From Auricularia sp. M13 (lineage: Eukaryota; Basidiomycota; Agaricomycetes; Auriculariales; Auriculariaceae), in the NCBI GenBank assembly GCA_037042915.1, contig CM073202.1, positions 496,001-560,000 of the forward strand: 64,000 bases of DNA, read 5' to 3'. The notes below the pieces were generated by a model. That model did no database searches and was not told the origin of the DNA. It saw nothing but the letters and a program-made list of their open reading frames with translations. Made by a program: the position numbers and the translations under genes. Below, one piece after another: positions 1-64,000 of this stretch (position 1 is the first letter of the stretch; every line of letters begins with the position of its first letter).

Positions 1-779
1 TATTGTCGGACCATGCTTAGATTCCTCGCTTCCAGCTGGGAACCGAAAAGTTTCTTCGATTTATGCCGTGCCTTTCGCGGGCCAGGAGGCGGCGCCGTTT
101 CACTGGCAGTGCCCTGCTCGGGCGGCTGGGACTTCTTGGGTGCAGCGGTTGCTCGAGACGACGCTCGTCGAGATTGTTGCACCAGATGGGAGCACGTACC
201 CGGTCGTATGCAGGGCGAGGCGTAGAGCAGACGCGGAGCATTGGCTGGCTCAGTGCGAGACCAGCGAGCCGCGCAGACGACGGGCGTGTTGATGAGTCTG
301 AAGCCAACGAGCCTTTTGGAGACCGGAGTTCCTATGCCTGGCATAGACGCTACCACTGCCGCTTCAGTGGTGGGACATGCGGGCTGCAGCGCCGTCGCAG
401 ATGTCGCTCGTGCAGCATTTTTGCGCAAGGAGACTGACGCCCGCGGTACGTGTCGCGCAGAGACGGATGTCGTAGCTAGTCGCACACCGCTTGCACCATG
501 GAGCATTCGGCACCAGGGCGCAACGATGGCAAGGCCAGAACGGGACGCGAGAGCAAAGAGGTGAGAACCGTTTTCGGTGGACGCCGATAGGCGCCGACCA
601 CTTGGCTCGGGCTTGAAGATATTGACATTTCAACTCCCTCCAGACGGCCTGAAGTCTCAGACACGTGCGATGCAAAGAGAATTATGATTGTGGTAAAGAG
701 CGTGTGAATAATATACGAGACAGATTATTCCTCCAAATAAGAGTTAAATATAAGTATGCCAGCCAGCCCGTATAGTGGT
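1..779. other. No supported gene
   Basis: Several short overlapping open frames lie on both strands, but none has a recognisable domain, a clear ATG context or convincing splice signals. The frame around 68-292 (+) looks mildly protein-like and could be the end of a gene starting outside the window; I cannot support that. The last part (about 660-779) is AT-richer and is probably the 3' flank of the GNAT gene on the minus strand. Confidence 0.4.
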
Positions 780-1727
780 TCACTCAGCCTTAACCGGCAG
801 GCGAAGCATAGTAAACGCAGGAGCACCGATAGCCTCCTCTTTGGTCTTCGCAGGAAGACCATCAGGACCGACCTTCCCGGCTCCCATGGTTATTTCGCCC
901 GTGATCTACGCGCGAATGGGTCTTCAACTGCGAAGAAAGTCTGTGACGAGAGGACTCACCTTGAATCCGTAGCGCAGGTACACGTCTCTAGACTTTGGCG
1001 TGCTCGCTTCGAGAACCATCGGCGCATCCGGAGCAAAGGCGAAATGTTCTCGCATCAACTTTCCACAGAAACCTGTGGCAAACCACAATGAGCACTTGCT
1101 GAAACAAAGCAAAGACGAGGGCGCACCCTTTCCCTCGAAGTCTGGGTCAACGCAGATCATCTGTAAATGCCAGCAGTCGTGCAGGTCGATGCCCTTGGCC
1201 TTGCACTCGCGTTTCTGTATCGCGTCGACAGGATTCTGGTATTCGAAGACGGCTCGCTGCAATGGAATTCAGAGTCGTTCGTGACAACGGAAAACGGAAA
1301 ACGCGCAACATACCTTGAAGCCCTTGTATCCCATACCATTCAGAAACCGGTCCCCAAAGATCACACGATGCTGTTTCGCTTTAATGAGGCTAGGGAGCGA
1401 CGTCAAACTGGCACCAGGCGCCATCCAATACGCCAGCCCGACAATGCGTTCCTTGGTGGCAGACTGCTCGTCGGGAACAGTAGCAACGACGAGCCGGCCC
1501 TTAGTCGCCAGAGTTCCACGCGCGAAGCCGTCCAGGAAGTAGTAAAACATCCTGTGCTGGCGGTCCAGCGTGCTGAGCGACGGCGGCAGGTCGAGCGGCG
1601 GGCGCTCGGGATACTTCGGATAGTCGGACATGTACACCATTATGGGGTCGTGCGCGAACGCGCGCATGGCCACGATGGCCATGGCGTGCAGCTCCTCGGG
1701 CTTTGCGAGGCGTAGAGTGGAGGCCAT
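780..1727 (-). CDS. GNAT-family N-acetyltransferase
   Basis: Predicted to transfer an acetyl group from acetyl-CoA to an amine; the substrate is not deducible. Four exons (1727-1314, 1256-1127, 1072-960, 905-780) join in frame to 260 codons, with introns of 57, 54 and 54 bp. The GNAT core is visible: the beta4/motif-A stretch WHLQMICVDPDFEGKG, where the Q/R-x-x-G-x-G/A acetyl-CoA loop is represented by FEGKG, followed by KLMREH and the motif-B strand VLEAST..SRDVYLRYGF. The real start is ATG 1727; two codons upstream there is only GTG. The C-terminus ends in a short hydrophilic tail rich in G, K and P that is common in basidiomycete GNATs. It is divergent from APH-like copy 1, with about 490 bp between the two start codons. 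The family call is firm and the substrate unknown. Confidence 0.85.
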
Positions 1728-2214
1728 GGTCACGGTGAGCCGAGTCTAATAGGGCGCGGGTGCCTGCCGGTACTGTCCTGCGCATATTTATAGCGTAATC
1801 ATCGTCCCCGAAGCCGGTAGGCGCTCGCTCAATTTTGCGTTCACGTGCGGGCGCGATTTCTAATTCCGATCTTTCAGCGCCGGGTTTTGAATTTAGAGTC
1901 GTGGCCTTTCTTCGGGTATTTTTGAAGCGAGAGTGTGCAAGGACCAGCGGTTACTGTACACGACTCTAATACTTATGTGACATTGCGCATCCACGTGAAG
2001 CTGTGTCCCCCAGGGACAAGGCGCGGGCAAATAGCAGTCCTTATTGGCTGAGGTCTTCGGGTACCATTTCAGGGTCAGGGAGGAACGTGGGACGACTGTC
2101 ACTATGGACAGGCGAAAGCTGTCGTGCGGCGTTACGTACGAAGTTGAGCGTCGAGTCGGGAACCGCCGCCGCTTCCTTTCCTTGACTCGCCTCCTTCAGA
2201 TCTTGCCTTAGAAA
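1728..2214. promoter_or_regulatory. Divergent intergenic region between GNAT and APH-like copy 1
   Basis: About 490 bp lie between the two divergent start codons, so promoters for both genes should sit here. I see a TATA-like ATATTTATAG on the plus strand near 1781-1791, about 55 bp upstream of the GNAT start. No clear operator or repeat is visible. Confidence 0.3.
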
Positions 2215-3616
2215 ATGCAGCCCCTATCCCGTCCCAGCGACTCTTGGAAAACGGTAGAGCAGTACGAGCAGAAAGGAAGCTACACCAGTGCTTTCTGGCG
2301 CACAGTACCATTCGACAAGCTCGAGCGCCTCGCGGCTCGTCTGCGTTCAAATCCCAAGCTCAAGTGCCAAGCAAACCGCGAGAAGTACGCGCAAGGCCAC
2401 GAGGCCGTCGTCATTGGTATGTCCTATCAAACCTCAGTTTCATCTTGCAGTTTCTCCAGCCAACTGACATGCCGCTGAATGCGCAGAGCTTCAGTTTTCC
2501 GATCGCGAAATCTGGATTGCGCGCCTCCGAGCTCCCGTGGACGTCTGCGGCGAGACGCCCACGCCCGCCAAGCTCGCCCGGCAGACCGAATGCGACGTCG
2601 CGACTCTGCGCCTCGTGCGCGAGCGGACGACCATCCCCGTGCCCACTGTCTACGCGTATTCCAGCACATCCGACAACGAGCTCGGCATGCCCTATGTTCT
2701 GATGTCTGCCATCGTAGGCTTCCCACCTGAATACTTTGGGTTTGACTACTTGCCGCGCGTTAAACCTGACGATATGCCGCTCCTGGACCGTTATGTCGAG
2801 TCTCTGGCCGATTGCTACTTGCAGCTGAGCGCGATCACGTTCGATCGCATTGGGTCCGTATACTTTGATCCTGCCGATAACTCGAAATATGTGATCGGAC
2901 CTTTGGCAGAGAGTGGCTTGGGACCGTTTGACACGGCTTGGGAATTCTATTCCGCGGGCGCGGAGGATATGGAGCAGCGTTTCCTGTCGTTGCCCCATGA
3001 CACGCCCGAGGAAAGAGGAGACCGTGCTTTGGTTCTCTGGCTTTACAGGCTCGGCCTGGGACTCCTTGCCAACAGCCCCAACAACCGCGGTCCTTTCCTG
3101 CTCTGCCACAACGATTTCGGGATGCACAATACCCTCATCGACAAGGTCTGCCGTCGGTTCAATGTATTGCACCCCCTGTGGCATTCACACTCCCGACGCA
3201 TACAGGAAGGCAACGTAGCCGGCTTTTTCGACTGGCAGAACGCAGCGGCGTACCCCGCCGAGCCGTTTGCGACGCAGCCGTTCGGCCTCACAGACAACCC
3301 CGCGCGCTCGGAGTCCGCCAGCCTCGCGCACTTGCATCGCGCCTTTTCCTCGGCCCTCGCGCGGCTGGAGGACAGCGGCAAATACCCACAGGTCAAGCGC
3401 CGTCTGAGCGAGCTGCACTCGTCTCCGCTGGCGTACCTCGTGGGAAGGCTGTTTGTGCTCATGGCTGGGCCCGATCAGTGCGGGGAGCCGTATGGGGCGA
3501 TGTTGGCCAGGTTTGTGCTTGGTGTGGACGATGCGGCGCCCTTTAAGAACTCTGTTTTGTTCAGGGAATGGTACGCGGACACCATGCGACGGGTTGAGAG
3601 CCGCCGGCCACGATAG
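2215..3616 (+). CDS. APH-like phosphotransferase, copy 1
   Basis: Protein with the aminoglycoside phosphotransferase/choline-kinase fold (APH family, expanded in basidiomycetes). The substrate is unknown. Three exons: 2215-2416, 2487-3145, 3206-3616. The junction codon G|AG restores VVIELQF. The 60-bp second intron (3146-3205) is a multiple of three and has no stop, so it can be misread as coding, but the same intron position is clear in copies 2 and 3. The catalytic loop reads FLLCHNDFGMHNTLID, matching HxDxxxxN with N in place of x1 and D as catalytic base. The Mg-binding loop is GFFDWQNA. The N-lobe strand EIWIARLRAP carries no obvious conserved lysine. It ends FREWYADTMRRVES. Two further paralogs lie at 6.5-7.9 kb and 24.7-26.6 kb; this copy is the only one I see with an intact reading frame. 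Confidence 0.85.
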
Positions 3617-4203
3617 GCACCTTCGCAGACTTTATGTTCGAAGAGAATCGTTCGAAGTGAACCGCCATTGCCAGACAATGTTGTTCTGCCATGGGACCGA
3701 GCAGTTATCTCACGTGAGAGCTATTTCCAATGATTAGTGCTTCTAGAGTCAACGTAAATGTGAGCATCGTCTTGTGCGGATGGTGAGGATGTCTTTAGGG
3801 ATGTCCGCGGACTCCGGAGACTCAGGCGTTTCCAGTGCCCCGCTAAGAATCGTCGTTCCTTAACCTCGGAGAGGCAAAACTAGCACCTATTTCTCATCAT
3901 AAATTTGCCCGCAGGCGTTTGCTCGAGCCTCATGTGGTTCGTGGTGGTCTTGTGCAGGCGCTTACGTAAAGGGCGGGAGTCGGGACGGGCCGACCCTTTT
4001 GTTGGCGCAAGTTGTCCTGGACCACGTCTGAGCCACACAGCTCTTGCTCTTGTCTTGCTCGTCGTTGCCGGCGACCTCGACAGCCTTCCCTTCAGCCGAC
4101 GACTCTATCGACTACCATCGCACAGCGTCTGCCACGTAGCAGGCAGTGTCGCCGCCCTGCTCGCCACCGCCGCCTGACTCATCCCACACCACCACCACCC
4201 ACG
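3617..4203. other. Intergenic; 5' flank of SPT2
   Basis: No gene is supported here. The stretch 4050-4203 is C/T-rich, as expected for a basidiomycete core promoter and 5' leader, and runs into the CCCACGATG start context of the SPT2 gene. Confidence 0.4.
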
Positions 4204-5753
4204 ATGTCGTCGTTCGCGGCGCTGATGCAGCTCGCCGGGCAGCGCACGGCCGAGTCCGAGAGCGCGGTCAAGACGGCGCTGGCGCAGCGCGAGAAGGCGC
4301 TGGCCGAGAAGCGGCGGGCGCAGGAGGAGCGCGAGCGCAAGGAGCGCGAGGCCGAGGCGCGGCTCAGGCTCAAGCGGCTCGAGGACGAGAAGCGCGCCGC
4401 CGAGCGCGAGGCCAAGCGCAAGGAGGAGCTCGCCGCCAAGGAGCGCGAGCGCGCCCGCCGCGAGGCCGAGCAGCGAGCGGCGCTGCTCGGCAAGACTCGC
4501 CGCCCGCCCGCTAGCGGCGGCGGCGGCGGCTGGGGCAAGCGCAAGCGCGAGGACCGCAGCGTCAGCCCCGACCCCGGCACCGTGCTCACGCGCGAGGAGA
4601 AGCGCGCGCGCAAGGAGGCTCTCGAGCTGCGCCGCGCCGAGCAGGCCGACTCCGCCTGGCGCCGCTCCTCGTCGTCGTCGGCGGCCCGCAGGAACGGCAG
4701 CAACGGACGGCGGCTTGCTGGCGGTGCCATCGACGCGCTGGCACCGGAGGGCGCGGCGCCCGTGCTCCCCGGCACGGGCAGCGTCAAGGACCGGCTAGCT
4801 GCGATGCCGCCCACGCTTGTCAAGCTCAACACCGTCAAGCGCGACATGCGCACCATCGACGAGATCATCGAGGTCGGTCTCCAGCCCTTTCATCCATTTA
4901 AATCTGCTAATGCCATTGTGTAGGACCGCAAGAAGCTGAAGAGCGGCGCCACGACGCTCGCCGGCGACGAAGCCAAGTCGTTCGGCGACTGGTTCGGCAA
5001 GGACAAGGCCAAGAAGGAGAAGGAGGAGGCCGAGCGCCGGCGCGCAGCAGCCTTTGCGAAGGCGCGCGCAGCCGCCTCAGGGTCGTCCCCCGCGCCACCT
5101 GCCGTACCCGCCCCCTCCGCTGTTGCCGCAGCCGCAGCCCCAAAGCCCAAGGCCGCAACGTCCGCCGCTCCCTCCCGGAGCGCATCCACCTCCGCTGCCA
5201 ATACCCGTCCTTCTGCTGGTTCATCGAAGGTGGCACCGTCCGCGTCCACATCCTCCACCAAACTGGCATCCTCGTCCTCCTCGTCCAAAGTGCTTGCGGC
5301 TAAAGCGGGCCCGTCGAAGTCGTCATCCATGTCCAAGGCATCTGCACCCGCCCCGGCGAAGAAGAAGCCGCGCAAGTACGACGAGGACCACCTCGACGAC
5401 GAGTCGGACTATGACGACGACGACGAACCGCGCAGCGGCGGCGGGCGCGCGCGCAGGTCGAGCGTGAGCGAGGAGATATGGAAGCTGATGACGGGCAAGG
5501 ACCGCGCGGCCTACGTTGCGCACGATGATGAGGACTCGGACGACATGGAGGCCGGCGCGGACGATCTCATGATGGAGGAGCTGCGCAGGTGCGTCCCGGG
5601 CTTCGTTTCATTATGGTGCTTTGGAGTTGGTGTTGATGCGGCTTGCGTGGGGATAGTGCGCGCGCCGCAAAGAAGGAGGACGCGCTCGCGCTCGCCGAGG
5701 AGAAGCGGCGCGAGGAGGAGAAGCGGCGGCGCAAGATGGCGTTGGGCCGCTGA
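4204..5753 (+). CDS. SPT2: SPT2-like chromatin protein (histone H3-H4 chaperone)
   Basis: SPT2 proteins bind histones H3-H4 and act in nucleosome handling during transcription. Exons are 4204-4872, 4924-5588 and 5657-5753; both introns have GT..AG ends. Residues ~15-100 are a highly charged R/K/E coiled coil with many repeats of ER, KR and EE. A Ser/Ala/Lys-rich low-complexity middle follows, then an acidic patch around DEDHLDDESDYDDDDE. The C-terminus carries the SPT2 signature: SVSEEIWKLMTGKDRAAY, the acidic-aromatic stretch DDEDSDDMEAGADDLMMEE, then the basic, E/R-rich tail ending KRRRKMALGR. In known SPT2 proteins this C-terminal module contacts H3-H4. Family-typical N-terminal motifs ('TVKRDMRTIDEIIE') also match. 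Tail-to-tail with APH-like copy 2. Confidence 0.88.
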
Positions 5754-6514
5754 GCCCGCCCCTTTCAAATTCGTCCCTTTGCTATCGTCGCTCTCCAAAC
5801 TCCGAATGGCTCCTTCACATTCACTCACTCACGATGCAACGATCTTGGGTATTATCATGGTGTCTTGTATCGCAATCGCAATCGCAACTCTCACATATGG
5901 CCTCGTCACGGACATCCTCCAGTCCCAAACAACACACTTCCCTCTATATCATATGCAACCGTCCCGCCGCTCCCGCCCCCACCTCCTTGCCTTTCGTGTC
6001 TACATATGCATACATACGGATACGGCCTTTTGGAATCTGTTTGTCAGGTATAGTATGATAATCGCTTTTCCCCCTTGGTCGCCCTGTAGTTCGGTGCCGC
6101 CAGAGTCTCACTCGCGTGCTCATTCGCATGCTGCGCCGCAACGTTTCTTAATGGCATTTTATCTCTGTTTCAAGTTCTCACTGTCTATGGCGGCGTCGTA
6201 TTCAAGAGAGGAAGACATTATTGATTGGAGGCGATACATCGTGCACGACTCGGAGCTGCGAATTCGGAATAGCCACACATGGCAATGAAGACAACTACCT
6301 CAACGAGCCGAGTAGGCATACACTATCTGTCGTGTTGGTCGTCCTGAATCATAAACCATGTGCAACTATCCCGCAGTCTGACATGCACGTGCAAGGGACC
6401 ATTATTTGAACAACAGTTGAACCCACTCTGAAGGGCGACACATCCTCAACTCCCGAGAACGGTCTGCGCCTCCAAAGGAGCGTACTGCACGTGCTGCTTA
6501 CAGGGCCGAGTGGG
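5754..6514. other. Convergent intergenic region
   Basis: The 3' flanks of SPT2 (+) and APH-like copy 2 (-) meet here. Base composition is more AT-rich than in the genes. Open frames in the track region 5830-6290 have no protein features and overlap SPT2 exon 3 downstream sequence. Nothing else is recognised. Confidence 0.4.
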
Positions 6515-7918
6515 TCACTCCGTACCAGGCGAGCTCTTAACCCGGTTCATGGTGCAAGCATACCATTCCTTAAAAACGACCGAGCTTTTGAAGCGGGACG
6601 CATCCTTCACCCCGAGGACTAAATCGGCCACAAAGGGGGCGTAGGTTTCCTCCTCGCAGTTGTCGGGGCCGTCTATGAGCGGATACAGCCTGCCCACAAT
6701 GTATGCAAGTCGCGAGGAGTGCAGCTGGCTTAGGCGTCGACCGCAGGGGAACTTAGCATTGTGATGTGCGTATTTGGTCTGTTCCAGGCGCTCGAGCGCA
6801 GATGAGAACGCGCGATGGAAGGCAAGCATGTCCGGGTTCGATCTCAAGCAGTCGCTCGTGAAGTCGAATGGCTGGGTCGCGAACGCTTCGGCGGGATATG
6901 CGCCCGCCCCACACCAGTCGACAAAGCCAGTTATCGTGCCATCCTGTCGATGTGAAGTGAGTTATATATATGCTCGGGCTGACGGGAGATACTCCGCAAA
7001 GTACCTTGTCGACAAGGGTATTTTGCATTCCGAAATCGTTGTGGGAAAGAAGAAAAGGTCCTCGGTCATTGGGGCTGTTAGCGAGAAACCCGAGAGCGAG
7101 CCTATACAGCCAGAGGACGAGCGCACGGCCTTCCCTCTGCTCAGGCGTATCGTCAGGCAATGTCAGACAGTGCTGCTCCATATTCTCTGCACAGGTCACG
7201 TAGAGCTCCCAAGCTGAATCGAACGGCCCCAGCCCATTGGACAGCGGTCCGATCACATATTTCGAGTTATCGGCAGGATCAAAGTAGATGGAGCCTATGC
7301 GATCGAACCGGATCGTACTCAGCTGCATGTAGCAGTCCGCCAGAGACTCGACGTAGCGATGGAAGCGCGGCATGTCCTCTGCTTTGATGTCGGGGTACCA
7401 CAAGGAGATACCAATCTGTTCAGGCGTCGTGCCGGCCAAAGCAGACATCATGATATAGGGCATGCCCAGCTCGTTGTCGTAGCGGCTGGAATACGCGTGT
7501 ACTGTAGGCACGGGGATGGTCGTCCTTTCGCGCACGAGTCTGAGAGTGGCTACTTCGCATTCGGTTTGCCTAGTGACCGCAGCAGCCGAGACCGTAATAC
7601 CGCAGACATTGGCAGGAGCTCTGAGGCGGGCGATCCAGATCTCTTCGTCCTCGAATACAAGCTCTGCAGCACAGTAATCAGATAGCTGAACACAGTTAAA
7701 CGAAGGACTGACATACATATGATAATGGCATTGGCACCTTGCGCATACCTCTCGCGGTTTGCGTGGCACTTGAGCTTGACCGGACGCAGGCTTGTCGCCA
7801 AGCGCTCGAGCTTGTCGAACGATATCGTCCGCCGCCAGAAAGCGCAGATATATGATCCGTTCTTCTCATAGTGCTCTGCAGTTTCCCAAGAGTCACTGGG
7901 ACGAACGCTTGGTCCCAT
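6515..7918 (-). CDS. APH-like phosphotransferase, copy 2; probable pseudogene
   Basis: Paralog of the genes at 2215 and 24700, starting MGPSVRPSDSW at ATG 7918. It shares both intron positions: intron 1 at 7664-7716 and intron 2 at 6944-7004. The catalytic loop LLSHNDFGMQNTLVD and the metal-binding loop GFVDWCGAGAYP are intact. However, the last base of exon 1 is T instead of the G seen in copies 1 and 3, so splicing at the conserved site creates TAG across the junction (T|AG). An alternative in-frame donor exists upstream (CAAG|GTGCC) but would remove the strand that follows YAQG. Unless that donor is used, the protein would end after about 67 residues. A complete hAT transposon sits 228 bp upstream of the start codon, inside the likely promoter. 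The family assignment is certain; function is doubtful. Confidence 0.75.
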
Positions 7919-8146
7919 TTTGCGGAAAACTAGGACTAAGTCGGGAAGCAAGCTGAGAAAAGGTTGGGGCGGTTAATACCGGGCCGATTCTAGTTGAACT
8001 TCAAACGTCATACGTAAACCGTGGTCAGTGAACGCTGTATATAGTGAATTATACATACGGCTCGGAAGCCTAGAATTGCAGAAACAAAACTCGGAAGACA
8101 AAGTCCTAAATGAACCTTCAGTCTGAGAAAGCGAAGCTATATACAC
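7919..8146. promoter_or_regulatory. Residual upstream region of APH-like copy 2
   Basis: This is the short stretch left between the APH-like copy 2 start codon and the hAT insertion. It is AT-rich (TATATAGTGAATTATA near 8038-8052). Any regulatory sequence further upstream is now 4.3 kb away beyond the transposon. Confidence 0.3.
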
Positions 8147-8154
8147 GAGCGCAC
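8147..8154. repeat. 8-bp target-site duplication, left of hAT copy 1
   Basis: GAGCGCAC directly precedes the transposon end TAGGATGCTG and is repeated exactly at 12450-12457 after the other end. Eight-bp duplications are diagnostic of hAT superfamily insertion. Confidence 0.92.
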
Positions 8155-11100
8155 TAGGATGCTGTGGAAAAGGGTATAGTTTTAAACATTGTTTAAAACA
8201 CGGTGTTAAAAACATGTTTTAAACACGGAGCCGGCAGGTGAACTGTGTTTTTAACACAGTATATGTACATATTTATCGCTCTACCGGCTTGGAATGAACT
8301 GGGAATGCGCATTTTCAGCATTTTGTGGACTAACACTGAGCGGCTGAGACTATCTGGAGCATAGCCACTGATTATCATCGGACTGTCACGTCGTGTTTGG
8401 GGTTTTTACCTTGCCGAAGCCCATTCAGAGCAAGACTGACCTCAAGCACTACCATCCACGGCAGCGCAGACCCGCCAGCAGCCGCACAGAATCTCGCTGT
8501 ACAGCTTATGTCGACGCGCAAGGGCTTTGTATCCTTTGATTGGACAGAGCTCGACTTCCCGTCGCAGCTCAACTACCTGCTGCTGTTACTCCAGAACCTA
8601 CCAACGGCTATTCCAACCGGTGGTCGGGTGTACAGGTTTCATAAGCCCATCCCTGGCCACCAGGAGTCCGCAATTACGAGCTCACAGCAGCAGGCCGTTC
8701 TGAAGTACCTTGAAGCAACGTTCGGGCAGCTTGAAACTGGCGACAGCAGCTCCTTCATTACCTTCCAAGAGCGCGGTCCTGGCCTAGATGCCGTTGTCGA
8801 GGTCCTTCAAGCAAATATTAGCGACGATCTCGACGAAAATAGCCTTGCCATGAGGACTTGGGTCAGCCACCTGATTGCGTCTGCCACAAGAGCGTACAAG
8901 GAGCATAATATCGCTGTTAGTACCTAATTCAAGACGAAATTACAATAGCTGAACAGACCTAGCTACCAGCGCTGAAGCGTATATCCAAGCCCAGGGCTCT
9001 GCTCGACATTGGCGGTTCCAAGGGACCCGTCGCGTCTGCCGTCCATCCGAATGGGTCAATTGCTGCAACCACACCTGCAAAGCGTCCCGTCGACGACGGC
9101 GCCACAGGAAGCGCACCTAAACGGCTCAAAGAAGCAGCAATCACAGTAATACTGTCGGACGATGAAGACAGAGCGCCTGTACGCGCAGTGTCGGCCCGCG
9201 ACAAAAAGCGGCATATCGAGAGCGACGATAGCGACTTTGAGATGCTCGACGAGGCGCCTGTAGCATCCAGCACAGTGTCCAAGACGGTAAGCATGCTATT
9301 ATGTCTTTTTGATAGGATGGCCTGCTCACATTGAGTAGCATGTTGCGTCAAAAGCGACCAGCGCGATTGCCAGCATTTTTCTCCTGCAGCCGCCGAAAAA
9401 AATCGCACAGAACCAGGCAACGGAGGTCAGCGCGAATCAAATTCGATGACTGACGAACTGCTCACAGTAACTTATATTGCTTTCTCCAGGAACAGACAGT
9501 CGGCGTGCCCGAAGGCGCAGCAGACAACACACCCGTCCAACCGCTTGACGAGCCGCCAGTGCCAAACACCAAGGCCGTGAAAGCTGCAAAGAAGGATAAG
9601 GACAAGGCTCGTGTGGTGCGTGTGGCTCGCATTTGTACGTACCTACTGCTAATTGTGGGCTGCAGTGGAAGTGGGATCCCGACGACCTTGAAGACTTGGA
9701 GGAGCCAACACCAAAGAAAGTGAATGGCAAGAAGACGGGACGGCCACCGATAGAGGTAGTAGCAGCCCTCACTATCCCATGCCGCTCGCGCAAAACAGGC
9801 ACGAAGCGTTGGCGCTGCTCGCAAGGCCAATGCCGCGAGTCCTTCAGTTCTCGTCAGAAAGGGCGTGTCTTGCCGCACCATATCGACGATTGCGACTATG
9901 TGGACGACGATCTTCGCGAAGAAGCCATGGCGGTCATGGGCAACGCTGCACTGAGCGCGCAGCTCGACGAGGTCAGAGGAGAGACTGCGGGGACATCCGG
10001 TCCGGCCGCCGGCTCCAGCACGCGCCAGAGCACGTTGATCGAGCTCGCAACGATGGGCGGCAAGGAGGCCGCACAAAAGCGGTTCAATCTTGCTGTTGTC
10101 AAGCTATTTGCTGCGGGTGGTCTGCCTGCTCGATTGCTTGACCGCGCCGAGTGGAAAACCATGGTCAAATCTGCTAACGCTCGGCTCGACACGTTCTCCA
10201 GCACAACCCTCACCGAAACCTATATGCCGCAAGAGGCAATACGCGTCCGGATGATCTCGGAGAAGACCCTCAAGGAGCTCGATAATCTGACCCTTTCCTA
10301 CGACGGCGGCACGAACAAGATTATACAATCTGTTTACACCGTCCATGTTACAGCTCCAGAAACCCGCCATGCGTACTTCATGCTCGGACATGAGGCCTCA
10401 GGACTCTCTCACGATGCCAACTACATTTTTGACATCGCTATGAAGGTTATGAAGCGGATAGGCGTCGAGAAATTCATCTGCGTCGTGAGCGACAGTACGG
10501 GCAACACGCGCAAAGCTCGAGAGCTACTGGAGAAGGCTAGCGGCACTTTGATTCCCCTCGCCGATGCACCACACCATGTAAACCTGACGCTAAAGGATAT
10601 TTGTGCTCTCAAGCACTTTGACTTGGTGAGTTTGGATGTCGAACATGAAGTCCACACTAAATCATTTCTAGGCCATCTCGCAGTCCCGAGTCCTTCTACG
10701 CTACTTCAGCATTTCGTCATTTGGTACCCAGCGCCTCCAGAGTCAGGCGCAGGCTGACGGCGTGACACGAGGGCTCGAGTCGATCGGCAAGACTCGCTTC
10801 GCGTCTGTCAACCGCGCTGGTGCCTCAATTCTCCGCAATCTGCCCTCCATCAAGGAACTCGTCAATGCTAATGTCATATTCACATCCTCAAAGGTGAGTC
10901 GACCGCTTCTCACCCGATGCTCACCTCTCACGCGATCCAGGAGCGTCAAACCTACGGCTTCTTGCGTGGCCACTCCCAGTACAACATTTACCACGCGACG
11001 CTCAGCCAGCTTGTAGGCATCATGACACCGCTCGCAAAGGCACAGAAGTGCCTTGAGTCGTCACATGTGCATCCTGGGCATGTGCTTCTCTTCTGGCTTG

Positions 11101-12449
11101 CCGCTCTCGCAACACTGCAAGCCCTTTTCGACAACAACAATGAGACGCTCGAGCTCCCGCAACCGGTCTTGGCGCAGGTCATCGCCATCATAAACCGACG
11201 CTTCGAGGAGATGTTTGACGGTGAGAAGAATGCTGTCTTCAAAGCAGCACTCTTCCTTGATCCTGGTACGACGCCACAGCAGTCGCAACACTATCATTGC
11301 CAGCTTGCTGACATAGTAGAAGAGTATGTCCGATCCCCGTTTTGGCGCAAGGATGGGCACGTCCACATCACAACGGACGGGCCAAAGCCTGACGACGACC
11401 TGCGAAACTCAATCCCGTACTATTTCGACATTGGCAAGTTCTTGCTCCAGTTGCTCCTCAAGCATATTGAAGGGGGCCGTGTCGAATTTCTCAAGAACAC
11501 GCCGCCCAAGGAGCTGACAAGAGCTCTGCGTATCCAACTGCCAGCCTATGCACGCCAGGAGTTTCCGTTCAATCGCGACTCCACATCTGGGTGGCGCTCG
11601 TACTGGTCTAATCTGTCCTCCAACCCTGACGCTAGCGTCCTCGCCGTGCGTACTCAATGTGCCTCCCACCTAGTTCTGCTGCTGACAACATTGGCAGTTC
11701 CTCGCTGAAAAGCTGCTTTCAATGGTCCCGAACTCGATGGCAGAGGAGCGGACTATGTCCGCTTTGACCAGGGCTCAAGCAGGCCGTCCGCAACTGCATA
11801 TTCGCTCATTGGTATCCGAAGTTCAAGTCAAACAGCACAACGACCGCGAGGAGCAGCAGAAACAGGTGAGATCCAGGCATTCAGGTATCTCAGTGCCGGC
11901 TGAACTCAGACTTCAGTTGACTGCCCCTGCGCCGAGCTTGCAACGCTTCCGTGAGCTCTCAGCTCGTGTTAGAGCGGAGGTGATCTCGTGCCATGAAGAT
12001 AAGTTTACACATCCAAAGTCCAGCAAGGTTGTGGCCGAAGGTGGCAGTACAGTTCCTGACGCACCGTCCATGGACGCCTCGCCGGCAGAAGCATTCAGTG
12101 CTGAATTCAACGAGCTGGAGGCACACGAACCCGCTCTTGATGGATTTGACAACCTGTCGATCGGTTTTGACGTCCGCGACAGCGTTGACCTCAGCGCAGT
12201 GTTTCTGCGGGACTTGCTCAGCGACGCGCCACAGTCTGAGCCTACCGCAACAGCCTCTGCCGACACTGGAGCTGTAGCCAGTCATCCGAAGGCCGGAGAC
12301 TTCACGCTCGACGAGGCAGACTTCGAGTTTTAGCCGTAGATGATCATGCGCTTTGAACATGTTTTTAACAATGTTTTTAACACGATGTTTTAAACAGTTT
12401 CTGTTTTAAACATGTTGAAAACTCGCCGTGACTTTTTAACAGCATCCTA
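8155..12449 (+). mobile_element. Complete autonomous hAT transposon, copy 1 (4,295 bp)
   Basis: It begins TAGGATGCTGTGGAAAAGGG and ends with the inverted counterpart of TAGGATGCTGTTAAAAAGTC; the first ~12 bases of the inverted repeats match. Perfect 8-bp duplications (GAGCGCAC) flank it. Both ends carry clusters of short subterminal motifs, variants of TTTTAAACA, TTTTTAACA and TGTTTAAAA, at about 8185-8265 and 12358-12445; these are probably transposase-binding sites. The single gene inside is the transposase. The second copy at 33006-37300 has the same length, and all the reading frames compared between the two are identical, which implies very recent movement or duplication. Confidence 0.95.
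8508..12333 (+). CDS. hAT-family transposase (nine exons)
   Basis: Catalyses cut-and-paste transposition of the surrounding element. Exons: 8508-8915, 8963-9286, 9339-9425, 9490-9615, 9666-10625, 10672-10893, 10941-11645, 11698-11865, 11917-12333. All eight introns are phase 0, and the product is 1,138 aa, longer than the usual 600-800. ATG 8508 is the first ATG of the frame; upstream in-frame sequence lacks one. A BED-like zinc finger (C..W.C....C...HH..DC, residues ~354-391) precedes the RNase-H-like core. The candidate catalytic triad is D~528 in LSYDGGTNK, D~591 in VVSDSTGN and E~959-960 in VPNSMAEERTMS, the last being the hATC dimerisation region; the spacing is close to that of known hAT enzymes. 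PHHVNLTLKDI matches the DUF659-like region. Residues ~137-315 are low complexity and basic, with a KKRH-type nuclear signal. Confidence 0.92.
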
Positions 12450-12457
12450 GAGCGCAC
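12450..12457. repeat. 8-bp target-site duplication, right of hAT copy 1
   Basis: GAGCGCAC, an exact match to 8147-8154. Confidence 0.92.
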
Positions 12458-12969
12458 ACAACGCGGTGCGTCATAATACCCAAGTCCGGAGAACTACGAG
12501 CCTGCAGTTCACGAAAGTATCGCTACAAGAAGGGATACAAATGCAGAATGTTACAGTCAAGACGGGGAGAAAAACTCGGCGGTGCGGATACGGATGTACA
12601 GCGGCACGTCGAACGGGTACGCGCGCGCAAGGCCTGACGCGTCGCGCGACGGTGCAGGCGCTGTGAGGAGGCTTGAAGGTTGTGGTTGGTATGGTTTGGG
12701 CGCCGGACGCATGGTTTGCACGGGTTCGGGGTCGACCATAGCTCGAATAGAAGTGGAGGGCGGATTGAGAGTGAAAGATGCTTCGAAGCTTGGACCAAGA
12801 CGGCCGCTGGTGGCGGCGAATAAATATGAGAGGACGTGAGAAATCCTGTGGCGCGGGGCGGAGAGACAAGGGAGTAGTTGTCCTTTGTTCCCCTACAAGG
12901 TATTGTGAGACATGAATCCAAAACATCAACTTGGCACGGATAGGACCGACCTAGGCTCCCGTAGCCACC
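12458..12969. other. Intergenic
   Basis: Open frames on the minus strand (e.g. 12523-12921) are Arg/Pro-rich with no domain and look fortuitous. This region includes the 3' flank of the orphan gene at 12970. Confidence 0.4.
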
Positions 12970-13968
12970 CTACTCAGTCTTCGGCTTCTTGCGCCTCCGC
13001 TCATCGTCGGCGTCCGCAAAATCGTTCCCAACATATGTGAGGGCCGTCGCAGAGTAGCTGCTTCCATTGTACCCAAGGGATATGACGAGGCGCGCTTGAA
13101 GCGCCGGCATGAAGGCGTGGTCTCCGGGCTGCAGCACGCGCACACACGCGCCGGGTTGCTGGCGGGCCCACTTGAACAGACGGCGATAGTCAGGAACCGC
13201 GGCCTCCCTGTGCTGCGCCAGCATGCTCTGGTTCTCCGGCGTGGTGGGGAAGTCGAGCAGTACGCACTGGCCGACGACCTGCGTGAGCACTGCCTGATGA
13301 CCATACTTGGGCAGCGCGAGCGCGAAGACGCCCTGACCGCCGACGAGCGTTGAGCCGGGCTTCACGGCGCGGTAGGGCGGCCCGGGCGCGACGCGCGCGC
13401 GCAGCAGCCCACGAGGGCCGGCACACAGATCGAGCGCAACGGGAGCGCCGCACCCCAACGCGGCGCGCACGTCGTCGCCGTCGTACAGCACTGCAGTCTT
13501 CTGTGCGGTGGCACGCTGATCTACCAGCATGCACAGGCGGTCAGCGGTCAGCGCGCTCAGGTCGATCTGCACGAGCTTCGCCAGGTCCGGCTGCTCATGG
13601 TTCGCGTCGTAGCTGTAGTGTGCAATGCCACGCGGCTTCTCGAGGTTGGCCATCTGGATGAGGTCGTCGAGGATCAAGAGGCCCTCGTCGCGGTTCGGGT
13701 GTCCAGCATGGATGAGGCGCTCCCAGTCCGTGCGGAAAGCCGGCAGGCGCAGTGCTGGCGCTTTGGGCTTGGTGGGGGACTTGGGGGGCGCGTTGAGATC
13801 GGGCTTCGTCTCGCGGACGGGTGTGCTTGGAGACGGCAGCCCAGACTCAGTGGTGGATGTCTTGGGCGGCAGCTTCAGGTGCGGCAGACGAGAACCGGGA
13901 GCACCGGCGCGTTTCCGCGAGGGAGATACGGGATCAGGTGCCGGTGGTAGGGTCGTACTAGGCTGCAT
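12970..13968 (-). CDS. Orphan intronless protein, local family copy 1
   Basis: Not recognised. One uninterrupted exon gives 332 aa from ATG 13968 (the open frame extends upstream only through a TTG). Residues 1-75 are Pro/Ser/Thr-rich and basic, probably disordered. A globular part follows, with LVQIDLSALTADRLCMLVDQR and a C-terminal block: VLTQVVGQCVLLDFPTTPEN, FKWARQQPGACVRVLQPGDH, and ISLGYNGSSYSATALTYV. The last residues RRRKKPK form a possible nuclear signal. The same ordered blocks occur in the genes at 27217-28215 and 46335-47516, so this is a three-member family within 35 kb. No signal peptide or membrane segment is visible. Role unknown. Confidence 0.8.
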   Translation of the reverse strand: MQPSTTLPPAPDPVSPSRKRAGAPGSRLPHLKLPPKTSTTESGLPSPSTPVRETKPDLNAPPKSPTKPKAPALRLPAFRTDWERLIHAGHPNRDEGLLILDDLIQMANLEKPRGIAHYSYDANHEQPDLAKLVQIDLSALTADRLCMLVDQRATAQKTAVLYDGDDVRAALGCGAPVALDLCAGPRGLLRARVAPGPPYRAVKPGSTLVGGQGVFALALPKYGHQAVLTQVVGQCVLLDFPTTPENQSMLAQHREAAVPDYRRLFKWARQQPGACVRVLQPGDHAFMPALQARLVISLGYNGSSYSATALTYVGNDFADADDERRRKKPKTE

Positions 13969-14548
13969 GGGGAGAGACAAGGCGCGCTCGGTCGAACAAG
14001 GTTGGTAGACCGAGAAAGGCCCCTTTTATACTTTCCTGGACCCTGTCAAATAGGCTCAATGACGCATCGAGGTCCTGTAGGCATCGTGCGAGACACTAGC
14101 ACGTCATGCTTTGACCTAGGTGCGTATATCGGGGCGTGGACCAGAACAAAGAGCATACGAGATTGACGTAGAGTTGTTCTACAGGTAGAAGTTCCAGAGC
14201 CGGGAGGCAAGAAATTGGAGGCACATATTCCTCTATGACTGTGTAGATCTGCCCAAGAGAGCCGGAGAGCGGGATGCAGGCCGTCAGGACTATACAGTTG
14301 ATCAAAGCTCGAGCACCAAGTAGGATATATCCGCAGAGCAGCTCGAGGCAGCTGTGAAAGGATGACTAGTGCCCTTGGCGAGGTATTAGGATATTCTGCA
14401 AGTTGAAGTCGGCCGTTCCGAGCTGGTCTGAGTCCATGGGAAAAATCAGGGAGCAGGACAGCGCGGGTAGCGGACCGGAAGCTGGAGCTAAGTTTAGTTC
14501 CGCTGCTATCTGATTACGGATCATCAATCCTCTTGAGAACAGTCAGCC
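13969..14548. promoter_or_regulatory. Divergent intergenic region
   Basis: About 580 bp separate the start codons of the orphan gene (-) and the AIM32-like gene (+). A TATA-like element (TTTTATACTTTCC near 14024) lies about 55 bp upstream of the orphan start. No other structure is recognised. Confidence 0.3.
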
Positions 14549-15752
14549 ATGTTGTCAGCCACAGCAGCGAAGCTCGCGTCGCTGTCTGTCCCGGTGACGA
14601 GCGATCCGTGCAGGACGTGTGCCGACCCCTGCGATGACCACCACGGCGAATATCCTAGCCGATTCGAGGTTGACATGGACAGCGAGCTGCTCGGCACCGT
14701 GAACCCTTTACATCGTCAGGTACGCATCCCGCAACTTGCCCATATCCTGTGCCCTGTTCCCAAGCTCATGAATATGCGACTAGGTCCTCATATCCACTGG
14801 CAAGACCGATTGGGCGCGCGAGGTCACTGACGTCCAAGGTTCGATTGCTGCGCTGCTGGTCGCTGCCCGCGACAAGTTATCGCCGGCACAGTTTCCCGCG
14901 GGCGGAAAGCACCCCGATCCTCCACGGAGCACCAAGACGCACGGGGTATTCTCACAGACGGACTCGAACAAGCTATCCATCCTCAACGGCTCGCACGTTT
15001 CCGTGGCCGACGACCACGACGCGGAAACTGTGCTCGTCTTCCCGGACTACACTCTCGTATCGAGCGTGAAGCCCACTGCAGAGAGCGTTGAGGAGTTCTG
15101 GAGGCGCGCACTGGATCCCTCCTTGGAGCCTGACGTCCCCGTTGCTAACGGATATGCGCACGTATTGCCATATGCTTGTGTCATCCTACTCTGTACGTTG
15201 CGTTTCGGTTCATTCTTCCCCCACCCTCCCGATGGTCGCTGACCGAGAAACTGCATAGGCTCTCACAAACGTAGAGACAACCGGTGCGCGATCGCAGCGC
15301 CTAAACTAGAAGAACGTAAGTTGACACTTCTCCAGCGGCTCTATCACTGACGCTGAGGCATGATAGGCTTCCTTCACGAGTTAGCACACGCGGGATGGGA
15401 CGTGCACACACGACTCGACCATGTCGATCACCATATGGCGCCGCGAGACGCGCTGTTGCGCGAATCAGCCGCGAGCCGCTCGGCACTCATTCTGAAGACC
15501 TCCCACATTGGCGGACATCGTTATGCAGGCAACGTGCAGGCGCGTCTCTACTTTCTCCGCGTTAATCTGCCTCTCATCGCACTCCAGATATATATGCCGC
15601 AAGGCTCGGGCGTCTGGTATGCACGAGTTTCGCCGCATGAGGTCCATGCCATCGTACAACAGACGATCCTAGAAGGCAAAGTCATACCTCAGCTTCTGCG
15701 CGCTGGGATGAACATTATTAGATCCCCTGGGAAGACTTTGTTAGACTGGTAG
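14549..15752 (+). CDS. Sucrase/ferredoxin-like (AIM32-type) thioredoxin-fold protein
   Basis: Member of the Suc_Fer-like family, thioredoxin-like [2Fe-2S] ferredoxin relatives that include yeast Aim32, a mitochondrial protein linked to redox/Fe-S quality control. Exons: 14549-14719, 14784-15192, 15259-15315, 15367-15533, 15588-15752, summing to 323 codons in frame. Signature elements run in order: N-terminal PCRTCADPCDDHHGEYP, then LISTGKTDWAREV, then CSHKRRDNRCAIAAPKL across an exon junction, HIGGHRYAGN, and IYMPQGSGVWYARVSPHEV. The last intron (54 bp) is a multiple of three and stop-free, so it could also be retained; the donor GTGCAG gives the better family match. Putative cluster ligands are the Cys of CSHK and RC plus His of the HIGGH segment. 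Substrate and partner are unknown. Confidence 0.85.
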
Positions 15753-17777
15753 ACATACTTATACTGTACTCACCGTGACGGCGGACATTATGATTCCATT
15801 CTTAGATGAGGGGGCAATGGAGCTCTTCGGGAATGGCGCGCGGAGCGGTGAGCGTCAGTCACACTGGCACAAAATTTGGTTTATCGAAGCTCAGAGATGA
15901 ATATTGAATCACGATGGCGAAGAGGAAAGTTTGAAGTTGTCAAAATACTGCCAAACAAAGCGACGCCTTGTTTCCCACGCACCAGCATCCCGACCTCTTC
16001 CGTCGCCATCGGATATCTACCGCTGATAGGTACGACTCTGGGCAGTGCGTTACTCGGTACTTGTGTCTACCTGCCGAAGTGGGCGACCTGCGACAAAAAT
16101 GCTACGATTGCACGCTTCTGCCTTAATTCATTGCGACCACCAAAAATCTCTGCTCAGGCAGCAATGCAGCCTAACGACTCGCCATTAGCCTGGCTGCATC
16201 AGGATATCCGCTCGCTATGGCTCGTTAGTCTTGCGGAGTCTGCTGGGAACGAGCTTGCTGCTTTCCCGAGACACGCGTGGATTCTTTGCCGAATCATGTT
16301 GCAATGCTCTGGAGTAAGACACATCCCCATACAGTCCCCTAAACTACCTCGGGTGCGACTTTATATTGCAACGCTGTTCCCAATCCGGACCCTCCAACGG
16401 ACAGAGCTCAGAAGCTCTTGTCAGGTCGTCCCGCATCCGATCATCTAACGTGCACGCAGCGGCGGCCATGGCGCGCAACGGGGCCCACGATTTGAGCTGG
16501 CATTTCGACACGTTGCGTGGAATGCACAATCACGGGCGACCGATATCGAAGCCCACGTCTTTAATCCGAACGCGGGCCATCCCGCTCCAGTTGGACGTCG
16601 CCTTGTGGCGTTCGAGGACAACGCAGCAGCGCGGCCAGTCTCGCGTACCTTTTGCGCTAGCTACCCGATATCCGACAAGAGTATCGTCCGGAGAAATGTT
16701 AGCGCAGGGCCTGGTCAGGCCTTCGCCTTGCCTTCGTCGCAATTAGGCGTTGCAGGCGGGTGTTCGGAGTCTCTCCAAGGCCACGGAATGGCACACCGGC
16801 GAATGGGCTGCTGATGCGTGTCGCCTTTCTGACCCTCACGACTTCCCTCGCATACTTCTATCCGTCCTGAAGCCCAGTCTCCCAAACGCGGGTTCATGAC
16901 TTAGAGACCAGACACTTTGCCCATCTTCATCTCATTCCCACGGACCCACGGACTGTCTTTAATGCGTTTTATCTCCCTCTGTGCGCCAACCGACTTGTGG
17001 CGCACGTACTGTGCCCTTATCTATCATCTCGCCCTGACGACCCTCTAATTTCTGGCGCCCACAAACGAGGACTTTACCGGTGACGAGTTGGTACTGCTTC
17101 GACGACCGATACCCCATTGGCGACGCTGAACTCCCGAAATTTCCCGATGATCATGCACGTCCGGTGATGCACGTCTCGCGCACTTCTCTCATTTGCCGTA
17201 CTAGTCGCGTGTCCTCAGGAAACCCGAGCCGCGCGAGCTCGGGAGCAGTGCGCCTACAGGCACGAGGCGCACCAGTAGGACTTGTGGAATGCCCGGCTGT
17301 GTTGTTGCTTGCTTCCTGCAAGAAGCGTTTGCCGAACAGAGAAGGCGAAGGCGATCCGTCGCTTCAGCGATGTGGCCTTTGTTAGCCAAGCCAGAGGAAC
17401 GCACTCCTTGACTTTGTTCTGTTAGGATTCGATGAATAAGATCCGCATGCTGTCATCTTGCAACAGGATTCTTCGTCATGAACGCATCCTAGTGGGGCAG
17501 ACTGCCTGTGAGGGCGTGGGTGACGCCATGGAGGGATGGAGGGGTGTGCGGCCTTTGCAGGCGACCGCACAGCGCCTGATTTTGACGTGCCTGTAACCAG
17601 TTTTCGTCTGCATGCGATACGCGGCACCGCTCGCTGTCCCTTCGCAGACGTCTCCGCCGAGTCGGGTCGCACAATCTCACGGGAACTGAATAGCCGGAAG
17701 ACGGTTAAATACGAACAATGACGATGCGAGGGGAATTCCCGTACTCGCAGCGTCTCAACCCGCACACCTGAGTTCTC
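15753..17777. other. 2-kb region without a recognisable gene
   Basis: Small open frames on both strands (for example 15876-16448 + and 17382-17765 -) lack domains, consistent splice sites or compositional bias, and I cannot support any. No terminal inverted repeats or target duplications were seen. The right end must hold the promoter of the gene at 17778. Confidence 0.4.
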
Positions 17778-18482
17778 ATGTCTTCAACAGACACTTTCGG
17801 ACCCAACAAGACCAACGTCAAGGTATTCCCCTCACGTTTTCCCGCATGGTTACGAGGTTTCTCACCGCCTCCCGTGCAGTTCCCTTGGCCACAGGATATC
17901 ACTGGCCTGGAACGCGTTGTTCTTTCCTCCAACGGCAGTCTCCAAAGACTTCTGAGGTGCGATGATATTTCTCCCTGTGGTTTCCTGAGCTGACACTTAC
18001 ACAGCGCATATTTCGACGAGCAGATCGACGCGGAGGTCGTCTCCACCCACACTTATTACTCCGACAAGGAGAGCAAGTCTCTTCCGCTTACGCAGCGTCG
18101 CACGATCAACTTGCTATGCAAGGGAACGCTCGTCTGTACCGCCCAGTCAACGATCGTCGTGCACTCCCGCGAAGTCGCCGACCTCTTCGACAAGGGCTTC
18201 TTCATCGGCCAGGTCATTCGCAAGCTTGAAAAAACTCCGTCATTTACCCTGCTTGATGTGAGGGTGAAAGACGTCGAGGAGCGGTCGCCTCTCTCCCCCT
18301 TGTCCGACAGCGGCGACAGCTCGGACGGCGAGGCAAGCCTCGGTGGCGGCAGCAGCAGCAGCAGCTTGTCCACGCCGTCGCAGCGCGGAAGACAGCGCCT
18401 GTGGCGTCACTACAAGCTCGGCATCGACGGACTCGACTGCGATATAGAGGAGCTGTTTATGGACCGCGACATGTTCCAGTAA
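17778..18482 (+). CDS. Hypothetical protein, UbiC/chorismate-lyase-like fold
   Basis: Two exons, 17778-17956 and 18005-18482, give 218 aa; the junction completes LLSAYFDEQI. The order of features resembles the chorismate-lyase/UTRA fold: an early helix LERVVLSSNGSLQRLLSAYF, the strand pair TQRRTINLLCKGTLVCTAQSTI, a helix EVADLFDKGFFIGQVIRKLE, and a C-terminal LWRHYKLGIDG..CDIEELF, where an R-x-Y near a final E is typical. A 50-residue Ser/Gly/Asp-rich insert (about residues 142-185) interrupts the fold. In UbiC this fold removes pyruvate from chorismate; whether this protein is catalytic is unknown. No targeting peptide is obvious. The assignment rests on pattern resemblance only. Confidence 0.6.
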
Positions 18483-19103
18483 AGCGCGACAGTGGCGCTG
18501 AAGTTCTCGCATTATTGCAGAGACTGAATCTGGCGCTCGGGAATCGCCCATCTATGTATTACTACGCCTCCTCACTATGCTAGACAACGAATGCTTCGGA
18601 TCCATGAGGGAATATACTATGATGCATGCTTCCTCATGCTAAGCCACACGGGCATTGGCCAGAGTGCAATCTCCCAAGATAAGAACGGATACGGTAAAGA
18701 TTTGAGATCATTACGAGCCTACGCTATGGATCGTACTACAATCTCCTGGAGCCGAGAGATGTCCCGATAGCCGCGAGCATTATACTGTTTATCGCTGCAC
18801 ACGGCGAGTAACTAGGCTGTTCTCTGATTGCGCGGAAGCCACATGTTCCATCCGTTTCCCTCGGTTTGTTGACGTGGGGAGCACACCGGCTGCAACGTCT
18901 CAACCATGGCTTTCCTTCCACATGCTTTATCGTTGTCTTATCAGAAACTTTACCTAGGATGAGCGAATCTCAGTTGACGGAGGCGCCGAGCGCTTGGGTC
19001 ACTCGTCGGAACCAGCCGTAAAGCGTGTTCTCCCGGTCGAAATTTTTGCGCGCCGCGTCGACCGTTGCGCTGGGCGGGCCGTGCCTCAGCTTGTCTTTGC
19101 TCG
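18483..19103. other. Intergenic
   Basis: This holds the 3' flank of the UbiC-like gene and the promoter of the PPR-like gene. The frame at about 19025-19252 in another phase begins at GTG and is not supported as a start. Confidence 0.35.
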
Positions 19104-20738
19104 ATGTCAACACCATCTACCGCATCTTTGGGCACGATACGACGGACTTTTCGACCCCGCCATGCTCTGTCGAGACCGCTGCCGTCCTCGTCTCGCCCAG
19201 CGCTAAAGCCCCATGGTCGCTTGCAACCGCAGGATATTCCGGGCTCTCCTAAGCCCGTTCAGCTCGCATACAAACTTCGCGCAATACGGGGCCTTACTCC
19301 GAAGGAATCTCTTCCTTATGTGAAGGTTCTGTTGAAGGCGCGGTCGCTCAAGCCGGACGACGAGCTCTTCATGGCCATGCTGCAACCCAACACGTATGAT
19401 CTCAAAGAAATCGATCGACTGGTCAACTCGCTCGGCTACAAACCTGGCCCTAAGGCCTGGGCATATTTTATTCAGAACGCCGTACGCAACATGGACCAGG
19501 AGAAAGCCGAGATGTTGTTCGGTCGTGCACTCTGGCGCAAGGTTGCTCCGCATTTCAGCGGCCCTGATGCTCTCATTCGGCTGCTCCTTCATCCTCTGGG
19601 CCGCACATACGCTGACGCCGAGGGCACGCTGAAGGCCGCCGACGTCTTCCGTCGTTGGGCCGAGCACGACCAGGATGCCGGTCACAGGCACACCAGCATT
19701 CTCAGCCTCCTCCAGGCACTCATGGCGCAACCCGGCATCGAAAACCGCAAGGAGCACGTAGACCTGATCATCGACTACGTCTTGCGCCATAAGGTGCTGC
19801 TGGACGAGACGTCCAGAGCCGTTAGCAGAGTGCTGGCTCGCATCTACAAGGAGGCCGGCTCGCACGCCGCGGCGGTCGACATCGTCGTTGCGAGCAAGGA
19901 CCAGAAGATCAGCGCGGACGGCTTCCGGCGGCTGCTCGGGTACATCGCGGCCATGCGCTTCGACGCAGCCAAGATCATGCCCGCGTCCGCCGTGCGAGCC
20001 TTCTTTGCGCACGTCGAGGACTGCGGGCACAAGGTGGATGCGAGCCTCTACTCGGCCTACTTCCGCGCGGTCCACGACCACTTCGCGCCGACGTCGCTTA
20101 CGCTCGAGGCGCTGAACTCCGTGCGCGCCGTCGAGCTACGGCGACCGAGCAGCTCCGTGGCCGACGTGCCGTTCTTCACGGTCCTCCTCCAGCTCTTCGG
20201 CCACTTCCACCGCGCGGGGTTCAACGTGCTCGGCCACATGGAGCACTACTGGCGCGCGATCGTTGTGCGCAGCCCTAACCAAGTGCCTGACCGCGTGGCC
20301 GTGCGCGCCGCGCTGCACGCGTTCCCCATCTCGCGCGCCAAGGAACTCTACGCGGCCTGGGAGAGCAAGTCGCTCGGCGTCGTGCGCCCGCGCAAGGAGC
20401 ACCACGGCCTCTCGCGCCGCGCGCTCACCGTCGAGTGGGCGCGCTGGCTGTGCACCCACGACCGGCTGCGCGCGTTCTACGTCCTGCGCGGCGTCGAGGG
20501 TGACCGCCCGCAGTCGCCCGCGCTCGCAATGCTGTTCGCCACCGCCGCGACGGACCTCGACCGGGAGAAGTGCAAAGAGTATTTCCCCAATGCTTGGGAG
20601 GACCCCGCTACGAAGGCTGCCGTGTCGCGGCTCTGGCAGGACCCGGCGCTCGCCCACTTCAAGCCGATTGAAGTCGTCCCTGTTGAAGAGGAGGCGGAGG
20701 AGTTGGACCCGGACGAGATTGACCCTGACATTGCATAG
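19104..20738 (+). CDS. PPR-like mitochondrial helical-repeat protein
   Basis: A single open exon from ATG 19104 encodes 544 aa; the frame continues 13 codons upstream but only to a TTG. The N-terminus (MSTPSTASLGTIRRTFRPRH...) is Ser/Arg-rich with no acidic residues for 40 positions, typical of a mitochondrial presequence. The rest is alpha-helical in pattern, with repeating ~35-residue units such as DLKEIDRLVNSLGYKPGPKAWAY and SRAVSRVLARIYKEAGSHAAAVD, resembling divergent pentatricopeptide repeats that bind organellar RNA. It ends with an acidic tail VPVEEEAEELDPDEIDPDIA. The repeats are too degenerate to read an RNA code. Helical-repeat organellar protein is likely; an exact ortholog was not identified. 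Confidence 0.65.
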   Translation: MSTPSTASLGTIRRTFRPRHALSRPLPSSSRPALKPHGRLQPQDIPGSPKPVQLAYKLRAIRGLTPKESLPYVKVLLKARSLKPDDELFMAMLQPNTYDLKEIDRLVNSLGYKPGPKAWAYFIQNAVRNMDQEKAEMLFGRALWRKVAPHFSGPDALIRLLLHPLGRTYADAEGTLKAADVFRRWAEHDQDAGHRHTSILSLLQALMAQPGIENRKEHVDLIIDYVLRHKVLLDETSRAVSRVLARIYKEAGSHAAAVDIVVASKDQKISADGFRRLLGYIAAMRFDAAKIMPASAVRAFFAHVEDCGHKVDASLYSAYFRAVHDHFAPTSLTLEALNSVRAVELRRPSSSVADVPFFTVLLQLFGHFHRAGFNVLGHMEHYWRAIVVRSPNQVPDRVAVRAALHAFPISRAKELYAAWESKSLGVVRPRKEHHGLSRRALTVEWARWLCTHDRLRAFYVLRGVEGDRPQSPALAMLFATAATDLDREKCKEYFPNAWEDPATKAAVSRLWQDPALAHFKPIEVVPVEEEAEELDPDEIDPDIA

Positions 20739-21077
20739 CTGTAAGAGTAATATATCTCGTTTGACATTTGCGCGCAAGGGATGGTTGTGTGACAAGCAAC
20801 TCGGCCGTATTGTATAATATTGGATTGTCAACCTGAACCCGTGCCAATTCAGGTGGCGAGTTCAGACTGTTCCAGCAGCGGCGTTCATGTGCAAATATGC
20901 GTCGATAACTCGAGCTCACGTAGAATAGCGTTTACTCCATTGTACTCCAGAAGCTCTATCATGAAAAAATTAGGGTTCTCCTTCACCGCGCGAGGAATAG
21001 CGGTAAATTGGACCTGGCTGCCGCGGGCGAATTTAAACCAAGCCTTATCATCCTGTTAAACGTTATGTCGTCGACTG
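20739..21077. other. Convergent intergenic region
   Basis: The 3' flanks of the PPR-like gene (+) and the thioesterase gene (-) meet here. The region is AT-rich and nothing else is recognised. Confidence 0.35.
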
Positions 21078-22159
21078 TCATGCATGCTTGACGGGTCCAG
21101 GCGCTGGATCGGGCGGGGGAACACCTAATGCTTTCAGCACCTCGCCGCTTCCAAGCAGTTTAGCGTATTTTGGTTCGACGAAGATGGAACTGGAGGTTGC
21201 TCAGACGAATCAATTCCAAACCCCGTCAAAACAACACGCACCTGGATTGCACATACACAACGCCGTGCAGATCCTCCACTGTAGCTTCAATAAAGACCTT
21301 GCGGCCCTTTTTCTCCAGAAGCTTCGTCCTGATGACAATAAACCTGTCCGCGTGAACAGGACGCTTATAATCCAGCTACATAACGCATCAACACGCGAGT
21401 TTAATACGCGGTGCGTGGGAGGAAGAACGAACTTCCAAATGCGCTGTGACGCCAATATGGCTGGGCAGGTTGAGAAGCGCCGTCCGAGCGCTGGCCTCGT
21501 CCAGGAGGGTGGCAAGCATGCCGCCGTGTACGATGCCGTCGTGTCCGCACAGTCCGCGGCCGACATGGACGATGGCGATGGCCTCCGTTTCGTCTTTCCG
21601 CGCGCGTACTATCGGAGGCACAGCAAGCCGCGAGGGCGCGCGCAGGGCGCCGAGGGTCAAGTGATTTTGTAAACGAGGCAAGGACAGGTCGATGTTCGAG
21701 TACGGCCGCGTCTCGTACCACTCGTTCGCAGTGTCTAGAGTAAAGTAATATAAATGGTTAAATGACCAAGGTGTCTTACAAATAAGTTACTGTACATACC
21801 TTGCTGTCTTAATCGTTGTAAATACTCCAAGTTGAGCATTTCCTTCTCCAGCGCCAGCGTGTGCGCAATAGCCTCGGGCGAGTTAATCGCTAACGGGGGT
21901 GGTGCAGGCCGCGGGAATAATAATGTGATGACCTCTGGGGGATACAGGCTGCCCAGGCCATACCCAGCAGAGCCCACAGCCGCTAAAGCTGCGCGGAACG
22001 CGTCAGAACCAGCGACTGGGCCGAGTGAATCTACGCGCCGACGGCTGTTCGTAGGCCATTTCGACGAGCTGGTGCTGTCGTAGTAGACGCCGTAGACGAT
22101 GCCGCGCGTGTCAGACGCGGAACTGCGCGCAGAACGGGTCGTGCGATGCGGGACGGCAT
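21078..22159 (-). CDS. Hotdog-fold acyl-CoA thioesterase, probably mitochondrial
   Basis: PaaI/THEM4-type thioesterase that hydrolyses acyl-CoA thioesters. ATG 22159 opens MPSRIARPVLRAVPRLTRAA, an Arg-rich presequence. A first intron is needed to change frame before AAVGSAGYGLGSLYPPEV; its donor is weak (GTCGAA) and this part is uncertain. Later junctions are clear: RLRQQ|DTANEWYETRPYSN, TAHLE|LDYKRPVHADR (donor GTTCGT), and VYVQS|SIFVEPKYAKLL, ending VKHA at 21078. The catalytic hotdog motif is CGHDGIVHGGMLATLLDE (residues HGG and D/E), followed by the strand FIVIRTKLLEKKGRKVFIEA. The order matches fungal mitochondrial thioesterases throughout. Confidence 0.85.
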
Positions 22160-22730
22160 GGTGTTGGGAAAAGAGGCACGGCACAGCAGACCGGACCGGC
22201 GTCTACGGACTTACCGGAGGTGCTTTCACATGGGCCAACAATTGCAAGACCGACATTCTGCGAAGAAGACGAAAGGTAAATAAACTCTTGAGGGACTTTA
22301 TTCAGAGTGTCCGGAGCACTTGCAGTAAATTGGACTGATCTTGGGCTTTGCTGGAACATACTGACAATGTATTCAGAGAGTCAGCATATCGCACTTGAGA
22401 ACGCCACAGAGCACAATGTATTTATGCGATGACACGCATGGTGCTATATCCGCAAAACCCTTCGACAGGGGCTCTGAACGGACCAAAGAAACGCGCCCTG
22501 AACACGCTTTAGAACTCCGATAGTTACGAATAATAAAGCTGGTTCTGCGTAAGCGTATATCACGATTCATGCTCGGCGTAAGGTAGTACGGCGGGGACTT
22601 CACCGTCAAATGCGCATGACCAAGAACTGCTCCGCCACAGCAGGATTCTCGCGTCTCCCGAGCCTAACATCCGTCGACCACGCCCCAGTAGTATCATCCC
22701 TCGTGCAAATTCTTTCCACCTAATATGCGA
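22160..22730. other. Intergenic
   Basis: 5' region of the thioesterase gene and 3' flank of the F-box gene. No gene or repeat is recognised. Confidence 0.35.
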
Positions 22731-24400
22731 TCATCTCCCATCAGTAACAGCACACACAAACACTGAGAGCCCTTGGCAACGCACCTGCCACACGCGATTT
22801 TGGACGCCAAACTCGCGCAGGGACGGGCACGCTCGGGCGATCTCCACGTACGCGCGCTCGTAGCTGTGCTGTTCCTGACAGTTGTCCGCGGACTCGTTCG
22901 ACTCGGGGTCTTCGTTGCTCATGCCGAGGATCCCCGCCGCGTCCAGCGCGAAGGGGAAGCTGAGGTGCACGGCGTAGAGGTGCGGAAGACGGCGCAGTTC
23001 TCTCGCAATCGTTATCTAAAAGTGTAAAAGGGTGAAATCGTCGAAAGCTAAGTCAAGAAGCGAGATTGGATAAATGTGTGTACTGACCATATCGGCCTCC
23101 AGCAGCGTGATGTACAGCTGCTGCAAGCGAGGCATGCCAGCGCACACCAGTCCGAGCTCGTCAACGCCGAGGATGACGCGATTGATCGCGAGCTTGCGCA
23201 GACGGCCGCCGTGCACGCGCACGAGCTCGGAAATGAAGGATTCCGGGAGCCGCGCGCGCGTGACAGGCGGCGGCGGGTGGAGGTGCAGCTCGGCGAGCCG
23301 GGGCGTGTATCGGAGGAGCGACTGCACTGCGGGGAGGGAGAGCACGTCGCTCTCGTGGTACGCGATGAAGGTGATCGTGAGAGAAACTAGGTTTTGCAGT
23401 GCTTGGGGAGAAGACGATAGGTGTTTAATGTCCTGCTCATTGAAGACCATTAGCGAATGAATGAAAGCATCTGAGAGACAGAATGGACCTACGAATGCGA
23501 AGTGCAGGCCTTCGAGGCGCAGAGATGTTATTCCTTGTTCGTTTGCGGATATCATATCGAGGACACAGGCCGCGGTAATCCGCGTGCAGCCGGTGAGATG
23601 CAATTGCTCCAGTTGACAAAGTTGCGGCGATACACGTCTGAGCAACTCATCCGTGATGATTCCGGAGCTCTACCAAGCACTGAATGCATTATACGAACAG
23701 CGTGTCTCGTCTACGCACCTTACATATGAGAGACAGAGATTTCAATCCAGGCGCCAGCAATTCGAGCCATGTCGACAGGATCATAGCCATCTCACGATCG
23801 GGCATGATAACACTCATGTGGGTGAGTTGATTCAGAGAGAGAAGACTCTTCGGATGATACGTTGTGCCAGAGTGTCCGTTGAAGTCGAGCTCTCGGAGCT
23901 GTCGCAGGTCGGCAAGCGTGCGGATGACCGCGTCAGAAAACGACCCGTCGCGTGTCCAGCAGCAGGACTGTAGGTTGATAGTATTTTTCAGTGCGCGGAG
24001 ACACACTTCCTCAAGGTACAGCGCCTGAGGTCCCATGAGGAGTGGATAATCGCGCAATTCTACAGCGTGTGAAGAAGAAGTGTGAGCAACCGATAGCGCG
24101 CAGGAGAGGATGGCTGACCCAGTCGTTTGACGTACTTTGCAAGCTCGGGATGCTCAGCAAGCGTCTCGAACAGTTTCAGAATCTCAGTAAATCTTTCAGA
24201 ACGAGCAGCGCGAGGTTCAAAAGCCAACTTACGCGCTGTTTGCTGCCCTTCTGCCACGCATAAATGCGCACGTTCTCGTATAGCATCGGTATCGCGAAGG
24301 CGTGAATGGTGCCGTTGACAAGCGCGCATGCTGCAATGTGCGGCGGTCTTAGAACGAACTGAAGTATCAAAGGATAGAGCTCGGGTGGTAGGGATGTCAT
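22731..24400 (-). CDS. F-box/leucine-rich-repeat-like protein
   Basis: Probable substrate adaptor of an SCF ubiquitin ligase; basidiomycetes have many such genes. ATG 24400 starts MTSLPPELYPLILQFVL, a short F-box helix with the usual LPxE...I...L pattern. Further exons join as YAWQKGSKQR|..., VKRLG|ELRDYPLL (junction G|AA), LSLICK|SSGIITDELL and LLEADM|ITIARELRRL. The long middle exon contains leucine-rich units such as LEQLHLTGCTRITAACVLDMI, LRLEGLHF, LVSLTITFIAYHESDVLSLP and LAELHLHP. The 3' end is uncertain: the simple frame stops at 22731, but a GTGCGT donor after NRVWQ could splice to a short alternative end. The second exon boundary near 24190-24230 is also approximate. Confidence 0.75.
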
Positions 24401-24699
24401 GGTCGTGGAGCAACGCGTAGCGCGGTCATCTCCGGCCCGTTTTCCGACCTCGCAGGATAATTGACTTTCGGCCCTCCGTGTACAACGGGTACCCGTGGAA
24501 GAAATTCCTCTCGCATCAAATGATCGCTTAAGTTTATTTTGAGCTTCCTCAGGATAGAGTCCAGCCACATTGTTTCAGAAGAATGGCATACACACACTAC
24601 CCACAGCCTGTATCGTGTTTGACCTCGCCACATCATCCAACACTACAAGCGAGTCACTTTCACTTGATTCATAGTGATTTCACAGGCTGAAAGCCGCGG
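24401..24699. other. Short intergenic spacer
   Basis: 5' side of the F-box gene and 3' side of APH-like copy 3, both on the minus strand. Nothing is recognised. Confidence 0.3.
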
Positions 24700-25965
24700 T
24701 TACCGGGCTCGCCCATTTGGCCTCTTGCTCTCGATCCGTTTGATGGTGTTCGCATACCATTCCTTGAACAGGACAGAACCCTTGAAAGGTGACGCGTCCT
24801 CCACCCCGAGAACAAATTCCGCCAGCAATGGAGCGTACTGTTCCTCATTGCAGTGAGCTGGTCCGAGCCCATCAATGAGCGGAAATAATCTGCCAACGAG
24901 ATACGCGAGAGGAGAAGAATGCCACTCGCACAGACTTCTGCCACCCAGCAGGTTTGCGGGCGGAAATTTGGAACGCTCGAGCCTTTTGAGCGCAGATGAG
25001 AACGCGCGGTGGGCTGAGAGGCATGTTGACGGTTCCTCTCGCGCCAAGTTAGCCGTGTAATTGAATGACTGTGCTGCGAACTGCTCGACGGGGACGGCCC
25101 CAGCATGAGACCAATCGAGAACGCCGGAGATGCGCCCGTCCTGATCATGCAACGTAAGCGGTAAGCTCAGGTGGAAGCGCACATAACGGACCTTATCGAT
25201 CAAGGTGTTGTGACTTGCATAATCGTTGTGAGACAGGAGGAAAGGTCCTCTGTTGTTGGGACTGTTGGCGAGGAGTCCCAAGCCTAGTCTATACAGCCAA
25301 AGAATCAGAGCCCGACCTTCTCTCTCCTCGGGCGTATGGCCAGGCAAAGACAGGAAGCGCCAATCTAAATCATCCGCGCAGGCCGAGTAGTATTCCCAGG
25401 CCGTGTCAAACGGTCCTAAGCCATTCGACGCCAAAGGCCCGATAACATATTTCGAGTTGTCAGAAGGATCAAAGTAGATAGAGCCAATGCAATCGAACTT
25501 GATTGCGCTCAACTGCAAGTAACACTCGGCCGTAGACTCGACGAAGCGGTCGCTGAGCGGCACATCCTCAGGTCGAATGTCCGGATACCAGAAGCAAACG
25601 CCAGCTTTCTCGGGCGTCGAACCGAGCACTGCGGACATGATGATATAGGGCACTCCTAGCTCGTTGTCATATGTGCCAGAGTACGCGAAGACCGTAGGCA
25701 CGGGAATGGTCGTCCGTTGGCGCACCAGCCGGAGAGTAGCTGCCTCGCATTCCGTTTCCCTTGCCAGCGCTTCCGCTGACGGGGCGTCGCCGAGGATATT
25801 CACGGGAGTTCTGAGGCGAGCAACCCAGATTTCCTGATCTTCAAATACGAGCTCTGCGGCGTGGACCTCAGACACTCGAATAGCACCACAAAGAGCAGAC
25901 CTACCAATAACCACAGCATCGTGACCTTGCGCGTACTTTTCCCTGTTTGCCTTGCACCTGACCGA

Positions 25966-25973
25966 ACGCAGAC
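25966..25973. repeat. 8-bp target-site duplication, left of MITE
   Basis: ACGCAGAC, repeated exactly at 26513-26520. Confidence 0.92.
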
Positions 25974-26512
25974 TAGGGTGCTGTTGAAAACTGTTTGTTA
26001 ATAACAATGTTATTAACAAAGTGTTATTAACACGTTAATAACAGGGGACCCCGGGAGGGCCTTGTTAAAAACAAATTTGAACACATCAATCGCTGAGGCC
26101 CTGGCACGTTGCAGGGACATAAATCTAATCTCTTATGCACCCGAGTGCCTCAACATGAACTCAAGCTTGTGTTTTGTAATCTCAGAAGGTATGGAGACCT
26201 AGGCCAACGCTCTCAGCTGAGAGTGTATGATGACTCAGCATTGCTCTGAGGCTTGGCCAACTTGCCAGGCCAAGGCTCCCAAAACCATCAACATGAGGTG
26301 TAGACACCACAACAACTTGTGGCATCTCCTTTGTGCAGTGATACTTGACAAGAACACTTTCAAAGGGTCATAATTGGGTCATTACTGACTCCCAGAGCTT
26401 CATTTGTTATATTATGTAAGATTGTTATTAACAGTGTTTTTAACACTATGTTAATAACAGGGTTTGTTAAAAACATGTTAAAAACTCCCGGGGAGTTTTT
26501 AACAGCACCCTA
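25974..26512. mobile_element. Non-autonomous hAT-type MITE (539 bp)
   Basis: The ends are TAGGGTGCTGTTGAAAACTG and, inverted, TAGGGTGCTGTTAAAAACTC. Perfect 8-bp duplications (ACGCAGAC) flank it. There is no coding capacity. Palindromic subterminal motifs of the TGTTAATAACA/TGTTATTAACA type cluster at both ends (25990-26042 and 26425-26500). The terminal repeats differ from those of the 4.3-kb hAT elements in this window at only a few positions, which suggests it can be moved by that transposase or a close relative. It is inserted in exon 1 of APH-like copy 3. Confidence 0.92.
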
Positions 26513-26520
26513 ACGCAGAC
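26513..26520. repeat. 8-bp target-site duplication, right of MITE
   Basis: ACGCAGAC, matching 25966-25973. Confidence 0.92.
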
Positions 26521-26650
26521 GCGTCGCTAGTTCATCGACCTTATCGAACGGGATCGTGCGCCAGAAAGAGTAGGTATAGCTATAGCTCTCGTCATGTTCG
26601 TACTCCTTTGCAAGTTTCCAGAGGTCGCTTGGACGGGATGGAAGCTCCAT

Positions 26651-27216
26651 TCCGAGACAAAGTAAGGGCTGGCAGAACGAGTGGGAACGAGAGACGTACG
26701 GCGGTTGCCGGCCAGGCTGAGCCTGCCCCGGAAACCTTTGCCATTGGTACGTAAAAAGACAGCCAGGCTTTCGTCTTGTTAAGTTGGTTCAACCTGAGAA
26801 GGATTATTGCATGTGAGATACCTAGCATGAACAGCTTCAAGATGCGCAGTTGTCGGAACGGCTTTGGGTTGCAGCCTATACGTCGTACGTGCCTGGGATC
26901 TCTTGTATTCAACTCTGACTTGCTTATCTAGATCTGCACGTGCGGCCCAGCCTACGCTGCTTCCATTGTGGGGAACAGCCCCGATGGGCGCCTCGTGCCC
27001 TACTCGTGCTGGAGGCAATTAAGCGTCATGCATTGGATCTGTGCTCACGAGGATGTTCGTTCACTTGCAATGCGCATAGCCTTCCTCGCCAATCTCGCTA
27101 TAAAACGTGTGCGCGAAATTGCAATCGTCATGGCGCTGCACACAAAGGCCCGCTTGTCTGGTCTCGCGTCCTTAAAAAGCACGGTGCGATGACTCGATGT
27201 CCTTGGACACCCCACC
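26651..27216. promoter_or_regulatory. Divergent intergenic region
   Basis: Lies between the start codons of APH-like copy 3 (-) and orphan family copy 2 (+). A TATA-like CTATAAAACG sits near 27099-27108, about 110 bp upstream of ATG 27217. No gene is supported. Confidence 0.3.
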
Positions 27217-28215
27217 ATGTCCCAGCCCACGACGCCCATCCACCGCCCCCGTGATATCAACACAGCCGCCCGTCCCGCGAGCGGCCTCTTTTCTCCACCT
27301 CCCACGGCGACGCCGCCAACTCGTACGACGAACTCACCGCCTCGAACATCGAACTCTCCGCCGTTGCCGTCCCTGCTGCCTAGGCCAAATGGTTCGACTG
27401 CTACATGCCCGTCCGCCTCGACCCCACAGTCTCCGTCGCGCCTGATGGCATTCGCGCAGGCATGGGTGCGCATGCTCGCCTCCGACCATCCCACATTCGG
27501 TGTCGGACAGCAAGTGCTGCAAATCTTGCGTCACTACGCCTCTCTCGAACACAACGTCGACCTGTGGTGCTACCCGGCGCGCGACCTAGACCGCCCGCCC
27601 ATCGACCTTCTGCCGCTCGTGCAACGCGACCTCGATGCTGTCGAGGCCGTAACGCCTAGACACATCCTCGCCGACCTGCGTCCGTCGGCCTCTCCTCTGG
27701 ATGACGGGCCGACAGCCCGAGCTGCGCTGCACACGTGCTGCCCGGTCGCGTTCGACGTTCCTCTCCAGTCGGCGCATGGCATGCGCTCCGCGCCGGAAGC
27801 CCGCATCCCCCACTACACCGTGCACGTTATCGACCGTACCGTCGTCGCCGGGTCGGGCACGCTCATCGCGCCGAAGCGATCGACAGCAAGGATGGCCGCA
27901 GTGCTCCACGGCGTCCTCGGCCAGGTTCTCGTCCTGCACTTCCCGCTCACGCACGCAAATGAGGAGGGCCCGCCAAACGGCTTGTCGCTTGCTCAACAAT
28001 TCCATTGGGCCCTCTGTCAGCCGTCAGCAATCTTCCGTGTGCTGTACCCAGGCGAGTCGGCCTTTGTTCCACCAATGCACTGGCGCGCTATGATTACTCT
28101 GGGATGCAACGGTAGTAGCTTTGCTGCAACTGTGCTTCTGTATGTGAAAAGAAGCGAAGAGTGTCATCCGCGAGAGGATGCTGGCGAACGGGAGAGGAAG
28201 CGCACGCGTGTTTAA
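27217..28215 (+). CDS. Orphan intronless protein, local family copy 2
   Basis: Not recognised. One exon, 332 aa, ATG 27217 in a CCACC-ATG context. Residues 1-75 are Pro/Thr/Ser-rich and low complexity. The globular part shares ordered blocks with the genes at 12970 and 46335: LLPLVQRDLDAVEAVTPRHI, GVLGQVLVLHFPLTHAN, FHWALCQPSAIFRVLYPGES, and ITLGCNGSSFAATVLLYV. The C-terminus is basic (RERKRTRV). This copy is the most divergent of the three: PGA is PSA and the PGDH/PGEH loop is PGES. Function unknown; see the family finding. Confidence 0.8.
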   Translation: MSQPTTPIHRPRDINTAARPASGLFSPPPTATPPTRTTNSPPRTSNSPPLPSLLPRPNGSTATCPSASTPQSPSRLMAFAQAWVRMLASDHPTFGVGQQVLQILRHYASLEHNVDLWCYPARDLDRPPIDLLPLVQRDLDAVEAVTPRHILADLRPSASPLDDGPTARAALHTCCPVAFDVPLQSAHGMRSAPEARIPHYTVHVIDRTVVAGSGTLIAPKRSTARMAAVLHGVLGQVLVLHFPLTHANEEGPPNGLSLAQQFHWALCQPSAIFRVLYPGESAFVPPMHWRAMITLGCNGSSFAATVLLYVKRSEECHPREDAGERERKRTRV

Positions 28216-28727
28216 TGCGACGTCAGTAGACGTGCGGGGAACAGAACGCAGGCTCATGAGGTCTCAATCAAGCGGCCTGAGCGATATAACATCGCGTACT
28301 CTCCGTTGTCACAGGCCGACCGTCCCTTCTTCGCAGCTTTTCTGCAGACCGTATTTCATGGATCAATAATAGTGACGACTCGTCGGTCACGACTCACGTG
28401 CCGGCTACGTGACATGTCTATCTGTGGGACAACAGTTATGAATTTGAAGCTTGTTTGTAGAAAATTCGTTCGTTCGATTATCGTATGTACATAAAAGTTC
28501 TTCTACCTTTGAAATCATCCAGTGGAATGAAAGGAAAATGAATCTTCTTACACGTCTCTGCGAATCTTTCCGCGGGAGGCCACATGGATGCATTGATTGG
28601 TTAATCCATGCATGAGATTAAGTATAGCGTTCTGCAACCGAGTGCAACCGACCTGACCGAGAACATCCGTCAGCGGCATATGAGCTAAGTACATATACCC
28701 TCTCACACACTCGTCGGATCGCCAGAA
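28216..28727. other. Intergenic; promoter of the carboxylesterase gene
   Basis: An AT-rich stretch with TATA-like sequence (ACATATACCC near 28691-28700, about 35 bp before ATG 28728). No gene is supported. Confidence 0.3.
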
Positions 28728-31125
28728 ATGCAGGCCCTCCTCCGCTCGCTTTTCCTTCTGGGCATCGCCGTCGCGGCGAACGCGGCGCCGCTCGATGTTA
28801 GCATCACGACGGGCACGTTCCGCGGCACGCTCAACAATGAGACTGGCGTGGAGTCGTGGCTCGGTCTGCGCTTCGCGACGCCTCCCGTTGGCGCACTGCG
28901 GTTCCGCGCCCCTGTTCCTCTCGCTCGGGCGAATGCCTCAGCTGAAGTCGTACTGGCAAACACGTTCGGGAATGCGTGCCCACAACCTGTGAGACACATA
29001 TCGGTCTTCACACGTACCGTACGACACTGACACGACCAACGCTGCCTCAGGCGAGCGCAGGGCTCGGCGCGCCCGTCGGGGAGGACTGTCTGTTCCTCAA
29101 CGTCAGTCCCCGAGAGCCCGAGCGTTAAGCGTGCTGAGACGAATCGGCCGCTGATCTACCGGTACGTTCATAGGTTTACCGGCCCGCAGGAACCAGAGTG
29201 AACGCAAGGCTGCCCATTTTATTCTGGGTTCATGTGAGAGTATTTTTACCGCGGACGCACGGGAGTCTCACCGGCTGGGTTATCTTCAGGGGGGTGCATT
29301 CATGAACGGGTGCGTGTTATCCCGCGCGATGCCATCTGCGGGCGCTGTGCTCAGAAGTGACCTCGTGAACATGAAGCGCTGGCTCGGGGACGGATCCCAC
29401 TGGTCAGAGCTGATCGACGCTTCGCTACTTCTGACTTGCTCACAATTGAACGGACAGCCCTCATCCAGCGCAGTGTGGCCATCGGAAAACCAATCATGTT
29501 CATCTCTGCGTGAGTCACGCTGCACAAGACGCCCTTTCATGTCGCAGTCTGCTGAAAAGCGACAATCCAGGAACTACCGGTTGAATTCCTTCGGATTCGT
29601 AAGAAACAGTCCATGTCTAACCTCTCCGCCCTTACCTCACGCCTTCCGCCACAAAAACAGCTTGCAAGCGCCCATGTCCCGGAAGAAGACCTCAACGCTG
29701 GGCTCCTCGACAATAGAGCGGCCCTCCAATTTGTGCAGGACAACATCGCCGCTTTTGGCGGCGATCCCGGCAAGGCATGCACACTGCTATATACTTCGTC
29801 GCTTGTCCGGGTTCTGAGGCGGTGAATAGGTGACGATTTGGGGCCAGAGTGCGGGAGCAGGAGCCATCCAATCGCACCTGCTCTTCCCCGCCCCGGGAAG
29901 GAGGCTGTTCCGCGCGGCGATGGCGGACTCGTCCACAGGCCCATTGTATGTCTCTTGGGATTTGTTGTGGAGATGCAGAGCTAACATGAAGTTCAGCAAG
30001 AGCGCGCCGTCCGCGTTCCAATTTGACGCACCGGGGAAACCATTCGCACAGCTGCTAAACTTGACGGGTTGTCCTCCACCAAGCGCGGCCTCTCTCGATT
30101 GCCTGAGGACCGTTCCCGAAGCGGTACGGAAATGCATTCAGAGCTGATACACAGGCTCTTATACACAGGCTAAACGACCCGTTAAAGGTGTTGACGACTG
30201 TGACGAACCAAATGGCAGCCAAGGTGCTCAACCAGCAGCTCTGGGAACCGGCCGTTGGCGGGCCAGGAAGTTTCATGCCCATGAGACCGTCGCAGGCAGT
30301 CGCCTCTGGAAAATTCCTGCGCGTTCCATATCTGGCTGGGACAAATGTGAGTTTATCGCCTGAGTTAGGGTTGCTGATCGCGACGTGGGAAACTGTAGAA
30401 TAACGAGGGCACGGTGTGGGCGAGGTCGTTGCTCCCGACGGCAATCGCGCCCACGACGAACGGCACGCTTGAGAACGAAAACTTCGAGACGTATATCCGC
30501 GGCTTGGTGCTGGACGGGAATACGATCTCCTCCAGCACCGTCCGGACGATCCAAGAGATGTTTCCAAAGGACGATCCTGAGAACGGAGCACCATTCAACA
30601 CGGGGTCCTCGCTATTTGATCGCGGGGCGGCATTCTATACGGACGAAATGTACCTGGGGCCTCGCCGCGACTTTTTCGACAAAGCGGCGACCGTGCCCAA
30701 TATGCCGCTCTTCGGCTATATTTTCAGAGAGTTCACGCCTGGCGCTGACAGGATGTTCGGCGTGAGCCACGGTAGCGAGTTGAACTTCCTGTTCGGAAAA
30801 GTCACAGACCCGAGCGAAAGTGCCTTTGTCGCACAATTCCAGGCGATGTGGGTGTCGTTCGTGCATGACCTAAACCCCGGATGTGAGCTATTCCTTTTTG
30901 TACGATATTCAATACTGACCGATTTGCCAGCCAATTGGCCACAGTTCACATCGAGCACACGCCGAGTTCTGCAGCTCATGAACAACAACATTACTGTTAT
31001 TCCAGACAGTAAGCATTTCATTGAGCCGCCCCTCAACAGGTCGACAGCTCACGAAATCAGCATTCCACCGGACCGAGACGAATTTCTTGGAATCGGCGCG
31101 CGTGCTATCCCAATTCGAGAAGTAA
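28728..31125 (+). CDS. Secreted type-B carboxylesterase/lipase
   Basis: Alpha/beta-hydrolase that cleaves carboxylic esters. The N-terminal signal peptide MQALLRSLFLLGIAVAANA is followed by mature APLDV. At least nine introns are needed. Junctions I could place include CLFLN|VYRPAG (acceptor at ~29169), FWVH|GGAFMNG, FISA|NYRLNSFGF, FGF|LASAHVPEEDL, GDPGK|VTIWGQSAGAGA, and ITVIPD|SRQLTK, ending FLESARVLSQFEK with TAA at 31123-31125. The family landmarks are present: EDCLFLN, the oxyanion HGGAF, the nucleophile elbow GQSAGA, and the catalytic-His segment GVSHGSEL. The segment just after HGGAFMNG (about 29308-29440) has an unresolved intron. The intron after GDPGK seems to begin with GC. Upstream of, and co-directional with, the RRM gene. 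Confidence 0.82.
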
Positions 31126-31322
31126 GCGGGAGCGACGCGGAGGTCGGAGATTGGAAAACGTTGTCTTCCGCTTTCTTCCCGTCCTGCTCCTGTATTACCC
31201 CTAAAGCGTGCCGGTCACCCCGCGCCTCTGAACAATATAAAGGCCGACCCGGACCTTGCTCCTTGACCTCATACCGCGTCGCTACCCCCGACCATTCCTC
31301 CGACCAGCTCATCACGCAGGCC

Positions 31323-32417
31323 ATGTCTAATCCCACGACTACTGACGCCGGCGTGCAGACCGGCGAGCCTCCCCATGAGAATATTGTGCGTGTCTAGCCC
31401 AACTAAGCGCTGCGTATTCGTTTGACGCGTACCACAGTCGGCTGTCGACCTGAACGATACCCAGCCGCCCGCCAGTCCGGCCCCGGTCAACACCCTGGCC
31501 GCGGGCGAGCAGCAGTCGACTCCTGCCGTGGACGCCACTCCTCCTATGGCTCGTGACGCTACCCCTGACTCATCCGGCGGCGACGAGTACTCCGACGACT
31601 TGGACACGAGCGGCGAGCAGAGCAACGACACTGGATCCGTGCTGCAAGGCGCTCCGAATAGCCACCTGGACTCGCTTTTCATTGGCGAGCTGCAGTGGGT
31701 GCGTCATGACCGTTCCGTTTCATATCTCAGTTGACGCTGCCGCCTCCTAGTGGACCAGCGACAACGATATCCGCGAGTTGGCCGTTGCCCTCGGCGTAGA
31801 CGTCGGGCTCAAGCACATCACGTTTTCCGAGCACAAGGTCAACGGCAAGTCTAAAGGGTACGTGGAGGCGCTCTATCATAGCTTCTTTCTGATGGAACGC
31901 CCAGGATCGCCTTCATAGAATGCGGAAGCCTCGAGAATGCGCTACTTATAAAGACTTGGTTCGATCAACAGTGAGTGCACGTTTTATATTCTCCTTTCAG
32001 TACTAACCGTGCTTCAGCGAATTCCAGTACCGCAGAGTCAACGCGACGCTCACCACCTCCGCCAACGGCAATCCGTTCCGTACTCTACCCAAAGGTACAC
32101 CTCTTCTGGAGAGCATCTTACCGGGGCTCATAACAACTCCAGAGCCTCCTACGCGCGAGCAACGTGCCGTGTCGGCGCCGCTCCGCAACACGCCGTCTCA
32201 ACCTCCACCCACCAATACTGGCTCGTTCCGCATTCCTCCAGCAACTTCCCCGGCCGGCCGTGGAATCAGCTTCAATCAACGCGGTGGCCGCGGTGGCGCC
32301 GGGCGTGGTACCTCGCCATCGAACCGCGGCGGGTACGGTCATCTCGGCAATGGCTCTCTGAACGCGTCGTTCTGGGCCCAGCCTCATCCGCAGATGGTCC
32401 GCATGAGCGTGGGGTAG
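31323..32417 (+). CDS. CPSF6/CFIm68-like RRM protein
   Basis: Resembles the large subunit of cleavage factor Im, which helps select polyadenylation sites on pre-mRNA. Six exons (31323-31385, 31438-31698, 31751-31857, 31905-31970, 32018-32094, 32143-32417) give 282 aa. Residues 1-100 are acidic and Ser/Pro-rich. The RRM starts LFIGELQWWTSDNDIRELAVAL, with RNP2 = LFIGEL, and the double-Trp 'WWTSDxD' is characteristic of CPSF6/7. RNP1 is KSKGIAFIEC. A Pro-, Gly- and Arg-rich tail follows, with RGG/RGR repeats (about residues 220-260) and an end resembling the RS-like region of CFIm68, though short. ATG 31323 fits the intron-phase pattern. Nuclear localisation is expected from the family. Confidence 0.82.
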
Positions 32418-32842
32418 GTCCGCCTCCTGCTGCTCGTGTTCGTGAATGCTGCACTGTACCTGTATTTGTAAGATACCGCTTGCCGTCGTAGATGCTGGTG
32501 AACCTGTTGTTATTAGCGGTTGTATTCGAGCCCCGTAGACCCAAATTTGAAGTAATGCTGCGTGACCGTCTAGCGTGTTTCAAGATCATGAGGCCAGCGT
32601 GTTGTGTTTCGGTATCTGGTTTTACAGTCCACCTCACACGTCATCGGCGGTCAGTTGCCCAGCGCCTAAGTAACTTATGTATGTAACATTAAACATGTGC
32701 AAACTAAACAACGTCGGAGCTAGAACCAGCTCAGAGGCACTATCGCAGTTTTATTTAACATAGAAGAATAAAATTGATATTAGAATCTAATCCCACTGGC
32801 ATGCCCTGTCGGACAATTGTGCCGAGCAGGCGTCAATCTACC
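32418..32842. other. Intergenic, AT-rich
   Basis: 3' flank of the RRM gene and of the split zinc-finger gene. No gene is recognised. Poly-A-rich stretches near 32760-32800 could include their polyadenylation regions. Confidence 0.3.
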
Positions 32843-33005
32843 CTATGACTTCGCAGCGGTTTTGCTCCCCTTCCCCAGACCGTGACAGGATCGGTGATGA
32901 CGGTAGAGGTTTGACGACGATATATAAACCCTCGAGCAGATTTTGCACCTGTATGCTGTTTGGTCATTGATAATCTTAGTGCTGATCGGCTGCAAGTGTG
33001 AGCAA
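32843..33005 (-). pseudogene. 3' part of a split C2H2 zinc-finger gene (finger 2)
   Basis: Reads into the hAT copy 2 end at 33005. In frame it carries a complete C2H2 finger, YRCKICSRVYISSSNLYRHH followed by RSCH (C-x2-C-x12-H-x4-H), then GLGKGSKTAAKS and a stop at 32843. The frame matches that of the 5' part at 37304-38041 when the transposon and one copy of the target duplication are removed. It has no start codon of its own outside the transposon. Confidence 0.75.
32998..33005. repeat. Putative imperfect target duplication, left of hAT copy 2
   Basis: GTGAGCAA abuts the TAGGATGCTG end. The other side has CTGAGCAA at 37304-37311 (7 of 8 bases equal), separated from the element by three extra bases, GCA. 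Confidence 0.6.
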
Positions 33006-36000
33006 TAGGATGCTGTGGAAAAGGGTATAGTTTTAAACATTGTTTAAAACACGGTGTTAAAAACATGTTTTAAACACGGAGCCGGCAGGTGAACTGTGTT
33101 TTTAACACAGTATATGTACATATTTATCGCTCTACCGGCTTGGAATGAACTGGGAATGCGCATTTTCAGCATTTTGTGGACTAACACTGAGCGGCTGAGA
33201 CTATCTGGAGCATAGCCACTGATTATCATCGGACTGTCACGTCGTGTTTGGGGTTTTTACCTTGCCGAAGCCCATTCAGAGCAAGACTGACCTCAAGCAC
33301 TACCATCCACGGCAGCGCAGACCCGCCAGCAGCCGCACAGAATCTCGCTGTACAGCTTATGTCGACGCGCAAGGGCTTTGTATCCTTTGATTGGACAGAG
33401 CTCGACTTCCCGTCGCAGCTCAACTACCTGCTGCTGTTACTCCAGAACCTACCAACGGCTATTCCAACCGGTGGTCGGGTGTACAGGTTTCATAAGCCCA
33501 TCCCTGGCCACCAGGAGTCCGCAATTACGAGCTCACAGCAGCAGGCCGTTCTGAAGTACCTTGAAGCAACGTTCGGGCAGCTTGAAACTGGCGACAGCAG
33601 CTCCTTCATTACCTTCCAAGAGCGCGGTCCTGGCCTAGATGCCGTTGTCGAGGTCCTTCAAGCAAATATTAGCGACGATCTCGACGAAAATAGCCTTGCC
33701 ATGAGGACTTGGGTCAGCCACCTGATTGCGTCTGCCACAAGAGCGTACAAGGAGCATAATATCGCTGTTAGTACCTAATTCAAGACGAAATTACAATAGC
33801 TGAACAGACCTAGCTACCAGCGCTGAAGCGTATATCCAAGCCCAGGGCTCTGCTCGACATTGGCGGTTCCAAGGGACCCGTCGCGTCTGCCGTCCATCCG
33901 AATGGGTCAATTGCTGCAACCACACCTGCAAAGCGTCCCGTCGACGACGGCGCCACAGGAAGCGCACCTAAACGGCTCAAAGAAGCAGCAATCACAGTAA
34001 TACTGTCGGACGATGAAGACAGAGCGCCTGTACGCGCAGTGTCGGCCCGCGACAAAAAGCGGCATATCGAGAGCGACGATAGCGACTTTGAGATGCTCGA
34101 CGAGGCGCCTGTAGCATCCAGCACAGTGTCCAAGACGGTAAGCATGCTATTATGTCTTTTTGATAGGATGGCCTGCTCACATTGAGTAGCATGTTGCGTC
34201 AAAAGCGACCAGCGCGATTGCCAGCATTTTTCTCCTGCAGCCGCCGAAAAAAATCGCACAGAACCAGGCAACGGAGGTCAGCGCGAATCAAATTCGATGA
34301 CTGACGAACTGCTCACAGTAACTTATATTGCTTTCTCCAGGAACAGACAGTCGGCGTGCCCGAAGGCGCAGCAGACAACACACCCGTCCAACCGCTTGAC
34401 GAGCCGCCAGTGCCAAACACCAAGGCCGTGAAAGCTGCAAAGAAGGATAAGGACAAGGCTCGTGTGGTGCGTGTGGCTCGCATTTGTACGTACCTACTGC
34501 TAATTGTGGGCTGCAGTGGAAGTGGGATCCCGACGACCTTGAAGACTTGGAGGAGCCAACACCAAAGAAAGTGAATGGCAAGAAGACGGGACGGCCACCG
34601 ATAGAGGTAGTAGCAGCCCTCACTATCCCATGCCGCTCGCGCAAAACAGGCACGAAGCGTTGGCGCTGCTCGCAAGGCCAATGCCGCGAGTCCTTCAGTT
34701 CTCGTCAGAAAGGGCGTGTCTTGCCGCACCATATCGACGATTGCGACTATGTGGACGACGATCTTCGCGAAGAAGCCATGGCGGTCATGGGCAACGCTGC
34801 ACTGAGCGCGCAGCTCGACGAGGTCAGAGGAGAGACTGCGGGGACATCCGGTCCGGCCGCCGGCTCCAGCACGCGCCAGAGCACGTTGATCGAGCTCGCA
34901 ACGATGGGCGGCAAGGAGGCCGCACAAAAGCGGTTCAATCTTGCTGTTGTCAAGCTATTTGCTGCGGGTGGTCTGCCTGCTCGATTGCTTGACCGCGCCG
35001 AGTGGAAAACCATGGTCAAATCTGCTAACGCTCGGCTCGACACGTTCTCCAGCACAACCCTCACCGAAACCTATATGCCGCAAGAGGCAATACGCGTCCG
35101 GATGATCTCGGAGAAGACCCTCAAGGAGCTCGATAATCTGACCCTTTCCTACGACGGCGGCACGAACAAGATTATACAATCTGTTTACACCGTCCATGTT
35201 ACAGCTCCAGAAACCCGCCATGCGTACTTCATGCTCGGACATGAGGCCTCAGGACTCTCTCACGATGCCAACTACATTTTTGACATCGCTATGAAGGTTA
35301 TGAAGCGGATAGGCGTCGAGAAATTCATCTGCGTCGTGAGCGACAGTACGGGCAACACGCGCAAAGCTCGAGAGCTACTGGAGAAGGCTAGCGGCACTTT
35401 GATTCCCCTCGCCGATGCACCACACCATGTAAACCTGACGCTAAAGGATATTTGTGCTCTCAAGCACTTTGACTTGGTGAGTTTGGATGTCGAACATGAA
35501 GTCCACACTAAATCATTTCTAGGCCATCTCGCAGTCCCGAGTCCTTCTACGCTACTTCAGCATTTCGTCATTTGGTACCCAGCGCCTCCAGAGTCAGGCG
35601 CAGGCTGACGGCGTGACACGAGGGCTCGAGTCGATCGGCAAGACTCGCTTCGCGTCTGTCAACCGCGCTGGTGCCTCAATTCTCCGCAATCTGCCCTCCA
35701 TCAAGGAACTCGTCAATGCTAATGTCATATTCACATCCTCAAAGGTGAGTCGACCGCTTCTCACCCGATGCTCACCTCTCACGCGATCCAGGAGCGTCAA
35801 ACCTACGGCTTCTTGCGTGGCCACTCCCAGTACAACATTTACCACGCGACGCTCAGCCAGCTTGTAGGCATCATGACACCGCTCGCAAAGGCACAGAAGT
35901 GCCTTGAGTCGTCACATGTGCATCCTGGGCATGTGCTTCTCTTCTGGCTTGCCGCTCTCGCAACACTGCAAGCCCTTTTCGACAACAACAATGAGACGCT

Positions 36001-37300
36001 CGAGCTCCCGCAACCGGTCTTGGCGCAGGTCATCGCCATCATAAACCGACGCTTCGAGGAGATGTTTGACGGTGAGAAGAATGCTGTCTTCAAAGCAGCA
36101 CTCTTCCTTGATCCTGGTACGACGCCACAGCAGTCGCAACACTATCATTGCCAGCTTGCTGACATAGTAGAAGAGTATGTCCGATCCCCGTTTTGGCGCA
36201 AGGATGGGCACGTCCACATCACAACGGACGGGCCAAAGCCTGACGACGACCTGCGAAACTCAATCCCGTACTATTTCGACATTGGCAAGTTCTTGCTCCA
36301 GTTGCTCCTCAAGCATATTGAAGGGGGCCGTGTCGAATTTCTCAAGAACACGCCGCCCAAGGAGCTGACAAGAGCTCTGCGTATCCAACTGCCAGCCTAT
36401 GCACGCCAGGAGTTTCCGTTCAATCGCGACTCCACATCTGGGTGGCGCTCGTACTGGTCTAATCTGTCCTCCAACCCTGACGCTAGCGTCCTCGCCGTGC
36501 GTACTCAATGTGCCTCCCACCTAGTTCTGCTGCTGACAACATTGGCAGTTCCTCGCTGAAAAGCTGCTTTCAATGGTCCCGAACTCGATGGCAGAGGAGC
36601 GGACTATGTCCGCTTTGACCAGGGCTCAAGCAGGCCGTCCGCAACTGCATATTCGCTCATTGGTATCCGAAGTTCAAGTCAAACAGCACAACGACCGCGA
36701 GGAGCAGCAGAAACAGGTGAGATCCAGGCATTCAGGTATCTCAGTGCCGGCTGAACTCAGACTTCAGTTGACTGCCCCTGCGCCGAGCTTGCAACGCTTC
36801 CGTGAGCTCTCAGCTCGTGTTAGAGCGGAGGTGATCTCGTGCCATGAAGATAAGTTTACACATCCAAAGTCCAGCAAGGTTGTGGCCGAAGGTGGCAGTA
36901 CAGTTCCTGACGCACCGTCCATGGACGCCTCGCCGGCAGAAGCATTCAGTGCTGAATTCAACGAGCTGGAGGCACACGAACCCGCTCTTGATGGATTTGA
37001 CAACCTGTCGATCGGTTTTGACGTCCGCGACAGCGTTGACCTCAGCGCAGTGTTTCTGCGGGACTTGCTCAGCGACGCGCCACAGTCTGAGCCTACCGCA
37101 ACAGCCTCTGCCGACACTGGAGCTGTAGCCAGTCATCCGAAGGCCGGAGACTTCACGCTCGACGAGGCAGACTTCGAGTTTTAGCCGTAGATGATCATGC
37201 GCTTTGAACATGTTTTTAACAATGTTTTTAACACGATGTTTTAAACAGTTTCTGTTTTAAACATGTTGAAAACTCGCCGTGACTTTTTAACAGCATCCTA
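33006..37300 (+). mobile_element. Complete autonomous hAT transposon, copy 2 (4,295 bp)
   Basis: Same length and orientation as copy 1 at 8155-12449 (constant offset 24,851), with the same ends (TAGGATGCTG...) and subterminal repeats. All corresponding reading frames give identical proteins. It is inserted in the last exon of a C2H2 zinc-finger gene on the opposite strand. The target duplication is imperfect (7/8) with three extra bases on the right, unlike the perfect duplication around copy 1. An uncopied assembly artefact is unlikely because the flanks differ completely. Confidence 0.94.
33359..37184 (+). CDS. hAT-family transposase, copy 2
   Basis: Identical in all inspected frames to the transposase at 8508-12333. 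Exons are those positions plus 24,851: 33359-33766, 33814-34137, 34190-34276, 34341-34466, 34517-35476, 35523-35744, 35792-36496, 36549-36716, 36768-37184. Eight phase-0 introns, 1,138 aa, BED-like finger, D-D-E candidates in LSYDGGT, VVSDSTG and NSMAEERT. No inactivating change was seen, so either copy could supply transposase. Confidence 0.92.
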
Positions 37301-38041
37301 GCACTGAGCAAGACCTACGTCTCTCTCCAGTGTGACGTCTGATGTGGATCTAAGAGCGCAACGGTGAATTTCAGGTCTCCTAGTGCACGGATGACGGACC
37401 TTCAGCACCGACTGACGCGCGTCCCGAAATCTGCAGCCTTCGTGCGGGCAGCGATGCTTCTTGGGCCTGCGACCGTCATCATCCTGCGCTGGCTTGCGGT
37501 AACGGTCGATGGGTTTGTCGTTGTCCGTTACAAGGGTCTCGAGCCCGCAGACGCTGAGACGATAGAGGCCGAATTCGATCATGCCGGTGGGTGGGGTGTC
37601 CTCGACTTCTGAATCAAACAGCGGAGTGGGTGTGGAGGCAGACGATGAAGTTGACGCTGTCTCGTAGCTTGCTTCTGAGCTGCTGACTTGCGTGCCTGGT
37701 GATGAGTTGCCGTCGTTGACGCTCGGCGAGGAAGAGAGGCGCCAAGTGGTGCTGCGGTCCGATAGCTGACTTTCGTCATCGAGCGACTCTGAGGCATGGA
37801 GTGGCCAGGGCTCCAGGACCCTTGCTCCATGAGCTGAGGGATATTGGCTCGACGAAGGGATGGCTGGGGCGCGTAGACCCTGCAGGCGCGGTATGTCTGA
37901 ATGAAGTGCGTTGAGCGAACGACATGTCGCATAAGCGGACAACGCACGCTGAGGGAATATGTCGCACAGAGAAGGAAGCGTCTGTCTGTCATCTTGATTC
38001 CATGTGCGTGACTGGGCCTGAGTCATTACTGGGAGTGCCAT
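37301..38041 (-). pseudogene. 5' part of a split C2H2 zinc-finger gene (finger 1)
   Basis: Starts at ATG 38041 (MALPVMTQAQ). Exon 1 (38041-37400) is exactly 214 codons, Ser/Thr/Pro-rich, and ends inside finger 1, CPHEGCRFRDARQSVLK. A 50-bp phase-0 intron (37350-37399, donor GTCCGT, acceptor CTTAG) joins to IHIRRHTGER, completing C-x4-C...H-x3-H and the classical TGE linker. Ten codons later hAT copy 2 interrupts the exon. Removing the transposon continues in frame to finger 2 at 32843-33005. The gene was thus probably a nuclear two-finger transcription factor of roughly 280 residues. As it stands, finger 2 is lost and the frame runs into transposon sequence. Confidence 0.75.
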
Positions 38042-41000
38042 AAGTTACAAGGGGTCTGGCTTGATTCGGACAGTCTGGGCACCCGTCGACTCAGAGATTC
38101 AGACAAGATTAGTTTAAATAGTCCGCGACCTGAATTGACTTCTTTGCTTCGCCTGCTATCCATCATTCTCAGTGGTGCAGTGAGCCGCAGTGAGCCGCGA
38201 TGCACTCAACTGACAAATATGCACCGGTTATGCACCTTGATCGGCGCTTTGCTGATACTGCATCCATGCGCGGCATACGTCTGCAGGCGTCTTGATTTTG
38301 TCCCCTGCTAATTCTCAGCCGTTCCAGAATTATTGAAATAGCCCGTGATCATGCATCCCTGTAGTTAATATATCGACGCACAAGGGACCGTCGCGACGGG
38401 CGTAGCCTAATCCATATATTCACCTGAGATCAGCGTTGGTGTGCAGCCCTAAAGAGGGGTCTTTCACGTTTCAGGAACTGACAATAGAAGAGTCCTGCCA
38501 CAAGCTCATATCCGGATTTGCGTGTTTGCTGCCATTGCAATTTGCAATGAGCATTGCAACCGAAGGCGCCGGTCAGCGCAGTCGCCGGTCTCGGAAACGA
38601 CATCGCACCTCAGTACCAACAGGCAGCTCACTTCCCAGATCGATTGTTGGAATCCCTTGTTTTGGAGCATACACCGCTGCCGAACCCAATCCGGCGGCAA
38701 TAATATGTGCGGGCTGATCATCGTGTTCAACGGGCTCTGGCTAGTGTTCGCTGTTTCTGACTCCTCGATCCTAATGAACCAAAGCTCCCCGGCTCCAGAG
38801 GATGTGAGAACGCATGTCTTCTGCTTGCGATCTAAGAACAAACCTTTGCCTCAAGTGGAATGAAAAACCTGGAGCACCTCGAGTTAAAATAGAGGCAGGT
38901 TCTAATAGAGCTGACTAATGTTCAAATCATGTCTTCCTCATCCGTCAGAAGGCGCTGTTACCAGCGCCAAAACCTTCTACAGCATCACTGTTGCCTAGTT
39001 TCTTACGTCCTGCGACAACTAGACTTGAGCCTTGAATCGGTGCACCAGTCACTTGATCATATCCGTTGAAAACTGCAATCTCCTCGAGAGTACGGTTGAA
39101 AGTCTCTCGCGTGTCTCAAACTTCTGCAAAAAGGTCAACGGTAAGGGCTGCCGAGTAAGAAAAACCACACTAGCATCACAGACGCGCTCCAGAGGCAGTC
39201 TCCCTTCCTCTACGTGACATTGCGGCGTCCACGATCTATGTTAACTCAGTCAAAGGGAATGCCGCCGATTGCTTACTGCGCAGCGACCACGAAGTCGGCA
39301 TTTTCGTCCTGAAGCGGCTGTCAGAGGCTCGTACACCTAAACGCCGACTCCCTTCTGCACTAAGCACGCAGAATCGCCGGGGAAAACATGCTTTCAATAA
39401 ATATGACGCACCGTGAGTGAAAAGAACATCTTCAAGGACGTACCACGCGAGCCTCAAGAGAAGACGCACTCAGTCTGGTAACACCGGGTCGGCTATATCA
39501 CGTCCTTGAAAGATTCGTAGCCACCATTTGAATGCGAGACGTCTTCTCAAGATCATCACCCCAAGAAGATACATAGCAATCCGCGCGCGCGGGAATAGGC
39601 ATCGGGCGCACGAAGGTCCGCCCGGCTATCGTGATGATCTGAAGTTTGCTACGGGCCTTCGGATATTAAGCACAGAGGTGGAGGCTTGGACGCGGCAATC
39701 AAGCCAGACCCTGCAGAGAGGCGCTTGAACGGCGTGTACGATTGGGCCTGCAATTGCAAATCGTTGTTCGCGCGTCAGAACGCCGTGGGGAGGAATTGAG
39801 CTCAGCTTGAACAGGAACGCACAGCGCCCACATTTCTGCCAGTCTGCCAGTGATACGTCCAGAAACACCGTTCATAACCACGGCGGCACCGGCATTCGTG
39901 GGTGTTATCGAGCGTTACAACGCCCTCCTCCCATACTGCCGACCGAGCTCTACTCGTGAGGCTAAAGACTGAACCGACGAGGTGCACCGGGTCTGCCCCG
40001 GCGGGTTTATGCAAACGGTAGGACTATTGCGGAAGGAGACGCGTAAGATACCCTCCTCCGATGCGTAACCTGCCATCGGTTCAGGCGTCAGAATCGCAGG
40101 TTCAGCAGTGGGAAAGACTGGTGCCGGTCTCGAACTGGAACAGGCTTTCCCACATCCCTGCCAGGATACAGCAAGCAAACTGCGACGAGATATATTGTCA
40201 GCCGCTTGGCAGAGTCACAGATTTGTTCACGGGGGAGCAATAGTTACTGATGTGCGGAATGCGAGATCGATGGAGCTGTCCGGCGCAGAACGAGGAACGA
40301 ACCGTTTCATCACGTTACGCAGCCGCTCAGCTAGGGTGATAGGTACTGTGTAGGAATCGGACTGGAACTCTGTTACGGATGCGATAACAGTGAGCGACTG
40401 AGGAATATGATGTCACGCGTTGCGCCTTGCGATCGTATCAATGAGCACGATCCCACCGCTCCCATCGCAGTCCGCTGACTGCGGCACTGGAAATGCCCAG
40501 CTCGTTCATATGACGCGAAATTGCTGTTAAGTTGCGAGTGCAGGTTCTACGAGTGGGCGGTGACCGGTCACACCGGCGGGGAACAGGCAGTGGTTGACCA
40601 GGGATCCAGAAGCCGAGAGCTTGTGAGCATGCCACGGAGAACAGCTCAAATCGCCTCAGGGACCCTCGGCATCATCAATCGCGACGCCGGGCAGAGTAAG
40701 CCACTCGATCTGGGTCAGACCCACAAGCGGCTATGTAACATCCGATGTTGTCCGGACCCAAAACGATTGGCTAAGGCATGTGAGGCAGTCGTAAAGTACG
40801 TCCAGGAATGGCAGGCAGCTTCACAGACCCCCAGCCGAGGTCGGAACAACTGGGCATGCGGACGGAAAACGTCACCCGCCCGGGTCAGCCGCAGACGGAG
40901 CAAAGAGCAGCGTAGGCGAAGACCGCTGACACACGGAGGTCCAACCTCAGGAAGACAGCGCATATTCGTGTAGACGTTGCGCCTGGAAGGAGACAACAGC

Positions 41001-41515
41001 AACAGAAGATCCAGCAACTCGGAGTAAGTAATGGGCGGTGTGAACGCATAGTCAACACTTGCTGCGCCCGCAGCTCAGGCTAGGCTGTCGATTCCAGAAT
41101 TGAGCCATCTTGCGCCGAGAATGCTCCCTGAGTAAAGAAAGAAGAGCAAGGTGGCGGAAAGGGGACGTTCCACCGCATATGTGTGCCGAAGTGCGAGGAA
41201 GTCGAGGTTGAAGAAGCAGCGAAGGACACGGGTACCGAGAAGCGCCATAGGTAGCCAGGTACATCAATAGCCAGGCTGGCGCAAGCAATGTGCTCGCCCA
41301 GAGCTTATCGTTGATGACTGGGGCACAGGTCCAGCGTGAAGCTCCAAATTAATATATAAAAAGCGTCAATAGCGAGCTTAGATTGGAGTGTCACCCAATG
41401 CAGCCGGAAGGTGCGTGTTTTATGAGCTTGTAGGATGAATTGAACACTGTGCTAGGCGCTGAGATGAGGGTCGGAGACAAGGGCGGTGACGCGCCGATCG
41501 GGCCTTGAATCAATC
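38042..41515. other. 3.5-kb gene-poor region
   Basis: Only short open frames without domains or splice support are seen. GC content is lower than in the genes around it. A tiny tandem (AGTGAGCCGC twice near 38175-38195) is visible. No terminal repeats were detected. The left end includes the promoter of the zinc-finger gene and the right end that of ARP3. Confidence 0.4.
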
Positions 41516-43072
41516 ATGGCTCTGCTCAAGCCCATCGTCAGTGACAATGGCACCGGTTATTCGAAATTAGGGTAAGCGCGTCTTGCGAGTCTGTTGCGCG
41601 CGTCGAAATTGACTTGAAGCTAGGTTTGCGGGCAATTACGAGCCGTCGTTGTACGTCCACAAGTGCTGCAGGGCGCGCCGACCATAATCAGCTCATATCA
41701 CCGTAATTCCAGCACATTTCCTACTGCCATCGCAACCCGCGAGCAGGCGCAAACCCGCGGGCCTCCTGTACCATCCAAGCCAGGTCATTTAGCATCTAAG
41801 CGCGGCATCGATGACCTCGATTTCTTCATTGGCGATGAGGCGTTGGCCAACTCGAAGACGTATGGCATACACTATCCGATACGACACGGCATGATTGAAA
41901 ACTGGGATCATATGGAACGGTACTGGGAGCAAAGTATCTTCAAGTATCTCAGAGCAGAGCCGGAGGACCATTATTTCCTGCTGGTGAGTCGGCCGGCTCG
42001 CGTGCGCAGCAGCAGCAGCGTCTAACAAGCATTGCAAGACGGAGCCGCCGCTCAACCCACCCGAGAACCGCGAGAACACTGCTGAAATCTTCTTCGAGTC
42101 GTTCAATATCCCAGGATTGTACATTGCGGTGCAGGCCGTGCTCGCGCTCGCGGCGTCGTGGACATCGGGCAAGGTCACCGAGCGCACGCTGACGGGCACC
42201 GTCATTGACTCGGGTGACGGCGTCACGCACGTTATCCCCGTCGCTGAGGGCTACGTGATTGGGAGCGCGATCAAGCACATCCCCATCGCCGGCCGCGACA
42301 TCTCGCAGTTCGTGCTCAACCTGCTGCGCGAGCGCGGCGAGATGGTCAACGTGCCGCCCGAGGACCAGCTCAAGGTCGCAGGCAAGATCAAGGAGAACTA
42401 CAGCTACGTCTGCCAGGACATCGTCAAGGAGTTCAGGAAGTACGACGCGGAGCCGTACAAGTACTTCCAGCGCTTCGAGGGCGAGCACAGCGTGACCGGA
42501 CGTGTGAGTTTCCCCCATATCATCAACAATATCGAGTATGCCTGACACTGTCTCCAGAAATACGGCGTCGATGTGGGCTACGAGCGCTTCCTCGCGCCCG
42601 AAATCTTCTTCAACCCCGAGATCTACTCGTCCGACTTCCTCACGCCGCTGCCCGAAATCGTCGACGACGTCATCCGGCAGTCGCCCATCGACGTGCGCCG
42701 CGGGCTGTACAACAACATCGTACTCAGCGGCGGCTCGACTATGTTTGACCACTTCGGCCAGCGCCTCAAGCGCGACCTCAAGCAGATCGTCGACCGCCGC
42801 ATCCAAGCGAGCGAGGTGGAGAGCAAGAGCGCCATGCGCGTGCGTCCCCTACGCTATATCACCCTCGCACCTGTTACTCATTTTTCTTGCAGTCATCTGG
42901 CCTCGACGTCAACGTCATCTCGCACAAGCGCCAGCGGTACGCGGTGTGGTACGGCGGCTCGCTGCTCGCCAGCCTGCCCGAGTTCTACGGCGCGTGTCAC
43001 ACCAAGGCCGCGTACGAGGAGGTCGGTCCGTCCATCTGCAGACGCTACGCCATTTTCGGCAGCGCGACCTAG
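41516..43072 (+). CDS. ARP3: Actin-related protein 3 (Arp2/3 complex)
   Basis: Arp3 is one of the two actin-like subunits of the Arp2/3 complex, which nucleates branched actin at endocytic patches. Exons: 41516-41571, 41624-41650, 41713-41983, 42039-42503, 42558-42839, 42893-43072, giving 426 aa. It begins [19 protein letters not shown], the first phosphate-binding loop, with S where Arp3 often has V. Then [37 protein letters not shown], and the second phosphate loop [19 protein letters not shown] with [11 protein letters not shown]. The adenosine motif is [17 protein letters not shown]. It ends [15 protein letters not shown]. The length fits fungal Arp3. Convergent with the nucleotidyltransferase gene, with about 500 bp between the stops. 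Confidence 0.95.
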
Positions 43073-43573
43073 ATGTGAACATCAAAGCCAAATACGAAGA
43101 CGATGTCGGCGGCGCGCGTGTTGTACGAGACGGTTGCGGTAAATGTCAATGTTCTGCTTCCTGCAAATAATATCCCCTTTTCTGCTGCGATACGATATTT
43201 ATGATGTGTTCGATATTTGCTCCTGCAATCGTGGCAGGCCCTACTCAGCCTCAGGGGAGCTCGCATTTGTGCAAACCCCTGTGCCTTTAGACGAGTTATC
43301 GTGTAAGAGCTCAATTGCGGACATCCGGCGGCTCTACTGCGACACCGCCAGGTTGGTCCAGCAGGTCCAGCGCGGAAAAAACAGCAGGATTGAGACGATG
43401 ACATCCTTCGGTCGCCTATAATACGGCGCTGAAGACGAAATGACTTGCTTTTGCTGCATGGCACCGTCCCGAATTCCAGGAAAATGATCATACCCGCGAC
43501 GCCACACAGTTGGAGTTGGAGCACGCCGTTCAACATACTAGTAACATTCCCAAAGAGACCTGGCCGCACAGCA
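43073..43573. other. Convergent intergenic region
   Basis: 3' flanks of ARP3 (+) and of the nucleotidyltransferase gene (-). No gene is supported. Confidence 0.35.
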
Positions 43574-45718
43574 TTACTTTTTTGTGGCTTTGGCAGCTGG
43601 TGACGCTGCAGGCCTGGGCAGGAGGTTGTGTAGCGGTTGACCTTTCTGTATGGCTTTATCCGCCTTCCCACACGCCTCCGCGAACCTGTCTCTCTCTTCC
43701 CCCGTGGCGTCCGCAGCAGCAATCTGCATCTTTGGACTGTCATGAACACAGGCGAACACCAGTGGGGGTTCAAGTTTGTCCACATACTTTGACGTAAACG
43801 CTCGACTGGAACGGCTTGAGGACGAGTATCGGGACATGTCTCGACGGCGGGAGGTCGGGGACCTTCTGGAGCATCAGTTCCGCGGCAACGTCGATCTTTG
43901 AGGTGAGGTCTTCGGGAATCTCTTCGCGAAGTTGGTATTTGTGACGGTAGCGGCCCAAGTTGAGCTCTTCCAGCTCTAGTTCGAGCTGGATGTCGCGCCA
44001 GCCCTCGACGCGCTTGATGATCCCGCCGTCCCGCACGCTGACGGCCCATTCTCTGAATGGGAATTGGCTCCAGAACCTGCGAACCATTGTGAGAATGAGA
44101 GAAGAGAACGAGCGGGAAGGTGAGGGTGAGAGTTCGATGATGACTGACTGGAAGAAGCCCTGGACGAGCTCGGCAAGGGTCGGTTCCACCAGACGTTGGT
44201 GTTGCATGGCAGACTTGCGCTCGCTGCACCATTCTTGCACTGCATGGTTCGTGGAAGGCAGAAACCTGAGGTCCGCGGGCGCACGCCACGAGCGGGCATC
44301 ATCGACGGCATGCCACCAGATCTCCGGGACGCTGGGCTCGAAGTCGAGCAGTGATCGGGAAGGCAAATGCACCGACTGAGCCAGCAGCCATTGTGTGATC
44401 GGCGTCTTGACTCGATCCGCGATGTCGTCCTCAGATACCCTGTGAGCGGGGAATGCGAATGGCGACTGCAGGTTCGGCAAGATTTTCATGACCTGTTGGA
44501 GCCGATTGAGAATGCATCAAAAGGCTACTTGTTGTTTATCGCATTGAAGGGATTACCTGTAAAAAGGCCACGACGAGCAGTGCAATCGTAGACCGACGGA
44601 ACGGGCGCCGTTTGACAAGCTCTCCACCTTTTACATATTGACTGGTCGTCGATAGGCGGCGACGGTTGAACCATTCGCTCATAAAGACCACCATTGGCGC
44701 GACCCTCTCGTCCAGCGAAGCATAGGCGCTGATCAAGTGCGTAGCTTGAAGTTTTTCGCGAAGGTTAAATTTTAGTTCAAATCCGATAGAGGGAGATACT
44801 GGGGCCGTTGCTCTAACTGATGAGCGTACCACAGTTTCAGTCAAGAATACGACAAAATGATGTGCGAATGGCAAACCTTCGGTGTTGGGGGGCAAGCGAG
44901 TAACGGAAACATCTGAGAAGCCATGATCCTTGAAGGTTTCGCGTAATAATCTTGATCAAGGTAAGGTGAATATTCTCGACGGCGGGAAAAACGCACCGGG
45001 GATCATAAAGAGCTATAATCCAGGTGTGAGTATCGTTAGACGAAGCAGGTGACAGGGCTGACGGTTTCGTTTCACGCGCGCCGCCATGATCCTGGGCCTC
45101 CAACCAAAGGGCATGAGAGGGTCCTGATCTCGTGAGCGAATGCCGCAAATGAAATGAGGGGACATACAATAACTACGAACTCGAGCTCATCGTCCGGAAG
45201 GTCAAAGCCGCACGCAACGGGTCCCGACAATTCTACTCTGTACTCCCCCGAGAGTCGATTCCGCCTTACAAAGTCATTCATGGTTTCTTGGACTTTGATT
45301 ATGGCGTGCCGGCGGGCTTCGAGCATGCTCTCATTGGGCCGAGTATCCTATGAAATTTTGAATTGCGCGACAGTTCTGGAAATTAGTACGGACGTACGTG
45401 ATAGAAGGCCCATAGCTGTTCGTCGAACGATGGTCGCTCTTCGCGTCGTGGCTGCTCATTGAGTGGTGGAATTGTTTTGGCTACGCGGGCCTTCGTAGAG
45501 TATTGTCGGCATTTGATATCGGAGGTTCCGAGCAACACAATACTGCCTTGATCCACGAAACGGCGTTTTTGCAGCGGTGTTGGACTACAGGCAGCGGTAC
45601 TGCTGCTTTGCCAGAGCGAAGTCTGCAAGGCAGGAAATCTATCGCAGGACGACGCCGACTTCGAATATCGTAGGAGGCGTAGACCCAACCGATGCATCAT
45701 GTGCGTGCATGTGGACAT
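43574..45718 (-). CDS. Cid1-type nucleotidyltransferase/PAP-associated protein with altered catalytic motif
   Basis: Related to non-canonical poly(A)/poly(U) polymerases, which add nucleotides to RNA 3' ends. Exons: 45718-45398, 45347-45168, 45091-44997, 44950-44557, 44492-43788, 43723-43574, in frame to 614 aa. The N-terminus (MMHRLGLRLLRYSKSASS) looks like a mitochondrial presequence. The pol-beta-like core reads VELSGPVACGFDLPDDELEF where the family has GS...SDxD; both Asp positions are Glu and GS is GP. Then LLRETFKDHGFSDV, IGFELKFNLREKLQATHLIS and YASLDERVAPMVVFMSEW, the Cid1 central domain, and TLAELVQGFF, the PAP-associated signature. Fold is clear; catalysis is doubtful. Alternative starts at 45700 or 45697 are possible. 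Confidence 0.78.
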
Positions 45719-46334
45719 CCAGCCCTTGAAGTAGGGGAATTGACCCGGGAATCCAGATGACGGTTTTGCAGCCGCCGTGGCGGAGGCGGCAGAAAGTTTT
45801 GCTTCCGGCCGGAGGTAACCCGGTAACCAACCCCCATGACGACATTCAAAAGAAATTCAAGCTTAAAAAGTTCTTTTCCGCTGACGAAGAATGAGAAATT
45901 TGAACGTGCAGAGCTGTTACTTTTCTTTATTTTCTCTTTCTCGACGGCGCGATAGCTACTCGCTTGAAAATTCAAGCTTTAAGGCTTACATCATTTGAAT
46001 GCGGCGTCGCTACCACACCAGGGTCTGTATTTTCCGAAACAAATCCATCAACGGCTATCACACAGCTGTACAGTGTTTGACCGGGATTCCGAGGTTGTGG
46101 GGCCCGTGTACGTCCATCGCTGGTCCCCTGAAGCATGCGAGGCCAACAGTGCGTTTCCAAAAGGAACATGGGCGCCATAGCGCGCTATTGTTCGCTCTGA
46201 GACCCGGCTGGGGATATATGAGACTGGAACAAGGTTCGGAGTTTAAAACCGCGCCGCAGGGTCTTCCGAGTTTAAATAGCGCCCGTGACCGTGCTGTGAG
46301 ACACCATCCCCCCCGGCACTCTTTGCTTCCCGCC
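45719..46334. promoter_or_regulatory. Divergent intergenic region
   Basis: About 615 bp between the nucleotidyltransferase (-) and orphan copy 3 (+) start codons. A TATA-like TTTAAATAGC lies near 46271-46280, about 60 bp upstream of ATG 46335. The open frame from 45999 is only the upstream extension of the orphan frame and is not needed. Confidence 0.35.
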
Positions 46335-47516
46335 ATGTCGCACGCGCACACTCCCCTCAGCGTGGATAAGCAGAATTGCCCGCCGTCGCCCATCACCGAT
46401 GCGAATGCGCACAAGAAGCGGACGGCGTCGCGAAGCTCGACCCCGGGACCGCGCCAGCGCCCGCCCGCTGTCCTGACCGGGGATAAGACGCCCAAGCACG
46501 GACTTCCGTCGCCTCCGACCTCGGCCGGCGCAGGACTTCAATCGCCCCCGCCTCCTGCCTGCACTGATCAACCATCGCCTCCGCCTTCTGCCTCCACAGA
46601 GCCTCCATCGCCTCCGACTTGTGTCAGCACCAGCGTTCCGATGAGCCCGACGCAGAAAGCCAGCAAGGACATATTGGAGGTCTTCTGCAGAGACTGGCAG
46701 TATGTTGTGGGCCCTATGCATCCAAACTACCTGGACGGCGTCGAACTGCTCGGCAGTCTCAGCGCCGTCAGTCATGCCATACGCATCACTCCCAGCAGCA
46801 GATATTCTTATCGCGGATACTCCGACCCTCGCCGTCCCATCCGCCTCGACAAGCTCACGCAGATCGACCTTCACGCGCTGGAGTATGACGCATGCAATGT
46901 TCTGACCGACCAACGTACCCCTCGGCCATACTCTCTGCCAGATCTGGAGGACGACCATGATTTGCGCACAGCTCTATACAATGGAGAGCCCATCGCATTC
47001 ACGCTGCCCAGTTCTCCGGGGGGAGGTATTCGGTCTGCCACCCTGGATGTGCCGGGGTACATCGTCCTCGGGCACAGCAAGACGCTGTTCGCAGGCGCGG
47101 GGACGTTCTGCTTCCTGGCCTCCTCGGCCTCCAAGTTCACGGAAGCCGTCCTGACGCAGACGGTGGGCAAATGCCTGCTCGTGCACTTCCCCATGACGCC
47201 GGAGAATCGCGCCGACGCGTACGAGCACTCCCACACCAAAGGCCAGCACCTCGCCAAGTTCCGCTGGGCGCTGAGCCAGCCAGGGGCATTCTTGCGCATC
47301 CTGCTGCCAGGGGAACACGTCTTCCTGTCCCCGCACCAGATGTGTGCTCTGCTTTGTCTTGGCCACAACGGTTGCACCTACTCCGCCACGGCACTGTCAG
47401 ACGTAGCCCTCGCCCCTGAACCGCGCAATCAGCCGATGGATGTCGACAGTAGCGGAGGTGACCAGGCGGAGCGTGCGACTCCCTCGCGCCACAGACCCGC
47501 TGCGTCCTGGGGCTAG
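46335..47516 (+). CDS. Orphan intronless protein, local family copy 3
   Basis: Not recognised. A single exon of 393 aa from ATG 46335. Residues 1-105 are Pro/Ser-rich with several imperfect 'PPSPPxxxST' repeats. The conserved part has LDKLTQIDLHALEYDACNVL, VLTQTVGKCLLVHFPMTPEN, FRWALSQPGAFLRILLPGEH and CLGHNGCTYSATALSDV, in the same order as the genes at 12970 and 27217, and closer to the first. The C-terminal tail is polar. No targeting peptide or membrane segment. The family is local and apparently restricted; its role is unknown. Confidence 0.8.
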   Translation: MSHAHTPLSVDKQNCPPSPITDANAHKKRTASRSSTPGPRQRPPAVLTGDKTPKHGLPSPPTSAGAGLQSPPPPACTDQPSPPPSASTEPPSPPTCVSTSVPMSPTQKASKDILEVFCRDWQYVVGPMHPNYLDGVELLGSLSAVSHAIRITPSSRYSYRGYSDPRRPIRLDKLTQIDLHALEYDACNVLTDQRTPRPYSLPDLEDDHDLRTALYNGEPIAFTLPSSPGGGIRSATLDVPGYIVLGHSKTLFAGAGTFCFLASSASKFTEAVLTQTVGKCLLVHFPMTPENRADAYEHSHTKGQHLAKFRWALSQPGAFLRILLPGEHVFLSPHQMCALLCLGHNGCTYSATALSDVALAPEPRNQPMDVDSSGGDQAERATPSRHRPAASWG

Positions 47517-48012
47517 GACCTGTGGTCAACGCCCTGATGGACAGGTCCAAACCAGTGGTTTCTGGGACACCTTGTTTCTTTGCGTTTCTATTTTCGCCTG
47601 GCCGCTTTGCGAGCAAAGTCGGTCAGGCAGGATTGTACGGATTCCTTACGACGATGGGCTAGCGGAGCTTTGTCTTTTCTGCAGCCGCACGACTTCTCAC
47701 GGACCCTACATGTGACTGCGAAACGATCTATTTGTATTCCTATGCGTTCTCCCTTGTATCACCAGTACTGTATCGAATATCTCGCCGTTGTATCGTTAGG
47801 TATCTTTGTTCCGTATGTACTATACTCTTTGCTTCATGGATTTCACACACCTGTCTGTCCTTCGAGTCTCAGTGACGCTGTTTACCATCATCCAGCTCTT
47901 AAATTCCAAGGCCCATGCACTGATGAACTGATTATAGACTTCGTAGCATAAGACATTATTACATCTCAATCGTAAGTCTGACAATATAATATAATATAGT
48001 ATAAATAAACGC
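47517..48012. other. Convergent intergenic region
   Basis: 3' flanks of orphan copy 3 and the P450 gene. AT-rich near 47960-48010 with AATATAATATAATATAG, a plausible terminator/polyadenylation area. Confidence 0.35.
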
Positions 48013-50219
48013 TCAGTGGACGGGCGTCAGTAGGACGGGCATCTGGACGCTATTGTCGCTGCGAAGCTGCGGGTGCAACAGCGGCGCCGCCCTGCTCCAG
48101 ATCTCCGAGGGGTCGACGGCGAGGCGGACCTCGAACCGGCGCACGATGTGGAAGAGCAGCGCCTTCATCTCCGCGACGGCGAAGCGGTGCCCGATGCACG
48201 CGCGCGGGCCGCCGAGGAAGGTCAGCAGCGCGTGCGCGATGCCGGGTATGCTGCTCGCTGCGTCGGGGAGGCTCGCCCAGCGCTCTGGTCTTTCGAGGAA
48301 GAATCAGCTCTGAGCTCGCATCGTCCAGGAAGAAGCTCTAAGTGTTCGGCTCACCGGAATTCGAGGGCGTCCAGGCCCCATATCCGCTCGCTGCGGTTGA
48401 TGAGCCAGACCGGCACGACCACCTCGTCGCCCTCCTGTATTCTGCAACCCACCATTATCATCATCGTCAGAACGACACCGCACACGTAGAAAGACAGGCA
48501 CTGACTGAATCTGTGTGACAGTCTTGCCATCGGTGCCCGTCACAGGCCGCTCCAGGGGTATGACATCGTCGCGGAACGCCTCGCGCGTGACAAAGGGCAC
48601 AAATATGTGCAGCCGCAGCGTCTCGCGGACGACATGGTCGAGGTACGGCAGCGCGTTCAGCGCGTCGAGCGTCGGCGCTGCGTCGGCACCGATCCGTTCC
48701 CGCAGTTCCGCGCGCAGCTTCCGCTGCACCTCGGGCCGCTTGGCGAGCGCGTACAGCGCCCATGTCGCCGTGTTGCTGAAAACACGCAGGCAGTGAGCAA
48801 ATTCCGCCGCGCGAAGTCAAGGCAAAAAAATTGCGCACCTCGTCGTCTCGTGCCCGGCGAACAGGAACGTCGGGATCTGCGCGACGACCGCGTCGTCCGA
48901 GAGCGCCTTGGCGCGCAGGAGGACGCTAAGGAGGTCCCTCCCGCGCGCCGTCTCCCCGAGCGCAGCTTTCTTCTCGCGCACGATGCGCGCGCCGATCTCG
49001 TGCATCTTCTCGCGGCTCCTCCTCACGCGCTGTGTGCGTTCGTCCGGCTAAAAAACAGTGCATATCAACGACAGAAAAGGAATGAATGGTAAGTTCGTGC
49101 GACAGGAAGGGGGAGGGGGAGGGGGGTGGGACGCACGAAGTATGTACGGAGGAAGGGAAAGTGGTTGTTGAGCATGTTGCGCGTGAAGTCGCGCGGCGAG
49201 GTGTCCGTGCGGAGCAGCTGCCCGAAGGCCTCTGCCAGCTCGTTCTTCGGCCCGCCGTCAAACACGTTCAGGCTTCCGATCTCGTAGTCGAAGCCTATAT
49301 GTGAATGAGCCATGAGCAATGCCAGAGGCGGGATTAGAGGACATGAGCGACGCACCGGCGCGGCCGATGATGTCCAGCGCGGCCTTGCTCAGCCATTCCA
49401 TCGCGTCGAGGCGGGCCGTGCCGCCTGCTTCTAAGCATTTGCTGGCCCAGATGTCGCACATCTTCGCCCGACATATATATAAGCGACTCGGAGGCCATCG
49501 AAAAGCCGCTGCTACACACCTTCTCCGCGACGTCAAGGAACGTCGGCGTCATCTCGCGCACTTGCGCATGCCCAAATGCCGGGTTCATAATACGTCGCTA
49601 CGTTGCCAGTCAGCGCCGGAATACGGGAGACCATCTGCTATCTGTACTGTACCTGGTGCTTGTGCTCGTCCCCTGCATCGTCATCACGGTCAGCCTGCCA
49701 TACTTTCACACGGACAGTAAAATGGCAAAGCACCTTCGGCCAGAAGAATACCTTCGCCAAGGAACGAGCGCAGCCCGCGGCGCTCAGTGTGCGGGCGCTG
49801 GTAGACGTAGCTGGCGAACAGCACGTGCGCCACAGCGCGCGTGTCTGCGGTTACCAGCATGCGTTTCTGCGCGCGGTGAGCGTTGGAAGGCGTCAGAAAG
49901 ACAGACGACGCACCCCGAACGCCCCGCGGATAGCAAACGTCTCGCCGTGCGCGCGCGCCCACGCGTCGAGGACGTCCATGTCCTCGCCGCGCACCATCGC
50001 GCTCGGGTGGCCGAACACGGCGTCCGATAAGCTGCGAATGGGGTTGTGCTGCGGTCCGGGTAGGGTGCGCAGGGGCGAGCGGGTGTGTCGCCAGTATGTG
50101 TAGAGGAACTCGGCGGCCTGGAGGAGGAGGGGGAGGAAGACAGCGAGCGCGAGCAGGGTGAATGAAGAAGTCGATAATGATATTGATACCGGCAAAAACG
50201 AGATAACTGCCATGCTCAT
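48013..50219 (-). CDS. Cytochrome P450 monooxygenase
   Basis: ER-anchored heme monooxygenase; substrate unknown. Start ATG 50219 (MSMAVISF), followed by a hydrophobic anchor (residues ~5-36) and the Pro-rich hinge LRTLPGP. About eight introns split the gene. Landmarks in order: [10 protein letters not shown] (helix C), the I-helix [12 protein letters not shown] (oxygen-binding AGxET/S), the K-helix ETLRLH (ExxR), a PERW-type segment after WGLDALEFR, and the heme loop [14 protein letters not shown] with Cys as the axial ligand. The stop is at 48013-48015. All expected parts are present, so the gene looks complete. The upstream side holds the long-inverted-repeat element, about 340 bp from the start codon. 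Confidence 0.9.
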
Positions 50220-50555
50220 GCTCGGACTGTAGGAGCTTCAAGAGAAAGGCAAGGCGCGGATACTTGGTCGAAGGCTGAATGTTGAAACGATGGGCTCTTG
50301 CGATCGCCAGTCGCGCTGTTTATAAGTATGTCCCCAGAACCGAGGCGGCGCCTAGGTATGCTTGTCCTACGACAAACACAAGGCAAAGCAAGGCAAGGCG
50401 GTGGATGCGCGTGCGGCTCCAGGATCGAGGCATTGCCACGCGCGCGCCACTCACAGGCTGCGAGGCGAAACGCAGAGCTCAAGCGCGCCGGCGCTCGCCT
50501 CGGTGGTGGCACTGCCGACTCGCGTTGCAGTTCCGCGTTGGGACACGGTGGCTGC
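50220..50555. promoter_or_regulatory. Upstream region of the P450 gene
   Basis: About 336 bp separate the P450 start from the left end of the long-TIR element. TATA-like sequence (TTATAAG, plus strand 50320-50326, reading CTTATAAA on the minus strand) lies about 100 bp upstream of the start. No gene is supported. Confidence 0.35.
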
Positions 50556-50885
50556 TATGAGTACTATTTGGATCATTTATTCAAACACAACACACACAAT
50601 GATTTTTCCTCACACACTGCAACCTCAAATAAAGCTGATTACCCGACTCATACAGGTCGCCATTAAGGTTTGATGGGAAAAGCTAGCCGAAATCAAAACT
50701 TTTGATATTTTCTGTGTGTGTTGTGCTCGGCCGGTTTGTGGAGGAGCTCGGCCGCTTCCGAAGCTCCGGATGTTCTTTCTAACTCCGCTCACCCTTCGTC
50801 TCCTGCTCTGCACTGTGCCAGAGCGACGCAGACGGCTTATGCATGCGTCGAATGGATTGGATAAAGATCTCTTTGCTACATGACT
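50556..50885 (+). repeat. Left terminal inverted repeat of the 1.65-kb element
   Basis: Inverse complement, with a few differences and one indel, of about 51905-52208. Confidence 0.8.
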
Positions 50886-50981
50886 ACTCGACGGTGCTCC
50901 AACGTTGCTTTATTGGGAGAGAGCGTTGGCAAAGGCCCCCCGAAAATGCCATTACATGTCCCATCCGGTGCACGACCACTT

Positions 50982-51344
50982 TCGGTCCCGTTTATGAGCT
51001 GGAATGGGGTCGGATTCGGTCCCGTTTACCTGGAGGCTCGGAACAACCCGGAGCCAAATTGGCTCCGCGGAACGGCCTGGTGGTTGTTTCGACCAGAAAT
51101 GGCAGGATTATGTCTCTCGGAGCATGAAACAGGTAGGAAAGGTAGAAAAGAGCTCTTGAATGCACCTGGGATGGTAAATAGGGTGATATGCAAGTTCAAC
51201 CTCATTGAGTGGCATGTTCATTGGACTATCCGAGGTCCCCATCTCGGTCCCGTTTAGATGTGACATGGCCTCAAGAAGTTCGGATCTCGGTCCCGTTTAT
51301 ATGGGAGAAAGAGCTTCTGGAGGCCCGATTTTCGGTCCCGTTTA
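50982..51344 (+). repeat. Five dispersed copies of a 13-bp motif
   Basis: TCGGTCCCGTTTA occurs exactly at 50982-50994, 51016-51028, 51244-51256, 51287-51299 and 51332-51344, all on the plus strand. The last copy reads GGTCCC-GTTTAGAT-GGGACC, a short perfect hairpin. The copies lie inside the element's central region. Confidence 0.85.
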
Positions 51345-51904
51345 GATGGGACCTATATGGGAATTTTCGGGGGGCCTGTTGGCGATGTGGGCATGCAAGT
51401 GGGCGAAGCAGGGTACAGCTCACCGTCACCGAGGAAGTCTAGCGTCAAGTTTGGTCTCGACTGCAAGTCGTCCAGCAGGTGTCCTCTCAGTAACTGCTTA
51501 TGTCGCCTGCCTCACCAATGCGCTGCAGCGGCCAGCGGGCTCATCGCGCTCATCTTATGGCGAGTCTGGGTCCCTGGGAGTTGTTGGCGCTGTTGGCCGC
51601 GCGGTGTGACAGACGGCGGCATCACATGGTAGAAATTATGCTGTTCTTGGCCTTGCTCTCGTTCTGAGAGAGCAGAGCGGTTGGGTTTGTCTGCGTCGGT
51701 CTGGTTCTTCATCAAAAGCTGATGGGCATGAACTGATTGATGCACCACTGTACATTCTCGCTCAAGCCCATTTCCAACACGGCATTGTTTTGCAGTGAGG
51801 GAGTGGTTTGAGAAACAGCACACGAACTTCGAACGACAACGTCTTGCCAACTCCAAATCATGGGTGGCAGCACATAGATGCCAGAAATGGGGGTCTTCTG
51901 GGCA

Positions 51905-52208
51905 GAAGAGCGTGTCATGCAGCAAAGAGATCTTGATCAGCCCCATGCAACGCATGCACAAGCCGTAGTGCAGAGCAGGAGACGAAGGGCGAGCGGAGTT
52001 AGAAAGAACTCCGGAGCTTCGGAAGCGGCCGAGCTCCTCCGTTTTGTGGCGTCACACAAACCGGCCGAGCACAACACACACAGAAAATATCAAAAGTTTT
52101 GATTTCGGCTAGCTTCTTCCATCAAACCAGCTTCATTTGAGGTTGCAGTGTGTGAGGAAAATCATTGTGTGTGTTGTGTTTGAATAAATGATCCAAATAG
52201 TACTCATA
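51905..52208 (-). repeat. Right terminal inverted repeat of the 1.65-kb element
   Basis: Mirror of about 50556-50885. Confidence 0.8.
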
Positions 52209-52935
52209 GTATGGCTGCACGAGCTTTGGAGCTTAAAGTTATCGTTGGGAGCACACAGCACTGGGCGTCTGGAGAAGACGGCCGACGCACTCGCGATTGC
52301 GCTGGAGCCTGGACTGCTTGATTGAGTCGTATCTGAGTCATGGCGTGAACGTTGTATGAGCGCCGCGCAGCACTGAGTCCAGGGCTGTATGCTGACTTCA
52401 TCGAGAGCCCAACAGAAGTAAGTAGCCCCATGCTATATAGCCATTGTGGCGCAGAACAGTCCGAGTCCTTCGCCGCCCCGTGAGGCCGATGACTGGGGTC
52501 AAAACGCGCATAAGTCAAGTGGATGCTCGTGTTCATGAATAAGATTATTGTCAGGGTGCAAGGAGGGCAAAGGAACGTTGAAAGTCCGCGAACGCGCTCA
52601 ATCCGGGTCCGGTATTTCTGTGTTCCCGGCCGCCCCCCTCGCTTTCATTCACATATCCATCGCTTTTCAATACATGTGATGGATATCCTCAATTTGGACC
52701 TTCTACTAGTTTCTACTAAGTATATGCGTCTCGACACAGAAGTACTGTATCAGTCACGTGCGCCGCGCGACACAAAGAGGATCGTCAAAGGGCGGCGCAC
52801 TGTGGATGTTCGAGGTTATAATCGTGGATTCGTTCAATCGAGAACAGAGGGTAAATAGTACAAAGAGATTCCAGTGCCATTCATTCATGCACATCGCAGC
52901 CGCCATGGTCCAGCAGTCATCACCAGCTGATTTCA
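52209..52935. other. Intergenic
   Basis: Open frames here (e.g. 52523-52858 +) have no domain. Includes the 3' flank of the START-domain gene. Confidence 0.35.
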
Positions 52936-54322
52936 TTAGCGAGTAAGCGACACCTGGACGAGCGCGCCGGGCTCCTTGATCTCAAAGGTGACCGTGCCGT
53001 TGCCGTCGTCCGTAGCGGCAAGTGCACTCTCCGCGCCCTCCTTGAACGCGGTCGCGAGCTTCGCGCCGCCCTTGTACATCGTCTTCGCGTCGTACACCAG
53101 GGCCACTGTGCCCGCGGCCTGCGTGCGGATGGTCGCGGTGTACTTGCCGGCGGGGGCGTCGGCCAGCTCGGCCTCGAGCACGATGGGGAGGTCGCCCTCG
53201 GACGAGACGGACCAGATGGGTGCGAAGCCGTCTGAAGAGCACAGGACGATGAGCAGGTGCAAAGAAGGAAGGCGGGGAGACGCGGGACATACACTTGGCA
53301 AAGACGTCGCGCACGCGGCCGGTGCACATCGGGATCTCCGTCGCGACGGTGCGCACGGCGGCGAGCGGGATGGAGCCCTCGAGCGAGATGCACGCAATGT
53401 ACGTCAGCCGCACATCCGCACCGTCCGGTCTACACGCCAATCGTCGTCAGAAAGCAAATGACAAAAGCGCTAGAACGCACTCAATTAGCCAGCCACCGAA
53501 ATGCGCCTTAGCGCGCACCCGGCCGCTCTGCTCCGGCGCACGCTCGTCGTCGGGGATGCTCGTCTGGGTGACGGTGATGGGCGCGTTGGGCGTCGCACTG
53601 CGCTCGACGAGCTGGACACCGACAAAGTCGCGGGCGGAGATGAGGAACTGGCCCTTCATGACGGTGTAGAACTGGATCGCGTGCGGGTCGTACCTGCCAA
53701 TGACGAGTTGAGTGGGAATTCAGGCACGGTGGCCGACGAGAAGCCGCATGGGTCGCATGAGCCCGGTGTCATGCTTGTAGAGCCTGAGCTGCATACTGTT
53801 GCTGCTGGCAGAGCAACGGCACGTTGGCTTCGGGCTGGTGCCTGCATGCGCACTTCTCGTCGGCCACTATATAGTACGATGACGTACCGCTGCAGCACGC
53901 CGGCCGAGTCGAGGCGGGTGTCCCAGAGCTTGCGCATGCCGGTGGGCACGATGGCGCCGAACACTTGGTCCGTCGTCGCGTTCGGGACGGTCGTCACGCC
54001 CTTGACGATGGGCACGCCGTTGGGATCTGCACGCGGCTTGAGCTGGTCGTCGCGGCGATCGATGAGGGCTAGACTGACCAGCGGGGTTGGGCTTGCGCGC
54101 GAGGGCGACGCCGTCCTTGGTGCCCAGGTCTGTGAATATGTGGTCAACACCGTTCGCAACGGCCAGCAACATGAGCGCACCTTCCCAATCGTCTTTGGCC
54201 AGATGCTCGCCCCACGTCTTGCGCGCCGCGGTAACGGTGTCATGGTGCGGTCCGCCCGCAGAATAGGTGGACGACTTGGGGTAGTCCTTGGACGCTGGGT
54301 ACTCGGGGAACGTGACCGTCAT
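52936..54322 (-). CDS. START-domain lipid-binding protein
   Basis: START (StAR-related lipid transfer) proteins bind a single lipid in a helix-grip pocket. Exons: 54322-54079, 54026-53888, 53693-53481, 53429-53293, 53231-52936, in frame to 342 aa; the second intron is unusually long (194 bp). START features: DDWEGALMLLAVANGVDHIF, VPIVKGVTTVPNATTDQVFG (typical 'ik...p.s...vf'), RKLWDTRLDSAGVLQRYD, YTVMKGQFLISARDFVGVQL, and VRLTYIACISLEGSIP. After AKYG about 95 residues of beta-rich sequence follow (FAPIWSVSSEGDLPIVLE... to QVSLTR), a C-terminal extension not standard in START proteins. There is no transmembrane segment. The lipid ligand is unknown. Confidence 0.82.
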
Positions 54323-55897
54323 CGTTGCACTGAACAGAGATCCTCGGACCTAATCGCACCAGATCTCCGCAGGTTCTTTGCGGACTCAGGAGATAGGCCG
54401 TCAAACTCCGTCTATATGCGGAAAGACATCCTCCAGCAGGAGGTCAAAATCCCATGGGTTTTCAGCATTAGCTCTAGAGCTGGGGCATCTGATTCTGGGG
54501 CCAAATTACAGGAATGTAAGTCAAAAGCATAGGGACATGTTGACTTCGGCAGCCCGTCCGTCGCTCCTGTCCATACCAGTACCCACGGCATTCTGTTCAA
54601 GTTCTTGCTCATACCAAATGATGGGAAGTTCGATGAGGTCCATATCTATGGTAATTCCTGCTACCTTGGTAGTCTTAGTGTTCGATGCCGGAATCCGCAA
54701 TAGAGAACTATTTGATACGAAACGTTCCTTCTGCTGCACCTTCCTTCTATGGGCATATTCCGCGGAAAGTTGGCCATTTATGGACATACTTAATCGGTGG
54801 AATGTTGTGGTTCGACCAACGGATGCAATCGCACTTCGACATCAACCTCCACGATTGCGACTGTCTTGCTCATGCACCAGCAGTTACTACCCGTCCCTGA
54901 TTTGGATGAAATTTTGCGCTCTCAAACGCTTTTCGGTGTGCTTGTCATGCTTGAGCTTCATCAGTTCGCTCTTGTTTGGCAGTGTACACTCAGCGTGCAG
55001 CCCACTGCACCTGTTTTGCCCGTTCTTCCATGTGTTGAACAGCCAGGGAAGGCAATGACAATGAATGCAGGAGTAGGGAAGAGCCGCAGAACAAAAAGGG
55101 TGGGTGGGTGGAGTATCCCAAACGCACAAGAAAGTGAATAGAAGGGTGCAGGAGAATGGTAGGGGGAGTGGGAAGATGTATAATTGAAACACGGAAGTGA
55201 GTCACGAATACGAGTGTATCCGCGCGAAAGTGACTATCGGAACGAACGGATTGAGGCAGAGGATGTGCTAGTAGTCTTTGACACTGCACAGGCGAAGTCT
55301 ATGACTGCGTGGGAACGTGCCAAATACCAGTAACACAGGGATGAATAGGAATTCAGGATGGAGAGGGGGATGGTGCGCAAAATCGATTGTGAGATCACAC
55401 ACCGAAGGGGATTTCGAAACTGAAGCCAATGGAGATGGCTGGGTGCTGAGACTGATTGGGACTTCGAGTGCGATGAGGGACTGGGTCCTGAGGACCATTA
55501 CGAGTACGAGAACTGAGCGCCGGAGTGTGGGAAAACGTTTACGGACTTTCGGCAGCGCCGGAATGCGCGAAAACTGGGGGTGAGCCGGATTGCTAAAGAA
55601 CTAAGCTAAACTACCTATCGAATTTTATACAGGAAGGGTGCCAAGTGAGTCACAAGCTTGTTCTGAGTCATATCGAAAGTTCCATGCGATAGGAAGAGTC
55701 GAAAGTGAGTCAGGAGTCGGTCCCAAAAGCACCGCAGTTCGAGATACGCATTCGAGAGCCAATCGGAAATGATCCTGGACACTGCATGACGAAGGGGAAA
55801 GTCTGCCGATGGGTCACATGTGTGCTGCACATCAAGCTGCCGATGGGATGACGCAATTGAGCTTTCGGAATCGTTGCTGCGATCATTTTGTGATCCC
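54323..55897. other. 1.6-kb region without a recognised gene
   Basis: Frames such as 54378-55058 (+) and 54521-54787 (-) lack domains and splice logic. The stretch 55300-55600 is G/A-rich on the plus strand. The last five bases before the LTR, ATCCC (55893-55897), should be the chromovirus target duplication; its partner lies beyond the window. Confidence 0.4.
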
Positions 55898-56139
55898 TGT
55901 TAAGCCTGCTGTGCCTTGGGGGTTTGGTTGCAAGGATAGTCGAACGTCCGGGCGCAGAGAACACTCGAACGAACAACTAGAGCCTTCGGTGCGTTATTGA
56001 GCACACCGGCTACGTCGAGTAGCACGACCGAAGGGACCGCGAGCAGCAGAGGACTCAGACGAGTAAGTCGGGCGAGGGAAGAACCCAGAGGCGAAGTCGA
56101 GAGAGAGAGATAGAGCGTGCGAGGGGCACGACTATGTCG

Positions 56140-56150
56140 ATTTCGTAACT
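56140..56150 (-). promoter_or_regulatory. Self-primer sequence at the predicted RNA 5' end
   Basis: The minus strand reads AGTTACGAAAT, starting about 34 bases after the first T of the TATA box, where transcription should begin. It is exactly complementary over 11 bases to the sequence just inside the 5' LTR (63792-63802). Confidence 0.7.
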
Positions 56151-56176
56151 GGGGAGCTAGATACAGAGTCGAGGGT

Positions 56177-56184
56177 CTTTTATA
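56177..56184 (-). promoter_or_regulatory. LTR TATA box
   Basis: TATAAAAG on the minus strand, in GGTATAAAAGACC, about 34 bp ahead of the self-primer segment; the likely promoter of the genomic RNA. Confidence 0.7.
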
Positions 56185-56621
56185 CCTGGGGAGGTGATCC
56201 GATGTACTCGGAGTGTATCCTAGAGACGAAGGAGAGGGGGCCTCAGATCAATAGAGATCGTCGTCATCGGCCGATAGGATGAGTAAGAGCGAGTGGGTAA
56301 GGTATCGGGGGATCGGACGAATGACGAGAGGCGAATGACTAAGACGAGTGGAGCGAACCGGATATGAACACTATCGATACAGTAGGGACAAGGCGAGTTA
56401 GGTGGATGTATGCGAGTAGGGAGAGAAGCTAGAGAAGTGAGGGAGAGGTCTAGAGGTAGAGGACGATGAGGAGAACATATCCCGAGCATATGAACACGAG
56501 GGGAGATAAGCCAGGTATTCGGGAGCTTGGCCGAGTTGACCGAGTTGGCCGAGTGACGTAGAATGACGCCGAGTGATGCCGAGAGCACGTGGGGTCCGCG
56601 GACCGGGGCACGGGCGTAACA

Positions 56622-56636
56622 GTATCCCCCCTTTAC
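56622..56636 (-). other. Polypurine tract
   Basis: GTAAAGGGGGGATAC on the minus strand, immediately before the 3' LTR; the expected plus-strand DNA primer site. Confidence 0.85.
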
Positions 56637-56818
56637 GTCCTGAGCCCACGAAGGACTGCAGCAACGCAAGGTGAATACGAAAAATGAGATAGCACGCACT
56701 CGAGTCCGAATGGGGCCAAAAGATCGGGTCGGGTCGGAACGGGTCGGACGCAGATTAAAAGTGGTTGGGTCGGGAGTTGAATCGTCGAACCACTCTTGTC
56801 TTCTGCCCGCCGCCCACC

Positions 56819-58061
56819 ATGCCGCGATACGAATCGCTCGAGGACGTCGCCGCCGCGTACGACCGCAAGACCGTCGGCGCCGTCATGAGGTCGCTCGAGG
56901 ACGACCCGACGATGGAGGCGCTGATCGCGGCGCACGAGGACGCGAAGCGGACGCTCGGCGGCCTGCAGCAAGAGGCCGTCGACGAGGAGGACCTCGACGC
57001 GATCGAGGCGTTCAGCGCGCGCAGGCGCCAGGCGAAGGCCGAGCTGCGCCTGGCGGCGCAGCGACGCTTCGGGATGCTGGCCGAGCGCGTGGCCAAGATC
57101 GCGGCGGACGCGGGCGCCAAGGCGACGAAGAGCCAGGCGTCGCCGGCGAAGGCGCCGACCACGAGCACGAAGGCGCCGGCGAAGGACGCGAGGGAGACCG
57201 AGTCGCCGCCGAAGAAGAGGCGGGCGTTGGAGGTATGGGTCGAGCTTCCGCGATTGCGGGACGTTGCTAAGGTGCGCTTATTTTGCAGGTCGAGAGCGCG
57301 AAGACGACTCAGGCGCCGCGCAAGGTCGCGCCGAAACCCGCGCCGGTCGCGGTCGCTCGCTCGCCGTCGCTCGGGGCGGGCGAGACGCTCGAGGACGACG
57401 ACGAGGTCGAGGAGATCGCGAGCCCGGTGGCGCCGGCCACGAAGCCCAAGCCCAAGCCCAAGCCGCGCGCAGGCGGCAAGTTCACGGACAGGTGGCCGGA
57501 GGTGCCGTACGGGACGCGGTTCCCGAGTCAGGTAAGTTTTCGGTCGTTCGTGTTTTGCTCGCCGGGGCTGACATCGAGCAGTGCGAGGCCTGCGTCAAGC
57601 GCGGCGGTCCGTGCGTTCGAGCACACCGCTCGAACACTTGCACCGCGTGCAACCAGAGCCGCGGCAAGTGCACGCACTCGGGCAAGCCCTTCGTGCCGCG
57701 CGGCGAGAAGAGGGCGGCGTCGCCGAGTGCGTCGCCCGAGCGCCCCAAGAAGGTGCGGATCGTCGAGGGGACGACGCTGGGGACGAGGGCGGCCGAGGAT
57801 CGCGCGAAGACGGCCGAGCACCGCAGGGTCGTGGAGAACCACGCCCTGTGGACGAACAATTCGGTGCACAACATCGAGCGGATGTTGTACCGGATGCTGC
57901 AGTGGCAAGCGCAGCAGTTCGGCCAGTCGATCGACGAGTCGATCGACGATCCGTTTACGAGCGAGGAGGAAGAGGAGGCCGAGGAGGAGGTCGAGGAGGA
58001 GTCCGAGGAGGAGGAGGACGAGGAAGCGGTCGAGGAAGCGACCGAGGACGCGGACGAGTAG
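56819..58061 (+). CDS. Antisense spliced gene inside the retrotransposon: Zn(II)2Cys6-like protein with acidic tail
   Basis: Lies between the pol 3' end and the 3' LTR, on the strand opposite gag-pol. ATG 56819 is in a CACC-ATG context with a TATA-like ATTAAAAG ~60 bp upstream. Exons: 56819-57232, 57289-57531, 57582-58061; both introns (56 and 50 bp, GTATGG...TTTGCAG and GTAAGT...GAGCAG) are phase 0, giving 378 aa. Residues ~1-110 are charged helices, with a K/P/A-rich linker to ~215. Residues 220-249 are CX2CX6CX8CX2CX6C (C220, 223, 230, 239, 242, 249), exactly the spacing of the fungal Zn(II)2Cys6 binuclear cluster. A Lys/Arg-rich stretch follows, then about 35 residues of nearly pure Glu/Asp at the C-terminus. 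DNA binding and gene regulation are plausible inferences. It could instead act as a gag-like or RNA-binding accessory factor. No homolog was recognised by eye. Confidence 0.8.
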
Positions 58062-58183
58062 GCGATAGGGTAGAGTAGTAGCGGGTGCGACCAAAGTCGC
58101 CCAAAAAATGTAATAAATGACTGTTTCTTGGAATCGAGTGAAAAGCGAGTGAGCGAAGAGATAGCGAGTGAAAAAGCGAGTGC

Positions 58184-61100
58184 TTAAATGTTTTCGAATT
58201 TCTTGAGGATTTGCTGGAACTCTTGATAACTACCGGGAGCGCTGGGATTTGCAGCATAGAAGTCTTGAACTGCTTCTTGCGCATGTTCGAGATTTTCCGA
58301 ACCCATCTCGGTGGTCTCGGGGTCGTCGGGAGTGCCGATGTGACCGATCCAGCGAATGCGAAAACGAAGGCGCGAGTGACGATGGCGATTGTCGATGCGT
58401 ACGCTGAGTACTTCGAGCTCGTACTCCTGCTCGCCGTCGACGACGACGGGCGGAGGAGGTTCTTGACGTTGACCGGGGAATGCTTCTCGAGGGTGGGGTT
58501 CGAGTTGCGAGACGTGAAAGACCGGATGTACGCGAGCGAGGTAGTCGGGTAGGCTGAGGGTGAACGATTGCGAGCTAGGTTGATCGACGATCGGGAACGG
58601 GCCTAGGTAGCGATCGGCGAGTTTGCGAGTGGGCTGCGTCGTCTTGATGTGCTCCGAGAGGACGTAGGCCATGTCGCCGACCTTGAAGTCAGGCGGGGGA
58701 GTGCGTCGAGCATTCGCAGATGCAGTGTAACGTTTCTGAGCGGCAGCGATCTGCTCCTTCAGGACGTCCTGCAGTTCGTGGATGTCGACAGCGAAGTCGC
58801 GGGCGCGAGCAGAGGCAACGTCGCGCTCGGGGTAGACGGAGATGTTCGGGTGAAAACCCTTGTTGGCGAAGAAAGGCGAGACACCAGTCGAGTCGTTCGG
58901 GGTGTTGTTGTACGTGAACTCGGCGAGGGGAAGCAGCTCGGACCAGTTGTCCTGCTCGTAGTTGCAGTAGAGACGGAGGTACTGCTCGAGCGTCTGGTTC
59001 GTGCGTTCGACTTGACCGTTCGCCTCCGGGTGGTGACCCGAGGTGAAGTGCATGGTCATGTTGAGGAGCGAGCCGAGTGCGCGAAAGAAGCGGGAGACGA
59101 ATTCGGAGCCGCGGTCGGTAGAGACGTGCGAGGGAGCGCCATGTTTGGCGAAGACGTGGATGAGGAAGAGACGCGCGAGTTCTTCGGAGGTGATCTTGCC
59201 CTTGGTCGGGACGAAGATACCCTGCTTCGAGAGGCGATCAATAATGACGAGGATCGCGGTGTAACCGTTGGACTCAGGGAGTTGTTCGATGAAGTCCATC
59301 GAGATCGAGTCCCAGTTGCGAAGCGGAATCGGGAGCGGTTGAAGTCGACCGTACGGCTTGTGTCGTCGAGGTTTGCTGCGCCCACAGGTGACGCAGGCCT
59401 GGACGTAGGTACGAATCGAGTCGCGCAGGTCGGGCCAGTAGTACTCGCGGGCGACCATCTTGAGTGTCTTGTTCTGACCCGGATGGCCAGCGAGCGGGTG
59501 ATCGTGCTTTCGCGAAGGATACGAAGGCGACAATCGAGAGCGTTCGGTACGTAGATCCTGCCCTTGAACAGCAAGAATCCATCGTCCGAGGCCGACCAGT
59601 TGATCGCGTCATCGGTGCCGAGTTTCGAGCGAATGTCGAGAGCGAGTTCGTCCGAGTCGTACGAGGCGCGAATGTCATCCCGAATGGACTGAGTGTCCAT
59701 GATCGTGGCTGCGCGAAGGAAAGTCTCTTCAGCATACGTCGCTCGAAGGGAAGCGGCGAACTGTTCTGAAGTAAAAACGGGTCGGAAGTTCTGCGGGTTT
59801 GCGCTGGCGTAGCCACCATCCCCCCTTTTGAGATAGACGTCGTGGCGGCGAGTGAGAGCATCGGGTTTGCCGCCGAGTCGACCGGGTCGAAAGCGAATGA
59901 GGAGGTTGAAGGTAGAAAGGTACTCGGACCAGCGAGCTTGCCGACGAGTGAGCATCTTCGTGGTAGAGAAATACTCGAGGTTCTTGTGGTCCGTGACGAC
60001 GTCTATTGGGGTCTCGGCCCCTTCGAGGTAGTGTCGCCATAGTTCGAACGCCTCGAATATCGCGAGTAGCTCCTTGTCGTGCGTGTCGTAGTTGAGCTCG
60101 GTGGGAGTGAGCGTGCGCGAATGGAAAGCGACGGGGTGAACAGAGCCGTCCGGGAGGACGTGCGAGAAGATCGCCGCGATCGCGTAGTCGGAAGCGTCAG
60201 TCTCGACGACGCGAGGGAGAGCGGGATCGAAGTGGTGAAGGACGGGAGCGCAAGTGAACGCCTTCTTGAGCTCGTTGAACGCAGCGAGGCATTGCGGAGT
60301 GAAGTTCCACGTTGCGGTCTTTCGAGTGAGACGAGTGAGCGGGACGACGATATCGGAGTAGTCGTAGATGAATCGTCGATAGAAGTTCGCGAAGCCGAGG
60401 AACGACTGGATGTCGCGAACGTTGCGAGGAACGGGCCACTCGAGGAGGGTGGCAATCTTCTTCGGGTCCATGCTGATGCCCTCGGGGCTGATGATGTACC
60501 CGAGGTACTCGATGGTGTCAGCATGGAACTCGCACTTCTCGGGCTTACAGAAGAGGTCATTCTCCCGTAGCCGTCGAAGGACATCTCGAACGTGTTCCTC
60601 ATGCTTCGAGGGATCGTCCGAGTAGATGAGGATGTCGTCGAGGTAGACGGTGACCGTGACGTCGAGGAGGTCGGAGAAGATGTCGTTCATGAAGCGCTGG
60701 AAAGCGGCTGGAGCGTTCGTGAGACCGAAAGGCATGACGAGATACTCGTAGGTGCCGTAGCGCGTTCGAAAGGCAGTCTTCCACTCGTCGCCGGCCGCGA
60801 TGCGAACGTTGCTGTATCCGACACGAAGATCGAGCTTGGTGAACTTCTTGGCGGTGCGAAGGCGGTCGAGCGTGGACGAGATGAGCGGAAGCGGGTACTT
60901 GTCCTTCCGAGTGATCTTGTTGAGCCCACGATAATCGACGCATAGGCGAAGAGAACCGTCGGCCTTCTTGACGAAGAGAACCGGGGCGCCACCCGGGGAC
61001 GACGAAGAGCGAATGTGTCCTTTGCTGAGGTTATCCTGAATGTACTCCCGAAGCGCGAGTTGCTCGGGCTCGGAGAGCGAGTAGATCGGACCGGATGGGA

Positions 61101-61952
61101 GAGGCTTGCCTTCTTCCATGTCGATCTTGAGATCGTACGGCCGATGTTCAGGGAGTCGATTCGAGGCCTCCTTTGAGAAGACGTCGAGGAACTCGTGATA
61201 ACACTCGGGGATGCCTTCGCCGGTTTCCGAGGCCGGGTTGGCAGACGCAGAGCGAGCGGGCACCGATGGATCTCGAATGTAGATGGCCGAGACCATCGAG
61301 CCGCGAAGTCGACGAGAGGTGTCGAAGGCTGCGGCGCCGATGATCTTGATGTCGACGCGAGCAGCGGCCGCGCGAAGGGCGGTTTCGTCCATCGGCGGTT
61401 CGGGAGGCAGAGTACGTGGCGCGGGAGGAGGTGACGACGGAGTCGGAGGATCCGAGTCGAGCGAAAACCCAGGGACGAAACCCGAGGGATCCGAGGGCGA
61501 GACACGAGTGGGGAAAGAGATGCGGTGATGGAACCAGTCAATCCTAGGATTGTAGCGGGCCAACCAGCGGTATCCCAGCACTGCAGAGCAAGTCGGATCT
61601 AGAGTGGTGAGGAGGAAGTTGATGATCATCGAAGTTCCGCAAGGGAAGCGGACGGGAAGCGACACGTATTTGGAGATAACACCGCGATAGGAGCCGTCGA
61701 AGAGCCGAAGGCGTAGCGGTTGATCGAGAGACTTTTGAGGGAGTCGAAGACTCTCGGCGAACTGAGTATCGAGGAACTGATCTTCGGAGCCGGAGTCGAC
61801 GAGTGTGCGAAAGGATGGGACAGCGTCGGAGGAAAGGACGACGATGAGAGCGTCTTGATCGGTGAGCGCGGCAGCGTTCAACCGAGTGTAAGGCATCTTG
61901 GGCTTGACGCAGTTGGCCCTAGATGCCCGTGGGGAACTGCCCGTTAGTTTTT
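58184..61952 (-). CDS. pol: Chromovirus pol polyprotein (PR-RT-RNaseH-IN-chromodomain)
   Basis: Open in the -1 frame relative to gag from the A-rich site at ~61950. Aspartic protease: TLVDSGSEDQFL. Reverse transcriptase: LRLCVDYRGLNKIT, the AFRTRYGTYEYLVMPFGLTN block, and the catalytic YLDDILIYSDD. RNase H: VVETDASDYAIAAIFS and VTDHKNLEYF. Integrase: an HHCC zinc domain (HPLAGHPGQNKTL...CVTCGRSK), the catalytic core with SMDFIEQLP, HVSTDRGSEF and the E of HPEANGQVERTNQ. C-terminus: chromodomain, YELEVLSVRIDN...RIRWIGH...ENLEHAQEAVQDFY. A one-base offset near 59505-59512 puts the integrase and chromodomain in a different frame from PR-RT-RNaseH, so this copy as read cannot make a full polyprotein. 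A read or assembly error could mimic it. Confidence 0.92.
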
Positions 61953-62267
61953 CGCTTCCGCCGGGGCAGAAGCGGCGGCGCCCGAGGGAGCGGGAGCCGG
62001 CGTCGAGGAAGTCGCGGGTTGAGCCTTAGCGGCGCGACCCTTCGACTCGCGATTGTGAGCGGCCTTGCGGCACTCGGACGCGGTGTGGCCGGCATGGCCA
62101 CAGTAGAGGCAGAGGTTGTTATTGAGGCGACGGCGTCGTTCGGCGTCGTTGAGCTTGCCGTTCGAGTTGAGGTTCTTCGCGACGTCGTCCTTCGACTTGG
62201 TCGTGGTCTTCGAAGACGAGCGGGCCGAGGTCGAGGACTGACCCCTCGAGTTCGAGTGGTTGTTCGA

Positions 62268-62298
<31 letters not shown>

Positions 62299-63617
62299 GA
62301 GCGCGCGTTGGACTTGGTGTTCGATCGGGAGCCCGATTGAGGCGTCGCGGTCGAGGTGGTCTTCTGCGCTTTTCGGGGTTCGTTCGCGTGCTCGAGAGCT
62401 TGCTCGTCCTTATCGATCCAGTAGTTGGCGTCGATGCTAAGAGCGAGCGCAGCGAGTGGCGTCAGAGAAGCCGGGTGTTGAGCTACTTGAGCAGCGAAGA
62501 CAGATTTGATGCGGCGAGGGAGCCCGCGATAGAATTGCGAGGCGAGTGCAGCGTCGTCCCAGCCGAGCAGTTTGGCGTATTCGTCGAACTGGAGCTTGTA
62601 GCGGGCGACCTTGCCGTTGTCGGCCATTTGCAGTCGTCGAATCTTGACTTCGGCGCGTTCGCGTTCGTTCGTGACGCCGAAGGTGATCGTGAGTTCGTTC
62701 TTGAATTCGTTCCAGTCTTCGAGGAACTCGTAACCGGGAGGCGGATTCGGGACGAGAGGAACGTAGCCGCCCCACCATTCCTTCGCCCGACCCGAGAGAT
62801 AGGTCGCGGTGAAGAGAATCTTCTCGCGGGACGTCTGGTACTTCCGAGGGTTGGCGAGGAAGTAGGTTTCGCAGTCGATGAGGAATCCGCGAAGTTTGTT
62901 GGCGTTTTCGCCGTCGAATTTGTCGGGTTTGGCGGCGTCGATGCGAGAGCCGCTGTCGCGGTCGACGAAGTAGACACGAGGGACGTTGTCGTGTTGATCG
63001 TGGAATTGTCGTTCGCGATCGACGTCCGAGTCGTAGCCGTCCGACGGAGGGTCGAAGGGAGGTCCCGGGGGACCAGGAGGATCGTTACCGCCACCACCGC
63101 CCCCACCGCCCCCACCTCCGGGAGGAGGGTTCGGAGGATGCGAGCCGTGCGAGTGGTGCGAGTGGTGCGAGTGGTGCGACGAGGGCGAGGGAGCACCTCG
63201 ACGACCACCACCGCCACCGCCGCCTCCGCCGCCTCCGCCTCCACCGCCGCCACCTCCGCCGCCTCCTCCGCCACCCCCGCCGCCACGCCGGGGCGTGTTA
63301 GGGGTGCCGGATGGGAAGAAGCCGCGGAACGACGAGGAGTGCTGCGAAAAGCGAGGAGTCGAGCGAGAGCCGGTGTACGGAACGAGCGCGAGAGGGTGTC
63401 GAGAGCCGAGCGAGTGAGTCGAGGGATGCGAAGGCGATCGCGTCGTGTGACTTGAGGGAGGGTAGGAACCGCTCGGGTCCGCGCGTAGTGTGGACTGGGC
63501 CGGCGAGAAACGCGAGGTGTGAAGCGAGCCGGAGAGAGTGTGTTGCGAGAGGATTTCGTCATCATCGTTCGGCGGTTGCGAGTGCCGAGATGATCCGAAG
63601 CGGCTAGTGCCCGACAT
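61944..63617 (-). CDS. gag: Chromovirus gag
   Basis: Structural protein of the virus-like particle. First ATG of the frame at 63617 (MSGTSRFGSS), 557 aa; the frame is open further up to ~63776 but without an ATG, and an ATG at 63772 lies in another frame. N-terminal part Ser/Pro/Gly-rich with about 30 consecutive glycines (plus-strand 63201-63290), an SHH repeat and a second Gly run. The capsid-like region contains FDGENANKLRGFLIDCETYF, ATYLSGRAKEWWGGYV and FGVTNERERAEVKIRRLQMA. A CCHC knuckle, CLYCGHAGHTASEC, sits near the end. The last codons are GCG AAA AAC TAA, a candidate frameshift site into pol. Confidence 0.9.
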
Positions 63618-63791
63618 CGAGACTGATGGCGAAGGCGTAGCCGGCTGAGGAGGTTGTTGGTCGCGAAGACGAGCCTGACGACGGGCTTCGCGAAGGATAG
63701 CGTCGGGGAGTCGAGTAGAGGATGAGGTTCTTCCTGGTTTCTTCTGAGATTCTGTCGAGTCCCAAAGGCCATACAACTCGAGCGGAGCTCG

Positions 63792-63802
63792 AGTTACGAA
63801 AT
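63792..63802 (-). other. Primer-binding site of the self-priming type
   Basis: The minus strand reads ATTTCGTAACT two bases inside the 5' LTR edge. It does not start with TGG as a tRNA primer site would, and is complementary to the putative transcript start at 56140-56150 in the LTR copy. Confidence 0.65.
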
Positions 63803-63804
63803 AC

Positions 63805-64000
63805 TGTTAAGCCTGCTGTGCCTTGGGGTTTGGTTGCAAGGATAGTCGAACGTCCGGGCGCAGAGAACACTCGAACGAACAACTAGAGCCTTCGGTGCGT
63901 TATTGAGCACACCGGCTACGTCGAGTAGCACGACCGAAGGGACCGCGAGCAGCAGAGGACTCAGACGAGTAAGTCGGGCGAGGGAAGAACCCAGAGGCGA
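63805..64000 (-). repeat. 5' LTR, partial (cut by the window end)
   Basis: Matches 55898-56094 except for one base in a G-run (four G against five). The remaining ~528 bp lie beyond the window. Confidence 0.92.

Follow-up and report, generated by a model that had tools for sequence, protein, structure and literature searches.

A predicted three-exon antisense gene for a Zn(II)2Cys6-like protein in a Ty3/gypsy element of Auricularia sp. M13 and in related elements

The element and the gene on its opposite strand

The window, by which we mean the whole 64,000-nt stretch of DNA that was analysed, contains a Ty3/gypsy element whose gag-pol reads on the minus strand, together with a gene that reads against it on the plus strand between pol and the 3' LTR. 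The features, with coordinates and strand, are as follows.

55898-64527, gag-pol on minus: Ty3/gypsy element (window copy), 8630 nt (8.63 kb), its last 527 bases past the window end
55898..56621, minus: 3' LTR in the gag-pol orientation, TG..CA ends
56622-56636, minus: polypurine tract of the element, within the 5' spacer of the antisense gene
56622..56818, plus: 5' spacer of the antisense gene, with a CT-rich stretch and CCACC ahead of the ATG
56725-56773, plus: three GGGTCGG motifs around the TATA-like box
56754, plus: TATA-like ATTAAAAG
56819..57232, plus: exon 1, charged N-terminus, 138 codons
57289..57531, plus: exon 2, basic and proline-rich linker, 81 codons
57582..58061, plus: exon 3, 159 codons and stop
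57582..57671, plus: six-cysteine array CX2CX6CX8CX2CX6C followed by THS, opening at the first codon of exon 3
57777..57917, plus: predicted long helix after the cluster, exon-3 residues 66-112
57957..58058, plus: acidic tail, about 33-34 residues
58112..58117, plus: AATAAA polyadenylation-like signal
58184..59533, minus: pol end, with integrase, SH3-like region and chromodomain homologue, pol stop at 58184
59056..62025, minus: first part of pol (stop-to-stop frame), with protease, RT and RNase H
61944..63806, minus: gag frame (PF03732, 4.2e-14) with a CCHC knuckle seen by eye
63805..64000, minus: 5' LTR, cut by the window end and reaching 64527 in the contig

The element has the Ty3-type order gag-PR-RT-RH-IN between LTRs. 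On the minus strand gag, RT, RNase H and integrase exceed their Pfam cut-offs, and the protease (PF08284) scores 20.0 bits against a cut-off of 20.3. An end-motif search gave LTR lengths of 724 and 723 nt, the pair being 99.45% identical over 732-733 nt, and a 5-bp target duplication (ATCCC) lies outside the element. In the window copy pol is interrupted between two frames, and a one-base difference is found there in 13 of the 19 other copies. The designation of the carrier as a chromovirus in the earlier note was partly upheld: the chromodomain model PF00385 did not match the window pol end up to E 1, but it recognised the pol end of a sibling family (family B; 1.3e-8), and with 44% identity between the two across 119 columns we take the window pol end to be a probable chromodomain. 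Elsewhere in the window, a palindromic unit of about 1.65 kb (50555-52209) with long, inverted, nearly perfect arms resembles a foldback or long-TIR DNA element.

The three exons of the antisense gene join into a CDS of 1137 nt, or 378 codons and a stop, with introns of 56 and 50 nt predicted from GT-AG borders in the sequence. As pol ends at 58184 on the minus strand and the LTR lies at 55898-56621, the gene sits between the two with no overlap of pol, occupying the 1.56 kb that separates the pol stop from the 3' LTR. The gene model proposed earlier is thereby confirmed, as is its exact cysteine array: six-frame translation of the window yields a single Cys6 array, whether exact or general spacing is used, and second-order Markov sequences of window length yielded none in 30. 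Among the 19 genes that we aligned, window included (L031 is outside the alignment), all keep the GT..AG intron borders and all six cysteines, and all carry the AATAAA signal 47-50 nt past the stop.

The predicted protein runs from a charged N-terminus through a basic/proline linker to the Cys6 cluster, a basic stretch, the predicted helix and the acidic tail, the last close to the 35 or so residues first described. The Zn(II)2Cys6 (GAL4-type) cluster has the spacing CX2CX6CX5-12CX2CX6-8C, and the window array falls within that range. Profile searches were less favourable to the identity first proposed, and the suggested search with the Zn_clus model missed its threshold. With the whole protein, Pfam up to E 10 gave no Zn_clus match, the sole match (E 9.4) being meaningless, and no other regulator domain; with the isolated 47-aa cluster piece, Zn_clus (PF00172) reached 14.2 bits against a cut-off of 21, one of five Pfam families that all fell below cut-off, Copper-fist (14.4 bits) included. 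A genome scan with PF00172 gave 68 rows, none of them at a locus of the window element's family, family A, when compared by eye. We then compared with solved structures a profile made of six clusters: two from family A and one each from family B, a third family (family C) and the genes L045 and L046 described below. LAC9 came first (E 0.018), followed by LEU3 (1.5), a pheromone (1.7), and Pho7 and another yeast regulator (4.9 and 5.5); four of these five matches up to E 10 we take to be fungal Zn2Cys6 regulators. In an AlphaFold2 single-sequence model the helix block had a pLDDT of 58 at its start and 80-90 thereafter (mean 67 overall), and the cluster block scored 46-48 in one such model and 65-76 in another, neither of them confident there. 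Because the Pfam score is below threshold and the profile matches LAC9 at E 0.018, we call the predicted protein Zn(II)2Cys6-like, which it is by cysteine spacing, outside formal membership of the family.

The 5' spacer may function as the promoter of the antisense gene. The TATA-like box and the three GGGTCGG motifs around it are each present in 18 of the 18 copies that have the spacer, window included (L036 is without the region). In 18 aligned copies, positions 56631-56818 carry 5.0 substitutions per kb, the lowest of ten regions and next to 5.7 in the RT half of pol. Zn(II)2Cys6 proteins bind DNA at CGG half-sites, and CGG forms four direct repeats at spacing 2 in the spacer (simulated P 0.002, a post hoc value with 39 tests per region in three regions). 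The family C spacer has just one such repeat, and CGG half-site totals in the LTR show no excess over simulation. We consider the GGGTCGG/CGG direct repeats a candidate binding site and a post hoc lead.

Purifying selection on the cluster exon and a divergent block

We searched the same genome (52.1 Mb in 14 contigs) by DNA, which gave at least 43 matches, with the best 40 of 57 candidates scored. A protein search with exon 3 returned 57 rows, and 46 were counted as separate family A loci once seven distant rows, and four more that were tiny or second pieces, had been set aside. Twenty of the 46 loci, the window's included, were read as 10-kb loci, and the multiple alignment comprises 19 genes, window included, L031 being omitted owing to its insertion. 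LTR pairs were comparable in 15 of the 20 copies and are 95.6-100% identical, four of them at 100%, so several insertions are recent. RT lies in the antisense geometry within 4 kb of 33 of the 46 family A zinc loci and within 20 kb of 39, and no locus has RT in another geometry within 4 kb (56 RT rows tested, from the best 150). Conversely, the gene is found within 4 kb of 35 of 48 family A RT loci and within 20 kb of 41, the other seven being without it at that distance. Most family A copies therefore hold the gene in the position that antisense ORFs (aORFs) take in plants, between pol and the 3' LTR. At one locus (L022, C5:4215439) the exon-1 match falls in an open frame of 21800 aa, which suggests a masked or unsequenced run adjoining that copy.

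To measure selection, changes in the 19 other copies relative to the window copy were classed as nonsynonymous (N) or synonymous (S), each distinct change being counted once with no tree used, and for the null each change was placed at random among sites matching it in base and CpG context. Exon 3 has 25 N and 43 S changes against 47.5 and 18.5 expected, a ratio of 0.22; none of 2000 simulations reached this synonymous count, and no stop change was seen where 2.0 were expected. This is comparable to pol, whose N/S values are 0.25 and 0.40 of expectation. Reading exon 3 with a shift of one or two bases, or on the opposite strand, gave 3.2, 1.8 and 1.85. Exons 1 and 2 both stand at 0.61 of expectation (P 0.022 with one stop change, and P 0.07, respectively). 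The dN/dS comparison that the earlier note had proposed thus speaks clearly against neutrality for exon 3, but exon 1 passes it weakly.

The pattern of small indels is similar. Across 19 copies exon 3 has no 1-2 nt indel in 9120 aligned nt, compared with 26 in 12,160 nt of exons 1 and 2 and 112 in 95,305 nt of pol and gag with its leader. Relative to the window, the exon-3 indels are a loss of 3 nt in 18 copies and of 15 nt in one, so that the ORF looked for in other copies is free of frameshifts in exon 3 in 19 of 19. Exon 2 is shifted in three of the 19 and clean in 16; exon 1 has a frame-changing indel in 12, is clean in six and partial in one; and all three exons together are frameshift-free in only five. 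Introns carry 66-98 substitutions per kb versus 25-38 in exons.

Recurrent 1-2 nt indels in exon 1 (window 56945, 57068 and other places) were seen across copies L026-L044. Near a GCGAAG/CTTCGC-type motif, picked after looking at the indels, lie 15 of the 20 exon-1 indels of this size (13.6 versus 0.78 per kb). The excess at the motif is 5.3 versus 1.1 in polC and 1.45 versus 0.76 in the RT half, and no indels lie near it in exon 2, exon 3 or gag. Copies whose LTRs are identical, L029 and L043 among them, have exon-1 shifts too. These indels could reflect either a mutation hotspot or an assembly or systematic read error. An extra intron within exon 1 was considered for the frameshifts and rejected in favour of the motif, as no donor-like GTRNGT was found by eye in 56935-57070.

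Divergence is unevenly spread along the element. Mean synonymous distances from the window copy (divided by 19 throughout, and hence somewhat low where fewer copies aligned) are 0.014 in the RT part of family A pol and 0.018 in gag, rise to 0.035 and then 0.083 towards the chromodomain end, and stand at 0.109, 0.041 and 0.053 in exons 3, 2 and 1 of the zinc gene. When sites variant in at least three of 16 long copies were collected, 103 of 134 fell in 56824-59282, in mosaic patterns that at sight do not come from a single copy tree. From the distances and the mosaic sites, old chromodomain-zinc haplotypes appear to have been reshuffled on a younger backbone.

Related genes in other LTR families

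Family B is 89-90% identical to family A in RT at three long loci, with two partial pieces at one further locus at 90 and 81%. Each of its four zinc loci lies downstream of such an RT and reads antisense to it, three of them within 4 kb and the fourth at 17.8 kb. The cluster at L049 reads CX2CX6CX13CX2CX6C, and its CX13 exceeds the Zn(II)2Cys6 range. In a single comparison, with L049, the zinc exons of A and B were 32% identical over 66 aa (E 8e-4).

Four of the seven distant exon-3 rows were read. Cys6 clusters of the family A kind are present at L045, L046 and L048, and L047 has no such cluster. L045 (C1:9395600-9396004) and L046 (C8:3479717-3480157) are single-copy genes, neither of which has an RT in the expected place, judged by eye, among the best 150 of 237 RT candidates; they are possibly a host source, or domesticated copies or relics. 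By eye, an AG border immediately precedes the first cysteine as CAG in family A, L045 and L046 and as AAG in family B, and in family C one Pro codon separates the two.

Family C, to which L048 belongs, has 28 zinc loci. A complete element of 4199 nt (4.2 kb) is nested in L031 at 2535-6733 (C10:1999627-2003825), with LTRs of 479-480 nt that are 99.8% identical and a 5-bp duplication, CTCAC. It has a sense chromodomain ORF (PF00385, 1.2e-9) and, between this ORF and the 3' LTR, the zinc gene in antisense. No RT was detected: of its 19 frames of at least 110 aa, the six searched, the longest included, match only Chromo at Pfam E 0.1, and none of the RT matches listed falls inside the element. The association of the two genes in this non-autonomous family is close, with a chromodomain ORF in the same geometry within 4 kb at 25 of the 28 zinc loci and a zinc gene within 4 kb at 25 of the 25 chromodomain loci. 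In five of the 28 loci the zinc exons show 28 N and 37 S changes, an N/S of 0.32 relative to expectation, and two family C chromodomain ORFs show 94 differences over 774 nt, 59 of them at third positions, with no stops. Blastn of the family A internal part against the nested element gave nothing at E 1e-3, and the A and C LTRs gave short matches alone, at E 0.15 or worse; family C is therefore not a simple deletion of A.

An RT family 58% identical in RT had no Cys array in any of six frames in the slot of the one copy searched (L050), where a chromodomain-like pol end is visible by eye. Scanning viral contigs with exon 3 gave 158 pattern stretches, none of which was confirmed. Within this genome, the predicted zinc gene is a module common to several LTR families.

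Possible roles and known systems

The earlier note had proposed that the element carries a regulator. The gene behind that proposal is real: its structure can be read in the element, it recurs in family A and the sibling, it is under purifying selection, it is paired with a chromodomain ORF in family C, which is non-autonomous, and its anatomy is regulator-like, whereas any role on the element is inferred. Our preferred explanation, held with about even confidence, is an accessory chromovirus gene for a nuclear, dimerising zinc-cluster DNA-binding protein that would act in trans to control the element's expression or silencing. A promoter of its own next to the 3' LTR would drive transcription against gag-pol, followed by splicing; because the genomic RNA holds the introns in antisense, they would stay in it and survive retrotransposition. 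The product, predicted to bind zinc and DNA, to enter the nucleus and to dimerise, would have element DNA or chromatin as its putative target, and the direction of regulation could be towards expression or silencing. Joint divergence and joint retention with the chromodomain point to a role at chromatin, where we prefer transcriptional control or anti-silencing to target choice. That family C, in which no RT was found, keeps a gene of the same kind suggests a role for the protein that serves the elements themselves.

More tentatively, the sense chromodomain and the antisense multi-exon zinc protein might form a mobile two-gene module that is reshuffled between elements, outpaces the polymerase in diversification, alone is enough to define a successful non-autonomous family and sets expression or insertion. 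Its products would then be a self-encoded chromatin reader and a DNA-binding regulator.

An integration-site cofactor, in which the zinc protein and the chromodomain together choose or open target chromatin in autonomous and non-autonomous elements, is a possibility that we consider unlikely. It would account for the retention of both genes in family C (25/25 chromodomain loci), for their standing as the jointly most diverse parts (0.083 and 0.109 versus 0.014 for RT), for the mosaic of 103 of 134 shared variant sites in 56824-59282, and for the fall in A-B identity from 89-90% in RT to 44% at the chromodomain end and 32% over 66 aa in the zinc exon, but this pattern is also compatible with a regulator that recognises the chromatin of the element itself. 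We are rather more doubtful of a silencing suppressor or nucleic-acid chaperone that acts on element RNA and not DNA. The basic stretch and the Cys cluster could bind RNA, and retroviral accessory proteins include ones with RNA transport and other roles (passages of PMC7264820); the cluster profile, however, weakly favours DNA-binding regulators over RNA-binding knuckles, and the acidic tail and predicted helix suit a regulator better.

A captured host zinc-cluster gene, carried as a passenger with no role for the element, seems improbable. The single-copy L045 and L046 share the cluster type and the AG border, and their existence makes a host origin possible, but N/S selection within the element family weakens the passenger view, as does the recurrence of such genes, in one geometry, across three LTR families. 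A frame open by chance on the antisense strand, or an antisense RNA that regulates without coding, to which the exon-1 frameshifts in 12 of 19 copies might point, is scarcely credible given that selection on exon 3 is frame-specific (two shifted plus frames and one minus frame give 1.8-3.2) and that this exon is without 1-2 nt indels.

Among known systems, the preferred reading, a regulator acting on the element, resembles the GAL4/LAC9-type proteins in domain, with which the window protein shares the spacing of its cysteines, a helix predicted behind the cluster and the profile match (LAC9, E 0.018); it differs in that its cluster is below the Zn_clus cut-off and lies mid-protein, after an intron. 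HBZ of HTLV-1 is a bZIP protein with a spliced form and a promoter role for the 3' LTR. It comes from a human retrovirus and has a different DNA-binding domain. The likeness is one of function, that of a nuclear protein encoded on the antisense strand of the provirus (a passage of PMC11963269), a nuclear location being predicted for the window gene.

Plant LTR elements offer a parallel in layout. As the earlier note had stated for some plant Ty3/Gypsy lineages, they carry antisense extra ORFs, and these occupy the same slot in the same orientation as the window gene (passages of PMC7264820, PMC11963269). The same passages give Grande its own upstream promoter and a nuclear protein, predict DNA binding for TRP28 and describe some Retand elements as non-autonomous; Retand differs in being non-chromovirus, with TRP28 restricted to flowering plants. 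The term zinc is absent from the main text of both papers by term search. In fungi, brtn is an additional antisense gene of Boty in Botrytis cinerea, described in 2011 (passages of PMC7264820, PMC8365987), and a CHROMO domain is present in a Boty-like element (a passage of PMC4227169). In both cases a fungal LTR element carries an extra gene that reads against gag-pol, along with a CHROMO domain, a probable one in the window element; the host is another one, and the likeness is one of orientation and element type. With plant antisense genes at this place and brtn in fungal Boty, the kind of gene is already known, and the claim that no fungal case had been described holds in a narrower form: within the PMC literature searched, a scope that most subscription papers fall outside, we did not meet a multi-exon zinc-cluster antisense gene or a chromodomain-plus-zinc family, and a term search of the main text of PMC3248453, PMC2864245 and PMC3411680 found neither 'antisense' nor 'zinc'.

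Reviews call the functions of the antisense extra genes of LTR elements unknown (passages of PMC7264820, PMC11963269). The present case adds to that group a gene with a recognisable domain architecture and strong selection on the cluster exon, and family C provides a natural reduction experiment, in which no RT was found and the chromodomain and a gene of the same type are kept. Together, architecture, selection and reduction make it possible to test the role of such a gene directly in a fungus, through assays of DNA binding and expression.
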